A stretch of 64,000 bases of DNA, from assembly GCA_013407085.1 (NCBI GenBank), contig JACCGJ010000688.1, positions 62,001 to 126,000 of the forward strand, in the 5' to 3' direction. This document shows positions 1 to 64,000 of this stretch, in pieces. This stretch comes from Atriophallophorus winterbourni (taxonomy: Eukaryota; Platyhelminthes; Trematoda; Plagiorchiida; Microphallidae). Numbering within the stretch: the stretch's first letter is position 1; each line of letters begins with the position of its first letter. The translations under genes were made by a program, and so were the position numbers. The notes beneath the pieces are model-generated. The model searched no databases. It saw only the letters and a list, made by a program, of their open reading frames with translations, and was not told the DNA's origin.

Positions 1-32
1 CGTCAGCTATTGGAAATGGAAATGTCGCAATT
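1..32 (+). CDS. Possible DOCK exon truncated by window edge
   Basis: The first bases run open in frame 3 (SAIGNGNVAI) into a consensus donor (gtaagc). Phase 0 at this donor matches the phase-0 start of the next exon. The piece is too short for homology to decide, so this is a splice-context inference only. Confidence 0.35.
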
Positions 33-401
33 GTAAGCATATGACATTCACTCTTTTTATGTCTCTGAATTCCACGAATAATTGTCCAGACTTATCCCGT
101 CTCTGCTTATCGACCAACGACGACCTTGAGACAGCCTTTATTATTTCGGGGATTCGAAGTCTTTGGTACAAAAATAAGCAGTGTATTTATGCTAGATTTG
201 CAAATTAAAATAATATCCTAAAAATCTAATCTTTTCTAGAAATGAATTTTTCTCCGTTTCAAACAAACATGTAATCGGGTTATTTTTATTGGTTCGAAGG
301 GTTGCCCCCTAGCCGACCTGAGGTTATTTAGTGTACAACTTGGATAATGTTATATTCTCGGGTCGTTTATCCTGCACGCGTTTGTGAACAGTGACGCATA
401 C

Positions 402-580
402 AAGTAATATTTGTTGTGCTCGTATTCATTCGAGCCAAGCTTTGTGTTTGTTGTTAGATGATACCGCTCATCTAAACTGTTATCAGCAATACGTACCAGC
501 CAGAACTTGAACTGCTCTACGCTTTGCTGAACGTGTTGTTTAAGCTTGCGGAACACATTCACCCCGACCTTTGTCTTCAA
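402..580 (-). other. Antisense open stretch with splice-like borders
   Basis: Within the first DOCK intron, the - strand has aaatttttag followed by an open frame (KTKVGVNVFRKLKQHV, QFKFWLVRIADNSLDERYHL, LGSNEYEHNKYYL) and then gtatgc. The frame continues open past the possible donor to about 350. The protein looks non-random, but no family is recognised. It may be a retroelement relic or an exon of an antisense gene. Confidence 0.3.
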
Positions 581-694
581 CTAAAAATTTACGATAAATG
601 AATAACGTACAGGCGAAGAATGTATTGTGCTTGCTTTTTGTTTCTCGATCTGCTGGTGCTAATAAAATGCTATTCACCTTCTGTTCGGATTTAG

Positions 695-841
695 TCAGAG
701 CTGGAGTGTTGTCAACCGAATAGTCCCATATTCAAAGGAATTCTCGAGGTTTACATCGCCCTAATCTCCAACAACCCATCCGACCGTTTGGTTCAACATA
801 CCTTCGCTGCCCTACGCATGTTTATCAGGCGGTTCTCCAAG
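695..841 (+). CDS. DOCK: DOCK exon (helical region before DHR-2)
   Basis: 49 codons between a ttag acceptor and a gtcagt donor. The peptide contains SPIFKGILEVYIALISNN and LVQHTFAALRMFIRRFSK, matching the DOCK6/7 stretch just before the LCxxxLRHC motif. The start could also be a few bases further down (at the tcag of tttagtcag), but the phase and the downstream match favour this acceptor. Confidence 0.7.
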
Positions 842-1397
842 GTCAGTTATTCCTATCGATTCAGCATTAACCAAGTGTCATAATCCTCACTAGCTAATTT
901 AACAGTGTGTGCTCCACGCATTTGGCTTTATCATAACATTTTTGTTTGTGAAATTAGTGAAATCTATTATTAAAGTTTTCACCGTTGGAAAGTGGTTAAA
1001 AGATAAATTTCACATACAATCACCTCAAGGTCATTCAACCAAATACTCATACTCATTTCGAAGTTCTGTACTATGTTTTAAGACTGTTCCTAGTTTTCTA
1101 CTGTTGAATCCTACCGAAAAAATCTTAGTTTGAGTGTTCAAATGGTCAGAAAATATGCATTTGATTAATTGATATTGCCGTCGAATAGGCTTTCTAATAT
1201 CGTATTAACAAATGTTAAATTCCACACCGCAAATATTATTCAAGGCTACCTAATCTGGTTTGGTGCATAGAGTTTTATGCGTCTTGTTTGAAATCTAACC
1301 AAACATTATATGTTTTCCTACTACTGATAAAGTATTAAGTAGAAGATACTTGATAAAATATTATTTTGATGATACACTTTATCACATTGGTGCACAG
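842..1397 (+). other. DOCK intron, nothing recognised
   Basis: AT-rich intronic DNA with a short open frame that has no recognisable content. Confidence 0.6.
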
Positions 1398-1613
1398 ATT
1401 CTTTTCTCCGAGTCCACTGATATTCTGAATTCCTTGTGCATCGCTGCCTTCCGGTGTGCCAACGCCTCCGCGCCTCAATCAAAATCGACGGACTGCGCTA
1501 TATCCGAATGTATTATTTCCAATCAACTTGAAGCATGTGGATTTTTGTATCGTATATGGAAACTCAGCTACGAAACCTACGGCATCCCGGGGTTCCATCG
1601 TGCTCACTTACAG
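1398..1613 (+). CDS. DOCK: DOCK exon (helical region before DHR-2)
   Basis: 72 codons, acceptor tgcacag, donor gtttgt, phase 0 at both ends. It encodes SLCIAAFRCANAS, then LYRIWKLSYE and ends HRAHLQ, which aligns with LCxxxLRHCxSS...LYLLMRQNFE...VKMQ of DOCK6/7. The donor is not ideal (GTTTGT), but the downstream exon continues the homology directly. Confidence 0.75.
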
Positions 1614-1779
1614 GTTTGTCTCCCCAATTGTTTCCTTTGTTTTTTGTTCATGAATATTTTGATTTACCTATTTTTATAAAAACGATCAGTTTACATGGAT
1701 CACATTTCAATTTATTTCAATTCAGGCAGTGTGTCTTTTTTCAAGTGCCACTCAATCTGCAAATGCTATCTCTTTTAGC

Positions 1780-1900
1780 TACTGTAAATGGAGATTATTG
1801 CCTTTTCGTCATACCCGTGGATTGTTGTAAACCGTTTGTATTGTGTGTGTGATGGTAATGCATGCAAATCAGTGTTTTTATTCTATTTAACATGTCATGC
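1780..1900 (+). repeat. Fragment of hammerhead-unit family S
   Basis: The stretch gtgtgtgatggtaatgcatg followed by caaatcag and a T-rich segment matches the part found downstream of the family-S hammerhead at 5450-5520 and 49450-49480 (other strand). The ribozyme core itself is not preserved here. Confidence 0.4.
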
Positions 1901-2199
1901 CGATCTCTGTTTTGTTTACCGATCTGCGGTTCTGTAAAGTATGTATTTCTATTTTCCTTCGCTGTTTGTGCGCCTCCTTTTCCCTTAAAACACAAAAAAT
2001 TATATCATCGAATGAGACCTTTTGTATGATTGTGAATTGTTGAAAGAGCCTCGCTTATTATATTCTTTTATATAGAACATTAGAAATTTTGGAAAGACTA
2101 TTAGTTACGGTCTCGAGTTGTCTGTGCCTTGTGATGGTTAGACTACGACGGTTTGAGTCGTCTCCAAAAGAATCTGTTTAGGAAATCGGTGCCCCTGTA

Positions 2200-2450
2200 T
2201 CCGTGAAACATGACCCAGCAAGCGTAGCCTGTGCATCCATTGTCCAAAACATAAAGCATACTTGGAAGATGAGAAACTACTCTCCCCTGGTGGTCGTAGA
2301 TCACGCAGTCAGCATGCAACGGACATCGATCGCTTCGTTTGTGATTGTTCCTGCGGAATAGAAGCGTTTAGTCATTAGACACGCGGTGGGACATAAAACC
2401 ATCTTGCGCTTGTGATGTACATCCATGGTCGACATTGACCGAAGGAGGCA
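2200..2450 (+). mobile_element. 3' relic of non-LTR retrotransposon 'LINE-X'
   Basis: Ends with tgtgatgtacatccatggtc, gacattgaccgaaggagg, the same terminal block as at 24600-24636 and 28844-28880. The upstream part is heavily decayed. It sits in the DOCK intron just before the DHR-2 start exon. Confidence 0.5.
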
Positions 2451-2631
2451 AACGATTAAAACGCAAATGAAGTTCACACAACTTGAGCATTCTTCTATAC
2501 CTCATACAACGTTGTGTTATTACTTCATGTCTTACCCCTCACCACACACAGTTGTGATGACTTAAATTGACGCGTTGTTTTGGTCTCATTTCGAAAATTC
2601 ATCATAATCGAACACGTTATTCTTCTCACAG

Positions 2632-2927
2632 ACCATCATCGCTGCCTCGAAATTGGTCAGCGAGATTAGCCCCGAGTTCGAGTCCATACTCACGTTACTC
2701 CATCAGCTGGTCGATTGGGACATGCGTCAGGGTTCTGGATCCCGCTTCTGGAGTGCGGCAAGCACACAGCACACGTTCCTCGATGCGTGCAATGACCTTA
2801 TCGATCGGATCCGCACGGTGGTCACCTCCACGGTTGAAATGCGTCAGCACAGTGATGACCCTGAGCGGTTGATTGATTTGCACTACCGACTGGCTAGGTC
2901 ATACAGTAGCAACCCTGCTCTCCGCCG
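2632..2927 (+). CDS. DOCK: DOCK exon, start of DHR-2 region
   Basis: Acceptor ttctcacag, donor gtaagt. The peptide runs from TIIAASKLVSEI to LIDLHYRLARSYSSNPALR. The DPE-LIDL-YRLA-Y-xxPxLR motif is the classical entry to DHR-2 lobe A. The exon ends after two bases of an Arg codon, completed by the next exon. A second frame open across part of this stretch is only a shadow. Confidence 0.9.
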
Positions 2928-3001
2928 GTAAGTTATCACCGAATGTTTGGTCATATGCGCTCGATTGTTCCTTGACACTATCCGTTGTGCATTGTTTACA
3001 G

Positions 3002-3114
3002 CACGTGGTTGGAAGAGCTCGCGAAGCTGCATATGAGTACAAAAAGTCTGGCTGAGCTGGCGATGACGAAAATCCATATCGCAGCGATGATGGCGGAATA
3101 TCTCAAGGGGCGAG
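3002..3114 (+). CDS. DOCK: DOCK exon, DHR-2 lobe A
   Basis: Begins with the base that completes the split Arg codon after the acceptor ttgtttacag, and ends phase 1 before gtgggt. It encodes TWLEELAKLH...MTKIHIAAMMAEYLKGRG. TWL-x(2)-(L/M)-A-x-(L/I)-H and AA-VAEYL are hallmark DOCK residues. The intron before it is only 74 bp, the intron after it is 4.2 kb. Confidence 0.9.
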
Positions 3115-3290
3115 GTGGGTCGGAGCCTATATTTTGTTATACGTGCCTCTTCAATTCCTATCCGTCTGTCTTGTTCACTTCACGATCCGTTTCTCTTTCA
3201 TCTGTTTGTGATGTTAACTCCAGCTAGATACTGACAATTCTCTCCGTGGTGCACTTAAATATCTGTATGTTGGTATATTACACCTGACAG

Positions 3291-3395
3291 TATCTCAGCC
3301 CACGTGCAGTCTCTGACTGTACGTCACTTTGCCTGGATCAGGCTTGTGCTTCCATATCACACCTATTACACCGATATGCAATCATAAAGTACAAC
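3291..3395 (+). repeat. Family-A short repeat
   Basis: Carries the family core: cagtatct-agcccacgtgcagt, ctctgactgt, actttgcctggatcaggctt. At least ten copies occur in the first 30 kb in both orientations. Confidence 0.7.
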
Positions 3396-3480
3396 AAACG
3401 GGGGGTAAGTTGATTTGATACCGGGAGTGATCTGTATGCGTAAACAAGCTGGACTCTCACTGCTATTTTCATTTCACATC

Positions 3481-3712
3481 TGTCTAGACCTGGGCAAGCT
3501 GACAGTATCTTAGACCATGTGCAGTCTCTGACTGTGCGGCAGTTTGCCTACATCAGGCTTGTCGTTTCATACATACCTATCAGCAAATACAATCCACAAA
3601 ACAACGAGTATGTATGTATGTATGAAAGCACAAGCCTGATTCAGGCAAAGTGCCGCACAGTCAAATACTGCACGTGGGCTAAGATACTGTCAGGTTGCCC
3701 AGACCTAGACCG
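3481..3712. repeat. Inverted pair of family-A repeats (hairpin)
   Basis: A + copy (tgtctagacctgggcaagct ... catacatac) and a - copy (gtatgtatgaaagcacaagc ... cccagacctagac) face each other around a spacer of roughly 40 bp. Arms of about 90 bp are nearly 90 percent complementary by eye, so transcribed RNA could form a long hairpin. A further family-A flanking block follows to about 3830. Confidence 0.8.
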
Positions 3713-3850
3713 ATATGAGGGGGAAATAGAAATTCTAGTGAGACTCCAGCGTGTACTCGCATGCAGCTCACTACCGTTGGCCAATCAATTCAGCACGATG
3801 TTAGCCGCACAGCACAGAAATGCTGCACGATTGCACATTGGTGCAGAACA
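3713..3850 (-). repeat. Family-A distal segment
   Basis: Contains gtgagactccagcgtgtact, ggccaatcaattcagcacg and gttagccgcacagcac, which recur (in either orientation) at 9395-9470, 15690-15790, 18655-18710 and 25735-25805. The full family-A element is therefore about 300 bp. Confidence 0.6.
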
Positions 3851-4417
3851 AAACAACCAGGTCGATACCTGTGTTTGTATCATATTCGCATTCGTGTTCT
3901 CATTGCGACTCAGGTGGCAGTTCGATGTGCATGCGAAGGCGGTTCTTTCAGCTTTTTCTTTTACAGCTTCTTACCGATATTTTGTTCACTTTTACGTTTT
4001 CATTTTAATCCTCAATTCTGCAAACTCACTGTTTGTCTCGAATTCTCTTTCTATGAATTGTGTGCAATTCTTTCAGCTGACTTCCCTTTTAATCCGGCAA
4101 TTAAGCCAGTTTCTATTCGATGCTCTCAGTGCCAGTATTAAATCACGGGCCTCGTTTTTAGTCTTCCTGTTCTCTCCTAAGCAAGGTTTGGTCTGATGAA
4201 AAATCTTTTCTTTTGCTCAATGCTTACAGGAATGTGTTTGTGTAACGCGTCTTAGCACGGCCTTCATTTCAATTGTTTAGATTTCGGTCGATCAAGTTAA
4301 TACAGGCGCATCTTGCTGGCGAAGTTTGGAGAATTTTTAGTTTATATTTGCGACTACTCATCCGTGCCAAGCCCATCGAACGATTCACAAAGTTGATCAC
4401 GACGGTCCATAATGGAA

Positions 4418-4462
4418 GCACTGGACTCGAGTTTCGCTCTTATTTGAGCTCATCAGCAGTGC
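4418..4462 (-). ncRNA. Hammerhead ribozyme, canonical type I
   Basis: Read 5' to 3' on the - strand: stem I GCACUG; core CUGAUGA; stem II GCUC-AAAUAA-GAGC; core GAAA; stem III formed by ACUC/GAGU; cleavage base C (GUC); stem I return CAGUGC. All three helices pair perfectly and every core residue fits the consensus. Predicted cleavage is 3' of the GUC, which would release the RNA downstream of the SINE head. Confidence 0.92.
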
Positions 4463-4470
4463 ATATCCTC

Positions 4471-4543
4471 CGCTTCGGGTGGGACTCGAACCCCCGACCA
4501 TCACAATTGTAGTCCCATGCCTTAACGACTTGGGCTACCGTCC
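4471..4543 (-). promoter_or_regulatory. tRNA-like head with pol III A and B boxes
   Basis: On the - strand: ggacggtagcccaagtcgtt aaggc (A-box TRGCNNAAGNNG-type) and, 30 nt on, gggggttcgagtccc, a perfect B-box GGTTCGANTCC. The acceptor arms do not pair fully, so this is a tRNA-derived promoter, not a functional tRNA. Confidence 0.75.
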
Positions 4544-4984
4544 ACCGTTTGACCGATCCCAATTAAGCGTTTATGAACTGTTCTCCAGACTGGCACATTT
4601 GAGTAGCTTTGTTTGCCCGACCAGTTCAGAAGGAGCCAGCAACATCTGTTGTGGTCGCCCAACCGAACAGATCTCCGTGTCAACTTGCTGGCCACAAATC
4701 TGCACTGAACGATTAATAATTCACGACACAATTGATCTGGACGTTTGTTTTCGCTTCAACCGTGCAGATATTCATTGCGTAGGCTTCATTGGCGAATCCT
4801 AAAGGCAACCGAGATTGTTGTTCAACTATGAACATGACCTAGTTGTCAATCAGAGGCCATTTTCAAAATGTGCACCATTTTAGCAATCATTCAGTCACAT
4901 TCCCGCATTCTGCCTAAAACAGCTGGTTTACTACCAGCAACTAAACTGGACGCCAAAAATATTCATTTCCCTACATTTCTATCA

Positions 4985-5035
4985 CACACACCCCACGGCT
5001 GGTTTCGTGCTGTTTGCACTCACCAGGTAGTGTTA
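4985..5035 (-). ncRNA. Degenerate hammerhead, family S
   Basis: Same layout as the intact family-S ribozyme (stem II GUGC-AAACA-GCAC, then GAAAC) but the core reads CUGGUGA and stem III is changed (CCAGCC). Probably inactive. Confidence 0.6.
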
Positions 5036-5384
5036 TGATGGATGTATCGTCGATATTGCAGCAGAGACTGTCGTTGCGTTCTAGCAATCTATGCGTTTTC
5101 CTTAACCCAACAGCGAGGAAAAACAGAACAAGACCGGAATGGAATGTTGATCAGGATTCCAAGGTCCAAGCGCCCAGTATGTGTGTTTGGACCGTGGACA
5201 TGCTTTGTATTTATATGGTAACCACAGAGCGATCGTGTGAGTGTACATCATAATCGTGGGAAGGTGTATAGTGGGAACGACGGATGTTGGTTGTCATGGG
5301 CGAGTCAGACACTTTGAATTTTAATGAACATGGGGTTTGTTGCCGAGGTACAACATGACTCACTCGACAACAATTTTTCCTCCG

Positions 5385-5600
5385 TTGCAAACTCGTTAGG
5401 AGGGTGCCCTCCTAGCAGGTAGGGACAGTAAAATTAGGATCTGCATGCCGACGAAACCGGTCGTGGGGTGTGTGTGATGGCGATGCATGCAAATGAATAT
5501 TTTTGTTGATCGCTATGGATTTAACCCCATTAAACATGTGTTTGGAGACGCGTGATTGAACAGGTTAGTCGTACCAGCCTTATCCAACAGTGATAAACCG
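5385..5600 (+). repeat. Family-S unit with internal inversion
   Basis: Left part is the reverse of the ribozyme 5' half (caggtagggacagtaa). It switches at about 5440 to the forward 3' half (acgaaaccggtcgtggggtg) and continues with the unit body to ccttatccaacagtg. Opposed halves of one unit suggest a twin-priming inversion during insertion. Confidence 0.6.
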
Positions 5601-5729
5601 GACGCCGTTTAGGTTTTAAATCGATTTGGCCCAGTTTCTTCTATTCGGCGTTCGAGTTAAAGCCCTTTTCCATCCGCATAGCATGTGATATTGGATGCGC
5701 TATCTCGACAACTCGTGTGTCAATTATAA

Positions 5730-6860
5730 TTGGGCATCAATTCTTCTGCTGTTCGATTTTTCCTGTTCTATCTAATTTTGTACTTGATGCTATTAACGAG
5801 TTATGCAGCGAAGGAACCCCCAAGTTTCGGAGTTCACCTTCTGCCAGACGACAAGTTTCTTGATTTGGACTGTGCTGATGATATAGTTCTAACGTTCGAC
5901 TCGTACACAGATGCTCAGGTCATTTTACGGAAGCTAACTAGTATTGTGTTTGCATTGGGAAACCGTTTTGCATTGCCCTAGTGCAATGTTATGCTGCAGG
6001 ACATTGATTAATCAAACAGTGCTTTATTGCTTGTCAAAAGCCGCTTGAAACTGTAGATACTTATACATATCTTTATTGTTGTATCAATAACGCTGCATTG
6101 TTAGATTCCTGCATGCCTTTCTAAGACGACCGTAGCATTCCGCAACCTTAGTCACCTCTCTCTGTGAAAGGACTGTCTTTATTACTAAAAGGTGGGGGCT
6201 ACAAAGAGGCTGTATGGGTGCAAAACCTGGACATTCAGCATCTCAACGTATTAGACCACCAATGTCCCCGCATAATTTTAGGAGTTGGTTGTTACTGTCG
6301 CTCTCTATTATAAGCTCTTTCGTAGTAATGTTGACGTAGAGAAGCAGAGCAATCTGCACGTGTTAGGGTGGTTGGCACGGATGCCGGACCACTAACTGCC
6401 GAAACGAATTCTTTTTACGACACCACATCTCGGTTTGCGTAGGTCGCCTAGTGGTCAAACCATCACATCACATCGATAGCTAAAGCCCTAAATAGTAACC
6501 TTTCCAGCGTCGGCACTGCCTGTTTTCCGAGCTGAGGCTAGTTACCATTGTGGTTGTCTCGAAACCGTGTTCAAAGGCAGTCTTGCGGTGTTTATTGAAT
6601 TTTGCATCTTGTTATAAGGAGTGACGCGGAAAGCTCTAATCGTTACGGAAACTTGATCTAAAGCATGTTCCATTTGACGCGTAGGTACCTCATCCCAGTT
6701 TGTTTGTGCTTACTCTTCTATAAATTCTGTAGCTGTCAACTCCCGTCATTCCTCATATGTTTATTTTTCTTTTTTCATGGTTGTATATCAGTTAAGCATC
6801 TTGTACATTTTACTTATGATGATGATGATAATGACGAGGACAAAATCTTCGTAATTGTTA
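5730..6860 (+). mobile_element. Decayed RTE-like LINE 3' region
   Basis: Translates as an RT relic with DLDCADDIVL (the catalytic YADD box with C for Y), then pieces with the GVNVDVEKQ- and LGWLARMPDH-like end that match the better copy at 34060-34800. It finishes in a tatgatgatgatgat tail near 6830, a tail type usual for RTE elements. Numerous stops and frameshifts; not functional. Confidence 0.65.
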
Positions 6861-6889
6861 CTATTTCTATTTCCTCTCTCATATTTATT

Positions 6890-6968
6890 GAGGCCTGGGT
6901 AACCTGGCATTATCTTAGCCCACGTGCAGTCTCTGACTGTGCGGCACTTTGCCTGGACCAGGCTTGTA
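6890..6968 (+). repeat. Family-A short repeat
   Basis: Contains gcctgggtaacctggcatta, tcttagcccacgtgcagtct and gcctggaccaggcttg, following the TGATGA tail of the RTE relic. Confidence 0.7.
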
Positions 6969-7302
6969 CCAATTGTTTCTATCTATATACAAATGATCTA
7001 TATTGGTTATTTTGAGAAATGCAAAACGTTATCCATGCTCTTAGCATAAAACGTTTCACACTGTGTACTCCTCTGTGTTTTTATTTACTGATTTACACTA
7101 AATGTGTCTGCTGTACAGAAAATCTATCGAGTAAGTTCGCATCTGGTTGTTGTTCCATCGGCTTTGATTTGCGGCTTCGTGTTGTGTTCCACTGTCCTCA
7201 TTGCTTTGCCCTGGATCCTGCTGTTCATGTGCCTGATTTCCCGATGGCCTGTCTTTGTTCGCTTGTTCGCTTTCTCTGCTTGACTGTGTCGTTTGCTTCC
7301 AG

Positions 7303-7412
7303 GTGAATTTCCCCAGGGATTGATCGCTTTCGGTATGATTTCGTCCAACATTTGTCACGAGGAACTTCCGTTGCACGGCGAAGCGATTGCGATGGAGATT
7401 CCCTATGGTCAA
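7303..7412 (+). CDS. DOCK: DOCK exon, DOCK-C specific segment
   Basis: Completes a Gly codon after the acceptor gtttgcttccag and ends phase 0 before gtaagt. The peptide GEFPQGLIAFGMISSNICHE aligns with the LPVGCVTFQNISSNVLEE segment of DOCK7. This segment separates DOCK6/7/8 from the DOCK-A, -B and -D groups and is the main reason for the subfamily call. Confidence 0.88.
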
Positions 7413-7433
7413 GTAAGTGTAATTTTGTTTTCG

Positions 7434-7456
7434 TTTGTGTGTGTGTGTGTGTGTGA
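7434..7456 (+). repeat. (GT)n microsatellite
   Basis: About 11 GT units, 20 bases beyond a DOCK donor. Simple repeat only. Confidence 0.9.
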
Positions 7457-7879
7457 AGACATTCGTTTTTTTCATTGGTTCTCCTGTATTTCACTACCCT
7501 CTTGAAATCCTTTCCGTGGGGGGGGATTATACATTATATTCGATGATTGCCTTTCATGCTTGCATGTGAAAATTTGAGTATGTCAACGTTACAAGCTATA
7601 TTCATTACTTTTTGCTTTAATGAGCACTACTTGGGTGAGATGAATAAATCGGTTTCCAAATTTTGTCACTTCCTGTGCATTCGGTCGAAGCTGGTGCAAA
7701 TGCGCTCACTGCATGTTCTACTCATCCCTGGTTTCCTGTAAGAAACTCGTTTGGTGTACAAGTGCATGTGATATGAGCACTCTTAAACTAGCCATTTACA
7801 TTGATTCGATTGGTTTACTTGGATCCACTCTGTGGATGAGTCATCCACACATTGGCTTCGTCAATCTGATTGTATGTAT

Positions 7880-7992
7880 GAATTGTATGAAAGCACAAGC
7901 CTAATCGAGGCAAAGTGCCGCACAGTCAGAGACTGCACGTGGGCTAAGATACTGTCAGGTTACCCAGGCTTAGACAGATATGAGGGGGAAAT
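7880..7992 (-). repeat. Family-A short repeat
   Basis: Reverse orientation copy (gaaagcacaagcctaatcg ... gtcaggttacccaggcttag). Confidence 0.7.
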
Positions 7993-8004
7993 AGAAATCG
8001 AAAT

Positions 8005-8262
8005 GGTTACCATGGCATTCAAGTACAACTTTGTTTACCACTTAACCACTGTTTCAATTCTCACTAAACCCAATCTTATTGTCTCCATCGGATGACGGCA
8101 AACAGCCAGAAACCGATTGTGGTATGTTACTGCGGGAGGGTGTGAGAGCAACACATGGCATTTCTCATTCTTGAGCGCTTGACCAGTAATCACTGTGTGA
8201 TTTGGTGTTTCAACAATGTGATTCGTTCTATGAACCCTATCAAACAGTTTTTTAAATCTTAC
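8005..8262 (+). mobile_element. Circularly permuted 240-bp hammerhead unit (family E)
   Basis: Starts at tggcattcaagtacaacttt, passes through a ribozyme-like stretch, then the palindromic segment near cgaatcac/gtgattc and ends at gaaccctatcaaacag, the point where the next unit would begin. It is close to one unit length but permuted relative to the ribozyme, as expected if a circle or multimer was copied. The core reads CGGAUGA instead of CUGAUGA, so cleavage is probably lost. Confidence 0.6.
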
Positions 8263-8294
8263 CTTGCTTAACCCCAATAGTTCTGCACTTTACA

Positions 8295-8578
8295 CATGTA
8301 AGTCATCGTGTCAAACGACGATGATCGTGTTCACTTGTATCAGATTGGTATGAATATAAATGGACCACCGATCCTACATGAATTGAACCTGCTTAGGCTT
8401 ATTCTAGGCTGTTTATTGGTAAGCTCAAAACAGAGTTGGTGGGTGGAATGCTGTCTGCTCATTTTCCCGACCATCACCGTTGGTCTGACGATACTTCCGT
8501 ATCAAACGCGAAACGTTACCGAGAAACTACTCTAACCGATTTCACGAACGCTCGCAAACATGTTCCAATCGATTGCTC
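8295..8578 (+). mobile_element. Penelope-like element terminal fragment
   Basis: Decayed copy of the PLE 3' tail (gtgttcacttgtatcagatt, ctaggctgtttattggtaag, gttggtgggtggaa) ending in a hammerhead-like stretch with CUGACGA and GAAACGUUACC and then ctctaaccgatt and tgttccaatcgattgc. Stem II of the ribozyme is no longer paired. Confidence 0.6.
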
Positions 8579-8643
8579 ATTTCCTGGTTTTTGCAAAATA
8601 AAATAATCGAAACCTCATGCAGGTCACTCTTCTTCTCTTTCAG

Positions 8644-8883
8644 GACGACCTTCTGATCGACATTAGTGAAGCTGCCGCGACGTTGGAAGCTGCCGGGTTC
8701 TTTGAAGCCGTGCACCCAGTCTACTCTTTGATTATCCCGGTCTATCAGAAGCGGCAAGATTATGAGTCCCTCTCACAAATCTACCACCACATTGGGCGCG
8801 CCTACGAAAAGATCGTTCAAGCGGAATTGCGCACCGCTCAGCGCTTATTCGCTGTCTATTTTCGTGTCACATTCTACGGACCT
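8644..8883 (+). CDS. DOCK: DOCK exon, DHR-2 central helices
   Basis: 80 codons, acceptor ctctttcag, donor gtaaga, phase 0 at both ends. It encodes a helix rich in Ala (ISEAAATLEAAGFFEAVHPVY), then LIIPVYQKRQDYESLSQIYHH, and ends FAVYFRVTFYGP. YFRVxFYG is invariant in DHR-2 domains. Confidence 0.93.
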
Positions 8884-9174
8884 GTAAGAGTTGCAACCAG
8901 TTTTATTTGCAGGACAGCACTCGTTTTTTGTGTGTGTTAATTTTCACATCACCGGCAGTTGTTGTGTGTTCCACTTATGCTGCCAACCTGTCCACTAATT
9001 GTGTGCGTTTTGTCGAACAGTTTGCGGTTTTGCCCAGATGTCGTGTGATTTTGATGATGCGGGGGTCGATGCGAAAACCAGTCACTCCTTTTGGTTATTG
9101 ATCGATTTTGTTTTTAGCATTTTGTCCTCACAGGTGTTAAGCGTTGATCGACTAATCAAAGCTCACTGGATCTA

Positions 9175-9235
9175 AACTTGCTGTGATAACGACAAACAGC
9201 CAGGAGACAGTTGCGGAGTGTAAGTCTGGGTGATG
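9175..9235 (+). repeat. Degenerate hammerhead-unit (family E) fragment
   Basis: gtgataacgacaaacagccag is recognisable as the ribozyme region, but both core boxes are mutated. Confidence 0.4.
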
Positions 9236-9379
9236 CGATCAACATGAATCCACTCACAAATTTCCAGATCATCTCGTCAGCTGTTTAGGATGCTTCCAAA
9301 TTTACCCTAATTGGCTATCGGTTCGCGTAAGGTAACTGCGTTTACCACTATCATTCTCCCATGCTCGGATTCGCTATCG

Positions 9380-9575
9380 TGTGGTACTTCTGTGCTGCGC
9401 AGCTAACATCGTGTTAAGTTAAGTTGCCACCGGTAAAGAAATACGCTGGAGTCACATTTCCCGTTCTATTATCACTTGTAACACCTGTCTAGGCCTGGAG
9501 AACCTGATACTATCTTAACCCACGTACAGTCTGAGTGTGCGGTCCTTTACGGCTTGTGTTTTCATACATCACTCT
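9380..9575 (+). repeat. Family-A repeat
   Basis: Both parts of the family are present: the ctgtgctgcgcagctaacat ... cgctggagtcac segment and the tgtctaggcctggagaacct core. Confidence 0.65.
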
Positions 9576-9606
9576 CGGCTTGGAGATGATTTGTACGATG
9601 CTTCCG

Positions 9607-10095
9607 CGTCTCATGCGTCTCAAATAGCCTCTGATAATAAAGTCCAGCTTCTGGCCTGCACGAGTGGCTCTCCGAGCCCGGCAGAACTGCTTCTACCAAC
9701 AAGAGAAGGATCGAGGGCGAGTGACTGGCGTCTGAAAACCAGTTTGCTTCGGGCAGATGTAGCTCGTTACCTGGGAGGGCATTTCATCTAAGGGAAGGAA
9801 AACCCTGATTTTCAACCTCCGCTGCCTTGCGGGATACTCGATCGCGGGAACGGCTTCGGGATAAAACCCAGAGGAAAAATCTGGAACAGAGTTTCGTAGA
9901 CGGTTAGTTGGTGCAAACCAGTTCTTTCTGGCAACTCCCCGCTGCCTTGCAGGTCGCACTTGGTTGTGCAAAGGCTGACTCGAACAAACGCCGAGTGGTG
10001 CTGAGGACGCCGCTTTGTACCCAAATTCCCAAGAATCTTCATTGAAGCCGACTCATCCTCCAGGAGGAGATAGTCGCACAAAAGTAAAGTAAAGT
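9607..10095 (+). mobile_element. Family-B retroposon, 5'-truncated, with TSD
   Basis: About 490 bp of the family seen complete at 17973-18505. It starts inside the unit (cgtctcatgcgtctcaaata) and ends in an aaagtaaagtaaagt tail. The 9-mer ATGCTTCCG lies on both sides (9598-9606 and 10096-10104), so this is a target-primed insertion with a 5' truncation. No coding capacity recognised. Confidence 0.75.
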
Positions 10096-10218
10096 ATGCT
10101 TCCGTGTGGATGAAACTCGTGTTCATGAACAAACAATCCATTTCATTTATTGATCTTTGGAGTCATTTTCATGAAAACTACTCACATTGTCGCATGGTTA
10201 TGTTCTGGTCTCTTTCAG

Positions 10219-10401
10219 CTGTTTGAAGCGCTGGCCGGCAAGTCGTTTGTCTATCGTGCCCGAGCGCACCAGAAGCTGGACACCATGTGTGCCGAGTTGC
10301 TTCAACTGTACGGAGCTAAATATGGGCCGAACTCGGTCAAACTAATCACCGATAGCTTTTGTGATGTTGAAAGCCTAGACCCGAAAACGTCGTACATTCA
10401 G
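10219..10401 (+). CDS. DOCK: DOCK exon, DHR-2 lobe B
   Basis: 61 codons, acceptor ggtctctttcag, donor gttagt. It encodes KSFVYRARAHQKLDTMC, LLQLYGAKYGPNSVKLITDS and LDPKTSYIQ, the DHR-2 FVY...KL...YG..(FY)G...V.(LI)I.DS...LDP..(SA)YIQ pattern. Confidence 0.93.
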
Positions 10402-10790
10402 GTTAGTGCGCGGCATTTTTGCACCATTTAATTATTGTTTGTTCATCAGATGAGCTGTTTTCAGCTTGATTTATTTATCAAGTTATCAGCTTTGCTGTTT
10501 GTACTCATCCAAGGGAAATTGCAATTTTCGTTACAATCAGCTATGTAAGTATGTATGATATGGTATGGTATGAAGGCACAATCCTGATCCAGACAAAGTG
10601 CTGTCGCACAGTCACAACTATGGAGGTGTAGTATAGTCTTAGTAAAGGCTAAAATTTTGTATTCATTATTAAATTGAATGCAGGGTCTTTATTCTAAATC
10701 AAACGATCGAACATGTGTAAGTACAACATATCGGTTGTACTAATCTCTTTTAACATTTTGGCCGTCAATAGTCGATTTTACTTGTGTTTG
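10402..10790 (+). other. DOCK intron with a family-A remnant
   Basis: A degenerate reverse family-A copy lies at about 10545-10625 (ggcacaatcctgatccagac). The rest shows nothing recognisable. Confidence 0.5.
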
Positions 10791-12219
10791 AAGACTAGCT
10801 GTTGCTAATCTCATAGTCTCCGTCGCGTTGAAACGGGACCTTAGTGTGGTGCGATGATTTGTGTACCTTCATGACCCATTAAGCTATACTGGGCGGTGTC
10901 CTTTGGTGCCAGCAGAGCTACTCATACCAGAAAGGTCGATGGACAGAGGTCAGACAAACTCAGTCTCAACCCACTGCCTTGGGGTTCAGGCTCCGGATAG
11001 AACCCCCTAAGCCAACACCCTACTTACGTCTGGACATCCCACAACCAACTATGGAAATACAGGTAAAATGACACTTCCCGTGCTCTCACGCTCTCTGCTC
11101 ACAATGTTTTCAATGGTCTCACACGTTTGAATAACCGTTTTCCGTTTTGTAGCTCTTTGGGTAGCCCTTACAGAAGTACAGCTTGCTCATCAAGGTCTCC
11201 AAATTTAGCCATTTCGAATATTTTGCCTGCTTCGAATGCCTCCATAGCATTCTTCCGCCCTCATGTACAGTTCAAATTAGCGACGTTTAATGTACGGACT
11301 TCAGCTAGCATCAGACACCAGGCAGTCTTGTCTCGCACACTTTATAGCCTCGATATCAATGTATGCTGTTTGTCGGAAACACACTTGCATAACTCTAGCT
11401 CGGTTACGTGATTGTCTAATCCTTCGAACGTTTGCAAATCATACTATTTACGCCTGTCTAGTGATGAAGATGCCATGGTATCTGGTCAAACTGGTGTCGG
11501 AATCATCTTGAGTGAGTGAGCTGGATCCCAGTCAACACTCGCTTTGTGCAGTAAAGCTACAGGGTTCGTGCAAGAAAGGCCGATTTCGCAACCAATCCCG
11601 CAACCTGTTTGTGGTTGCTGCCTATGCACCGACTAATTGTAGCTCCGAACTTGCCAAGAATGAGTTCTATGGAAAACTACAAGAACTCATTAGAGTGACA
11701 TTGTTGTCTTAGCTGGGGACAGGAAGGCACGTGTACCTCGTCTATCTTCAAACAAGCATTTCGTGGGTGGAAGGTTTGGTCTTGATTGTCATCGTACCGA
11801 CAACGGTAAGCGATTGCTTAGTTTGTGCTCAGAGCACAGAATCTACCTTGCCAGCCCTATCTTCAGCCACTCGGTGCGTCACTGCTGCACCTGGAAATCT
11901 CCATCGGCGGCCTTGTTCACGCAAATTGACCATATTGCTATCAGCTACTCGTGGCGAGGGAGTGTGCAGGTTTACCGTTCATACTAGAGTACCTTCTAGA
12001 GTCAGATCATGCGTTATTCTGGGCTAAACTCTCGATACGTTTTTGTGGGAAACGTAGAAATGTTGCAAGGCAGTTGAGTGTTGCCAGGCTTAATGATCTC
12101 CCGGTTCTCATGGAGTTTCAGGCCAATTTGAGTTGGCATCTTTCTGCAGTTTCCAGAAATAGTGTCGATGAAAATTGGAACAAAATACAAACCTCCTTGG
12201 AAATAGCCGCGTTAGATAG

Positions 12220-13078
12220 TTGTGGGTTGACTTCCTGTGTAGCTGGGTTGCTGCGAATTCTCTCCAACTGATAGACCAACGTCGGTTTCTTTCTGCTGAT
12301 AGCATACATGGTGCGTCACGAAAACTTAATAAACGTAAACTGGTTGCCAGTTTAAGAACCGACAGAGAAAATTGGTGGAGTTCTAAGGCTTCGGAAATGG
12401 AATCTGCGGCAGCTGTGGGCAATTTCATAAAATTATTCAAACTCATCAGAACTACTGGAAGCGGGCGACCAGTCATCAGTGAGCTGATACGTAAAGCAGA
12501 TGGTTCGCCAGGTTTTAACACGCACAGGCGCATGGAGAGATGGGCAGAACATTTCGAGGCACAGTTTAACTGGCCTTCTGCACCCACTGATTTCGAGAAT
12601 ACGGAACACTGTACCCCATGGTCGATTTCTCTTGAGGCTCCGACTCAATCAGAGATTTACAGTATAGTCCGGAGCCTTAAGCGCCATCAGGCATCAGGTG
12701 CTGATGCTTTGCTTCAGTCATTGTTCAAAGATGGCGGTTTCCCTTTAGTTCGCAAATTTCAGGCGCTGTTCGCCAACATATGGGCTGAGGAGCACGCTCC
12801 GATCCCTTTGATTGCTACGATTTTCAAAAAGGGACGGCGCGATTCCTGTGAAAATACTTTCGTCCATTCTGCTTCACCGATTGAGTACCAAACGGGAAGA
12901 GCAAATCCATGAGGAGCAAACTGGGTTTCGTGCCGGCCGAGGGTGCATAGATCAAATTTTCATATTCCGTCAGTTACTAGAGCAACGCCACGCTTTTCGT
13001 AGACCAACTATCGTGGTATTCCTTGACATCCGAGCGGCATTCGATTCAATCGAGAAAGTCTTTGGAACTGTCTACTGA
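12220..13078 (+). pseudogene. Reverse transcriptase, fingers/palm part (broken)
   Basis: Two overlapping frames carry the RT N-terminal half: MERWAEHFEAQFNWPSAP, SLKRHQASGADALL, IFKKG, and after a frameshift EEQTGFRAGRGCIDQIFIFR and FLDIRAAFDSIE. The homologous stretch at 56.4-57.0 kb is in a single frame, so at least one indel near 12830 and another near 13060 broke this copy. Confidence 0.8.
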
Positions 13079-13086
13079 GACATGGA

Positions 13087-14112
13087 GTGCCCGAGAAGTA
13101 TGTTTGGATCTTGAAAGCATTATATTGCGAAATTTCGGGCAGGGTTCGAGCGTACGGACAATTGTCGTCCTCGTTCAATATCCCCAGCGGGGTGCGGCAT
13201 GGCTGCCTTATCTCACCGTTCCTTTTTAACTTCGCGATCGACGATGTCCGGAGAAAAGCTTTAGCTGGTCTGGTGGGCGCAGGTGTTGAACTTCTGCCGA
13301 TTGAGAGAGCTACCGAATTAGAGTATGCGGATGACATCGCACTTGTGGGAGATGACCCTCATATAATGCAACAAGCCCTGGACCGCCTGACACTTGAAGC
13401 TTTAAGTTATTGCGTGTGCTTTGCGCCTAACAAGTGTAAAACACTTACCCAGGATTGGAGCGGCTCTCTTCTAAACCTAACTCTGTGCGATATCAATCTT
13501 GAATTGGTTGACAGCATGGTTTACCTCGCAGTTGTATCTCTGCTGGGGGTTGTGTCCAGGACGAGATCTCACATTGTGTTCGCAAAGCGGGTGCAGCGTT
13601 TGCTAACCTTCGCCATTCGTGGCGGCGATGTGATGTTTCACTCCATACTAAAGGCCGAGTGTACAATGCAGTGGTGTGTGCTACACTACTTTATGGCTGC
13701 GAAACCTGGTCTATCCGATCGGAAGATGTCCTTCGGCTGTTTTGGCATCTGTTACTTCCGTACGATTGCTCGCATTCGGTGGCAGCATCGCGTTACAAAT
13801 ATAGATTTCTGCAAGCGGGTGTTAGGACCAAGTGACCACGGACTGAGACAAATGCTGATGTTTGCTCGTTTGCGATGGTTGGGACATGTATTAAGAATGC
13901 CTACTCACCGTTTACCATACCGCGCCTTATTCGCAGAGCCTGACAGAAGCTGGGAGAAAAAATCGGGTGGCCAGTCCATGACGTGGCGCTTCGGGATGAA
14001 GAAACTCACCGTAGCGCTAGGCTCAGTTGGGCGTATTCGTTTGCCTGGATGGGGTCCAAAAACTCCACCTAATAGTTGGCTGGAGTACCTTTCAGTGATA
14101 TGGCTGCAGTGA
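13087..14112 (+). pseudogene. Reverse transcriptase palm/thumb and C-terminal domain (broken)
   Basis: 341 residues open to a TGA: GVRHGCLISPFLFNFAI, ELEYADDIALVGDD (catalytic box intact), then a thumb region with a small deletion, IARIRWQHRVTNIDFCKRVL, ARLRWLGHVLRMP and RLPGWGPK. Its N-terminal half is in another frame, so no complete protein can be made. Confidence 0.85.
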
Positions 14113-14474
14113 CACCAGTGTATTTTAATGTGTCATAATTTTTTATCCGGTATATTTTAAAAACAAAAAAATCACATTCGCATGCAGTGAAACTACCAAA
14201 CAAGCTGCTTTTTGCGCATTTGCTTTTGCACCGCTTGCCCGCTTTCCTTTTCCACGCGCTTGCTTATCTGCTTTTCCTGCTTCATGATGATGATGATATC
14301 ATCATCTCCGTGTTTAACATGCAAAAACACGAAAACGATAAGAAATATGACTGCAGGGCATGTGAGTGCCCCAAACCCTGCCTTTACACCCAGCTTAGCG
14401 CGCTTTGCTTATATTCTCCACGTGGATCATCTATCCGTCATACGTCGTGTCCATGTTAGCTTCAGGTTTATACT

Positions 14475-14695
14475 TTTGATATTCTTGTTGACCTCCTTCA
14501 GTCGATGTCGACCATCGATGCACATCACGAACGCAGCGTTTAAAATGAGTAAACAGTCCGATTCTCGGGAGTAACAATCTCCCCCGCTGCGTCCACATCT
14601 ATAGGCGGTACACAGCTGATCGGGAACAGTTGCACGTTGACGACATGATCTTCAGCCGAGAGTAGTATCTGTTGTTCCTCGAGATTTCTACCTAT
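14475..14695 (-). mobile_element. LINE-X 3' relic
   Basis: Reverse strand copy of the LINE-X end: ttgacctccttcagtcgatg, tcgaccatcgatgcacatca, and the region coding the CQRCG-type zinc finger (acagtccgattctcgggag). Extends to a few bases before a DOCK acceptor. Confidence 0.6.
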
Positions 14696-14710
14696 ATTTC
14701 ATTTTTTCAG

Positions 14711-14828
14711 ATTATTTATGTCGAACCCTACAAATCCGTGCCATCCACGGGGAAATTGCTCACAACATATGAGAAACACTACGATGTTCGACAATTTTTG
14801 TTCGATACGCCATTCGTGGTTCCATTCG
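14711..14828 (+). CDS. DOCK: DOCK exon, DHR-2 lobe B/C
   Basis: Acceptor cattttttcag, donor gtatgt, phase 1 at the end. It encodes IIYVEPY, TYEKHYDVRQFLFDTPFVVPF. The I-YVEPYF and (F/Y)-YN-RRF-(F/Y)-TPF motifs of DHR-2 are easily recognised. The exon lies just after a decayed LINE in the preceding intron. Confidence 0.93.
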
Positions 14829-14907
14829 GTATGTAGCCTTGCTTTTTTTCCTGTTTTAATCGCATTCTCGAAATGTCCTTGGCATTTTCCCCCTTCGCTT
14901 CCAACAG

Positions 14908-15162
14908 GCACTCCCTTTCCATCCAACCCACTTGCTTGTGCATCAAAACGTACCGAAGACCTATCGTCACAATGGCTACGCCGCACAATTGTCACCACGG
15001 ACGGCAGCTTTCCACATTTACGCCGTCGGCTTGAAGTAATCAATACCACGGTCACTGATTTATCCCCAATCGATGTCGCAATCGACGCGCTGACGAATAA
15101 AACACACGAGCTTCGGGGACATATCAGTTTTGCATCCGCATTGTCCGCCTCCACTGCAATCG
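14908..15162 (+). CDS. DOCK: DOCK exon, DHR-2 lobe C
   Basis: Completes a Gly codon after acceptor cttccaacag and ends phase 1 before gtaggt. It encodes the RRTIVTTDGSFPHLRRRLEV motif (KRKTILTTSHAFPYIKTRV in DOCK7) and LSPIDVAIDALTNKTHELR (LTPIEVAIEDMQKKTQEL). It is flanked by introns of 79 and 56 bp, the compact part of the gene. Confidence 0.94.
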
Positions 15163-15218
15163 GTAGGTTTGGAAAATGGTTGTGTAACATGCCCTAATAA
15201 ATGTCTCTTTCCCGATAG

Positions 15219-15471
15219 CTAACGGAAGTGAGAGTGGATCTGAACGAGTTACCGTGACTTCCATCGGCATCCAGTGTCCTATTCATCGATCCCAACCGAC
15301 CGATGTTAAACCGCAAGCTGGTGTCCCTTTGTTGATGGACATGCAACTGCAAGGCGCCTTGTTGACCACCGTCAATGCTGGACCGATGGCGTACGCGGAG
15401 ACATTTCTCAAATGCGAAAACCAGTGGAAATATCCTCAGGAGAAGGTTAACAAGCTCCGGGTGCTTTTCTT
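15219..15471 (+). CDS. DOCK: DOCK exon, DHR-2 catalytic lobe C with nucleotide sensor
   Basis: Acceptor cccgatag, donor gtaagt, phase 2 at the end. A Ser/Gly-rich linker is followed by MQLQGALLTTVNAGPMAYAETFL and KVNKLRVLF. The VNxGP valine occupies the nucleotide-sensor position of the DHR-2 alpha-10 insert. The KLR-x-(L/C)-F stretch leads into the last helix, which is encoded nearly 7 kb downstream. Confidence 0.93.
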
Positions 15472-15579
15472 GTAAGTGTCCAGCATGATCGATACATTTT
15501 CCACTGTCGCGTATTGCGGATGTTCCTTGTTTTGTCTGACCGTGAACACAATAAAAGATGATATACAGCACGTGTGTAC

Positions 15580-15915
15580 TAAATGCTTCACACTGTACAA
15601 CAGTGAAACCTAGAGTATTCACGTAACTCACGAACGGCAGCAGTTGTATGCTGACGACGTGACATACGTTCAGCTGCATGGATGTGCAATCGTGCAGTAC
15701 TTTTGTGTTGTGCGGCTAACACCGTGCTAAATTGATTGGCTAGAGGTAGTGAGCTGCGTGCTGAAACACGCTGGAGTCTCACTATCAGTTCCTGTTCTTT
15801 TTTTCTTACTTATATCTGTCTAGGCCTGGGCAACCTGGCAGTATCTTAGCCCATGTGCAGTCTGTGACTGTGCGGCACTTTGCCTGGATCAGGCTTGTGC
15901 TTTCACACACGCACG
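15580..15915 (+). repeat. Family-A repeat, longest copy
   Basis: About 335 bp with all recognisable segments in order: gtatgctgacgacgtgacat, gtgttgtgcggctaacaccg, acacgctggagtctcactat, tgtctaggcctgggcaacct, gactgtgcggcactttgcct and gatcaggcttgtgctttc. A non-coding short retroposon is the most likely identity, but no promoter boxes or TSD were identified. Confidence 0.65.
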
Positions 15916-15984
15916 TTCAGCTGCCGAGAAGAGTAGATAATTGCCTCGGGTGCTCAACATAGATCACACCCTCGTTGTTCAACG

Positions 15985-16115
15985 GCCGCCGTTCAGCCAA
16001 ATATTTTGTATCGCTGTGGGAGAGATTGTTCCATTTCAAATCGATCTGTTGAGTCATTTGGAACGCTTGTGATGGTCATTCTTGGTCGTGATCTAACAAA
16101 GGAGGTTAACAACAA
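15985..16115 (+). mobile_element. LINE-X 3' relic with (AAC)n tail
   Basis: tatcgctgtgggagagattg ttcc and, after decay, acaaaggaggttaacaacaac. The (AAC)n end is the same as at 28878-28895. Confidence 0.55.
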
Positions 16116-16256
16116 CTTGTTTGATTAGTGGGGAGACACATTTGTTTCATTCTTGTCTCCACGTTTCTTATACTCTCTTTCTGTTAGTCAAAACCGAAAT
16201 TAAGAATGTAATATCATTCAATATATTGTGGTGCTCGCATCCCCATCCCTTACACA

Positions 16257-16296
16257 CCACTACCGGTTTCTGGCTGTTTGCCGTCATCAGGTGGAG
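16257..16296 (-). ncRNA. Hammerhead ribozyme, family E (array unit 1)
   Basis: On the - strand: CUCCAC, core CUGAUGA, stem II GGC-AAACA-GCC with a C/A mismatch at its base, core GAAA, self-complementary ACCGGU as stem III, cleavage base A, GUGG pairing with CCAC. All core positions are intact. The very short stem III suggests activity mainly as a dimer, as reported for other minimal type-I hammerheads. Confidence 0.8.
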
Positions 16297-16497
16297 ACAG
16301 TGAGATCATGTTCTGTGAGCCTTGAAACAGTGGATAAATGGTAAACAAGGTTATACTTGTATGCCACTGTTGCATAGGGTTCGTACAACGAACCACGATG
16401 TTCAAACACGGAATCACAAAGTGATTCTTGGTTAAGCACTCAATGCGCTTGTGGATAACCAAAGTAATGTGTTGCTCACATCCCCCGAAATTACACA

Positions 16498-16537
16498 CCA
16501 CTACCGGTTTATGGCTGTTTGCCGTCATCAGGTGGAG
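16498..16537 (-). ncRNA. Hammerhead ribozyme, family E (array unit 2, mutated)
   Basis: Same as unit 1 except the second core box reads UAAA instead of GAAA (the conserved G12 is lost). It should not cleave, which would leave a longer permissive dimer. Confidence 0.75.
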
Positions 16538-16737
16538 ACAGTGAGATCAGGTTCAGTGAGCCTTGAAGCAGTGGATAAATGGTAAACAAGATTATACTTG
16601 AATGCCACTGTTGCATAGGGTTCGTACAACGAACCACGATGTTCAGACACAGAATCACAAAGTGACTCGTGGTCAAGCACTCAAGGCGCTCAAATTGACG
16701 AATGCATTGTGGTGCTCACATCCCCATCCCTTACACA

Positions 16738-16777
16738 CCACTACCGGTTTCTGGCTGTTTGCCGTCATCAGGTGGAG
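16738..16777 (-). ncRNA. Hammerhead ribozyme, family E (array unit 3)
   Basis: Identical to unit 1 over the ribozyme: CUGAUGA, GGC-AAACA-GCC, GAAA, ACCGGU, A, GUGG. Core intact. Confidence 0.8.
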
Positions 16778-16959
16778 ACAGCAAGATTAAAATGAGTGAG
16801 CCTTGAAACAGTGGATAAATGGCAAACGAAGTTAGCCTTGTAGTATCATTCAATTTTTTTTGTGAATTCCTATCCTCGCAATTTCGATTTTTCATTCAAT
16901 TTTCTTTTTACTTGTTTATCCAATCGTTGAGCGCCTTTCGTTCATTAAAAAAACAATTC

Positions 16960-17250
16960 ATTTGGTCAGCAGACGCTGACCTGTGCAATTAATAAATAAT
17001 TAGGGATGAACACAGCCATTAGGAGGTGTGATCAATTATTTTGATCTCCCCTGTCTAGCTTAGAGAACTCAGGATTGGTCAAGAGAATGCCATTTAAACC
17101 TGAACACTGTTCGTACCGACACCCTTGGTCTGACGAAGCTTCTGTGTTCAAAAGCGAAACGTTACCAAAAAACCTGCTCTAACCGATTCATTGCAAACTT
17201 TATTTTCATGATTATGGACTGCCGATCGGTCTCGAATATTTTCAAATTCT
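16960..17250 (+). mobile_element. Penelope-type terminal repeat fragment (second subfamily)
   Basis: Contains gaacactgttcgtaccgaca, a hammerhead, then ctgctctaaccgattc and a ccgatcggtctcgaat end. The same arrangement occurs twice, in opposite orientations, at 31960-32400. No coding part remains. Confidence 0.6.
17125..17168 (+). ncRNA. Hammerhead ribozyme, PLE type
   Basis: UUGGU, core CUGACGA, one unpaired A, stem II GCUU...AAGC with loop CUGUGUUCA, core GAAA, minimal stem III ACGU, cleavage base U, ACCAA pairing perfectly with UUGGU. Penelope-like elements are known to carry minimal type-I hammerheads in their terminal repeats. The extra A next to stem II is a deviation. Confidence 0.65.
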
Positions 17251-17259
17251 TTGCTAATT

Positions 17260-17950
17260 CATTTGGTCCGTTTTCTCCTGTTTACAATCCGTGTAATCTT
17301 TGGGAAGAATCGTCAAGTAATGTGTTTCTCTCCCGGGATGATCACTTGATGCAATCTACTTGACAATGTGAGCTCGTGTGCTGCTTGCTCACCACTACTT
17401 ATCAGTCAACCCACTTCGGGATTTGCCGCAGATGCTATAATAGACTTATCGACCCCGCTGCAAATATTTGACTGCTTCTTTGTATGCTTGGCGAAAACCC
17501 CTTCGTGTTTCTCATTAGATAACACTCCCATTCGGTCTTGGTTTTCGTGTGTTCCTGTTTGTGTTGTGTGACACACAAGCGAGCACAATAGAATCTGGTC
17601 ATGTCCATCATCGTATGCGTAATCTGTCTACGTGGGAATGAGCACTAATCATCTAACAACGCGTTCAAAGTAAAACTCCTTCCACTGTTTTAACGGTTGT
17701 GGATACTAATCTTATCTTAGCCTGATGAACGCAAAACGAGTGAGCCTGGCAGAACGGTGAAATTGCACAACTACACGCGCCTTCGAGGTTACCAACGCTT
17801 TTTATCGTTTAGCTTAATTGCGGATAATGTTTTTGAAAATAATTAACGTGGTCAACAATTTGCTTCTATCGTCTGTATTCAATCACACAATATATCGTTC
17901 AAGTTAGGAGCATCTTCCTGTCGGAACATCAGCTGTATCGTTTAGTTGTT
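17260..17950 (+). other. DOCK intron, nothing recognised
   Basis: No repeat family or coding stretch that I can identify. Confidence 0.5.
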
Positions 17951-17972
17951 GCGTTTTGCCGCAGCGAACTGC

Positions 17973-18505
17973 GGCATAGCCGGGTGTGGCAGTGGGGATA
18001 AGCTCCCACTGTTTATAAAATGCTCTCATATGGCACGCGTCTCAAACAGCCTCTGACAATAAAGTCCAGCTTCTGGCCTGCACGAGTGGCTCCCCGAGCC
18101 CGGCGGAACTACTTCTACCAACAGGAGAAGGGGCGAAGGCGAGTGACTGGCGCCTGAAAACTAGTTTGCTTCGGGCAGATGGAGCTCGTTAGCCTGGGAG
18201 GGCATTTCATCTAAAGGAAGGAAAACCCTGATTTTAAACCTCCGCTGCCTTGCGGGATACCCGATCGCGGGAAAGGCTTCGGGAGAAAACCTTGAGGAAA
18301 AACCTGGAACAGAATCTGGTAGACCACCTCTTTCTGGCAACTCCCTGCTGCCTTGCAGGTCGCACTTGGTTATGCAAAGGCTATAGAAGCTGACTCGAAC
18401 AAACGCCGAGTGGTGCTGGGGATGCCGCTTTGTACCCAAATCCCCAAGAACCTTCATTGAAGCCGACTCATCCTCCAGGACGAGATAGTCGAGCAAAAGC
18501 AAAAA
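17973..18505 (+). mobile_element. Family-B retroposon, complete, with 12-bp TSD
   Basis: 533 bp starting ggcatagccgggtgtggcag and ending gagcaaaagcaaaaa, flanked by a perfect 12-mer GCAGCGAACTGC on both sides (17961-17972, 18506-18517). The A-rich tail and TSD mark a LINE-mobilised non-autonomous element. No tRNA, 7SL or 5S head was recognised, and no ORF makes sense, so its origin is open. Other copies: 9.6, 22.4, 26.6 and 29.4 kb. Confidence 0.85.
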
Positions 18506-18574
18506 GCAGCGAACTGCTCGAAGGTGTATGTTTATATGGTGTATTTGCATAAAATCACAAAGCTGGATCTATAC

Positions 18575-18740
18575 AAAGTGCCACAATGGTCTAGACTGAG
18601 ATACTATCAGATTGCCCAGGTCCTGATAAGATATAAGAATGTGATAATGCCACGGAGACTCCAGTGTGTTTCCGCATGCCGCTCAGTACAGTTGGCGAAC
18701 AATTAAAGCATGATTGTACTGCACAATTACACACTAATGG
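18575..18740 (-). repeat. Family-A repeat, degenerate
   Basis: gatactatcagattgcccag and tgccacggagactccagtgt ... ctcagtacagttggcgaac correspond to both family-A segments. Confidence 0.5.
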
Positions 18741-18744
18741 TCAT

Positions 18745-20855
18745 TTTTAAACTGCACTGCCACGGTTTTTACTCTTTTTGTCTTTTTATTGCCGGTATTT
18801 TTCCTTCGTGTGTAGTTGAAACACGTGGTCGTATAAGAAAACCACACACTAATTTTATTACCGCATATTGTTTTATTGCGGGTTGTCGCGCTAATACGAT
18901 TCTCGTATTTTTTATTGACAGTCTTTAGTTTTTTGAAGTAGTAGACCGTAACGAACGCAATATTTTCTCCAGTTTGGTCACTCTGAAATTTTTTTTGTAA
19001 ACAATATTCGGAATAAATTTTTGTGCAATTCGTTCGCGGAGATTTGAGGCAACATTTCGCTTGTGACACAGAAACGTTATCGGACCAAAGATGATAGTTG
19101 TTATAACTCTAACAGGATAAAAAAAGGCTCAACGCGCGCAACAGAACTCTATTGAACAAGTGACTTAATTTGAACCAGTTTGCGATCAATATTGACGGAC
19201 CAATGAGAATAGAGTTGTAAGCGGATCTCAATCGATACACTGTACGCGCGTGTGGGTGCATGACCGCACAACACAGCCAAACATAACGCAGATATGCTGC
19301 CTGTAACAATAGTCAAGAGAGAGAACATGACGAACTATGTTTGAACTTACCGCTAAGCCTAAGGGGTTTCAAGTCACATAGGCAAGACCAAGATGAGCGG
19401 TCGAGAATGGTGTCTTTTCACCTCAGTTTGATAACAGTGAACGCGGTCAAGTTTGTTTTTCAGACACTCACGTGTAAAAGCTCGTAACTAACTTTGCCAA
19501 GGTTCATCTATGTTTTTGGAGAATGTTAATAAATAAAAATGTTGGCCAACTTACGCTCTCGTCAGATTGTGGAGATGTCCACCCCATCCACCTTATTAAA
19601 CACAAGTATACAAAAGCTATCACGCCCATTTTCTCTACTTTCACCGATGAGTATTTGGCCCGCATCACTTGGCATTCACTGAAAATTCGTATAACGCGCG
19701 GTCATTGGTTTGCTGTGTGATGTGCCGGTTTGCGTTCTATTGCATCGCTCAACCGATGTTCTTGAGAGAAAAATAGACGAAGCTATAAACCTAAAGACTT
19801 GTCTAGGATAAGCAAACGCATATCATTGGACAGAAGAAAATAGCTTTGTTTGTTTGAACAATTTTTCGACAAGCGATATTAATATATCCTCACAAATTTC
19901 CAGAATGTAATGAAAGCACAGAAGATAAAATTTATAATTTTATGGAAAACTTTGGATTGCCAGTCGAATTCTAAAATCCGAAACAGCTTCAGATTCGACT
20001 ACATGGGACATCAGGGGTTGTGGCGAAATTTCACGCGGCAAGAATTTTTCCGATCCTGCTTCTTCAGTATTTATGTTAATGTTCTCCGACCGGCGCCAAA
20101 CAGCCTATAAATGGAATTGTCCCTTTGTCTACTGACGGTAACTCTAGTTACCACCTCAAACAAGCAGTCGATTGCTCAGTAGCTCCCGTCGGTACCTTCA
20201 GTCACCATCGGATTGCACTTGTCAGGCGGCGTCTGGCATCTGATCCATAAAAATTAATCATGTGTTTTATTTATGCCATAATTAAACCGACTAACACAAC
20301 AATATCATCAAATACGTATATCAATTACCGTAGACAAATGGTTAATCATGGTGTCTAAGAAATTGATATAGTCAAAGAAGACGCGTACGGCCAGTCCTAC
20401 TTACGATAACAAATGTGTGGTTGACAATGCACCAGTGTAATTTTCGTATTTATTCTGTCTAAGCCTGGACTACTTGACGGCGTATCGTAACACACATGAT
20501 GCATGCTCTGCCTTTTTGCTTCTTAAAATATTTGATCGCTAAATGCCGCATGTTACACCGACTTGCTTTTACTGTTGTGTTACGGTTTCCACGGTGGATT
20601 AGCCACCTTCATTAATGCCCCGATCAGAGGAGAGATCGTTGCACATCGTTACTTGTTCTCGTTCCTACCTTCGAACGCCATAGACGGTACGGAGACCCAA
20701 GCCATTTGCATCTTCCTTCACAATTGACCGCCAAGTTTCGTGAGCGCTCAGTCTGTCTTGTTACAAGGCCCAACTTAACCTTTCTCGCCATTTCCGGACG
20801 TCTGGCATGTTTTATGCCGAGTAATCCCATGCTGTCACGTGTTTACTAATAACTC
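18745..20855 (+). other. DOCK intron, nothing recognised
   Basis: Over 2 kb of mostly AT-rich DNA without recognisable coding or repeat homology. The stretch 20590-20830 is more GC-balanced and could be old transposon DNA, but I cannot name it. Confidence 0.5.
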
Positions 20856-21290
20856 AGATCATGCATGCACCTTATACCCACTAGTTAATTAGATTTTTGT
20901 TTTTGTTCAAAGATAGCTTAACCTTAACCCCGTTAACCAAAATATTCATTTGCATGTTTTTCCGTCACACACACCCTGTTAATTATGTACATTTACGTAT
21001 GTGGGCCGCTGTGTCAACTGACCTTGACCGTGTTCACTTGTATCAGATTGACGTAAATACACACTGAGGAAAATCGACCACTGATCCTGGTCATTCCCAC
21101 GAGACGTGACACGTTGTAGGCGTACTATAGGCTGTTTAGCGGTAAGGTCAAATCAGTGGTGGTGGGTCGACTACTACTTAATCATGTTCCCTGTCCTGAC
21201 TATCACCCTTGGTCAGACGATTGCACTCAAATTTCTTTGCATTATGAGTACACGATCGGTCCCAAGCATATTCCAATCGATTGCTAACTC
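20856..21290 (+). mobile_element. Penelope-like element 3' tail, no ORF
   Basis: Matches the tail after the endonuclease ORF at 45.8-46.1 and 54.5-55.0 kb: caccttatacccactagtta, ggccgctgtgtcaactgacc, ggctgtttagcggtaaggtc, ttggtcagacga, ending attccaatcgattgc. The ribozyme is deleted after CAGACGA. A short family-S fragment (ttcatttgcatgtttttccg) interrupts it near 20940. Confidence 0.7.
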
Positions 21291-21726
21291 ACAAATCGAT
21301 TTCGATATGCACATCACCTCGGGAAAATTTTGCCTAAACACACATTTTCCCGTCCGCTTACATACGGAAAATAATGTTCACTTTTCCCACGAAACGCCCA
21401 GTGCAAAATTTGAAACTCAGATTCATCCAAATTGTATACGTATATCCTGTGGTGTGCAAGTGCTCCTTCCAACATAATTCTTGAATCGGGTTAACCCTAA
21501 ACGACGATGAGATTTTTAAATACACAAGTTTAATTTGGCTAAGTATTTTCATCTCCTTTCGAATAGGAACCGAGATTTTTTCCACGTTTGCTCCCGAAAG
21601 GTGATCCATTTTCCTCGTTTGCATGCATTTCTATCACACACACACACACAAAGACCACGATCGGCTTCGTGTTGCACTGCTCGAGTAGGGGCAGTACCAA
21701 CGAGTCGGCATACCTTGAAACAGTAT

Positions 21727-21830
21727 GGTATGAAAGCACAAGCCTGATCCAGGCAAAGTGCCGCACAGTCAGAGGCTGCACGTGGGCTAAGATACTGTCA
21801 GGTTGCCTAGATAGATATGAGGGGGGAAAT
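21727..21830 (-). repeat. Family-A repeat at left duplication boundary
   Basis: tgaaagcacaagcctgatcc ... aggttgcctagatagatatg. The matching block of duplication copy 2 begins inside the homologous repeat at 25945. Confidence 0.7.
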
Positions 21831-21834
21831 TGAA

Positions 21835-22060
21835 ACAGTGGAGAAATTATAAACATGCTATGAGTTTGTGAGTCACTGGTTGGCACGACCAATCTGTACC
21901 CACGCCCATGTAGACGGTCGTGTGGTGTGGTGTGTGGTATGAATGCATGCAGATGAGGATTTTTCGCGGGTTCAAACCCATCTACGTGTGTGGTCACATA
22001 CGATTGAACAGGTTGGTCGAACAGTGGTTCACAAAGTCAACGTGTGATTCATCTGCGGTT
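21835..22060 (+). repeat. Family-S hammerhead-unit remnant
   Basis: cacgaccaatctgtacccac, gtagacggtcgtgtggtg and atgaatgcatgcagatgagg follow the family-S layout, but no core survives. Duplicated at 26050-26240. Confidence 0.5.
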
Positions 22061-22153
22061 TTCCAATCCACTTTGAGTCAAGACTTGACATTCGTGCCAT
22101 TCGTTTGTGTTGTGCGTTGATTAACCATCGTATTTCTATGGTTTTCCCTTCAG

Positions 22154-22292
22154 TGAATTCCTCACGCTGTGCTTGGTGCTCTTGAATCATTATCACACTC
22201 TGATGACCAACGTTCACATGGCCAAGTATCAGGCGATGCGAGAGTCGCTGGATCGGTATCGAGTGGATTTGAGCAATTTGTTGAAGGAGGAG
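22154..22292 (+). CDS. DOCK: DOCK penultimate exon (copy 1), GC donor
   Basis: Acceptor ttttcccttcag; the first base completes the Phe codon left by the previous exon. 46 codons follow: EFLTLCLVLLNHYHTLMTNVHMAKYQAMRESLDRYRVDLSNLLKEE, the C-terminal helix of DHR-2 (DOCK7: KDFTKRCEDALRKNKSLI...EYQRELERNYHRLKEAL). No GT donor follows; the border is GAG|gcaagt, which fits the rarer GC-AG class. Without splicing the frame would end four codons later at ASGSWC*. The exon recurs at 26363-26501 with three synonymous differences only. Confidence 0.88.
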
Positions 22293-22411
22293 GCAAGTGG
22301 TTCATGGTGTTGATTCTTTACCATTCGATCATCACTAGTTGCAACAACTCAACTTCATTTTCACCATTACCACCGTGTAGTTCTTGTTCACGTTTGACCA
22401 GTTGTGTGTGT

Positions 22412-22905
22412 GTGACTATCTCCTCCTGGAGGATGAGTCAGTTTGAATGAAGATTCTTGGGAATTCGGGTACAAAGCGACGTTTGTTCAAGTCAGCTTCT
22501 CTAGCCTGTGCACAACCAAGTGTGACCTGTAAGGCAGCAGGTAGTTGCCAGAGAGAGGTGGTGTGCACCAACTAACCGTCTACCAGACTCTGTTTCAGTT
22601 TTTTCCTTGGGTTTTTCTCCCGAAGCCGTTCCCGCGATCGGGTATTCCGCAAGGCAGCGGAGGTTGAAAATCAGGGTTTTCCTTCCCTTAAATAAAATGC
22701 CCTCCCAGGGTAACGATCTTTATCTACCCGAAGCAAACTGGTTTTCAGGCGCCAGTCACTCGCCCTCGCCGCTTCTGTTGGTGGAAGCAGTTCCGCCGGG
22801 CTTGGGGTTGTCCGAGGTTATTTGAGACGCGCGCCATATGGGAGCATTTTATAAACAGTGGGAGCTTATCCCCACTGCCACCCCCGGCTATGCCAACCTT
22901 TGTTT
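22412..22905 (-). mobile_element. Family-B retroposon (duplication copy 1)
   Basis: Reverse orientation relative to the 18.0-kb copy: ctatctcctcctggaggatg ... ccgcgatcgggtattccgc ... cccactgccacccccggc. Part of the duplicated block, between the last two DOCK exons. Confidence 0.75.
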
Positions 22906-22929
22906 GACCAGTTAAGTGGTGTTTAGCCT

Positions 22930-23190
22930 GTCGTTTTTGTATCCTTCAAAACAGTGTGCTATACTTGGAAGCACTACTGCTCAATAGGGTTTGCACAACG
23001 AACCACGATGTTCGCACTGTAGAATTACACGGAGATTCTCGGTCAAACAATCAAAACAATCAATGTGTTGTGGTGCTAACTGCCTGCCGCGCTTACACGC
23101 CACTGTTTCAAGACTCCTCAAACCTAATCTTTGTCTCCACTTGAAGATGGAAAACAGCCAGAAACTGTAGAATATGTGAGTACCACAGTA
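22930..23190 (+). repeat. Degenerate 240-bp hammerhead unit
   Basis: gggtttgcacaacgaaccac, tttgtctccacttgaagatg and aaaacagccagaaactgta follow the family-E order, but the core has CUUGAAGA. Not active. Duplicated at 27188-27436. Confidence 0.55.
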
Positions 23191-23234
23191 CGTCTGCCTC
23201 TGAGATTATCAACATGCAGCAATTCGTCTCTCGC

Positions 23235-23345
23235 CTACTTGTGTTCATATTATTGTTGGCCTCCTTCGGTCGATGTCGACCATGAATGTACATCACAATC
23301 GCGTGAATGTGTTCATGTTCTGCAGCTTTTTGAATGACTAAACAG
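23235..23345 (-). mobile_element. LINE-X 3' fragment, reverse
   Basis: attattgttggcctccttcg, gtcgatgtcgaccatgaatg and agctttttgaatgactaaac are the reverse of the LINE-X end. Duplicated at 27480-27590. Confidence 0.65.
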
Positions 23346-23611
23346 TCATATACGTATTGGACAAAATAAAATGTCCGACGAGCATTTTTATTTGTACTTT
23401 ATGTCGACAGCATTGCTCCCGCTGCACACCATTCCTTTCGCTTGCCAAGGTCTCGTTTTGTTTTTGTTATTCGAACCTCGTTTTGTCTTTCGCACTCGAG
23501 GACTAGTTGAAAAACAGTGAATGTGCGATCGATTTTTCGTGTATTTTTGTCCTTTGGATACTTCCTCTTCATATTCACACATTCTACGTTGAGGCTCTTC
23601 TCATTTGACAG

Positions 23612-23692
23612 ATTATCGTTGACGAGAAGCTGTCCTACATCGGACCGAAATCATCCGCTGCTGTCCGGCGCCCCTCCGTCCCTACTTCGTGA
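23612..23692 (+). CDS. DOCK: DOCK terminal exon (copy 1)
   Basis: Acceptor tcatttgacag followed in phase 0 by IIVDEKLSYIGPKSSAAVRRPSVPTS and a TGA stop. Phase matches the GC donor of the preceding exon, and a short basic, Ser/Pro-rich tail is what DOCK6/7 proteins have at their end. There is no strong residue homology, so the call rests on splice signals, phase, position and identical preservation in the duplicate. Confidence 0.65.
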   Translation: MIVDEKLSYIGPKSSAAVRRPSVPTS

Positions 23693-23988
23693 TTGGTTGA
23701 AATTCCCACCAATCACGGTGGATTATTTTCTACTCGAGTTCAGTGTACATAGCTGTATGATATTCGATTCTTTGATCCGCTGCTTTCGTTTGACCATTGA
23801 TCATTGGGTTCGGTCTCATCGCGTTCTGCCACTTCGCTTTTATGCTTGTTTCAACCTATGTGTACAAATCAAAAGATTGCTTCACAATTCCCCCCTCCCT
23901 TCTGTTTTGGGCAAACCTTGGGCTGTTGGAAAATTCGCTTCTCAGTCAGTTATAACGCTCATTGCAGCCACGATAAACTGATTGTAGC

Positions 23989-24636
23989 ATGATACCCGTA
24001 TCTTGCGTACTAAATGCTTTACTGTATGGCAGTGAAACCTGGACCACCCACGCAAGACACGAACGGAAGCTGAATGCTTTCCATCTACGAAGCATCTGTC
24101 GTATCTTGAACATATCGTGGATGGACAGAGTGACTAATGCTGAAGTGCTTTCAAAAGCTGGTCTACAGAGCATGTTCACTCTATTGCGACAGCGCCGCCT
24201 GCGCTGGCTTGGTCATGTCTATAGAATGGAAAATGGTCGTATTCCGAAAGATCTACTCTATGGTGAGTTGCAACTAGGAAGTCGACCATTGGGCAGACCG
24301 CACTTGCGGTACAAAGACGTTTGCAAAAGAGATATGAAAGCTCTTGGCATTGACCCGGCGAGTTGGGAAGAACTTGCTCTTGACCGCTCACATTGGAGGC
24401 ACTGTGTAAAGCGTCGTCTGCATGCTGGGGAGGAGCAGATACAGCTCTTGGCGGCTGAACGCAGATCACGCCGCCAACGTGCAGCTGACGCAATACAACC
24501 GAGTTCTGACTATCGTTGCCAGCGCTGCGGGAGAGATTGTTCCTCCCGAATCGGGCTGTTTAGCACTCAAAAAGCTGCAAAACTTGAACATTCACGCGTT
24601 TGTGATGTACATCCATGGTCGACATCGACCGAAGGA
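23989..24636 (+). mobile_element. LINE-X 3' ORF end (copy 1)
   Basis: Single open frame of about 215 codons up to the gap: [52 protein letters not shown], and a terminal zinc-finger-like CQRCGRDCSSRIGLF segment. This is the C-terminal region after the RT domain of a non-LTR retrotransposon. The RT domain is missing, so this is a 5'-truncated copy. Confidence 0.8.
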
Positions 24637-25636
24637 NNNNNNNNNNNNNNNNNNNNNNNNNNNNNNNNNNNNNNNNNNNNNNNNNNNNNNNNNNNNNNNN
24701 NNNNNNNNNNNNNNNNNNNNNNNNNNNNNNNNNNNNNNNNNNNNNNNNNNNNNNNNNNNNNNNNNNNNNNNNNNNNNNNNNNNNNNNNNNNNNNNNNNNN
24801 NNNNNNNNNNNNNNNNNNNNNNNNNNNNNNNNNNNNNNNNNNNNNNNNNNNNNNNNNNNNNNNNNNNNNNNNNNNNNNNNNNNNNNNNNNNNNNNNNNNN
24901 NNNNNNNNNNNNNNNNNNNNNNNNNNNNNNNNNNNNNNNNNNNNNNNNNNNNNNNNNNNNNNNNNNNNNNNNNNNNNNNNNNNNNNNNNNNNNNNNNNNN
25001 NNNNNNNNNNNNNNNNNNNNNNNNNNNNNNNNNNNNNNNNNNNNNNNNNNNNNNNNNNNNNNNNNNNNNNNNNNNNNNNNNNNNNNNNNNNNNNNNNNNN
25101 NNNNNNNNNNNNNNNNNNNNNNNNNNNNNNNNNNNNNNNNNNNNNNNNNNNNNNNNNNNNNNNNNNNNNNNNNNNNNNNNNNNNNNNNNNNNNNNNNNNN
25201 NNNNNNNNNNNNNNNNNNNNNNNNNNNNNNNNNNNNNNNNNNNNNNNNNNNNNNNNNNNNNNNNNNNNNNNNNNNNNNNNNNNNNNNNNNNNNNNNNNNN
25301 NNNNNNNNNNNNNNNNNNNNNNNNNNNNNNNNNNNNNNNNNNNNNNNNNNNNNNNNNNNNNNNNNNNNNNNNNNNNNNNNNNNNNNNNNNNNNNNNNNNN
25401 NNNNNNNNNNNNNNNNNNNNNNNNNNNNNNNNNNNNNNNNNNNNNNNNNNNNNNNNNNNNNNNNNNNNNNNNNNNNNNNNNNNNNNNNNNNNNNNNNNNN
25501 NNNNNNNNNNNNNNNNNNNNNNNNNNNNNNNNNNNNNNNNNNNNNNNNNNNNNNNNNNNNNNNNNNNNNNNNNNNNNNNNNNNNNNNNNNNNNNNNNNNN
25601 NNNNNNNNNNNNNNNNNNNNNNNNNNNNNNNNNNNN
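24637..25636. other. Assembly gap (1000 N)
   Basis: Exactly 1000 Ns between the two duplication copies. Round length indicates an unsized scaffold gap. Long open frames running through it are artefacts. The right edge emerges inside a family-A repeat. Confidence 0.99.
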
Positions 25637-25830
25637 GGCAAAGTGCCGCACAGTCAGAGTCTGCAAGTGGGCTAAGATATTGTCAGGTTGCCCAGGCCTA
25701 GACAGATATGAGGAAGAAAACCTAACAGGAAGTGTTAGTGAGACTGCAGCTTGTATCAGTATTCAGCTCTGGCCAATCAATTTAGCACGGTGTTAGCCGC
25801 ACAGCACATACGTGCTATAGGATTGGACAT
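25637..25830 (-). repeat. Family-A repeat at gap edge
   Basis: Begins inside the repeat (ggcaaagtgccgcacagtca) directly after the gap and continues to the gccaatcaatttagcacggt segment. Confidence 0.65.
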
Positions 25831-25944
25831 CCATGACATGTGTGCAGAAAAACAAGGCGCAAAATAACATGATATTGGAAACTGACAAGGAAAAATGCGA
25901 AAAGGAAAAAAACAAGCAAGTGAAATACGGGAAGCTGATAGAGT

Positions 25945-26045
25945 ATATATGAAAGCACAAGCATGTTCCAGGCAAAGTGCCGCACATTCAGAGGCTGCAC
26001 GTGGGCTAAGATACTGTCAGGTTGCCTAGACAGATATGAGGGGGA
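25945..26045 (-). repeat. Family-A repeat at start of duplication copy 2
   Basis: tgaaagcacaagcatgttcc ... caggttgcctagacagatat. Homologous to the repeat at the start of copy 1. Confidence 0.7.
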
Positions 26046-26362
26046 AAATTGAAACAGTGGAGAAATTATAAACATGCTATGAGTTTGTGAGTCACTGGTT
26101 GGCACGACCAATCTGTACCCACACCCATGTAGACGGTCGTGTGGTGTGGTGTGTGGTATGAATGCATGCAAATGAGGATTTTTCGCGGGTTCAAACCCAT
26201 TTACATGTGTGTGGGTACAGGTTGGTCGAACACTGGTTCACAAAATCAACGTATGGTTCATCTGCGGTTTTCCAATCCACTTTGAGTCAAGACTTGACAT
26301 TCGTGCGATTCCTTTGTGTTGTGCGTTGATTAACCATCGTATTTCTATGGTTTTCCCTTCAG

Positions 26363-26501
26363 TGAATTCCTCACGCTGTGCTTGGTGCTCTTGAATCATT
26401 ATCACACTCTGATGACCAACGTTCACATGGCCAAATATCAGGCGATGCGAGAGTCGCTGGATCGGTATCGAGTCGATTTGAGCAATCTGTTGAAGGAGGA
26501 G
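26363..26501 (+). CDS. DOCK: Duplicate DOCK penultimate exon (copy 2)
   Basis: Same acceptor, same 46 codons and same GC donor (GAG|gcaagt) as copy 1. The three base differences (AAG/AAA, GTG/GTC, TTG/CTG) are all silent. If both copies were spliced in series, the phase-0 end of copy 1 joined to the tga that opens copy 2 would give an immediate stop, so they can only be used alternatively, or copy 2 is unused. Confidence 0.7.
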
Positions 26502-26619
26502 GCAAGTGGTTCATGGTGTTGATTCTTTAGCGTTCGATCATCAACAACTCATGCGCCTTTAACTTCTTTTTCACCATTACCACCGTGTAGTTCTTGTTCA
26601 CGTTTGACCAGTTGTGTGT

Positions 26620-27145
26620 GTGCGCGACTATCTCCTCCTGGAGGATGAGTCAGTTTCAATGAAGATTCTTGGGAATTTGGGTACAAAGCGACGTTTGTTC
26701 AAGTCTGCTTCTCTAGCTTTTGCACAACCAAGTGCGACCTGCAAGGCAGCATGGAGTTGCCAGAAAGAGGTGGTGTGCACCAACTAACCGCCTACCAGAC
26801 TCGGTTCCAGGTTTATCCTCAGGGTTTCCTCCCGAAGCCGTTCCCGCGATCGGGTATCCCGCAAGGCAGCGAAGGTTGAAAAACAGGGTTTTCCTTCCCT
26901 TAAATGAAATGCCCTCCCAGGCTAACGAGCTTCATCTGCCCGAAATAAACTGGTTTTCAGGCATCAGTCACTCGCCCTCGCCCCTTCTCCTGTTGGTAGA
27001 AGCCGTTCCGCCGGGCTCGGGGAGCCACTCGTGCAGGCCAGAAGCTGGACTTGGTTGTCAGAGGCTATTTGAGACGCGCGCCATATGGGAGCATTTTATA
27101 AACAGTGGGAGCTTATTCCCGCTGCCACCCCCGGCTATGACAACC
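26620..27145 (-). mobile_element. Family-B retroposon (duplication copy 2)
   Basis: Duplicate of the copy at 22412-22905. It keeps a segment (gagccactcgtgcaggccag) that copy 1 has lost. Confidence 0.75.
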
Positions 27146-27857
27146 TTTGTGTGACCAGTTGAGCGGTTTTTAGCCTGTCGTTTGTGTATCCTCCAAAACA
27201 GTGTGCTATACTTGGAAGCACTACTGCTCAATAGTGTTTGCACAACGAACTACACTGTTCGCATATAGAATCACACGGAGGTTCTCGGTCAAGCGCTCAA
27301 AACAATCAATGTGTTGTGGTGCTAACTGCCTGCCGCGCTTACACGCCACTGTTTCAAGACTCCTCAAACCTAATCTTTGTCTCCACTTGAAGATGGAAAA
27401 CAGCCAGAAACTGTAGAATATGTGAGTACCACAATACGTCTGCCTCTGAGATTATCAACATGCAGCAATTCGTCTCTCGCCCACTTGTGTTCATATTATT
27501 GTTGGCCTCCTTTGGTGGATGTCGACCATGAATGTACATCACAATCGCGTGAATGTGTTCATGTTCTGCAGCTTTTTGAATGACTAAACAGTCATATACG
27601 TATTGGACAAAATAAAATGTCCGACGAGCATTTTTCTTTGTACTTTATGTCGGCAGCATTGCTCCCGCTGCACACCATTGCTTTCGCTTGCCAAGGTCTC
27701 GTTTTGTTTTTGTTATTCGAACCTCGTTTTGTCTTTCGCACTCGAGGACTAGTTGAAAAACAGTGAATGTGCGATCGATTTTTCGTGTATTTTTGTCCTT
27801 TGGATACTTCCTCTTCATATTCACACATTCTACGTTGAGGCTCTTCTCATTTGACAG

Positions 27858-27938
27858 ATTATCGTTGACGAGAAGCTGTCCTACATCGGACCGAAATCAT
27901 CCGCTGCTGTCCGGCGCCCCTCCGTCCCTACTTCGTGA
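27858..27938 (+). CDS. DOCK: Duplicate DOCK terminal exon (copy 2)
   Basis: Identical in sequence to the copy-1 terminal exon, including acceptor and TGA stop. Together with 26363-26501 it forms a second complete 3' end for the gene. Whether it is used depends on where transcripts end. Confidence 0.55.
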   Translation: MIVDEKLSYIGPKSSAAVRRPSVPTS

Positions 27939-28234
27939 TTGGTTGAAATTCCCACGAATCATGGTGGATTATTTTCTACTCGAGTTCCGTGTACATAGCT
28001 GTATGATATTCGATTCTTTGATCCGCTGCTTTCGTTTGACCATTGATCATTGGGTTCGGTCTCATCGCGTTCTGCCACTTCGCTTTTATGCTTGTTTCAA
28101 CCTATGTGTACAAATCAAAAGATTGCTTCACAATTCCCCACTCCCTTCTGTTTTTGGCAAACCTTGGGCTGTTGGAAAATTCGCTTCTCAGTCAGTTATA
28201 ACGCTCATTGCAGCCACGATAAACTGATTGTAGC

Positions 28235-28895
28235 ATGATACCCGTATCTTGCGTACTAAATGCTTACTGTACGGCAGTGAAACCTGGACCACCACGCAAG
28301 ACACTAACGGAAGCTGAATGCTTTCCATCTACGAAGCATCCGTCTATCTTGAACATATCGTGGATGGACAGAGTGACTAATGCTGAAGTGCTTTCAAAAG
28401 CTGGTCTACAGAGATGTTCACTCTATTGCGACAGCGCCGCCTGCGGTGGCTTGGTCATGTCTACAGAATGGAAAATGGTCGTATTCCGAAATATCTACTC
28501 TATGGTGAGTTGCAACTAGAAGTCGACATTGGGCAGACCGCACTTGCGGTACAAAGACGTTTGCAAAAGAGATATGAAAGCTCTTGGCATTGACCCGGCG
28601 AGTTGGGAAGAACTTGCTCTTGACCGCTCACATTGAAGGCACTGTGTAAAGCGTCGTCTGCATGCTGGGAGGAGCAGATACAGCTCTTGGCAGCTGAACG
28701 CAGATCACGCCGCCGACGTGCAACTAACGCAATACAACCGAGTTCTGACTATCGTTGCCAGCGCTGCGGGAGAGATTGTTCCTCCCGAATCGGACTGTTT
28801 AGTCACTCAAAAAGCTGCAAAACTTGAACATTCACGCGTTTGTGATGTACATCCATGGTCGACATCGACCGAAGGAGGCCAACAACAACAATAAC
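28235..28895 (+). pseudogene. LINE-X 3' ORF end (copy 2, frameshifted)
   Basis: Same sequence as 23989-24636, but with about seven single-base deletions within the first 430 bp, breaking the frame repeatedly. It keeps the zinc-finger-like CQRCGRDCSSRIGLF segment and the (AAC)n end ggaggccaacaacaacaa. Such a cluster of one-base losses next to almost identical DNA could be decay or poor polishing of the assembly. Confidence 0.8.
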
Positions 28896-29144
28896 CCGTG
28901 TATCCATGTTTGTTTCTACCTCGTCGCAGCACTGGCTATATCTCCAGCCTCTGTGTTCCCGTGACTTAGCATCGTCTATTGGGATGGAGAATGAATAGAT
29001 ACAAGGTTTACACTTTGAAACCATTGTTTGATATGGCTGGCACACTCAATGTGTTCAATCACACGAACGCATACATGCACAGTCGGATCTGGTAAAATCC
29101 ATAAGCTTGACCGAACTACCCGTATTCACTCACTTCGCCCTTAT

Positions 29145-29250
29145 ACTCATATCTGTCTAGGCCTGGGCAACCTGACATTATCTTAGCGGACGTGCAGTCT
29201 CTGACTGTACGGCACTTTGTCTGGATCAGGCTTGTGCTTTCATACCATTC
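29145..29250 (+). repeat. Family-A repeat
   Basis: tctgtctaggcctgggcaac ... ctggatcaggcttgtgcttt. Confidence 0.7.
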
Positions 29251-29429
29251 GGCTTGCACTGAACAGGTAGGGATACTGCGATCAAGACCCGTGTGCCTCG
29301 AAACAGTTGGGAAATGGTAAACGTGGTTTGAAATTGTAAGCCACAATTGTTTTAGGTTGACACGACTAACCCTTTCAACCGCATATCCAACAACGTTCAT
29401 ACAGATGTGGTTCAACTTGTTACTTGTGT

Positions 29430-29862
29430 GCGACTATCTCCTGGAGGATGAATCGGCTTCAATGAAGATTCTTGGGAATTTGGGAACAAAGCAGCGTCCC
29501 CAGCACCACTCGGTATTTGTTCAAGTCAGCTTCTCGAGCCTTTACACATCCAAGTACGACCTGCAAGACAGCAGGGAGTTGCCAGAAAGAGGTGGTGTGC
29601 ACCAACTAACCGTCTACGAGACTCTGTTCTAGTTTTTCCTTAGGGTTTAATCCTGAAGCCTTTCCCGCGATCGGGTATCCCGCAAGGCAGCGGCGGTTCA
29701 AAATCAGGTTTTTCCTTCCCTTAGGTGAAATGCCCTCCCAGGCTAACGAGCTACATCTGCCCGAAGCAAACTGGTTTTCATGTGTCAGTCACTCGCCTCG
29801 CCCCTTCTCCTGTTGGCAGAAGCAGTTCCGTCGGGCTCGGGGAGCTACTCGCTTTTTCATCA
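29430..29862 (-). mobile_element. Family-B retroposon, truncated
   Basis: gactatctcctggaggatga ... cgcgatcgggtatcccgc ... cgggctcggggagctactcg, lacking the part beyond. Fifth copy in the window. Confidence 0.7.
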
Positions 29863-29869
29863 TTCCTCC

Positions 29870-30860
29870 CATGATCGGTTTAACCGTGTTTGAACTCACC
29901 ATATAAGAACAGTACGATGAGGATCAGCATGTTTAAAACGTTCTAATAGATTTGGGATGAGATAGCGTGCAGCGTTAATGCTCCTTCCTGGTGAAAGCGA
30001 CAGTGTCTAAGATGTGTATGAAGTAAAATTTCAAGTCTACACATGGAAATGGGGCCTCTGTTTCTGATCACATCTGTCAAACTCCTGATTCGTTTTATGT
30101 CAAGTCTATGGGTCCTGACTGTGCTCTAAATTCTTCCCGTCACGGAATGCTAAATATTTTAATTCATGTAGAAATGCTGATCATCCAATTCGGCTCTAAG
30201 ACCGTCATCTAGTGGTTGTGATTCATCTGCCTTATGAGGATCACCCCAGTTCAACAGAATATCAACTTTCAATTGATTAAAAACCTGACCATATAATTGT
30301 ATGTTTTGTTACGAGCCATTTTCATAGGAAATTATAGTGTGTGATTAAAGTTCTTCGCATGCTTGTTGTGATTAATGTTATTTCACCGTAGTGGCTGTCA
30401 TTATTGTCCACTCCCAAGTATTCCCTGCAAGGAAACCTTGCGTCAAAGGCATACCATTGCACCTCGACCCAGGTATTGCCGGAAAGTGTTTTTTCAGGGT
30501 GATCTCGCGGTGGCAGTGTCTTGACAGCTTCCTGGTGGTTTTTTGGAGTTTATGTGTTTTAGCACCAGCCGTACACAATTTTGTGTGAGCCAGACTTCGG
30601 GTACATCAATTGTCGGATGTCTACTGCTGGTCTACTCGAGGCTGGTCCACTTTGGCTCACGTGATGCTGGTGAAATAGAAGTGAAATTCTTTGCTTGTCT
30701 TTCAATTGCACTACAGTCTAGCAACAGCTAATCTTGTTAAGTCTAGCCCGATAGTGTTCTCCACTACAAAATATATTCTTATGGGTTGCCTTTGGTTCAT
30801 TCTAGATGGTCTAAAACAAACCTAATAAAACCAGATCATAGTGTTAATTAATATGTAAGC
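29870..30860. other. Unassigned DNA
   Basis: No exon or repeat identified with confidence. A short open frame at 30391-30588 has no recognisable content. Confidence 0.5.
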
Positions 30861-30861
30861 A

Positions 30862-31113
30862 GCTGTCGCCGATATTTTATTCTGTACGTGTCTGTTTCCT
30901 TTGGAATGCCCTCCCCGAAACTATTGTCATCGCTCACAGCGTCGAAATTTGAACACTTATTTGTTGCAAAGTATTTGTTGGCAAGTATTCAACCGGATTA
31001 TAATTGACATTACATAATTATTTTTATTCCTTTTTCATGAACGAGTATTTACTACGATATTTTAATTGTGAAGCTATGTGCTTTTTGTGACCATAAATTC
31101 TTGAATCTTCAGT
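30862..31113 (+). mobile_element. CR1-like LINE, 5'-truncated 3' end
   Basis: tgtcgccgatattttattct ... ggaatgccctccccgaaact ... accataaattcttgaatctt is nearly the same as 44445-44720, including the UTR. In frame it shows the CR1 C-terminus around PLECPPRNYC. It ends at a CTTGAAT-type short repeat, typical for CR1 tails. Confidence 0.75.
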
Positions 31114-31234
31114 TGAAACTTTGGTTACACAGTGCATAAAGATTACAACATTATTTAATGAAAACCTATCTAGCTAAGTCTTCAAATCTTGCAAGCTATT
31201 TTAATACGTAGCAATCGGAAGTACATCCTTTCAG

Positions 31235-31335
31235 GTGAAGCACACACCAGAAGAGTACATTTACCTAGAGTTTAGACTCAAATGTGACCCATCGTGGACA
31301 TCACATTTTAACCTCTCTTCGCGTAAACAGCTCAT
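31235..31335 (+). CDS. Orphan internal exon of an unknown + strand gene
   Basis: Acceptor catcctttcag and a strong donor gtaagt enclose a stretch open in one frame only: VKHTPEEYIYLEFRLKCDPSW then TSHFNLSSRKQL, leaving two bases. The non-repetitive composition (Cys, Trp, Tyr) is unlike the transposons around it. It does not resemble any DOCK C-terminus I know. No neighbouring exon was found on either side, so the gene cannot be named and the exon could be fortuitous. Confidence 0.4.
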
Positions 31336-31399
31336 GTAAGTATTTGTAGAATTAGACAAGGTTTCATCTAATAGCTGTATTCATCATCTGTATCTATAC

Positions 31400-31670
31400 A
31401 ACGAGTTCCAAATTAGTAGATCGTTGATTCGTTGGATACATTCGATATACATCCTAACCCATGATACCGGGACTGTACCGCATATTCCATCACTGGCCAC
31501 ACGTGCATATTCTTGATCGGAGAAAATGTTATTTCGGAAAAATTACAAACCAATCGTTTGATTAGGCTAAGAACCAATGATGCCGCCATGAATGCGTAGC
31601 TAGTTTGGTTTAAGATTTCACACCGGAGCATATAGACCTCTCCAATTTTCATTCCATTGATATTATGCAA
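31400..31670 (-). mobile_element. CR1-like relic
   Basis: On the - strand the frame shows RPVMEYAVQ-like residues (WPVMEYAVQSRYHGLGC), the conserved CR1 segment upstream of the thumb. Badly decayed. Confidence 0.45.
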
Positions 31671-31959
31671 CTAAAGATATTGAAGATTGGATTCGATTGC
31701 CCTACACATGGTGGCATGGTTGACAAATTCAATTATCCCAGCTGCTATTTGATATCTTTCGCTGAAAACCAAACATTATTCACCCGACCGTATAAATCAG
31801 CTATTTTCAAGGAGAGTTCAACCGCACACTTTGTAACGATTCTCACACTATATCGAATTTCGTTACGCGAACCTTGTAACCTCAACGTCACGCTCCATAC
31901 CGTAATTATGGCTGTGGCTTGGTTAATAGCAGGAGAACAGTGTCACCCCGGTATATGAA

Positions 31960-32400
31960 AATGTCCGAGACCGATCGGGAGTCCATAATCATGAAAATAG
32001 AGTTTGCAACGAATCGGTTATAGCAAGTTTTTGATAGCGTTTCGCTTCTGAACACAGAAGCTTCGTCGGATAAAGGATGTCAGTACGAACAGGGTTCAGG
32101 CTTAAATGGCATTCTCTTGACCAATCCTGAGTTCTCTACGATAGACAGGGGAGATCAAGACAATTGATCACTCCCCCCCCTAAATGCTGTGTTAATCCCT
32201 AAATTGTTTATTTAGTGTGCAGGTGCGAACAGCGCCCGCTGACACACTGCTTACGTAATCCATGTTCACATTAGGTGTTATGCACGTATGCCATTTAAAC
32301 CTGAACACTGTTCGTACCGATACCCTTGGTCCGACGAAGCTTCTGTGTTCGGAAGCGAAACGTTACCAAAAAACCTGCTCTAACCGACTCAGTGTCCCCA
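31960..32400. mobile_element. Inverted pair of Penelope-type terminal repeats
   Basis: A - strand copy (31970-32210: cgatcgggagtccataatca, ttttgatagcgtttcgcttc, gaacacagaagcttcgtcgg, aggttc) and a + strand copy (32285-32400) face each other, the same arrangement as around the PLE fragments at 53.8 and 60.4 kb but with no ORF between them. Confidence 0.6.
32326..32368 (+). ncRNA. Hammerhead-like, PLE type, core mutated
   Basis: UUGGU, CCGACGA (U4 to C), stem II GCUUC/GAAGC with loop UGUGUUCG, GAAA, ACGU, U, ACCAA. Stems are all intact, but the mutated core base should abolish or lower cleavage. The perfect stem II supports the structural reading of the other PLE copies. Confidence 0.6.
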
Positions 32401-32673
32401 CGCTAACACACTTCAGCTGAAGCGCATTGTTACGGTCCGTAACTGAAATATCAGACGACACTATGATGTGTGTTAAAATCGATTGATGGTCCTTGCATAG
32501 GCAGCTGTTGTTTGAGATGTACATTGATCGAATCAAGCCAGCACTCACATACTTGGTCCATTGGTTCACAGTAATCATGGAATTTCAATGGATCATATGT
32601 GTCAACCTTCGCTCATTGGTGATGAACCTGTTTGAGAAATGATTTTGCATTGGTGCCTTACAGGAACATCAAT

Positions 32674-32679
32674 TTTATT
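32674..32679 (-). promoter_or_regulatory. Candidate polyadenylation signal of - strand gene
   Basis: AATAAA on the - strand about 230 bp beyond the TAA stop of the terminal exon, with no other gene between. Motif match only. Confidence 0.4.
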
Positions 32680-32906
32680 GCCGGCATCGGCAAACGGCCA
32701 AGAATAGCACTTAGATCAATTTTCTCAGGATTTAGAAACTGGATTTCGAAAAGAGTTCATTCCATGATTAAAACGCCCGTATAGATCAAAAAGCACAAAA
32801 TAAATGATTTCAAGTTATAAATTGTAACTGACTTGACGAAAGAAGCGTTTAATAAGAGATCGGTAGCAAGATTATCAAAAAACTCCCGAAAAGATTGGTC
32901 GCGTTT

Positions 32907-33008
32907 TTACGTTGAAGGAGCCAGATTGATTTGTTCAAGACGACGCTGTAGTTTTTTGGAAAGCTCGTCGCTTGCATCATCGGATGACGCTCTCAAATTA
33001 TCCGATGT
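32907..33008 (-). CDS. Terminal exon of unidentified - strand gene
   Basis: Acceptor ccctttccttttcag, then 33 codons from TSDNLRASSDDASDELSK to LEQINLAPST and a TAA stop. Phase 0 entry agrees with the upstream exon. The charged helix fits a C-terminal end, and an AATAAA follows about 230 bp downstream. Confidence 0.65.
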   Translation of the reverse strand, partial: TSDNLRASSDDASDELSKKLQRRLEQINLAPST

Positions 33009-33258
33009 CTGAAAAGGAAAGGGTTTAGTGGTGATAGTGGTTTAATGCAAAGTCGAGGATAAGGTCTCATTGACAACGTTAAATTTAGCTTGATGTTGGG
33101 ACTAAGCTAAGTCCCGCAGTGTGCAATGCAGCACCGGTGACTGTTTGCAAAATGAATGTCAAAAATCCAATGAAAGCGCGATGGTTGGTTTTCGGTTGAA
33201 GTAGGAATCTATAAGTGAGTAGTATATGAAGTTCGTGTGCTTACGTCCTCAGTTTCAT

Positions 33259-33305
33259 ATATAGATAGATAGATGGGTAGATAGATGGATGGATGGATAG
33301 ATAGG

Positions 33306-33381
<76 letters not shown>

Positions 33382-33384
33382 CAT

Positions 33385-33466
<82 letters not shown>
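33259..33466 (+). repeat. (GATA)n microsatellite
   Basis: About 208 bp of GATA/TAGA units with a few variant units (gggtagatagatgg near the left). It lies in the last intron of the - strand gene. Confidence 0.97.
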
Positions 33467-33468
<2 letters not shown>

Positions 33469-33469
33469 A

Positions 33470-34060
33470 AAGATATATAGAAAGAGGGAGAGGAAATTTT
33501 ATTATTATATGATTAGATCACGTTAATCGATCATTCGTTGTAAATTCACAGTATATTTCGTTTCTTATTGCAGCCTAACGTCAAATACGATGCTTGAGTT
33601 ATTTTAACAATGAGAGGTATGGTGCTATCATCTTATGAAACTATACTGTTTGAGGAATAACTCTTGGTTCATTCACTTAAAAACCATTTGATCGCGAAGG
33701 GCATCGAGTTTGTGTATTAAGCCCATGGGAATGAGGCACAAACTTCACGATAATTCACTCGGATTCTTTCAAAGACTCGTTGTTGCTAATATAAAGTCGT
33801 CTCGGACTTTCTTAGTATTTAGCTACATCTAAAATTAACAGAGCTAATTTAATGGGGAAATAGAGGCCAATTTAGTTCGAATAATTGGTCAGTTCGAGTT
33901 TCATGTTTGTCGTACGTAGCCCAGCTCATTTTTCCAATTTTGATAGCAAATCAGGTGTTAGTTTTAGAGGGTGTTATTGAGCAAATTACCGTCTTAAATT
34001 TAAGTTTAAACGGTATTTCGAGCTAGTGTTCTAATAAAATTCATCCTGACAACATGATGC
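33470..34060. other. Unassigned intronic DNA
   Basis: AT-rich, no recognised element. Confidence 0.5.
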
Positions 34061-34790
34061 CATCATGGAATCGTGCAGAGATGGAAGCCCAACTTTTGGA
34101 GTTCACATGCCATGTTGCAAGCTGCTGGTGTTATAGCTCTGCTTTTCGACTCGTACATAGATGCACAGGCGATACTGAACAAGCTAGCTAGTACTGCATC
34201 CTCATGTGAAATGCGTTTTGCAACGTCCAAGTGCAGTGTTCTGCTGCATGAAACTTTATTGCTTGAAACTGCAGAATGTGTTACGTATTTCGGTAGTTGT
34301 ACCAATAACTGTGCATCATTAGATGACGAGGTCTCAGCACGCATTTCTAAAGGGACTGTAGCATTCCGCAACTTTGGTTACCTTTATCACTCAAAGGTAG
34401 AGTCTGCAAAGCGGCAGTTAGGGCAGTATTATTGTATGGGTGCGATACTTTGACCCTACATAAACAACACATTCGGCGTCTCCAAGTACTTGATAACCGA
34501 TGGGTGCGCGAGTTAGCTGTACGCAACAATGCCCTACGTAATAAGCTCTTCGGTATTAATGTTGATACAGAAAAGCAGATCAATCTGCCTAGATTACGCT
34601 GGTTGGGTCACGTTTTATAGATGCCGGACCACCGACTTCCAAAACTAATCATTTTGCGACGCCTCATTGCGATTGGTGTTAATCTCATGGTAGCCAAACC
34701 GTCATATGACGTACACAGCTAAAAATCCTTACTAGTAACCTTTCCAAAGTCAGTGTAGTTGTTCTTCCTGGCTGGGTTTCCCGCGATATT
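34060..34790 (+). mobile_element. Decayed RTE-like LINE, 5' part of nested relic
   Basis: Shows the post-RT region: FDSYIDAQAILNKLAST, ECVTYFGSCTNN, DEVSARISKGTVAFRNFGYL, LRWLGHVL. Several stops. It is the better preserved twin of 5730-6860. Homology to that copy breaks off at about 34760 and resumes at about 38345, so a CR1 element sits inside it. Confidence 0.7.
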
Positions 34791-34904
34791 ATACTGCTAA
34801 ATTCGTACCGACTAAAGACGGATCCCAATTCAAAGTGCCGGATATATCCCGATGTACCATGGTGGGAAAGAAAGGGTACTTTAAACAATAAGGAAAAAAC
34901 GGTC

Positions 34905-35369
34905 TTGCGGAGTATAGTTCTATTTGGGGTACCAGAAAATACCTCCCAAGCATCGGTTCAGGAAGCCGCAGAGCACGACTTCAAGCAGTGGCGTTACATT
35001 GCGTGTTCGCTTGATATTTCAAATGTTGTGGTCATTGACACTTATCGGGTGCCTTTTTCGCCAAAATATAAAGGAGATGGTCCGAAACCACTGAGGATTA
35101 CGTTTTTAACCAACGACATGGCTGAGATTGTAAAGTCCGAATGGAAAAAAGCGAAAAGAGCTGTACCGAAGGACGTTAGACTTAGTCCACCCAAACCAAG
35201 TACCATGATCGAAACACATCCTCGTCTGGGGACAGCAGATGATAGCGTTCCCACCGAAATGGAAGAAATCGATGTATCAAAAAACGTGGTATGTCCGGCT
35301 CAAACCGAGTCGGACCAAATACGTCATACAAGCAACCAAATGTTGTTTCAGACTGTCAGCGAGCAATAA
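34905..35369 (+). pseudogene. CR1 ORF1-like protein
   Basis: About 154 residues open from upstream of the first Met: SIVLFGVPENTSQASVQEA, WRYIACSLDISNVVVIDTYR, GPKPLRITFLTND. The (V/I)LFGVPE...R...PRPLK-(V/I)-F pattern is usual for the RNA-binding ORF1 of CR1/L2 elements. Its end overlaps the ORF2 start by about 80 bp in another frame, as in many LINEs. It could still be translatable. Confidence 0.65.
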
Positions 35370-36412
35370 GTAGCTCACCAGTTTCAAACTCATCGCGCGT
35401 CGGTCCAATAGCTGCAGTACACGATTCGACATTGTGTAAGACAAATACGATCAGGTGCATATATACAAATGCTCAGTGTTTAACTAACAAATTAGCTGAA
35501 CTATGTGAGCTTTGTGATAGACGTTCACCCGATTTGGTTGCAGTTACAGAGACTTGGTTCCAGCCCTGCATGACTGATGCTGAGCTTTTGATTCCGAAAA
35601 TGTCACTACTTCGTCGCGATCGTGATCGAAGATCCGGTGGTGGAGTTGCAGTCTACTATCCCGAACGTTTAGCGCAGTGTAACGTCATCGATCATCCTGA
35701 CCTCAGCCTTCCTGATACGATGTGGTGTTCAGTAAAGCTAGTCAATGGAGATGAATGTACGATCGGCATCATTTACCGCTCGCCATCATCCAAAAGCTCA
35801 TACAATGATAAGCTCATCGAATCATTGCAACACATCACAAGATGCCAGACTATGCAATTGCTGATCATTGGCGATTTTAATCTCCCGCATCTGTTTTCGA
35901 GAGGTGAGCACTCCCTGCATTCGTTTGAACATAAATTCAAGGAGGTTATAGAATTTGCTTCACTACACAATCACGTTAACCAGCCAACTCGCTGGCGGGG
36001 TCTTAACCAACCTTCAACCCTTGACCTTGTCTTAACGCCTGAGGCAACCGCATTAGAGGGTATACAATACCTGGCACCACTGGGGAAGAGTGATCATGTT
36101 GTGCTCTTGTTTGATTATGTATGTAGTGCGGAACGATTGTGTGAACAGACGAAAGTCATAAGGAAAATACAATTTGAATCCTTAAATATCAGTCTCCGGG
36201 ATGCATACACTCATGAGTTTGATTCAATGGATCCTGACTCATATAACAATTCGTTTCTAAATTATCTCAATTCGAAGATTTACGAAAACTCGATTTTTGT
36301 ACCACACAAATGCAGCTACAACAACCAGTTTGTTATTCGGAGTAGAACGAAGAAATGGTTAGCTGTTAAGCGAGAGTCTTGGGTAACTCATAAGAAGTTT
36401 GGTACGGAATAA
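35291..36412 (+). pseudogene. CR1 ORF2, endonuclease domain
   Basis: APE-type endonuclease: IRCIYTNAQCLTNKLAELCE, VAVTETWF, GGGVAVYY, IGIIYRSPSS, LLIIGDFNLP, STLDLVLT, GKSDHVVLLF. Catalytic E of TETW, the GDFN and the SDH box are all present. It ends at a TAA; the same frame continues immediately afterwards, so this is a single nonsense change within ORF2. Confidence 0.88.
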
Positions 36413-37276
36413 ACTTGGAAACGATTCTGTAAGATACGGAATCAAGTCACTACTCTTGTAAGAGAAGATCGCATGCAATTCCAATGGAACTTGCTTAAGA
36501 GAATGGAAAAGAATCCTAAGCTTCTCCACAAGATAGTAAATGAACGATCAAAGATCAAACCAGGTGTATTCTCTGTACTAACACCTCATGGATTGACCCA
36601 CACTGCCCAAGATACCGCCGATGCTTTAGCAACGTTTTACTCATTTGTCTTCAATCCCAAGCGTTGTATACCATATCAAGTTTCATCAAGTTCGCCACAT
36701 TTCAAATTATTAGGTGAAATGACTATCAACGAATACACGGTTGGGCGGGAACTTTGTCGACTAAACGAAAAGAAGTCCCCTGGCGCAGACAAAATTACCC
36801 CCGCCGTACTTCGCAGGTGTCCCGTTGCTTTGACTGCTCCTCTCACTCGCATATTCAATCTCAGCTTAAATGAAGGAAAAATACCACCGCAATGGAAAGC
36901 AGGGATGATAACTCCTATTTATAAAGGCGTTAGCCGTTCAGACACAGCAAACTATAGACCGGTAACGTTACTTCCGGTGATCTCCAAATTAATGGAACGC
37001 ATTGTGACTGCGCGCATAAGAGAACATTTTGAAAACCAAAATATTTTGACCGCAGCACAACACGGTTTTCGAAGAGGTCGTTGTTGTTTATCTAACCTTC
37101 TTACAACGTTCGAGGATTGGACCAAGGCACTAGACGAAGGTGAGGTTGTACATGCTTGCTACATCGATATTTCCAATGCTTTCGATAGAGTCAACCATGA
37201 AATCTTAATTAAAAAAGCTCGAATCCTATGGAATAACGGGAATATTGCTGAATTGGATAAGGGACTATCTTACTGA
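36413..37276 (+). pseudogene. CR1 ORF2, RT fingers and palm
   Basis: Same frame as the endonuclease part beyond the stop: NPKLLHKIVNERSKIKPG, KKSPGADKITPAVLRRCP, PPQWKAGMITPIYKG, NYRPVTLLPVISKLMERIV, HGFRRGRCCLSNLLTTFED, ACYIDISNAFDRVNHEIL (first catalytic Asp in YIDIS). A frameshift near 37240 ends the frame. Confidence 0.88.
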
Positions 37277-37296
37277 TAGACACGTACAAGTTCGCG

Positions 37297-38241
37297 TTGG
37301 CAGCACCTTATCTAGAAAAAATAGACGTCACGAGTGGAGTTCCGCAAGGTTCCGTGCTTGGACCTCTTCTATTCTTGGTGTATATGAACGATATAGTGGA
37401 GGATATTGGATGCAACTTGATACTATTTGCCGATGATATTAAAATATGGAAACGTGTAAGGTCTGTTAATGACTGTATGTCATTACAACGGGATCTGTGC
37501 ACCTTATTTCGTTGGTCCCAGTTAAATGAGTTACCATTTAACCCTGCGAAATATAAAATGCTGCAGCTTGGAAAATCTCTACACCACACGTGTCAGCTTG
37601 GCACGCAAGATGTCGTCTGGACCACCGCAGAAAAAGATCTCGGTATATGGGTTTCGTTTAACCTTAAGCCTGGACATCATTGCCAGACGGTGTACAATAA
37701 AGCTTGCCGTATCTTGAGTCTTTTCAAAAGAATAATCCGGATTTTTACGCCCGAAACCCTACCCCGGGTAATTAACACGTATATACGTCCTGTTATGGAA
37801 TATTCCATCCAAGCCTGGGCACCATGGTTGAGGAAGGACATCGAACTACTCGACAGGATTTATCATCGTGCTACAAAGTTGGTCCCCCGTTACAGAAATT
37901 TGCCTTTCACAGAGCGAAAGTTAAAACTGAACCTACACGATTTTACCCAACGACGGATACGTAGTGACCTCATGTTGACATTCAAAATCCTGCATTCTGT
38001 AAACCATCCCCTTAAACACTGGCTAAAGCCCAATGGCCTTACTCGAACACGAACACATTCAAATGCTTTAAGCATTCCGCATTCTCGATTGGATATTCGT
38101 CGTAATTTTTTCTCGGTAAGGATTTGTTTCACTTGGAAATATTTGCCTGAAGAAATCACACGATCAGAATCTGTTGAGGTTTTCGCTTCCAAACTCGATG
38201 AGTTTATGACGAACCATGCGGTATGTGACTGTCCCTATTAA
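37297..38241 (+). pseudogene. CR1 ORF2, RT catalytic palm to C-terminus
   Basis: GVPQGSVLGPLLFLVYMNDI and the catalytic FADDIKIW, then EKDLGIWVS, RPVMEYSIQAWAPWLRKDIE, IYHRATKLVPRYRNLPFTER and the terminal CFTWKYLPEEI...FASKLDEFM. FADD and GVPQGSVLGP identify the CR1 clade. The last 315 residues are uninterrupted. Confidence 0.9.
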
Positions 38242-38350
38242 TTTTTGAGACATTTTTTATATATTTTTATATATTCCATATACCTTGTCATCCTATGGTT
38301 ATTGTTAAGCTTAATGCTTTTTCTACCATAAAATTTTCTGAGTTTCTGAG

Positions 38351-38735
38351 ATATCGCAGTGGTCAGGATATGTCCCGAAACCATGTTCAATGGCAGTCTT
38401 GCACTAAGCATCTTCTTGGAGTGTCTGTTTAATCGTGTATGTTGTCGAGTGGAGTGACGAGGAAAGCTTGTTATGATTCATGGCAGTAAAAGCCGCAAGG
38501 AAGCTGTCGTGCAAATGTAGCTCTACTCGTTTACAAAAATTGATTGAATGCCTGATCGGTTCTATGTGCAGACATCTCATCCCAGTTAGTTTGTGCTTAC
38601 TCTCCTATAGAATCCGTAGCCATTTGAACTCCCACTTTTGGGATTTTACTTTTTCATGGTTGTATGGTACATGGTACATTCGGTACATGCTAAAGGTGTA
38701 ATGCTGCTTCTGATGATGATGATGATGTTGACAAC
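38351..38735 (+). mobile_element. Decayed RTE-like LINE, 3' part of nested relic
   Basis: Continues the 34060-34790 relic: cgaaaccatgttcaatggca, ctcatcccagttagtttgtg, and a tgatgatgatgatgat tail. The same order is unbroken at 6540-6840. Confidence 0.7.
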
Positions 38736-39235
38736 ATAAACCAATAACTTCCGGTGCTAAGCTGCCAAAATGTGTCAGCTTTAAATTCTGAAATAGCACT
38801 CATACCCAAATAAATATTTTCGTTTATTAGGATGGAGTGAAAATTTCGACAATGTGGTCTCAAAAACTTTACATTTATTTGATCTCGCATGCAATCTAAT
38901 AACTTCACCAGAAGACAGAAGCTGAAATTCGTTTTATAATTGCTTTACCTGTCGCGGTTTGCTAAAATGGATGGCAATGTTTTGTGAGATAAACTAATTT
39001 CCTTTATATGTAAAAACAAACTGGCTTCGAAACTACTGTTAAAATAAGGTACACCTAACATTGGTGTGTGAAAACAAAGTTATTCCAAGTAAATCGATAA
39101 AACCAGATTAATTTGGCTCATATCCTACGATCGTCCACCTAACTACTAGATGTGTGCCATAGAACACGTTTCTCACTGGTAGATTTTCCTGAAACAGTCC
39201 TATTGGTCGAATAATAGTCCGAAGTAAAGCTAGCA
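38736..39235. other. Unassigned intronic DNA
   Basis: AT-rich, nothing recognised. Confidence 0.5.
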
Positions 39236-39239
39236 TCAA

Positions 39240-39720
39240 TGTTTGAATTGCTAGTTTAGACGTGTGACGTGTCACTCAAGGGCTCTTGGGTGACGAACAG
39301 AAGACCACACTTCGCCACAACGCGGGATTAGGAAGCAACCATTCGATAACACTCGCCGTCGTACATAAATTGGGTTTACGCAAGAAATTCGTGTCCAACC
39401 TGTATGCAAGTAGATGGAGAACATCAACAGCCATCGAACAATATGCACCCCTCAAGGTCAGTCAAACGTGCCTAACATCACGAGAGCTCGGATTGAACTG
39501 GTTTGTACAAAATAGTTTGACAAATCAGATCGAAATGAAAACTAGCAAAACAAGATGAGGACATTTTTGTTTACAAAATTCGCAGATAAAGAATGGCGTG
39601 TTTTGTTTTTTGTCAGTTGTGTAATCTACATTTGTCTTGTGCTGCGGGATTTGTGGAGGGAATTTTGACCTCCGGGTGAATCGTGAAGCACTCATTTGCC
39701 ATTGAGGTGAGGGGTTAACA
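39240..39720 (+). mobile_element. LTR-like element, degenerate copy
   Basis: Shares the order of the copies at 42330 and 59800 (gaacatcaacagccatcgaa, ttgacaaatcagatcg, gtgttttgttttttgtcagt, ttgacctccgggtgaatcg) but the promoter-like box is lost. Confidence 0.35.
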
Positions 39721-39839
39721 AAAGATTCAAGGAATTATGGTTGATAAACCAGATAACATTAAAAAAACACTACAGGATTACTGTGTGAGTGAAAATGTAA
39801 AAAATATTATATAACGAGAGAGTATATCACAAATGATGT

Positions 39840-40700
39840 TTGGTTATGTATGAAAGTCCAATTTCGCTTTCATATCGCCGTGCAAATGAGAGTCCATCGC
39901 ATGCCATGATAGGGAATTCCAAAAAAATATAACACGAATGGCAAAAATGGCGCCCACAATCATTCCGGGAACTGGGGATGCAAAGAAATAACGCACTCTT
40001 AAAAGGAGCGTCTTAGTGGATGTCCTTCGATCAACATATGAATAATAGCGCGCCACAGCGTAACTTGGGCAACATCCAATAGGCTCAGATGTCCCAATCT
40101 GTCAGTGTACGGAACATTGCGACGATTCATCACTAACGTTGTCGCTCTGTGATAAAGCTTATCGTTTTTAAGCCAACTAGCCCAGGCATCCACCGCATAA
40201 TCTATCGTTGGAAGAAGGCAGACATTCATTATTCTTGGCCGTAGCCAAAAATCTTCCAAATCTTCTTCAAAAATATCTAAGATTCTGTTGTCCTGTCGAT
40301 ATACATTCTGGCAGTGAAGTAAGCTCTTCAGATTTCCATTCGTTCATACTCCAGGGTTTTTACACGGCGTTCCATGACAGGCTATCTGCTCCCAATCGAC
40401 AAGTCCATGGAACATTCTTAGCAAGTTGAAGCATCTTGCTTTTCTATGTGTTAAATGACATATTATTTACAGCAGTCCACGCTGGCACGATGTCCAAATC
40501 CCTTTGCAGTAATGAATGTTGAGACCACAAAAGTGAGTTGCCCTCGTTTGATATGACATCATTCTCATTTTACAACAGCGCTATTGTTTAACGAATCGAT
40601 AGATTGATAGAATCCAAAGGGGAACACTTCGGTCATCAAGAGGAGCTTTAACTTGATAAGAGTTTGCGGTAATAATCACAATCTTCAGAGTGTATTCTTT
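39840..40700 (-). mobile_element. CR1-like relic
   Basis: On the - strand: LLPTIDYAVDAWASWLKNDK, LYHRATTLVMNRRNVPYTDR, HPLRRSF and, further, FFWNSLSWHAMDSHL. This is the CR1 thumb and C-terminus with several frameshifts. A more decayed RT part extends towards 40700. Confidence 0.65.
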
Positions 40701-40704
40701 GTAA

Positions 40705-41410
40705 CCCCCACGTTTTCCCATGAGTGATTCATCTGTGTGAATTACACTAGCTTGGTAGAGCGAGATTATCGATCGGAAACAAGTCTGAAGAAATCGTTAG
40801 TAAATCGATGAGTCAGTAAACAACAACAACAGGTAAATAGAAATCAACATGTCGCATCGACGGACTGGAAAGTAATCAGATAAGACATTTTAAATTACTA
40901 GATTTTATGCTCACATGCCTCCACAAATAATATTGTTAATAGTAATGATGAAAATAATGAAAAGAATAGCTGCAAGATTTGCCAAGAAGTGGTTACATTA
41001 CGATTACAGTCAAAAATGTCGAAAATTCGCAAGTATGTGGTTATATGATATTGTCTTTTTTCGTCTAAAATCCGGTCCCACGTACAAAGAACTCAGCGGA
41101 GCTGTTGATCACCTGCAACCCGAAATCACGCTTCAGTGTAAAACATGTTTTTTCTTCAAACCTCCTTTTACGACTCACTTTATGCTCAATCGGTTAAGGG
41201 TCAATTGAGCCCCAAAACATTGTTCAGCGTGTCAGCGTTTGATATCAAAACTAGTGTTATTCTGCATTTCAAAACTGTGTTTCGTTCTAAGAACAGGATG
41301 TTCGAAGTGAAGCCTAGACTAGAATTTTTGAAGATTCTCTCAGAACTAAGCGAGATTTGAAATCATTTACCAATCTGTCATTAAATCTTCAAATTCGAGC
41401 AATCAAAAAG
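40705..41410. other. Unassigned intronic DNA
   Basis: AT-rich; an open frame at 40915-41208 has no recognisable domain. Confidence 0.45.
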
Positions 41411-41418
41411 CTGCGTAC

Positions 41419-41493
41419 CTCTTTCGATCCTGGTCTTTTCTCGATCAGTGCTCGTTTCCACTGTGGCACCGAACCCCATTTTCTTAGATCATC
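41419..41493 (-). CDS. Exon of unidentified - strand gene, second PWK motif
   Basis: Acceptor cctttgacaatcag, 25 codons DDLRKWGSVPQWKRALIEKR plus PGSKE, donor gtacgc, phase 0 both ends. The VPQWKRALIEKR motif echoes the IPPWK motif in the exon before it, so the protein may carry a repeated short motif. Confidence 0.7.
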
Positions 41494-41646
41494 CTGATTG
41501 TCAAAGGAGATGTGAAAAGCAACGTTTGAAATTCTGAAACAACTAGAAATAAAATTCAAACTAGAAATTCGACTCCACCGTTTGGTAAGATTAATAGAAC
41601 GAACCGTTTCAATCAGTCAAAATTCACGTGAGAATACGATGTACAC

Positions 41647-42212
41647 GGTGTCCGGTCACTTAATCGTCAGACACTTCATCGCCGACGCTTAATCCATAGA
41701 CAGTTAATCACCAGACATTTGATCAACAGGCATTTAACCCCCAAGTTCATCTGCAGTCACTTAATATCCAGTTTGATAACTTCTGATTTTAAGAACGTCC
41801 GTAGTTGAGTATCGCTGAATTGCTCGAGATGTCATACCATGCAACGAAAAATATGTGAACTAGGGATGAAAGCAGATAATGAGGCAGACGATGATTTACG
41901 CCTCATGATTGTGCCGTTGAATGATGCATTACAGTCACTATTTTCTTGCCAACATCCCACCATTTAGACATTTCTTTGCGAAAAGATTGCCGACAGCATA
42001 CGGTCTCAGTTGTTCAAGCAAGTGCTCGGGTTCATATAAAACAGAAGAAGAATTATGCTGAGATATGCGCATTCTTCAGAAGTTATCAAACTGACTGACT
42101 GAGGATTAAGTGACTGGGGATGAAGTGACTTGGGGGTTAAATGTCCGGGGATCAATTGTCTGGTGGTTAAGTGTCTAGGGATTAAATGTCTGACGATTAC
42201 GTGTCAGTAAAC
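41647..42212. mobile_element. Foldback DNA transposon with subterminal repeats
   Basis: Two arms of about 145 bp are inverted copies: left ggtcacttaatcgtcagaca ... ccagtttgataactt, right aagttatcaaactgactgac ... gtctgacgattacgtgtcag. Each arm is built from short degenerate units of the type attaagtgactggggat. The 10-mer CGATGTACAC lies on both sides (41637-41646, 42213-42222). Long arms made of subrepeats and a 9-10-bp duplication are the profile of foldback or Mutator-like non-autonomous elements. The central 270 bp encode nothing recognisable. Confidence 0.8.
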
Positions 42213-42329
42213 CGATGTACACATAGGCTGGAACAATATATCAAGATTTGCAAGATTTTTCATTAAGCACGAGAAATAATATACCATGGATCATGTGAAA
42301 CAATCAGTCAGTATGATTTAGCCAGAGGT

Positions 42330-42915
42330 GGCTCCGAGTTAAGGCAACTTCGCGGTATGACAGAGGTAGAGGTGCAAAGCGCATTAGTGATGAGTGCTAA
42401 TCACAAACTTTTGAATCATATGCAGAACACCACCCACCGGCACAGCGCAAGAGCAAAAAGCACCAAAAAGACCGATTACGACAATTTCGAACTCGTACTC
42501 TTTCAGATTTCAGAAGGATTGTATTGGAAAGGTTCAAGCGGCAACATCTTCGGAGGTATAAGAAGATGGACAACGCCAGCCACAATTGAACGATATGCAA
42601 TTCGTCAATGATGGTCAATCGAGCCTTGCGTGTCGAGGGCTTGAAATGTACCGGTTGGCACGAAATCGATTAACCAATCAGACCGAAGTGACACCCGGGA
42701 CAGAAGCTCGAGGATCAGTGTTGTGGTTGTTTTATTAGCCAATATAAGATTGGCGTGTGTTTTGTTATTTGTGTTGTGCGCAGTAAACGCGTTTGAGCAA
42801 TCTTGTGTTGTAGGATTCGTGCTTGAACGCGTTGGACAGGTTGACCTCAAGGATGGATCGAGACACAATCGAAGTGCGTGGGTGCACCTTGGGGGGAGGT
42901 AACGCGGTTATTGAT
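42330..42915 (+). mobile_element. Solo-LTR-like element
   Basis: Similar to 59800-60420. It contains a TATA-like box in ttagccaatataagattggc and, about 40 bp on, cagtaaacgcgtttgagcaa (a weak polyadenylation signal), then gttgacctcaaggatggatc. Promoter and poly(A) site this close together are typical of an LTR, but no TSD or internal region was found. Confidence 0.4.
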
Positions 42916-43336
42916 GGACCAGTGAAAAGGAATTGTGATACTGGGCCAGATGTGTGCTAGCTGCCACTTGTTGACCTGCAATGAACTGACGCAGTCATTT
43001 CCGGGTTCTCTACCCCACACGCTACAATATGATTGCCAGTGGGCCACAGATAATGAGATGACGAATTAATAAACTCAATTTTGAGAAGGCATTTACCTGA
43101 AGAGATAATATCATATATCAATAGAATGCCCATACAAGCCAAGTATTTGGCGCTTCCATTAAATTGGTATCTTTGTCCACGGAATGATCACCAGCTTGCA
43201 GTAAATCTATGGCGTCAAGTCTCAATAGGATAGCGAGGCCATAAATCGAGATATGTAAATTTGAAATAGAATTGGTAGATTGTATTGTGGTAGATTTCGT
43301 AGAAGTAGCATTTTGTTTTAAACAAACTCAACTCAC

Positions 43337-43443
43337 TGCATAGGCCTTGGCAATGTCTCGGTTTATTTGTCGCAAGCGATGCAACTTCCACGGAGGAATA
43401 CCTGCGGGAATTGGCTGGAGGCCCGGTATCTGATTAGGTGTGG
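43337..43443 (-). CDS. Exon of unidentified - strand gene, first PWK motif
   Basis: Acceptor tctgttccacag; two bases complete an Ala codon, then 35 codons TPNQIPGLQPIPAGIPPW... to INRDIAKAYA, donor gtgagt. The block GIPPWKLHRLRQINRDIAKAY looks like a structured or short linear motif rather than linker. Confidence 0.7.
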
Positions 43444-43823
43444 CTGTGGAACAGACATAAAATTGTTATTACGGAATTATTTGTTGCCAGAATTATTCTG
43501 AGGTGTTGATAAGACGGTTAGCATTTTTCCTAAAAAAATTGGTTGCAGAATTGAACAAGTTTTATTTACTTGTTTATTTATTTACTTATTTACTTTACAA
43601 CATGACATCGGGAATATCGTTTGAAAATTGCACAGATAAATCCAAGAGAACGCTCGCTTAATCTGTAAACAGATTTAACTCGTATATTGCCGGTCGGACA
43701 TCAAAAGCGCTTCTTTCTAAAGTTGTACATGGTCAAAACCACTGATTGTACAAGTTACCAATCGAGATTTATTATCAAAGACTTCGGACGATAACCTTCA
43801 TATTCACCCTGGCGTTTTGTTAG

Positions 43824-43840
43824 TATATATATATATATAC
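43824..43840 (+). repeat. (TA)n tract
   Basis: Short TA run within the CR1 relic region. Confidence 0.85.
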
Positions 43841-44725
43841 GCGGATAATATCAACTGAGGACTGTGTACAGCTGCAGAGTGATTTAGATGCTCTCCATGA
43901 ATGGTCTGTATGAATTAGGCTGCCATTCAATTTTCAAAACTGCAAGGTGTTGCAGCCATTGTGCAGACGATTTTGGGATGGAGCGCGTCGAAAAAAGATC
44001 TTGGAGTCTGGGTATGCGGCAGTCTAAAGAAGAAGCTTGCATTGTGAGGTGATCTACAAGCGTGTTTCAAATCTTATAGGTATGCTGCGATGGCTTTGCA
44101 GAACCTTCTCGCCTGGAACGTTACTCAACATCATGAAAGCCTGCTTAATTCCAACCATGGAGCATGCATCATAAGCTTGGACTCTGTGGTTAAAATAGGA
44201 TATCATTTTGTTTGATAAAATATACCATCGTGCAACCAAACTCGTAAGTGGTTTCCGGAAACTTTCGTACGAGGAACGATTGCAAAAAACTGAAGAGCTC
44301 ACGCTGCCCTATCAAACAAGGCACTCAGAGTGTGTGATTATAAATACAAAATATTAAATACCCCCACATCATCGTTTAAAACATTTATTTGAATCCCGTG
44401 ACTCACGACATACACGCAGCCACTCAGCGACACTCCCGTATTAGCTGTCGCCGATATTTTTATTGTGTCTGTTTCCTTTGGAATGCCCTCCCCGAAACTA
44501 TTGTTATCATCCCCAACGTCGAAACTTTCATTCGAAATTTGGATACTTATTTGGTGCATAACGATTTAACGACCCCTGCGTATTGACTCATGGTAAGTAT
44601 TCAACTGGACTATACTTGACATTAAATAATTATTTTTATTCATTTTTCATGAACGAATATTTACTATGATATTTTAATTGCGAAGCTATGTGCTTGTGTG
44701 ACCATAAATTCTTGAATCTTGAATC
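43840..44725 (+). mobile_element. CR1-like relic, 3' half
   Basis: In pieces: LQSDLDALHEWS, then YKRV.NLIGMLRWLCRTFSP, IPTMEHAS, IYHRATKLVSGFRKLSYEER, and the end RLKHLFESRDSRHTRSHSAT, LFPLECPPRNYCYHP. Ends accataaattcttgaatctt gaatc. Same subfamily as 30862-31113. Confidence 0.75.
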
Positions 44726-44960
44726 ACACTGGCTGGGATATCTACGTAGAATCTGATATGTTCGTATTCAAAAAGATCTACGAACATTCTTGGACTAGAA
44801 TGACGTAGACCGTAAGTTGTTTAACAATTCCGAATATACCGTCCTAAACCACATTTTGACAATCAGTATCTGTGTATTGCCTTGACGGTGAAAAAGGCTG
44901 TTGAGGTTAACTGCGAAATCTCAATGCGTAAAGCCCTGATTTGTTGTAGACTCGATTGAC
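44726..44960 (+). mobile_element. Decayed LINE C-terminal fragment
   Basis: SHWLGYLRRI...VRIQKDLRTF corresponds to the RLRWLGHVYRM...RIPKDL segment of LINE-X/RTE types. Short and mutated. Confidence 0.4.
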
Positions 44961-45268
44961 CTTTTGAATTTAGGTGACCAAATAACGCCACAGAAAAATG
45001 TTGTGGCAAACCGATTGTTTCAAACAACTCACATTCAAATAGTTATAATCAAACCCTTTTCTATGTTATGGGTATTCTTATTGAAATTGAACAACCTTCT
45101 GATAGGCAAGTTGAAGGATTTCCTAAATTCGCCCACAGTACCTCATGAGCGTCTTGCAAGAAGATAGTGGTACTGTAAAAAGGCTTTCTTATCCTTCATG
45201 AAGTCGATTTCCTTTTTGCGACATTTATCTTCATAATCACGCTCTAGTAAGTATTGTTTATATAAAAT

Positions 45269-45754
45269 GTGAAATGCACATCTGAAGCCATACGTAGAAT
45301 CTTGAAGCAGGCGGCCATACGCGTAACTTGTAAGAAAGGGAAAACTATCCGTTCGGTTCTGATGCACTTCAAGGATAAGACACCTTTATCTAGCGTTACG
45401 AACAGCATCTACATAATCAACTGTAAGGACTGTTCGGGTGCTTACATAAGGCAGACTTCCAGGGAAATTCACACTAGAATCGAAGAACACCGAAAGCGTG
45501 TTCGGAGACAGCCCCGGGATGCAAGGGAATATCAATTCCTTATTCGTGATTCCGCCTTGGCGGAGCACGTTTTAGATACGGGCCACAGCGTCGATCTAGA
45601 CAATGTGGCAATATTGAGACGCGGTATTAAACCGTATAGCGAACGCTTACATGAGGAGCCGGTCGAAATTGCCAATGCAGGTCGACTGGCGGTCAATAAG
45701 GCGGATGGGTCAGAAATCTCCACAATCTGGCGTTCGGCACTGATGCGAAGGTAA
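45269..45754 (+). pseudogene. Penelope GIY-YIG endonuclease domain (5'-truncated)
   Basis: 161 residues to a stop: TSEAIRRILKQAAIRVTCKK, SIYIINCKDCSGAYIRQTSR, EIHTRIEEHRKRVRRQP, DSALAEHVLDTGHSVDLDNV, INSALM-type end IWRSALMRR. The IYxxxC...C...YIxQT(S/G)R...R..EH pattern, with CxxC-like cysteines between the GIY and YIG parts, is the PLE endonuclease. The GIY-YIG Gly in YIGQT is R here (YIRQT). The open frame is uninterrupted but lacks the RT. Confidence 0.85.
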
Positions 45755-46058
45755 ATAGTTGTCATTCACCTTATACCTACTAGTTAATTAAATTTTGTTT
45801 TTAAAAGTGGTTTATCCCTATCCCCGTTAGTGATGTACTTTTACGCACGTGGGCCGCTGTGTCAACTGACCTTGACCGTGTTCACTTGTATTAGATTGAT
45901 GTGGATATACACTAGTAGACATATCGACCACTGATCCTGGTCATTCCCACTAGACGTGACACACTATAGACGTACTATAGGCTGTTTAGCGGTAAGGTCA
46001 AATCAGTTGTGGTGGGTTGACTGCTACTTGATCATGTTGCCTGTCCTGACTATCACCC

Positions 46059-46102
46059 TTGGTCTGACAAAGCTTCTATGTGAGAAGTGAAACGTTACCC
46101 AA
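46059..46102 (+). ncRNA. Hammerhead-like, PLE type, core mutated
   Basis: UUGGU, CUGACAA (G8 to A), stem II CUUCU/AGAAG, GAAA, ACGU, U, ACCCAA. Loss of G8 predicts no cleavage. Confidence 0.55.
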
Positions 46103-46149
46103 AAACTTCTCTAACCTGAACGCACTCAAATTACTTTGCATTGCTTGGC

Positions 46150-47010
46150 TTAAATTTGTATTTTATTTAGTGTTGCAATTTTCGAAAAGCATCGCAAACA
46201 GTTCACCATTAAAGCCGTATCAAACAGGCTGTTTTAAAAATCTTGTTACCTGAAGCTATCATTTTCTTAACTAATCACAGATGGTTAAAAATATTTTGAT
46301 ATTTTTCCGATCTGCAGGGAAACTTCGTGGTTATACATGAAAGATTCAAGATCTTGAATCTTAAGATGTGTATAGCAAGATCAGGCTGGTAAGCATTACG
46401 GGAATTAAGAATTAATCCGTGATACCGTATGCGCCTAACGCGTAATGCCGTGCACTCCTCATTTAGAATGTTTAGCTTCCGATATAATTATTTATAATGG
46501 GGTTAGAACGAATTCAATTATCGGAATTTGGGTATGCATGTCTCCTTGATTTAGACTAAATAAAAAACAGATTAGAATGGAGACTTCATTGATTATATAA
46601 CCATAGTACTTGATGAAAACGCATCCCATGGGCTAAAGTCAAATATCAGCATGTTGTCATAGTGGAATACTTACTTATATTGTACTGCTTTAGCGTATCC
46701 AAAGTAAACGCATCCAGTTTAAGTGTTTCGAAAGAAACAACAGCTGTGGGGAAAATAAATTAAGCGACAATGCCTAAATCGAGACGTTCCAGGAAGAGTT
46801 AAATTAACAGTATAAACAAGATAAATTTGCTGAAGTAAACAGAACATGTTAGGCACTGAGTATCTCAGTGTAAACATTAAAAGTTGAGATCGATTAACGT
46901 ATTTGATTTTATGGTACCTAATCCACAGGAAAAAGAAACTGTGTACAAGTAAATTCAAGGACAGTTCACCGGTTTGTATACCCGTGTATGAATGGATTTA
47001 CTTACTCCGT
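46150..47010. other. Unassigned intronic DNA
   Basis: AT-rich, no recognised element. Confidence 0.5.
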
Positions 47011-47014
47011 TTTT

Positions 47015-47400
47015 CGTTGGTTTTCTTTGGTCCATGTCGACTATGGATGTACATCGCAAATGCACAATGGTTCCATTCATTACAGCATTTCACGTGATTA
47101 TTCACTCTGGTTTGGGAGATACAATCTTTCTCGAAGTGTCACAACGATTGAAATTAATCGGTTTCTTCGGGGCGTTTGCACGCGCTCAGCGGATGAAATT
47201 AGCACCTGCTCTTTCTCAGCTTCAAACTGTGCCAACAAAGTGAGCGGTCAAACAAATCAGTACCGCAAGTGCTGCATGTCCAAATATCGATTTCGTGATC
47301 GCAGCTCTCGATAGAGAAGATGTTTTGTAAAACGTTCTTTACCAATTTCTCAGTCAACATAGGCGGCGCTGTCGCAGTGGAGCGAACATGCTCGATGTGC
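47015..47400 (-). mobile_element. LINE-X 3' relic, reverse
   Basis: gtttttcgttggttttcttt, ggtccatgtcgactatggat, gtacatcgc and, at the other end, ataggcggcgctgtcgcagt ggagcgaacatgctc (reverse of the RQRRL-coding stretch) mark a decayed copy of about 385 bp. Confidence 0.55.
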
Positions 47401-47599
47401 CATCGTTAAAGAGCCCTACTGTGTTTGTTACTTTCAATTCACACTGTTTAAGATGCAACGAATGTTCGGTAAATGGAGAGCATTCACGTCTGTTCGTACT
47501 TTGCGTGAATTGTCCAGGCATTTTTGCGCCGTGCTCAACAATTCGAATAAATGCGATCGCTAAAGTTGACGAGACAATTCAAGCCAGAGTGTAAACTTA

Positions 47600-48985
47600 T
47601 ATCGTGAAATCCCGATGGCAGCTTATAAGACCGGACAAGTTTTAAACCCCTTCGATGTTAACGTAGTCGAACCAATAGAATAAATAAAAGCAATCAATAA
47701 AATCATCATATAATGACACAAGCTCTTCTCAGTAATTTTCTTGAAGCAATCCATGCGCGAAGATTATGTGTGTCTGATTTTACTTAGCGAAAGGCACGCT
47801 GATATTCGGAGTAAATTCCTTTCAAAATTAAAGATTCAATTTATTATTGTATACACATTTGTAAAACTTTGGTAAACAATTTGCGGACGAAAATTAGATG
47901 AAAGATTTCTTGGTAACTGTTGTAATCACCGCTAAAAACCTCGTAGCTAAATAGCGAAATGATTTTCGCAGCCTGTACCTCTGGTGCGCCATACTCATTC
48001 AAATATCACCGAAGAAGTTATCATCAAGTGGTTAATCATGTCTTCCAGTCATCTAATTGTGCAGCATCCATCTATGATCAATAAAAATAATCATAACCAG
48101 TTTCGATTCCCCATATTGACAATCTTTTATTTGTAATCGATTGCACAGTGTACTCCTGAGGCATAACGCGGAAATGTTCGTTTTGTAAGATGATTGGAAA
48201 CATGATACTGCGAGATATTCGAACATTTCTATTGATTACCATAGAAGCCGATTAATTGGCCAAATCAGAAAACCAGTTACTTCGAATCGGGTTACTTCTA
48301 ATTGCTTGCGTGTCCCCAACATGGCATTACCAAACTAGCAACTGCGAGAAACGAGTTAGTCCATATTGTGGAATTTTCACGGAATTAAAGCAAGCCACAC
48401 GTAGTGTATCACTGGCACTTACTAACGTAACTTACAACAATCACTCTCGGTAACGTGTGCGTTGAAGTGATCAGCCTGTTCCGGTGAATTGCCAGGGCCT
48501 TCCTCGACCCTTGATGTAGCATCCGCGGTGATGGGTTTCGATAGACTGGATAAGGAGACATTCAAAGTGTTATTGGTCATTCATGAAGAACAAATCAACA
48601 CCGAGGACGAATAGAGAAGGCTAATGGTTAACACGGAATAGGTCTTATCTCATACATCAAGGTCAGTCACTTGATTTTTATGCCCTCACATATAATTGTG
48701 ACACGAGAAATAATTTACAGCAAAGATTAAATAACAACCTTAATATCACAAGAGCCGAGTGTTGATTCAATGATTTCAGTGTGTAATATGTCGACTACTC
48801 CTCTCACATGATGATCAGTAAGGAAAACAAAGCAGCCCCCAGCTAGAATCATGCCCTACTCCGGGATCCACAGTAACAAACCGCTTTCTTTCAATTCTTT
48901 CAACATCCGGTTATCTAAAGCATTTGGTCGTAAAGCCTCTATGAAATCTTTACGTCATTGGAAGGATGAAAGAGCCACATTCCTG
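47600..48985. other. Unassigned intronic DNA
   Basis: No repeat family or exon recognised. An open frame at 48256-48453 has no known features. Confidence 0.45.
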
Positions 48986-49010
48986 CATAAAAACTATTGT
49001 ATTACCAAGG

Positions 49011-49199
49011 TTATACTTGAATGCCACTGTTGCACAGGGTTCGTACAACGAACCACGATGTTCAAACACAGAATCACATAGTGATTCGTGGTCAAGCACT
49101 CAAGGCGCTTATGGATGACCAAAGTGATGTGTTGATCTGCCAAAAACCGGTAGTGGAGTGTAATTTCGGGGGATGTGAGCAACACATCATTACCAGTTT
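49011..49199. mobile_element. Family-E hammerhead unit with internal inversion
   Basis: Runs aggttatacttgaatgccac ... gatgaccaaagtgatgtg in array orientation, then flips at about 49135 to ccaaaaaccggtagtggagt ... gggggatgtgagcaacacat. ATTACCA stands at both borders. A flipped 3' part between short direct repeats is the mark of twin priming. The ribozyme is split by the flip. Confidence 0.6.
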
Positions 49200-49449
49200 T
49201 CCTATTTTATGATAGAACGGATGCATTTATTATTATTATTTTACATGAAATAGGCATTATAAGATCGTACCATAATCCTGTGTTGTTGTAAGGTGTACGG
49301 TTTAATCGTTGAATACACGTTATTACAACGAATCAAATCAACGAAAACGTCCCACTATTAATACATTAGCATCCGGTGATAAACAAGATTAACCCTGGAA
49401 CTTGAAATGTCAGAAGCAATAACAGAACTTAAATATGAAACAAAATATT

Positions 49450-49632
49450 CATTTGCATGCTTTTCCGTCATTCACACCCCACGACCGGTTTCGTGCTGTT
49501 TGCACTCATCAGGTAGGGACAGTAAGATCAGGATCCGCATGCGCTTGAAACAGTGGAAGAATGGTAAACAAGGAGCGCTGTATGCCACTGTTGGATAAGG
49601 CTGGTACGACCAACCTGTTCAAAGCATGTGTC
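49450..49632 (-). mobile_element. Family-S hammerhead unit
   Basis: From the gap edge on the - strand: aacaggttggtcgtaccagc, cttatccaacagtggcatac, ttgtttaccattcttccact, cttactgtccctac, ribozyme, then ggaaaagcatgcaaatgaat. The order is the same as in family E but with different sequence, so the two are sister families. Confidence 0.7.
49477..49518 (-). ncRNA. Hammerhead ribozyme, family S (intact)
   Basis: On the - strand: CCCUAC, core CUGAUGA, stem II GUGC-AAACA-GCAC (perfect), core GAAA, self-complementary ACCGGU, cleavage base C (GUC), GUGGGG pairing with CCCUAC including one G-U. Every conserved position matches the type-I hammerhead consensus. Confidence 0.88.
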
Positions 49633-49652
49633 NNNNNNNNNNNNNNNNNNNN
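49633..49652. other. Assembly gap (20 N)
   Basis: Twenty Ns just after a hammerhead-bearing retroposon copy. Size is probably nominal. Confidence 0.99.
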
Positions 49653-49854
49653 TTGTTTGGTACATTTATTAATAAGTTAAAAATGGTTTCATCTGATCAA
49701 GCATGTTTTCCGAAAAGTGATTCTCCCATTATTTTTTCATAAGTGAAGATCAGTCTGCATGGACGTGTTTCAATCAGTACACACACTCGAGACTATCACA
49801 GGATCGCAAAATAATAATTTTTTGAATTACATTTCTCTAACGAAGCTAAACTTC

Positions 49855-50500
49855 GAAGCCACTGTTTTATAGGGTTCATAATACGAACCATTGGGCAGAC
49901 CGCACCTGCGGTACAAAGACGTTTGCAAAAGAGATATGAAAGCTCTTGGCATCGACCAGGCGAGTTGGGAAGAACTTGCTCTTGACCGCTCACATTGGAG
50001 GCATTGTGTAAAGCAAGCTGGGGAGGAGCAGATACAGCTCCTGACTGCTGAACGCAGATCATGCCGCCAGCGTGCAACTGATGCAATACAACCGAGATCT
50101 GACTTTCGTTGCCAGCGCTGCGGAGAGATTGTTCCTCCCGAATCGGACTGTTTAGTCATTCCAAAAGCTGCAGAACATGAACATTCATGCGATTGTGATG
50201 TACATCCATAGTCGACATCGACCGAAGGAGGCCAACAATACGAACCACGGTATTCGAACAAAGGATTACATAGTGCTTCGCGGTCAAGCGCTGATGGTAT
50301 TTATGGTTGGCAAATGTAATGTGTTGCTCAAATAACCGGCACAATGTGATTTTGTTTTCGAACGTAGTGGTGTATTGTAGGAACTTTATCAAACAGTAGC
50401 TTCAGAGTCTAAAATTACCTCCCTGAACCAAGTCTCACTGTCTCCACCGGATGACGGCAAACCGCAAAAACCCTAATGATGCCTGTACGCGCGGAACATA
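49855..50500. mobile_element. Family-E unit interrupted by a LINE-X insertion
   Basis: Left part ccactgttttatagggttca taatacgaacca, right part aatacgaaccacggtattcg ... ctgtctccaccggatgacgg caaac. The two halves rejoin perfectly at the duplicated 11-mer AATACGAACCA (49880-49890, 50237-50247). The ribozyme core (CGGAUGA, AAAAAC) is decayed. Confidence 0.75.
49891..50236 (+). mobile_element. LINE-X 3' fragment, 346 bp, with 11-bp TSD
   Basis: Severely 5'-truncated copy: [50 protein letters not shown], with a CCAAC end. Bounded by the direct repeat AATACGAACCA. It gives the exact 3' end of LINE-X and shows target-primed insertion. Confidence 0.85.
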
Positions 50501-50509
50501 TGAGCAACA

Positions 50510-51600
50510 AGGGAAGGAGCTATCGTTGAAAATCTGAAGTAAAGTTGTGTACGACTTGTAAATATCTGGCTGAATCATAAAATGTTGTGTTCAGAATGTA
50601 TCATTAATCGAGCGTCATTTTCTCATTCGCCTTATAGTATATTTGGTAAAAGAAAGCTAAACATTATCTGCTAATTTTCTGCATAATATGTTACGAAATG
50701 GTAAACAATGTTTCACAAGTGCAAGTTCGATCATTTCTCAATAAGTCCTTCACTTTTTCTTCCGAAGCTTCCTTTCCAAACTTTTCATTTGCAATAATCG
50801 ATTGAGCGCTTTGTAAACAAGTAAATGTTGAACTTTATCTAATTAGACCCGATTGACTCGAATCGAAAGCAAACTAGAAATCTCTGTGCAAAACAACCAT
50901 AAATTACTCAAATCTGAATCACACTGGTTTATTGACCAGTTTTAAATTCGATATTATACGAGTCTTGGTCAAACAGTCACTCGAAAACAACAGACACCTA
51001 AAGGTGAGTGAAATGACTGAATTATGGGAAATATCAACTGAATACACGTTGAGTAGTGAGTCACCTATTCAAAAGAATATCAGAGATATTAAGACTCCTT
51101 GAAATCTCATGTGCGCAAAGTTTGGGAACTCTGGAGACCATAGCCCTGCAACAGTGACCGACTGTCGAGCAAGATACGAAAAAGCAATTTCTGCAAAATG
51201 TAGCTAGACAAAGAGAACAAGCGTTATAAAATCCCAGCTTTCACGTCACGTTTGTTAATCCAACTAAAAATTTTAACCTGACTTTTCGTACCCTCGGTAA
51301 CACACAATTCGCGTAAAACATTTCAAATTCCTCCAAAATTCTCACGAGCTTGAAACAAAGACACCTAAAATGCATTGAAAATTCGGCTCACAATTTTGTA
51401 CAGGCGGAAGCCCGATATGTCGGTCCAGGCGCTCGATTTGAACTGGCAGTTGGAAAGGGGCTAAGGTTCTTTGGTTGTGATACACGGATAAACTGAAAAG
51501 TAAAATGAAGTTAAAAAACGGTAAGTATTTTAAGGAAGCTGCCATGGGTTTTAAACATCGAAGGAATTCTCGTGGTCAGTCCGGGGAAAACTATTGCAAA
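50510..51600. other. Unassigned intronic DNA
   Basis: AT-rich; nothing recognised. Confidence 0.5.
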
Positions 51601-51604
51601 CAGA

Positions 51605-51770
51605 ACAATATATAAACAAGGTTGTACTTGTATGCCAACTGTTATATAGGTTTCGTACAACGAACCAAGATGTTGAGACACAGAATCACAAAGTGATTCT
51701 TGGTCAAGCACTCGAGGCGCTTATGGATGACCAAAGTAATGTGTTGCTCACCAAGTAAGGGCTGGATGTG
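51605..51770. repeat. Family-E unit fragment without ribozyme
   Basis: caaggttgtacttgtatgcc, tttcgtacaacgaaccaaga, agaatcacaaagtgattctt, gcttatggatgaccaaagta. It ends before the ribozyme part. Confidence 0.65.
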
Positions 51771-51961
51771 AGCACAAATACTTAGAAAACAATATATATA
51801 TAATATATATCTATTAATATATTAATAATATTGATAAGTTGGACCATATCCAAAAACCACGTTGATTACTATGTTTTCTGTGTGCAAACGTTGGTAGCGA
51901 AATGTTAAGAGTTGTGGGTGTAATGTAACAAAAATCGTGTGTATCGATCGCCCCTTAAAAT

Positions 51962-52300
51962 GTGATGATTCAGGGTGACCTATTTCTGGCAGCCGCAATA
52001 ATATATACGGCGTCTCACTCTCTACTGAACCTATTAAAAATTAGTTCCAATCTGGCGACACGCAGTCATCATCTCACCCCTCAAATACCACATTCCCGAT
52101 TAAACAGTCACCGGTTCTTTCATTCAGTCAGTGTGTATTTTCTCCGGAACAGTTTACCGTTAGAAATTGTATCGTCACCGAAAGAAATGATTTTCCAAGA
52201 AAAGTTACAAACCTTTATGTTTAGTAACACTGTATTAGCCCCAACGAACTGGGAACCATCAGTGCTTCAGTTATACACGCACTTTAAAGAAACGAATTAA
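51962..52300 (+). mobile_element. CR1-like 3' end relic
   Basis: In frame: HHLTPQIPHSRLNSHRFFHS, VSVYFLRNSLPLEIVSSPKE, FQEKLQTFM, the usual CR1 C-terminus, open to a TAA. The upstream part is missing. Confidence 0.6.
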
Positions 52301-52409
52301 CCCAAACTTATTTGGCGCTTCTATGTCACCGTTTAACTTGTTCTTTCACATGAGCCAAAACACCTACAAATGGGGTTAAACACATGATTATGAACGAAAA
52401 CCCATATTT

Positions 52410-52545
52410 CCATTACACACACCCCACGACCGGTATCAGTGCTGTTTTCCCTCATCAGATAGGAATAGTACAATCAGGAGCACCTCAACATGTGTTTGGG
52501 CACACGTGATAGGACAGGTTGTTCGTGCCAATCATATACAACAAT
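52410..52545 (-). repeat. Family-S unit with decayed hammerhead
   Basis: CUGAUGA is kept but the second box reads GAUAC, stem II no longer pairs (GGGAAAACAGCAC), and GGUC|GUGGGG remains. Flanked by the cacaggttgttcgtgccaat part of the unit. Confidence 0.55.
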
Positions 52546-52839
52546 GGCTGACAAGTGCAGTTTGTTTAAAAGATAACAAGGTTTTCAGTGAGCTGGTCAG
52601 CAGTGTGTTTCAGTCGTTCTGCAATAGAAATCAATCGCCTTTCCCAATTAATCTTTTCAATATTTTGTTATCAGCGAAGAAAACCAAATCGCATACATTT
52701 CGGTCAGTCAGATCGTTCATGTCGATCAAAGTTTCAAAGTGATTCAAAGTTGTAATGGTCTAAAAAGCATTTACCTTAACAATAACCATAGGATGGAGTT
52801 ATGAGTTATATACAATAAAAAAGAAGAAGAACAGGGAAA

Positions 52840-53040
52840 CTCATGCAGTGTAAATCGTATCAAAATTTGGGTTTTCTCTCAAGTATTTGTCCAAATTAGC
52901 TTTAAAAATATCCAGGTTGGCTGAGTGTGTAACCGGGGCAACGATCCTTACGAAACAACGCTAGAGATCGCGGAGTTGCCTGAATTGACGAATGAAAGAA
53001 TGCTTTAGACTTCCATTTGTTCTAAAAATATAAAATATAA
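52840..53040 (-). mobile_element. CR1-like 3' end relic
   Basis: On the - strand: HSFIRQFRQLRDL, then THSANLDIFKANLDKYLREN, matching the last residues of CR1 ORF2. Confidence 0.5.
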
Positions 53041-53074
53041 TACTGATCAAGCATGTCACCGGAGTCTTGCGAAT

Positions 53075-53165
53075 CCTGATCCTACTGTCCCCACCTGATG
53101 ATAGCAAATAGCACGATCCCGGTCATGTGGTGTGTGATGAAAATGTTTGCAAATAAGGAGGCTTA
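53075..53165 (+). repeat. Family-S fragment with decayed hammerhead
   Basis: CCCCAC CUGAUGA, AGC-AAAUA-GC, then GAUCC instead of GAAAC, CGGUC, AUGUGGUG. Confidence 0.5.
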
Positions 53166-53999
53166 TTTCCTCCTGACCGTCGCTCAAAGTTAAGAAAAAT
53201 AGTAGATGATTGGAATGTGGGCACCACAATATATATTAGAAGACTTTTGCCTTTTACAGATTCTACGGATAGCGGATAAAGAGTGATTAATTCACCCCAA
53301 TTATCCGTAGCATTTGCTGTAAAAAAACAGACCGAAAAATTTGTCAGGAAGAGCTGAGATATCTGTTGATGAGAAAATGGACATGCGGCTCACCCGATCA
53401 TGATCTGGCAAATGAGGATGGATCGGTTGCTGTTCCTGGGATAGTTGGCGGTTCAGACCGGCCGAAGTTTTGGTACAGATATGTAGTGTTTTGATGAATC
53501 GTGGCGCAGAAGCGCCGGAATTTCGTTCCGGTGAAGAGGTGGAAACTGCGTACGAGACGAAAAACAATGAATATGTTTGTATTAGAAAGTTGAACATGGA
53601 AGAAATACAAATGAAGTGTGAGTAAAATGAACGATGAATCGAGTCCAGCACCAGACGGTTGTGAAACTGACACCATTGAAAAGCTAAATGAGAATGGAGT
53701 CAAAAGTGAACTTATTTGAAATGAATGAAATGACAATGATCGAATATACACAAATTTTTAGAGAGAGGATATGTAAACAAAGCTTTGGTGGGCAATCGAT
53801 TGGAATATGTTTGGGATCGATCGTGTATTCATAATGCAAAGAAATTTGAGTGTAATCGGTTAGAGCAGCTTTTGGGTAACGTTTCACGTCTGACACAGGT
53901 TATCCAAAAAGTTTTGTAAAACGCCAATTGATGAAGGTAAAATATCCGTCCGAAAAATCGGAGAAAAAATGGCGAGATACAGTTTGTATATCGTATGGA

Positions 54000-54482
54000 A
54001 AATGCACATCTGAAGCTATACGTAGAATCGTGAACCAGGCGGCTATACGCGTAACTAATTAGAAAGGGAAAACTATCCGTTCGGTTCAGATGCGCCTCAA
54101 GGATAAGACACCTTAATCTAGCGTTACGAATAGCATCTGCAGAATCAACTGTAAGGATTATTCGGGTGTTTACATAGGGTAGACTTCCATGGAAATTCTC
54201 ACTAGAATCAAAGAAATTCGAAAGCTTGTCCGGAGACAGCCCCGGGATGCGAGGGAATATCAATCCCTTATTTGTGATTCCGCCTTGCCGGACCACGTTT
54301 TAGATACGGGCCACAGCGTCGATCTAGAAAATGTGGCAATATTGAGACGCGGTATTAAACCGTATAGCGAACGCCTACATGCGGAGGCGGTCGAAATTGC
54401 CAAGGCAGGTCGACTGGCGGTCAATAAGGTGAATGGAGCAGAAATCTCCGCAATCTGGCGCTCGGCACTGATGCGAAGGTAA
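54000..54482 (+). pseudogene. Penelope GIY-YIG endonuclease (broken)
   Basis: The first half has stops (TEASTRRLYA-type decay, and tag in the GIY-YIG region). The second half is open: MEILTRIKEIRKLVRRQPRD, DSALPDHVLDTGHSVDLENV, GAEISAIWRSALMRR. Very similar to 45269-45754. Confidence 0.75.
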
Positions 54483-54918
54483 ATAGCTTTTATTCACCTT
54501 ATACCTCCAAGTTAATTAGATTTTTGTTTTTCTTCAAAAATAACTTAACGCTATCCCCGTTAACAATCGATGGGAATATGTTTGGGACCGATCGTGTATT
54601 CATAATGCAAAGAAATTTGAATGCAATCGGTTATAGCGTTATCCACGTTAGTTATGTATTTTACGCATTGTGGGCCGCTGTGTCAACTGACCTTGACCGT
54701 GTTCACTTGTATTAGATTGACGTGGATACACACTAAGAGGAAAATCGACCACTGATCCCACGAGACGTGACACCGCGTAGGCGTACTGTAGGCTGTTTAG
54801 CGGTAAGGTAAAATAAGTGGTGGTGGGTTGACTACTCATCACAGACAGCATTACACCGGTAGCGCGTACCGAATTCTTAACTACTAATTAAACATGTTCC
54901 CTGTCCTGACTATCACCC

Positions 54919-54962
54919 TTGGTCTGACGAAGCTTCTGTGTCAGAAGTGAAACGTTACCCAA
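54919..54962 (+). ncRNA. Hammerhead ribozyme, PLE type (core intact)
   Basis: UUGGU, CUGACGA, an unpaired A, stem II CUUCU-GUGUC-AGAAG (plus a G-U pair), GAAA, ACGU as stem III, U, ACC(C)AA. Both core boxes fit the consensus; the extra A before stem II and a bulged C in stem I are deviations. Confidence 0.6.
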
Positions 54963-55004
54963 AAACTTCTCTAACCGATTGCACTCAAATTTCTTTGCAT
55001 TGCA

Positions 55005-55485
55005 AATCTTTGGTGCTTTCCCCCGATTGATGGGGAGAATTATCGATCGCTAATCATACAGTGCAATAATCGCGAAACATTAATAAGATAGCGAGCTTCA
55101 AACACCGATTCAGTGTCACTATAAATATAAAAATGTTATAGCTGAATAAGCTGGTCGCAAAAGTTGAATGTTACGTGAATGAAAATGTTGAGATACAAAT
55201 ATCACAGCAAGTGGAATATTCCAATGAAAACACGGTTCGTGTAAAGAAGGACATCTAATATCACGTCTCCTTCAAACTTTCAGTGTCTCACTGAAACCTT
55301 TCAGAAGGCGTTTATGATTTTTAAGTGCAAGGGGCTGACCAATGCAAGAATTGATTGTTTTTATTGAATCGATTGTAAGTATATACCGATTAATGTATGC
55401 ATGAATCTGTGTGTTTTATATTCTGCTGAAAATTTTTAATTTTAATTCAGGCGATACGCATATATGCACTGTTGTTTTCATAGCA
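55005..55485. other. Unassigned intronic DNA
   Basis: Nothing recognised. Confidence 0.5.
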
Positions 55486-55490
55486 TGCTT

Positions 55491-55552
55491 TTATGTATGT
55501 ATGTATGTATGTATGTATGTATGTATGTATGTATGTATGTATGTATGTATGT
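55491..55552 (+). repeat. (TATG)n microsatellite
   Basis: About 15 units of atgt. Confidence 0.95.
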
Positions 55553-55783
55553 ACGTTTTGTGCTATTTTCTGTCTAGTATGTAAGCATCCATCAAAGATT
55601 GTTCGAAATCTTAAAGTTTGAATACTAATAAACCATTTTAGTACATTCGTACAAGGTTAATTTCAATGCAAACGCTAAATATGTAATTCGAATAATTGCA
55701 TTGTATTCATTGACAAAACTGATAAACTCAAAGAATTTATCGAAAAATATGAAGTGATCGAAATTTAATAAATACCGACTTAC

Positions 55784-55901
55784 CAGGACTATTTAGGTTT
55801 AAGCCTATCGCAGAATCTGCATCAGGGCCATTGCTGGTGGGCAGAGCTGCAAACGATTGATTGCTCGGTGATTTTGCAACGGAATTCACATTGTGCTGTG
55901 T
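55784..55901 (-). CDS. Exon of unidentified - strand gene
   Basis: Acceptor ataattccgcag, donor gtaagt. 39 codons plus one base: TQHNVNSVAKSPSNQSFAAL...DADSAIGLNLNSP. Phase 0 at entry matches the preceding exon and phase 1 at exit matches the next. Composition (Asn/Ser/Ala) resembles the previous exon. Confidence 0.65.
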
Positions 55902-55904
55902 CTG

Positions 55905-56390
55905 CGGAATTATAAGTATTTTGATGAACTAAAAATAACAAACGATGCATAATTGCGAGTGGTTTCGATCGTCCTTGAAACTTTTTGGATAAATTTCTTA
56001 ATCCGGGTGAGGTACCACTCATATATTTATCTAGTGTGACAAATTAACCGCATAGAATCTATCAATGTGGTTGTGCTACTTAACACACAGATCTAATAGC
56101 ATGTGAAGACAAAAAGGGAAATGTTTCCAAAAAAAAAAAAACTATTGGAAATCCACAGTGATGCGCGTTGCTCCACATTACCGCGAAAAATTTCGAGTTT
56201 ATTTAAAAAAACCGCAAACAAATATGTACAATTACACGTAGAAAGAAAAAATATCGCAAGAAGAAGAAAAACTGTTTACACATGTATCAACGAGGAAAAT
56301 TCGGACGGTAATTGTTTACAAGAAGCAGTTAGTCAGTTCCTGTTCGCAAAGGTATCGTTTTAAGCAAATGGGGATAAATGACCTCGGATA
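55905..56390. other. Unassigned intronic DNA upstream of LINE
   Basis: Includes a Lys-rich open frame at 56103-56363 without recognisable domain. It could be host intron DNA into which the LINE was inserted. Confidence 0.45.
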
Positions 56391-56393
56391 TGA

Positions 56394-58097
56394 TCACGCG
56401 CCTGGAGTGACCGATGGGCTGAGCACTTTAGTGCTCAGTTTAGCCAGCCACCTCCTCCGACCTCGCCGCCTGAGACACCGATTTGCACGCCTTGGCCCGT
56501 TTCCTTAGCCGCTCCTGATCTCCAGGAGGTGAGAGAGGTAATTCGAGCACTGAAGCGCCACAAGTCACCTGGTCCTGACGACCTCCACCCGATTTTGTTT
56601 AAGGAGGGAGGTGATCTTGTGGCAGCGGAGTTACGTGATTTGTTTACCAAAGTATGGGCTGAGGAGCGGGTCCCGGCGTCATGGGGTGAATCGACGGTTA
56701 TCCCAATCTTTAAGAAGGGCGCACGGAATCTGTGTTCCAATCATCGTGGGATATCCCTGACTCCTGTCGCGTCTAAACTCCTGGTTTCCATCATCCTTCG
56801 TCGGCTATCGCCCATTCGGGAGTTACGTTGCCGTGAGGAACAGGCTGGATTCCGCCCGGGGCGAGGATGCGTGGATCAGCTTTTTGTCCTGCGACAGTTA
56901 TTAGAGCACAGACACCTGTACCGGCGACCAACCATCGTAGCTTTTCTGGACATCCGGGCCGCGTTCGACTCGGTGGACAGAACTACTCTTTGGAACTGCT
57001 TGCTTAGGAGTGGCATCCCTCCTAAGTATGTCGCCATCTTGAAGGAGCTCTATTCTCATTCTTCAGGGAGGGTCAGGGTCTACGGCAGCCTATCGCCGGC
57101 GTTCCCCACAACCAGTGGCGTGCGCCAGGGCTGTCCGCTGTCCCCATTCTTGTTCAACTTTGCGATCGAGGATGTCCTCCAGAATGCTCTCCGTAGCTTC
57201 ACTGAGGGTGGGATCGAGCTACTTCCAGGTAACCGTGTCACTGACCTTGATTATGCCGATGACATTGCTTTGCTTGGTGATGATCCGGTGTTCCTACAGA
57301 ATGCCCTGAACCAGCTAGCATTGGAGGCGTCTAGGTACGGATTGCACTTAGCTCCAACTAAGTGTAAGGTTCTTCTTCAAGATTGGGAGGGGTTGCAGCC
57401 CACTCTGACGGTCGATGACCTCAGTCTGGACTGTGTGGAACAGTTCACCTATCTTGGTAGCTGCATCACGGCGGGAGGAGGGCTGGAAAGTGAGATCGGC
57501 TCTCGCATTGCGAGAGCTCGCTTCGCGTTCACTAGTCTAGGTCATCTCTGGAAGCGGTCTGACGTGAGTTTGAGACTCAAGGGGAGAGTTTACCTGGCCT
57601 CAGTCAGGTCGGTCTTGCTTTACGGGTGCGAGAGCTGGGCAGTACGCGCAGAGGAGCTCCGGCGCTTGGAGGTGTTTGAACATCGATGTTTACGGAGGCT
57701 TGCACGAGTGTGGTGGCAACACCGCACTAGCAACGTTGAAGTGAGGCACCGTGTTCTAGGTGGGGACAGCCTGATGCTACGAGACCTAATCGACCGTTCC
57801 CGTCTCCGCTGGCTAGGGCATGTCTTGAGAATGAAGCCTGAGCGCCTACCATCCCGCGCGCTGCGTGTGTCGGTTGGCCCAGGCTGGCGGCGGTGTTCAG
57901 GTGGACAACCGCTGACCTGGAAGAAGGCCTTAAAACGCTTGACGTCGGGTTTAGCTCGGGTCGGACGAACGCGGCTTCCTGGGTGGGGTCCAAGGGATAG
58001 TGAGTGTCTGTGGCTTGACACGCTGTCGACGATGGCTGAGAACCGGCAACAGTGGAGAGAGTGCATTCTATTTTGTGTTCCCCCCTCAAATTTGTAA
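56394..58097 (+). CDS. Reverse transcriptase of RTE-like LINE (open, N-terminus missing)
   Basis: Open over 568 codons without a stop. It lacks a natural start because the element is truncated; the first Met in the frame is at 56529. Order: DRWAEHFSAQFSQPPPP, ALKRHKSPGPDDLHPILFKE, STVIPIFKKG, EEQAGFRPGRGCVDQLFVLR, VAFLDIRAAFDSVDRTTLW (catalytic Asp), TTSGVRQGCPLSPFLFNF, DLDYADDIALLGDD (catalytic YADD), TYLGSCITAGGGLESEIGSR, SVLLYGCESWAVR, RLRWLGHVLRM, TRLPGWGPRD. All RT catalytic residues are present. It cannot retrotranspose by itself without the endonuclease. Confidence 0.9.
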   Translation, partial: SRAWSDRWAEHFSAQFSQPPPPTSPPETPICTPWPVSLAAPDLQEVREVIRALKRHKSPGPDDLHPILFKEGGDLVAAELRDLFTKVWAEERVPASWGESTVIPIFKKGARNLCSNHRGISLTPVASKLLVSIILRRLSPIRELRCREEQAGFRPGRGCVDQLFVLRQLLEHRHLYRRPTIVAFLDIRAAFDSVDRTTLWNCLLRSGIPPKYVAILKELYSHSSGRVRVYGSLSPAFPTTSGVRQGCPLSPFLFNFAIEDVLQNALRSFTEGGIELLPGNRVTDLDYADDIALLGDDPVFLQNALNQLALEASRYGLHLAPTKCKVLLQDWEGLQPTLTVDDLSLDCVEQFTYLGSCITAGGGLESEIGSRIARARFAFTSLGHLWKRSDVSLRLKGRVYLASVRSVLLYGCESWAVRAEELRRLEVFEHRCLRRLARVWWQHRTSNVEVRHRVLGGDSLMLRDLIDRSRLRWLGHVLRMKPERLPSRALRVSVGPGWRRCSGGQPLTWKKALKRLTSGLARVGRTRLPGWGPRDSECLWLDTLSTMAENRQQWRECILFCVPPSNL

Positions 58098-58250
58098 AAA
58101 AAATCAAAAAAATCAAAAAATCGACATGTGGAACAATGGACAAAAAATTCCCCTCATATTGTACCTTTTTTTCTTTCTTTTTCTCGTGCATTGCCGGGTG
58201 GCACTTTTTCATTTTTAAATGATTGTGTAAATATATATATATATAGATCA
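56394..58250 (+). mobile_element. RTE-like LINE, 5'-truncated, RT frame uninterrupted
   Basis: RT and C-terminal region of the same superfamily as 10.8-14.2 kb, GC-richer than its surroundings, followed by an A-rich tail (aaaaaaatcaaaaaaatcaa) and an (AT)n run. The endonuclease part is missing. Lack of any stop suggests a young insertion. Confidence 0.85.
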
Positions 58251-58404
58251 TTGAGAAGAAAAGTGTTGTTTCAGGATGTTTCAAGAATATGTTCATAAGG
58301 AATAGAGCTCGCAGGTGAAACGGTTCTAATGCAACGTTTGAGTAACACAAAGTCTTTGAAAGAAGTGTGGGAAAAATAGCAGGTGAACATAAACGATTTA
58401 CCCC

Positions 58405-59345
58405 CCCCTCATATCTTCTAAAATGGTCCTGTTCGTGGATGATATGAAAATTTGGACGCCGATTAGTTTTGCAGAGGATTGTGAGAAACTACAAATGGAT
58501 TTGGACAGCGTGTCGAATTAGGCGGCCATGAATGACATGTCATTCAACATACAGAAATGTAAGATGCTCCATCCTGGCAAGAATGTTCCTTGGACATATC
58601 GATTGGGAACTGAAAACCTAGCATGGAGCTAGTTAGAAAAAGATCTTAGAGTGTGGATTAGCGGTAACCGGAAGAGCACAGTGCACTGCCATAATATATA
58701 TCGACGGGCCAACAGATTGTTAGGTATCGTTCGAAGAATATTTAGAAGATTCTCTCTGGTAACGTTACTAAGGATAATGAATGCCTATCTTCGCCCTACG
58801 ATGGAGTATGCGGTAGAGGTCTGGGCTCCTTGGCTGCGCAAAGATATTGCTCTTTTCGATAAAATCTATCATAGAGCAACAAAGTTAGTGATGGGTCTTC
58901 GCAATGTTCCGTATACCGAAAGACTGCGACGTCTGGGTCTATGTGACTTTACCCAAAGGAGGATACGACGCGTTATTATTCTGACCAATAGAATTGTGTC
59001 TACCGAAGGATATCCACTAAAACACTTGTTTTATGTATGTGATGGAAAAGTGACACGCGGACACACCTTATCCCTTTATGTTCCAAGTTCCCGTATTGAT
59101 TGTCGGCGCCATTTTTCGCCGTACGAGCTATATTTCTTTGTAATTCCCTTCCCCAACATGTGGTAGACTCTCCTTGCCTAGCGACTTTTAAAGCGAAATC
59201 GGGCTTGCACTTGCAAACAAACATCATTCGTGAGCCTTACATTTGATATTCTCTATTGCTTTTATACTATTGTAATTTTCATGTTTTATTCATACCGTAA
59301 TCCTGTGGTGCTGTAAAGTATTAACTTTTTAAACCATAAATCCTT
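58405..59345 (+). mobile_element. CR1-like relic, RT palm to 3' end
   Basis: MVLFVDDMKIWTPISFAEDC (FVDD in place of FADD), CKMLHPGKN, EKDLRVWISGN, then open RPTMEYAVEVWAPWLRKDIA, IYHRATKLVMGLRNVPYTER, DFTQRRIRRVIILTNRI. Ends aaaccataaatccttgaaac. Two stops and a frame change near the end. Confidence 0.8.
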
Positions 59346-59933
59346 GAAACAGTGCAGAATATGTGATAATATACAAGAGAAAATGATCTTATAAATTAGC
59401 TTAGACTGAACGCCGAGAGAACGAAGACGAAAAGCACAAAAAGAACTTTAGTAAGTAAAATATTATGATAATGCGCCCTAGTAAGATTGTCGGATATGGT
59501 GACCCCTAGATGCTTGACGTATTTTCCTCTAGTGCGAATTGCTTCGCGACGATAGCTATGTAGATTTGTGAACACAAGTTCAGTACATTTTTCTTCATCA
59601 AAGATAACTAAAATCTCTCAATTAATGATTGGATTATCTGCGAATGTTATGGTAATCTAGTAAAAACAGAAAGGATAGTTTTTGATATTTCGTCCGTAAA
59701 TAATAGAAGTAGTACTTTAATGACAATTATTGTTCGCTTATTGCGCATCCCTCATCAGATCGATAATTTTTGGTCCAAAAACCAATAAGCTTATCATGTC
59801 CAAGAAAGGAGTTGTGTCGTGCCAATCACGAGATTTCGAACGAGATACAGAACACCGCCCTCCGGCAAAACACAAGTGCAGGAAGCGTCGAAAAGACCGA
59901 CAAAGACGAGATTTGCGAACCCGTAATAATTCA

Positions 59934-60038
59934 AGGCTCACTGAACCTCATCTTGCTTTCTCCACCTGACGACGGCAAACAGCCAGAAACCGGTAATGGT
60001 GTGTAAGGGATGGAGATGTGAGCACCACAATACATTGG
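59934..60038 (+). mobile_element. 105-bp hammerhead retroposon with 13-bp TSD
   Basis: Truncated family-E unit from aggctcactgaacctcatct through the ribozyme to gagcaccacaatacattgg, flanked on both sides by CCGTAATAATTCA (59921-59933, 60039-60051). The end at acattgg defines the 3' terminus of the mobile RNA, since the tandem array also ends at tatattg. Confidence 0.88.
59961..60001 (+). ncRNA. Hammerhead ribozyme, family E (core intact, weak stem I)
   Basis: UCCAC, CUGACGA, GGC-AAACA-GCC, GAAA, ACCGGU, A, then AUGGUG where GUGGUG is expected. The core fits, but the first base pair of stem I is lost. Confidence 0.65.
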
Positions 60039-60424
60039 CCGTAATAATTCAGTTTTCGGATTGATTGACTTCGAACGATTCAAGCGACAACATATTCGGA
60101 AGCATACGACGATGAAGAAATTCAGTCGGAATCGAAAGAAATGTAATTCTTCATGGTCGGGCATTACGTGTTAAAGACTTGAAGCCTACCGGTTGGAACA
60201 GAATCGATTGACAAACAAGATCGGAGAGAGAAATGTTTCAGGAAGCCTCGCGGCTACCTGATTTGCCTATATAAGATGTGCGTGTGTGTTTTGCTATTTG
60301 TCTTGAGCGTAATAAACGCGTTGACAACTCGGCTTTCTCTTGTGTTGAGGGAATAGCGTTGACCTCAGGGAGGAATCAGGACGCAATGTTCAAGTAGCTG
60401 TGAAACTCGGGGGTACCGCAATCG

Positions 60425-61420
60425 ATTTGAATCTGTTTGGGACCGATCGTGTATTGATAATGCCAAGAAATTTGAGTGCAATCGGTTAGAGCAATATTTG
60501 GGTAACGTTTCATTTCTGACACAGAAGCTTCGTCTGACCAAGGGTGATAGTCAGAACAGGGAACATGATTAAGTAGTTGTCAACCCCCCACCACTGATTT
60601 GACCTTACCGCTAAACAGCCTATAGTACGCCTACACTGTGTCACTTCTCGTAGGCATGACCAGGCTCAGTGGTTGATTTGTCTACTAGTGTGTATCCACA
60701 TCAATCGAATACAAGTGAACACGGTCAAGGTCAAGGTCAGTAGACACAGCGGCCAACATGAGTAAAAGTACATCAAAAACAAATCTAAGGTTAAGCTTTT
60801 ATTGAAGATTGCGGAGATTTCTGCTTTGGCAATTTCGACGGCCTCCGCATGTAGGCGTCTCAATATTTCCGCATTGTCTAGATCGACGCTGTGTCCCGTA
60901 TCTAAAACGTGCTCCGCCAAAATGGAATCACGAATAAGGGATTGATATTCCCTCGCATCCCGGGGCTGTCTCCGGACAAGCTTTCGAAGTTCTTTGATTC
61001 TAGTGTGAATTTCCATGGAAGTCTACCCTATGTAAACACCCGAACAATCCTTACAGTTGATTCTGCAGATGCTATTCGTAACGCTAGATTAAGGTGTCTT
61101 ATCCTTGAGGCGCATCAGAGCCGAACAGATAGTTTTCCCTTTCTAATTAGTTACACGTATGGCCGCCTGGTTCAAGATTCTACGTATCGCTTTAGATGTG
61201 CATTTTCCAACCGATATACAAACTGTATCTCGCCATTTTTCTCCGATTTTTCGGACGGATATTTTACCTTCATCAATTGGCGTTTTACAAAACTTTTTTG
61301 GATAACCTGTGTCAGAAGTGAAACGTTACCCAAAAACTGCTCTAACCGATTGCACTCAAATTTCTTCGCATAATGAATATACGATCAGTCCCAAACACTA
61401 TCCAATCGATTACGCACCCG
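60425..61420 (-). mobile_element. Non-autonomous Penelope-like element with inverted ends (reverse)
   Basis: Mirror image of 53805-55003: end block gaatctgtttgggaccgatc, gaaatttgagtgcaatcggt, hammerhead relic (CAGACGA, GAAACGUUACCC), tail, endonuclease part and the inverted end ctctaaccgattgcactcaa, ccaaacactatccaatcgat. Confidence 0.75.
60780..61215 (-). pseudogene. Penelope GIY-YIG endonuclease (broken, reverse)
   Basis: On the - strand: MEIHTRIKELRKLVRRQPRD, DSILAEHVLDTGHSVDLDNA, then a short deletion and loss of the C-terminal end. The preceding GIY-YIG stretch contains stops. Confidence 0.75.
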
Positions 61421-61670
61421 CCGTTTAAACTTTCTCTACATCATAGCAATAGAAACTGCGACAAATACGTAGTTCGTTTCCGCATTGTAAAACTGTGGAG
61501 CAATTTACCTAATCATGTGGTACAATCTGAAACCGTAGACACTATTAAAAAATCACTCGATGCCCAAATGAACGAGCATGGCTTTGCGTTTGCTAAAAAG
61601 TTTAATTGCTAATTTTCTACCATCCGATCCGATGTATATTTTTATGGGTTTTGTAAAGCATAGCTATTTT
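61421..61670 (+). mobile_element. CR1-like C-terminal fragment
   Basis: Open frame PPFKLSLHHSNRNCDKYVVR, FRIVKLWSNLPNHVVQSETV, IKKSLDAQM to a stop. VRxVxLWNxLPxxVV is the CR1 ORF2 C-terminal signature. It follows the PLE end directly. Confidence 0.65.
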
Positions 61671-61674
61671 GGCC

Positions 61675-62160
61675 GCGTTCTATCTAAGGTGAAATCTATG
61701 AAACACGTGTCCGTTTGCAATTAAACTTATTTAGCTCGCGAGCAGATGACTCAGTAGCGAATGCAACATTTCGTTATTGTGAAATCAACCGGCATACGCT
61801 ATCACAAACTTGATCACGGTACATGTTTCAATTAACCGGCCAAAGTCGTGATTTGAATCCATCGTGTGGTATAATTGGCACAACATTCACGTTTTTTTGA
61901 AATCACACGAAGAACAAATGGACATGCATGCGGTGAAACGCGTGACTTTAATCAAACCGGTTTCATGCTAATAAAATCAGTTTTAATTTGAATTATACTG
62001 GTGGAGAAATGTTCGGCGTAGACGATATGACGGGCTGTCGTAAGGAAAGTCAAGCACAGCTGACGGCGCTCAGGGAATAAAATGTAAATTGCAAGATATC
62101 ATTACTGAGTCGAATATTGATATGCGAATGAATAGATACAAGGATAAAAAGATAGGCGCA
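61675..62160. other. Unassigned intronic DNA
   Basis: Nothing recognised before the microsatellite and gap. Confidence 0.5.
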
Positions 62161-62166
62161 TATATA

Positions 62167-62186
62167 NNNNNNNNNNNNNNNNNNNN
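62167..62186. other. Assembly gap (20 N) in AT-rich microsatellite
   Basis: Twenty Ns inside a tatata/gata simple repeat, the usual cause of such breaks. Confidence 0.99.
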
Positions 62187-62204
62187 ATATATTTATATAT
62201 ATAT

Positions 62205-62236
<32 letters not shown>

Positions 62237-62245
62237 TTTATATAT
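62187..62245 (+). repeat. (TA)n / (GATA)n microsatellite
   Basis: Directly right of the 20-N gap; about 10 GATA units after a TA run. Confidence 0.9.
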
Positions 62246-62385
62246 ATGCTCTAGTTTTTTAAGCTGTGGAGTTACCAGAATCTTATTTGAAATTCCAATT
62301 ATCTGAAATACGGTAAATACGGTGTACTCTTTCAAACAAATTAATTGATGAACAACATTTTAGGAAACCGCGGGAATAAACCTAC

Positions 62386-62550
62386 TTGTTCCGTCGTTTG
62401 TGTGGACAGTTGCGTAGATGGTGCACGTCGTGGGACGATTGGACGTTTGGTATCCCTGTTGGCCATCCCTGCTTCCGAATGGAATTCGGAAGAAGCGGAT
62501 TGTTGATTTGATCCACTTCGAGGATCTTCAAGGATCTCGGCTCCACAAAC
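62386..62550 (-). CDS. Exon of unidentified - strand gene (most 5' in window)
   Basis: On the - strand: acceptor attgcgaccag, 55 codons beginning VCGAEILEDPRSGSNQQ and ending STQLSTQTTEQ, donor gtaggt, phase 0 at both ends. Low complexity (Ser, Gln, Thr, Pro) with an RDTKRPIVPRRAP basic/proline stretch, consistent with a disordered linker. Confidence 0.6.
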
Positions 62551-63304
62551 CTGGTCGCAATGGTGAATATAAGTGACTTTCAGTATTGCATTAGTATTCC
62601 GACTACTGCATGGCGATACAACACTCAAGGTTATAGAGGCAGCTATCACAATCGGCAATCAGGACCAAGCTAAGGATTCCAAAGCTCTCTGCATAAGGTG
62701 TCTTTTGTCAAAACCTTATTCTATTTCTTATCAAACTAACGTATAACACTTGTTGGTAGAATTTAAAAGCGCGCAAATGTGCCTCCACTAAAGGATGGTA
62801 TTGATCACACTTTATTGCTATTTAATAACCAAAAGTTATACCGCTAGTGAGATGATGAAAGACTATTTCCATGAAACAATTTTTCGTAGATTCGATTCTG
62901 CAGAGTTTCATGAAAATACGGTAATAAAACCGAATAGGAAATTCCACTCAATGTTCATGAGAACCCATTGTACGAATACCGATATGTGAAAGTACAAATA
63001 TATCACATATTAATTTCGGATAAATATTATAAGTATTCTTTGAATTTGTTTTCGATTAGGCGATACAGTTGCTACCGTTGAGCAGCTCATTAGGTACTCG
63101 GGAGAGACAACATCTCTCAGTGTTTGCTCTGAATAATGTGAAAGAGGGCTAATTCATTGAACTTAAAGGCGAAACAGGTCGGCTAAGAAAATGTTTTAGG
63201 AACTAATCTGTCTTTTCTCGTTTGTATCCAGAATCAGCTATTATTTGTCCAGCTTGGAAAAGTTAGTGAGATTGAAAAATTGGTGTTAAAAATACGGTTC
63301 TAAG
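62551..63304. other. Intron upstream of the most 5' exon of the - strand gene
   Basis: No further exon of the - strand gene recognised. AT-rich. Confidence 0.45.
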
Positions 63305-63317
63305 TCACTTCACGTAA

Positions 63318-63572
63318 AGTGATGTGTTGCTCACATCCTCCGCACTTGCACACCACTACCGGTTTCTGGCTGTTTGCCGTCGTCTAGTGGAGACAGTAAG
63401 ATTAGGTTCAGTGAGCCTTGTAAGTGCGGGGGATGTGAGCAACACATTACTTTGGACATCTATAAGCGCCTTGAGTGCTTGACCACGAATCACTATGTGA
63501 TTCTGTGTTTAAACATCGTGGTTCGTTGTACGAACCCTATGTAGCAGTGGCATTCAAGTATAACTTTGTTTA
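63318..63572. mobile_element. Family-E hammerhead unit with twin-priming inversion
   Basis: The left ~100 bp is a - strand ribozyme part (accactaccggtttctggct ... gtgagcctt). The right ~150 bp is a + strand part (gtgcgggggatgtgagcaac ... ggcattcaagtataac). TCACTTCA-Y-GTAA flanks it (63305-63317, 63573-63585) with one mismatch. The ribozyme core reads UAGACGA, so it is not active. Confidence 0.7.
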
Positions 63573-63585
63573 TCACTTCATGTAA

Positions 63586-64000
63586 CTTTTAAACAGCACA
63601 TTTTGTGAAACGAAGTATTTTCCTGTACAAAGCGCTAGCAACACCAGCCTTTAAGATTTTGCACCACGTTGCCCATAAACCTGGGTCAATTGAATGATAG
63701 TTTGATGAAGGATGGATCATTCTTAACGGAAGCATAACAGTTCGGTGTAAGGCCGTGTAAAAGTTAATCTATTAAATTAAGGATGATCGATTTTGACATT
63801 AGATAGAATAAAACGTGGTGTAAATGCGAAAAGAATTTTAAATATAGTCCAAACAACAACAAAAATTGCTAGACAGACACGAAATACCAGTTTCAATCGA
63901 TTCAAGAATTTATGTTTACGTGGCTGTTCAAAACGAAAGAAATAGCTTATCAAAGTGAAAAATTAATAAATGAGCATATCGAAATCACGACATAGAAAGG
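63586..64000. other. Unassigned DNA at window end
   Basis: AT-rich; nothing recognised. Confidence 0.5.

Follow-up and report, generated by a model that had tools for sequence, protein, structure and literature searches.

Platyhelminths are among the named hosts of metazoan non-LTR retrozymes, which the part of the source cited here (Cervera & de la Pena 2020, PMC7229834) describes as tandem repeats of about 150-450 bp, found as dimers to multimers, with a type I hammerhead, a GC content below 50%, no LTR and, when present, target duplications of more than 4 bp. In the portions cited here, Penelope-like elements (PLEs) are described as starting synthesis internally at two adjacent sites and extending both target strands (PMC11167929), and as carrying pLTRs placed head to head, one of which may have a tail, and duplications of 8-10 bp (PMC3846280). 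We analyzed a hammerhead-bearing array on contig JACCGJ010000688.1 of the trematode Atriophallophorus winterbourni, in a stretch of 64,000 nucleotides that we call the window. Like the metazoan retrozymes, the array consists of tandem repeats with a type I hammerhead, low GC and no LTR; its unit is ~241 bp long, its family ranges from <1 to >21 units, and target duplications occur at the array (11 bp) and in 13/22 insertions.

To the retrozymes as described (PMC7229834, in part), the insertions here, which are known from DNA alone, add two internal 3' sites, head-to-head composites and mixed units. With PLEs, in the same portions of PMC11167929 and PMC3846280, they share head-to-head copies in which one end is extended, tandem copies and a duplication round the whole insert, as well as two internal start sites past the hammerhead (PMC11167929). 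The distance to the first start site nearly equals that in the resident PLEs (retrozyme median 43 nt, versus 43-48 nt and ~45 nt in the two resident clades). They differ from PLEs in having no ORF, in a second site further out (~160 nt) and in sharing no sequence with the PLE clades examined. We consider it fairly probable that the array is a protein-less metazoan non-LTR retrozyme and that PLE-type reverse transcription placed it here as a heteromeric multimer. Elements of this kind are already known; what is new is the insertion grammar linking it to PLEs, of which a full-text literature search, with Cervera & de la Pena 2014 and Lunse et al. 2017 outside its scope, found no report.

RESULTS

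A hammerhead array enclosed by an 11-bp duplication

A preliminary description of this DNA had placed a perfect 11-bp duplication on either side of the block. This was borne out by sequence comparison and a permutation test: the two copies of TATCATTCAAT, at 16212..16222 and 16844..16854 (neither assigned a strand), are identical at 11/11 bases. Counted with a one-mismatch extension, the pair scores 12, and no score above 10 occurs among 462 mismatched left/right flank pairs. Homology to the family ends within a few bases of both copies. Between them, a tandem array with a period of ~241 bp fills 621 bp, or 2.58 units (16223..16843, minus strand). The hammerheads of the array are on the minus strand, with the 3' end of the block, where reverse transcription would have started, at 16223 and the 5' end at 16843. 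Read from the 5' end, the block holds a partial unit (unit positions ~143-244; 16742..16843), a full unit that is subfamily III-like over positions 1-41 (16502..16741), a full unit that is subfamily I-like over positions 1-100 (16261..16501) and a 3' partial unit (16223..16260) that stops at start site 1, ~38-42 nt beyond the cut, all on the minus strand. Three 240-bp units, each with a hammerhead, had been described earlier; the motif is indeed present at three places, and the number of units is 2.58, not three. The earlier label "retrozyme" suits the block, a ~241-bp tandem repeat with a hammerhead motif, a GC content of 0.46 (unit consensus, 0.45) and no long coding frame. The longest ATG frame overlapping the array has 92 aa, no frame for a reverse transcriptase and GIY-YIG nuclease was found in the array, and no tRNA gene was found in 15800-17300.

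A hammerhead motif with a mismatched stem II base

The motif runs in the order stem I (CCAC/GUGG), CUGAUGA, stem II (CGGC-AAACA-GCCA), GAAA and stem III (ACCGGU), with A17 before the cut. Core nucleotides are intact in the motifs at 16734..16781 (minus strand; predicted cut between 16742 and 16741) and 16253..16300 (minus strand; predicted cut between 16261 and 16260). In the middle motif (16494..16541, minus strand), G12 is changed to U; because TAAA replaces the GAAA that the core requires, this hammerhead should be inactive, judging from its core. With the middle hammerhead predicted to be dead, cleavage at the two intact motifs would release a product of 481 nt instead of 240, so a 240-nt circle derived from the 16223-16843 locus itself appears unlikely.

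Stem III is a loopless palindrome, ACCGGU. In a predicted co-fold, two copies pair through a 6-bp stem III into a double hammerhead. Because the palindromic stem has no loop, the ribozyme should, on this model, act as a pair of neighboring units. The same loopless palindromic stem III, for which dimers are expected, characterizes the small dimeric PLE hammerheads (Lunse et al. 2017, as cited in the parts of PMC7761336 and PMC6466107 used here), from which the present motif differs in the mismatched base of its stem II (C.A or U.U). The open stem I is that of a type I hammerhead. Rfam models, including Hammerhead_1 (RF00163), reported no hammerhead in 15800-17300 even at E <= 10, so the type I assignment rests on the motif and the co-fold. 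This silence of the Rfam models also separates the unit from the schistosome Sm-alpha type hammerhead SINEs (PMC8490949 and PMC6155905, in part), which are likewise hammerhead-bearing, non-autonomous flatworm elements.

All three motifs of the array have a C.A mismatch at 10.1:11.1, the base of stem II. Among 334 motifs, this position is C.A in 205 and U.U in 106, and the rarer states are U-A (7), G-C (3), G.U (2), C-G (1) and others (10). The 10.1 and 11.1 columns, unit positions 221 and 233 in the arrays of loci L001-L075, are linked (r2 0.85 across 241 full units): the C.A and U.U forms switch together, and paired intermediates are rare. In a few older relatives, GUGC pairs with GCAC in stem II; one of them (GUGC-AAACA-GCAC, with C17) lies at 49484..49622 on the minus strand. 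Because these relatives are paired, we read 10.2:11.2 as having gone from U-A to G-C on both sides and 10.1:11.1 as having lost its pairing. Elsewhere in the window, Rfam reports a separate type I hammerhead (RF00163, 37.4 bits) at 4418-4462 on the minus strand. We take this one to lie, perhaps, in a schistosome Sm-alpha-like SINE.

Sister insertions and their target duplications

Searched against the 537-Mb assembly, the array gave at least 61 matches (40 scored of 6211 first-look candidates). We surveyed the family in ~306 kb of genome, partly picked for arrays, and found pieces of <1 unit, blocks of 1-3 units and arrays of >21 units. Together, the window and ten other stretches contain 26 insertions; the ten lie on contigs already brought in by earlier searches and form a non-random sample. 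Within the window, an insertion of <1 unit at 59932..60040 (plus strand) has a 13-bp duplication, CCGTAATAATTCA. Three head-to-head insertions, none with a single strand, lie at 51616..51783 (ends at sites 2 and 1; 11-bp duplication AACAATATATA), 63316..63572 (ends at sites 1 and 2; 13-bp duplication with one mismatch) and 49010..49188 (ends at sites 2 and 1; 7-bp duplication ATTACCA). For the insertion at 8013..8272 (plus strand), which ends at site 2, no target duplication was found. At 49839-50471, one unit copy appears to be interrupted by a LINE fragment (about 49891-50217) and to adjoin a second copy head to head. The window also contains a 567-codon open LINE frame with RVT_1 (56394-58097, plus strand) and a ~2.9-kb stretch present twice, at 21716-24636 and 25936-28876, with 92-97% identity and flanking a 1000-N gap, which is either a tandem duplication or an assembly duplicate.

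Further duplication-flanked insertions had been named earlier as something to look for in the genome, and they were found. With duplications counted where they abut both insertion ends, 13/22 delimited insertions score >=8, against 2% of 462 mismatched left/right flank pairs; the mean score is 8.1, against a maximum of 6.0 in 20,000 permutations, and some of the 22 boundaries were refined by eye, which favors the test. An earlier automatic test with no hand-set boundaries gave >=8 in 9/33 insertions, in 2/9 of which the match lies away from the boundary; its control is inflated by shared element sequence, making it weaker than the 22-insertion test. The same arrangement thus recurs at other loci, and at the array the duplication encloses the whole block, in line with the earlier proposal that it was inserted once as a multimer.

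Duplications scoring >=7 occur in 13/16 insertions of <800 bp versus 1/6 of those >1 kb (Fisher p = 0.011), and long arrays therefore have a different or longer history. Four G000 contigs (C6120, C1202, C13641 and C8609) carry long unit arrays with 18 to 26 matches each, mostly without target duplications at readable ends. Long arrays blend two ribozyme haplotypes in an order not distinguishable from random, a result of little weight, as repeat assembly can scramble unit order.

The units of the array differ like separate subfamilies

We compared the units of the array with each other and with copies elsewhere. The two full units have an identity of 0.78 over positions 1-41 and 0.77 over 42-100, are identical over 100-142, and reach 0.94 over 143-244, no higher than with copies elsewhere. 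One of them matches subfamily I elsewhere at 0.976 (1-41) and 0.966 (42-100), and over 1-41 the other has an identity of 0.951 to subfamily III copies. Compared across the whole unit, their identity to each other is 0.884, versus 0.894 to other copies. At three subfamily-I loci, identity within arrays (0.95-0.979) spans much the same range as that between arrays (0.954-0.979). Units within these insertions are no more alike than units between them, in support of insertion as a multimer.

These comparisons bear on two other histories. In one, a single unit or fragment was inserted with its duplication, and the array then grew by unequal exchange. Long arrays do exist, and 5/6 insertions >1 kb are without a duplication, so growth or rearrangement probably occurs in the retrozyme family. 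For the array studied here, however, we regard this history as very improbable: over positions 1-100 its full units are closer to different subfamilies elsewhere than to each other, within-insertion identity at the three subfamily-I loci is no higher than between insertions, and identity along arrays does not drop with distance. In the other history, a circular RNA of one unit was copied repeatedly into identical units that diverged later. This follows the published retrozyme model (PMC7761336, PMC7229834, in the parts cited), and the subfamily-I insertions are compatible with it, but the units of the array differ by subfamily markers and a two-unit circle would fit as well; we give this history hardly any credence. 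Because the full units differ like separate subfamilies over positions 1-100, both growth from one inserted unit and copying from a one-unit circle appear unlikely on sequence grounds. A two-unit circle or a mixed linear transcript is possible as the template. Of the earlier suggestion that the template was a multimeric or rolling-circle-copied RNA, the multimer is supported and the one-unit circle is not.

We rejected two further candidates. A two-unit higher-order repeat, suggested by match spacings of 482-484 bp, is not supported, as identity does not change with lag. If ribozyme-cut monomers were joined at random, linkage should break at the cut; no clear break was found, and part of the linkage stems from subfamily structure.

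Sharp 3' ends at two sites

We mapped insertion ends on unit positions numbered from the ribozyme cut. The 3' ends are sharp, 40/42 falling at ~43 or ~162 nt beyond the cut: 24 of the 42 resolved ends lie at positions 34-54 (median 43), 16 at 147-172 and 2 at 220-221. The 29 outer 5' ends are scattered over positions 1-187. Five ends at which the alignment stops at the unit end were set aside, and the likely duplicates W27206 (of W22959) and L088 (of L087), insertions cut by contig or data edges, and matches of <60 bits were left out. C8982 resembles C1726 and was kept among the 42 3' ends; for W22959 the right end was placed by eye, and for W50240 the left end is on the far side of a nested insertion. 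Sharp 3' ends combined with loose 5' ends are the signature of target-primed reverse transcription. Where an insertion begins at site 1 and extends back over the ribozyme cut, its template cannot have been a monomer cut at that point. Among head-to-head composites with both outer ends read, 10/11 have one end per site; the remaining one, C15003:104863, has site 1 at both ends.

A target-primed signature would also be expected of a SINE mobilized by one of the LINEs of the window, and LINE reverse transcriptases are present. We nevertheless give this next to no weight: no tRNA gene was found in 15800-17300, the 3' ends examined share no simple tail, and the two internal 3' sites are at PLE distance.

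Resident PLEs end at similar distances from their hammerheads

A PLE reverse transcriptase peptide query gave at least 150 matches in the genome (150 scored of 2717 candidates), many at a tandem spacing of ~2520 bp and with open frames of at least 800 aa. Opposite-strand PLE pairs within 2.6 kb were head to head in 4/4 cases among the matches listed. Pfam detected RVT_1 in one PLE frame, with GIY-YIG just under the cut-off. Six G000 contigs (C11715, C10209, C13126, C7240, C10286 and C4720) hold head-to-tail PLE tandems of ~2520-2531 bp with open frames of >800 aa, which suggests recent activity.

One group of PLEs, clade A, carries a hammerhead-like motif after the ORF stop, and within this motif is an ATG that begins an open frame. 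As we read it, stem II of the motif is preceded by an extra U and stem I has just 2 bp; its cut was assigned by motif. Copies end at 43 nt past the assigned cut in L090, in L040/L041 and in one L047 copy, and further out at 48 nt (L037) and 75 nt (L047, L091 and L092). Other alignments, mostly older, stop at 10 nt (L032/L087), at 104 nt (L038/L039) or before the cut (L043), and a reversed piece in L032, L086, L087 and L088 stops at 89 nt. A second clade A search gave 46 rows. Of these, 17 stop short, 1 of them at 43 nt and the other 16 at 69-82 nt; 26 reach the query end, and 3 are pieces of 36-37 nt. The PLE composite C15693 has one end per site and C7447 has the second site at both ends; L047, with ends at 43 and 75 nt, was left out of the composites as one of its copies has an identity of 70% and the other 88%.

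Clade B is represented in the window by nuclease fragments at 45278-45640, 54006-54365 and 61199-60855, and its motif, TTGGT-CTGACGA...GAAACGTT-ACC, lies 314-554 bp downstream of them. Motifs of the clade B type, with a palindromic ACGU stem III, occur at 8480, 17125, 32326, 46059 and 54919 (plus strand) and 60541 (minus strand), and at three of these six places a clade B nuclease fragment precedes the motif. Ten of 12 copies were aligned: four lose homology ~45 nt past the cut and four at ~86-99 nt, and W32326 and W8480 fit neither position.

The first end thus lies ~43-48 nt past the cut in all three elements (retrozyme unit, clade A and clade B), and the second at ~75 nt in clade A, ~86-99 nt in clade B and ~160 nt in the retrozyme. 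Neither the unit model nor BLAST found any sequence shared among the three.

DISCUSSION

Our preferred reading is that the block was laid down by PLE-type reverse transcription of the heteromeric RNA of a non-autonomous retrozyme, with a type I hammerhead in a unit of ~241-244 bp. PLE machinery would reverse transcribe this RNA, either a transcript of several units or a circle holding two or more different ones, at a cut target. Synthesis would begin internally, either at site 1 (~43 nt beyond the ribozyme cut) or at site 2 (~160 nt beyond it), and proceed upstream across one or more units, halting at a variable place. Closure would leave a target duplication of about 8-16 bp around the whole block. 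Where both target strands prime, two head-to-head copies would result, usually one per site. We infer that the helper is a PLE protein, that the retrozyme RNA undergoes cutting or circularization, and that its ribozyme is active.

Several observations weigh against PLE machinery. Retrozyme site 2 (~160 nt) is far more distant from the cut than the second end of the PLEs (~75-99 nt); it lies ~115-120 nt beyond the first, whereas a second PLE start site would be expected only 30-40 nt further. A duplication is missing from 5/6 insertions of >1 kb. Clade A alignments also stop at +10, +89 and +104 nt and before the cut, two clade B copies misfit, and composite C7447 has the second site at both ends. 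No sequence common to the unit and the PLEs of the surveyed loci was found beyond separate insertions.

The unit could instead be the pseudo-LTR of a PLE family not found here, the arrays being its ORF-less derivatives; the mechanism would be unchanged, and the array would be a PLE remnant, not a retrozyme. The insertion grammar equals that of the resident PLEs, and minimal hammerheads whose stem III is palindromic or missing are described in tandem in PLE pseudo-LTRs (PMC7761336, in the part cited). Against this, no PLE carrying the unit, and no PLE frame joined to it, was found in the loci surveyed, the unit model matches PLE loci only as separate insertions, the clade A period has no above-chance similarity to the unit, and ORF-less arrays of at least 21 units occur. 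We therefore rate a PLE remnant as rather improbable.

Returning to insertion of a retrozyme multimer by PLE-type reverse transcription, we tentatively raise a more specific possibility, which we would not yet favor: the retrozymes of this genome may be parasites of PLEs that keep the stretch of RNA read by the PLE enzyme, a weak, dimer-acting hammerhead with a start site ~43 nt on. The template would be an uncut heteromeric multimer, and the stem II mismatch would persist either because slow cleavage spares multimers or because PLE protein is needed for folding.

The mixed units of the array argue against a one-unit circle as the sole template. The insertions of this family bear a readable signature, with two start sites, the first at the distance used by the resident PLEs, and head-to-head copies with one end extended. 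This signature makes the suspected partnership between retrozymes and PLEs directly testable in vitro.
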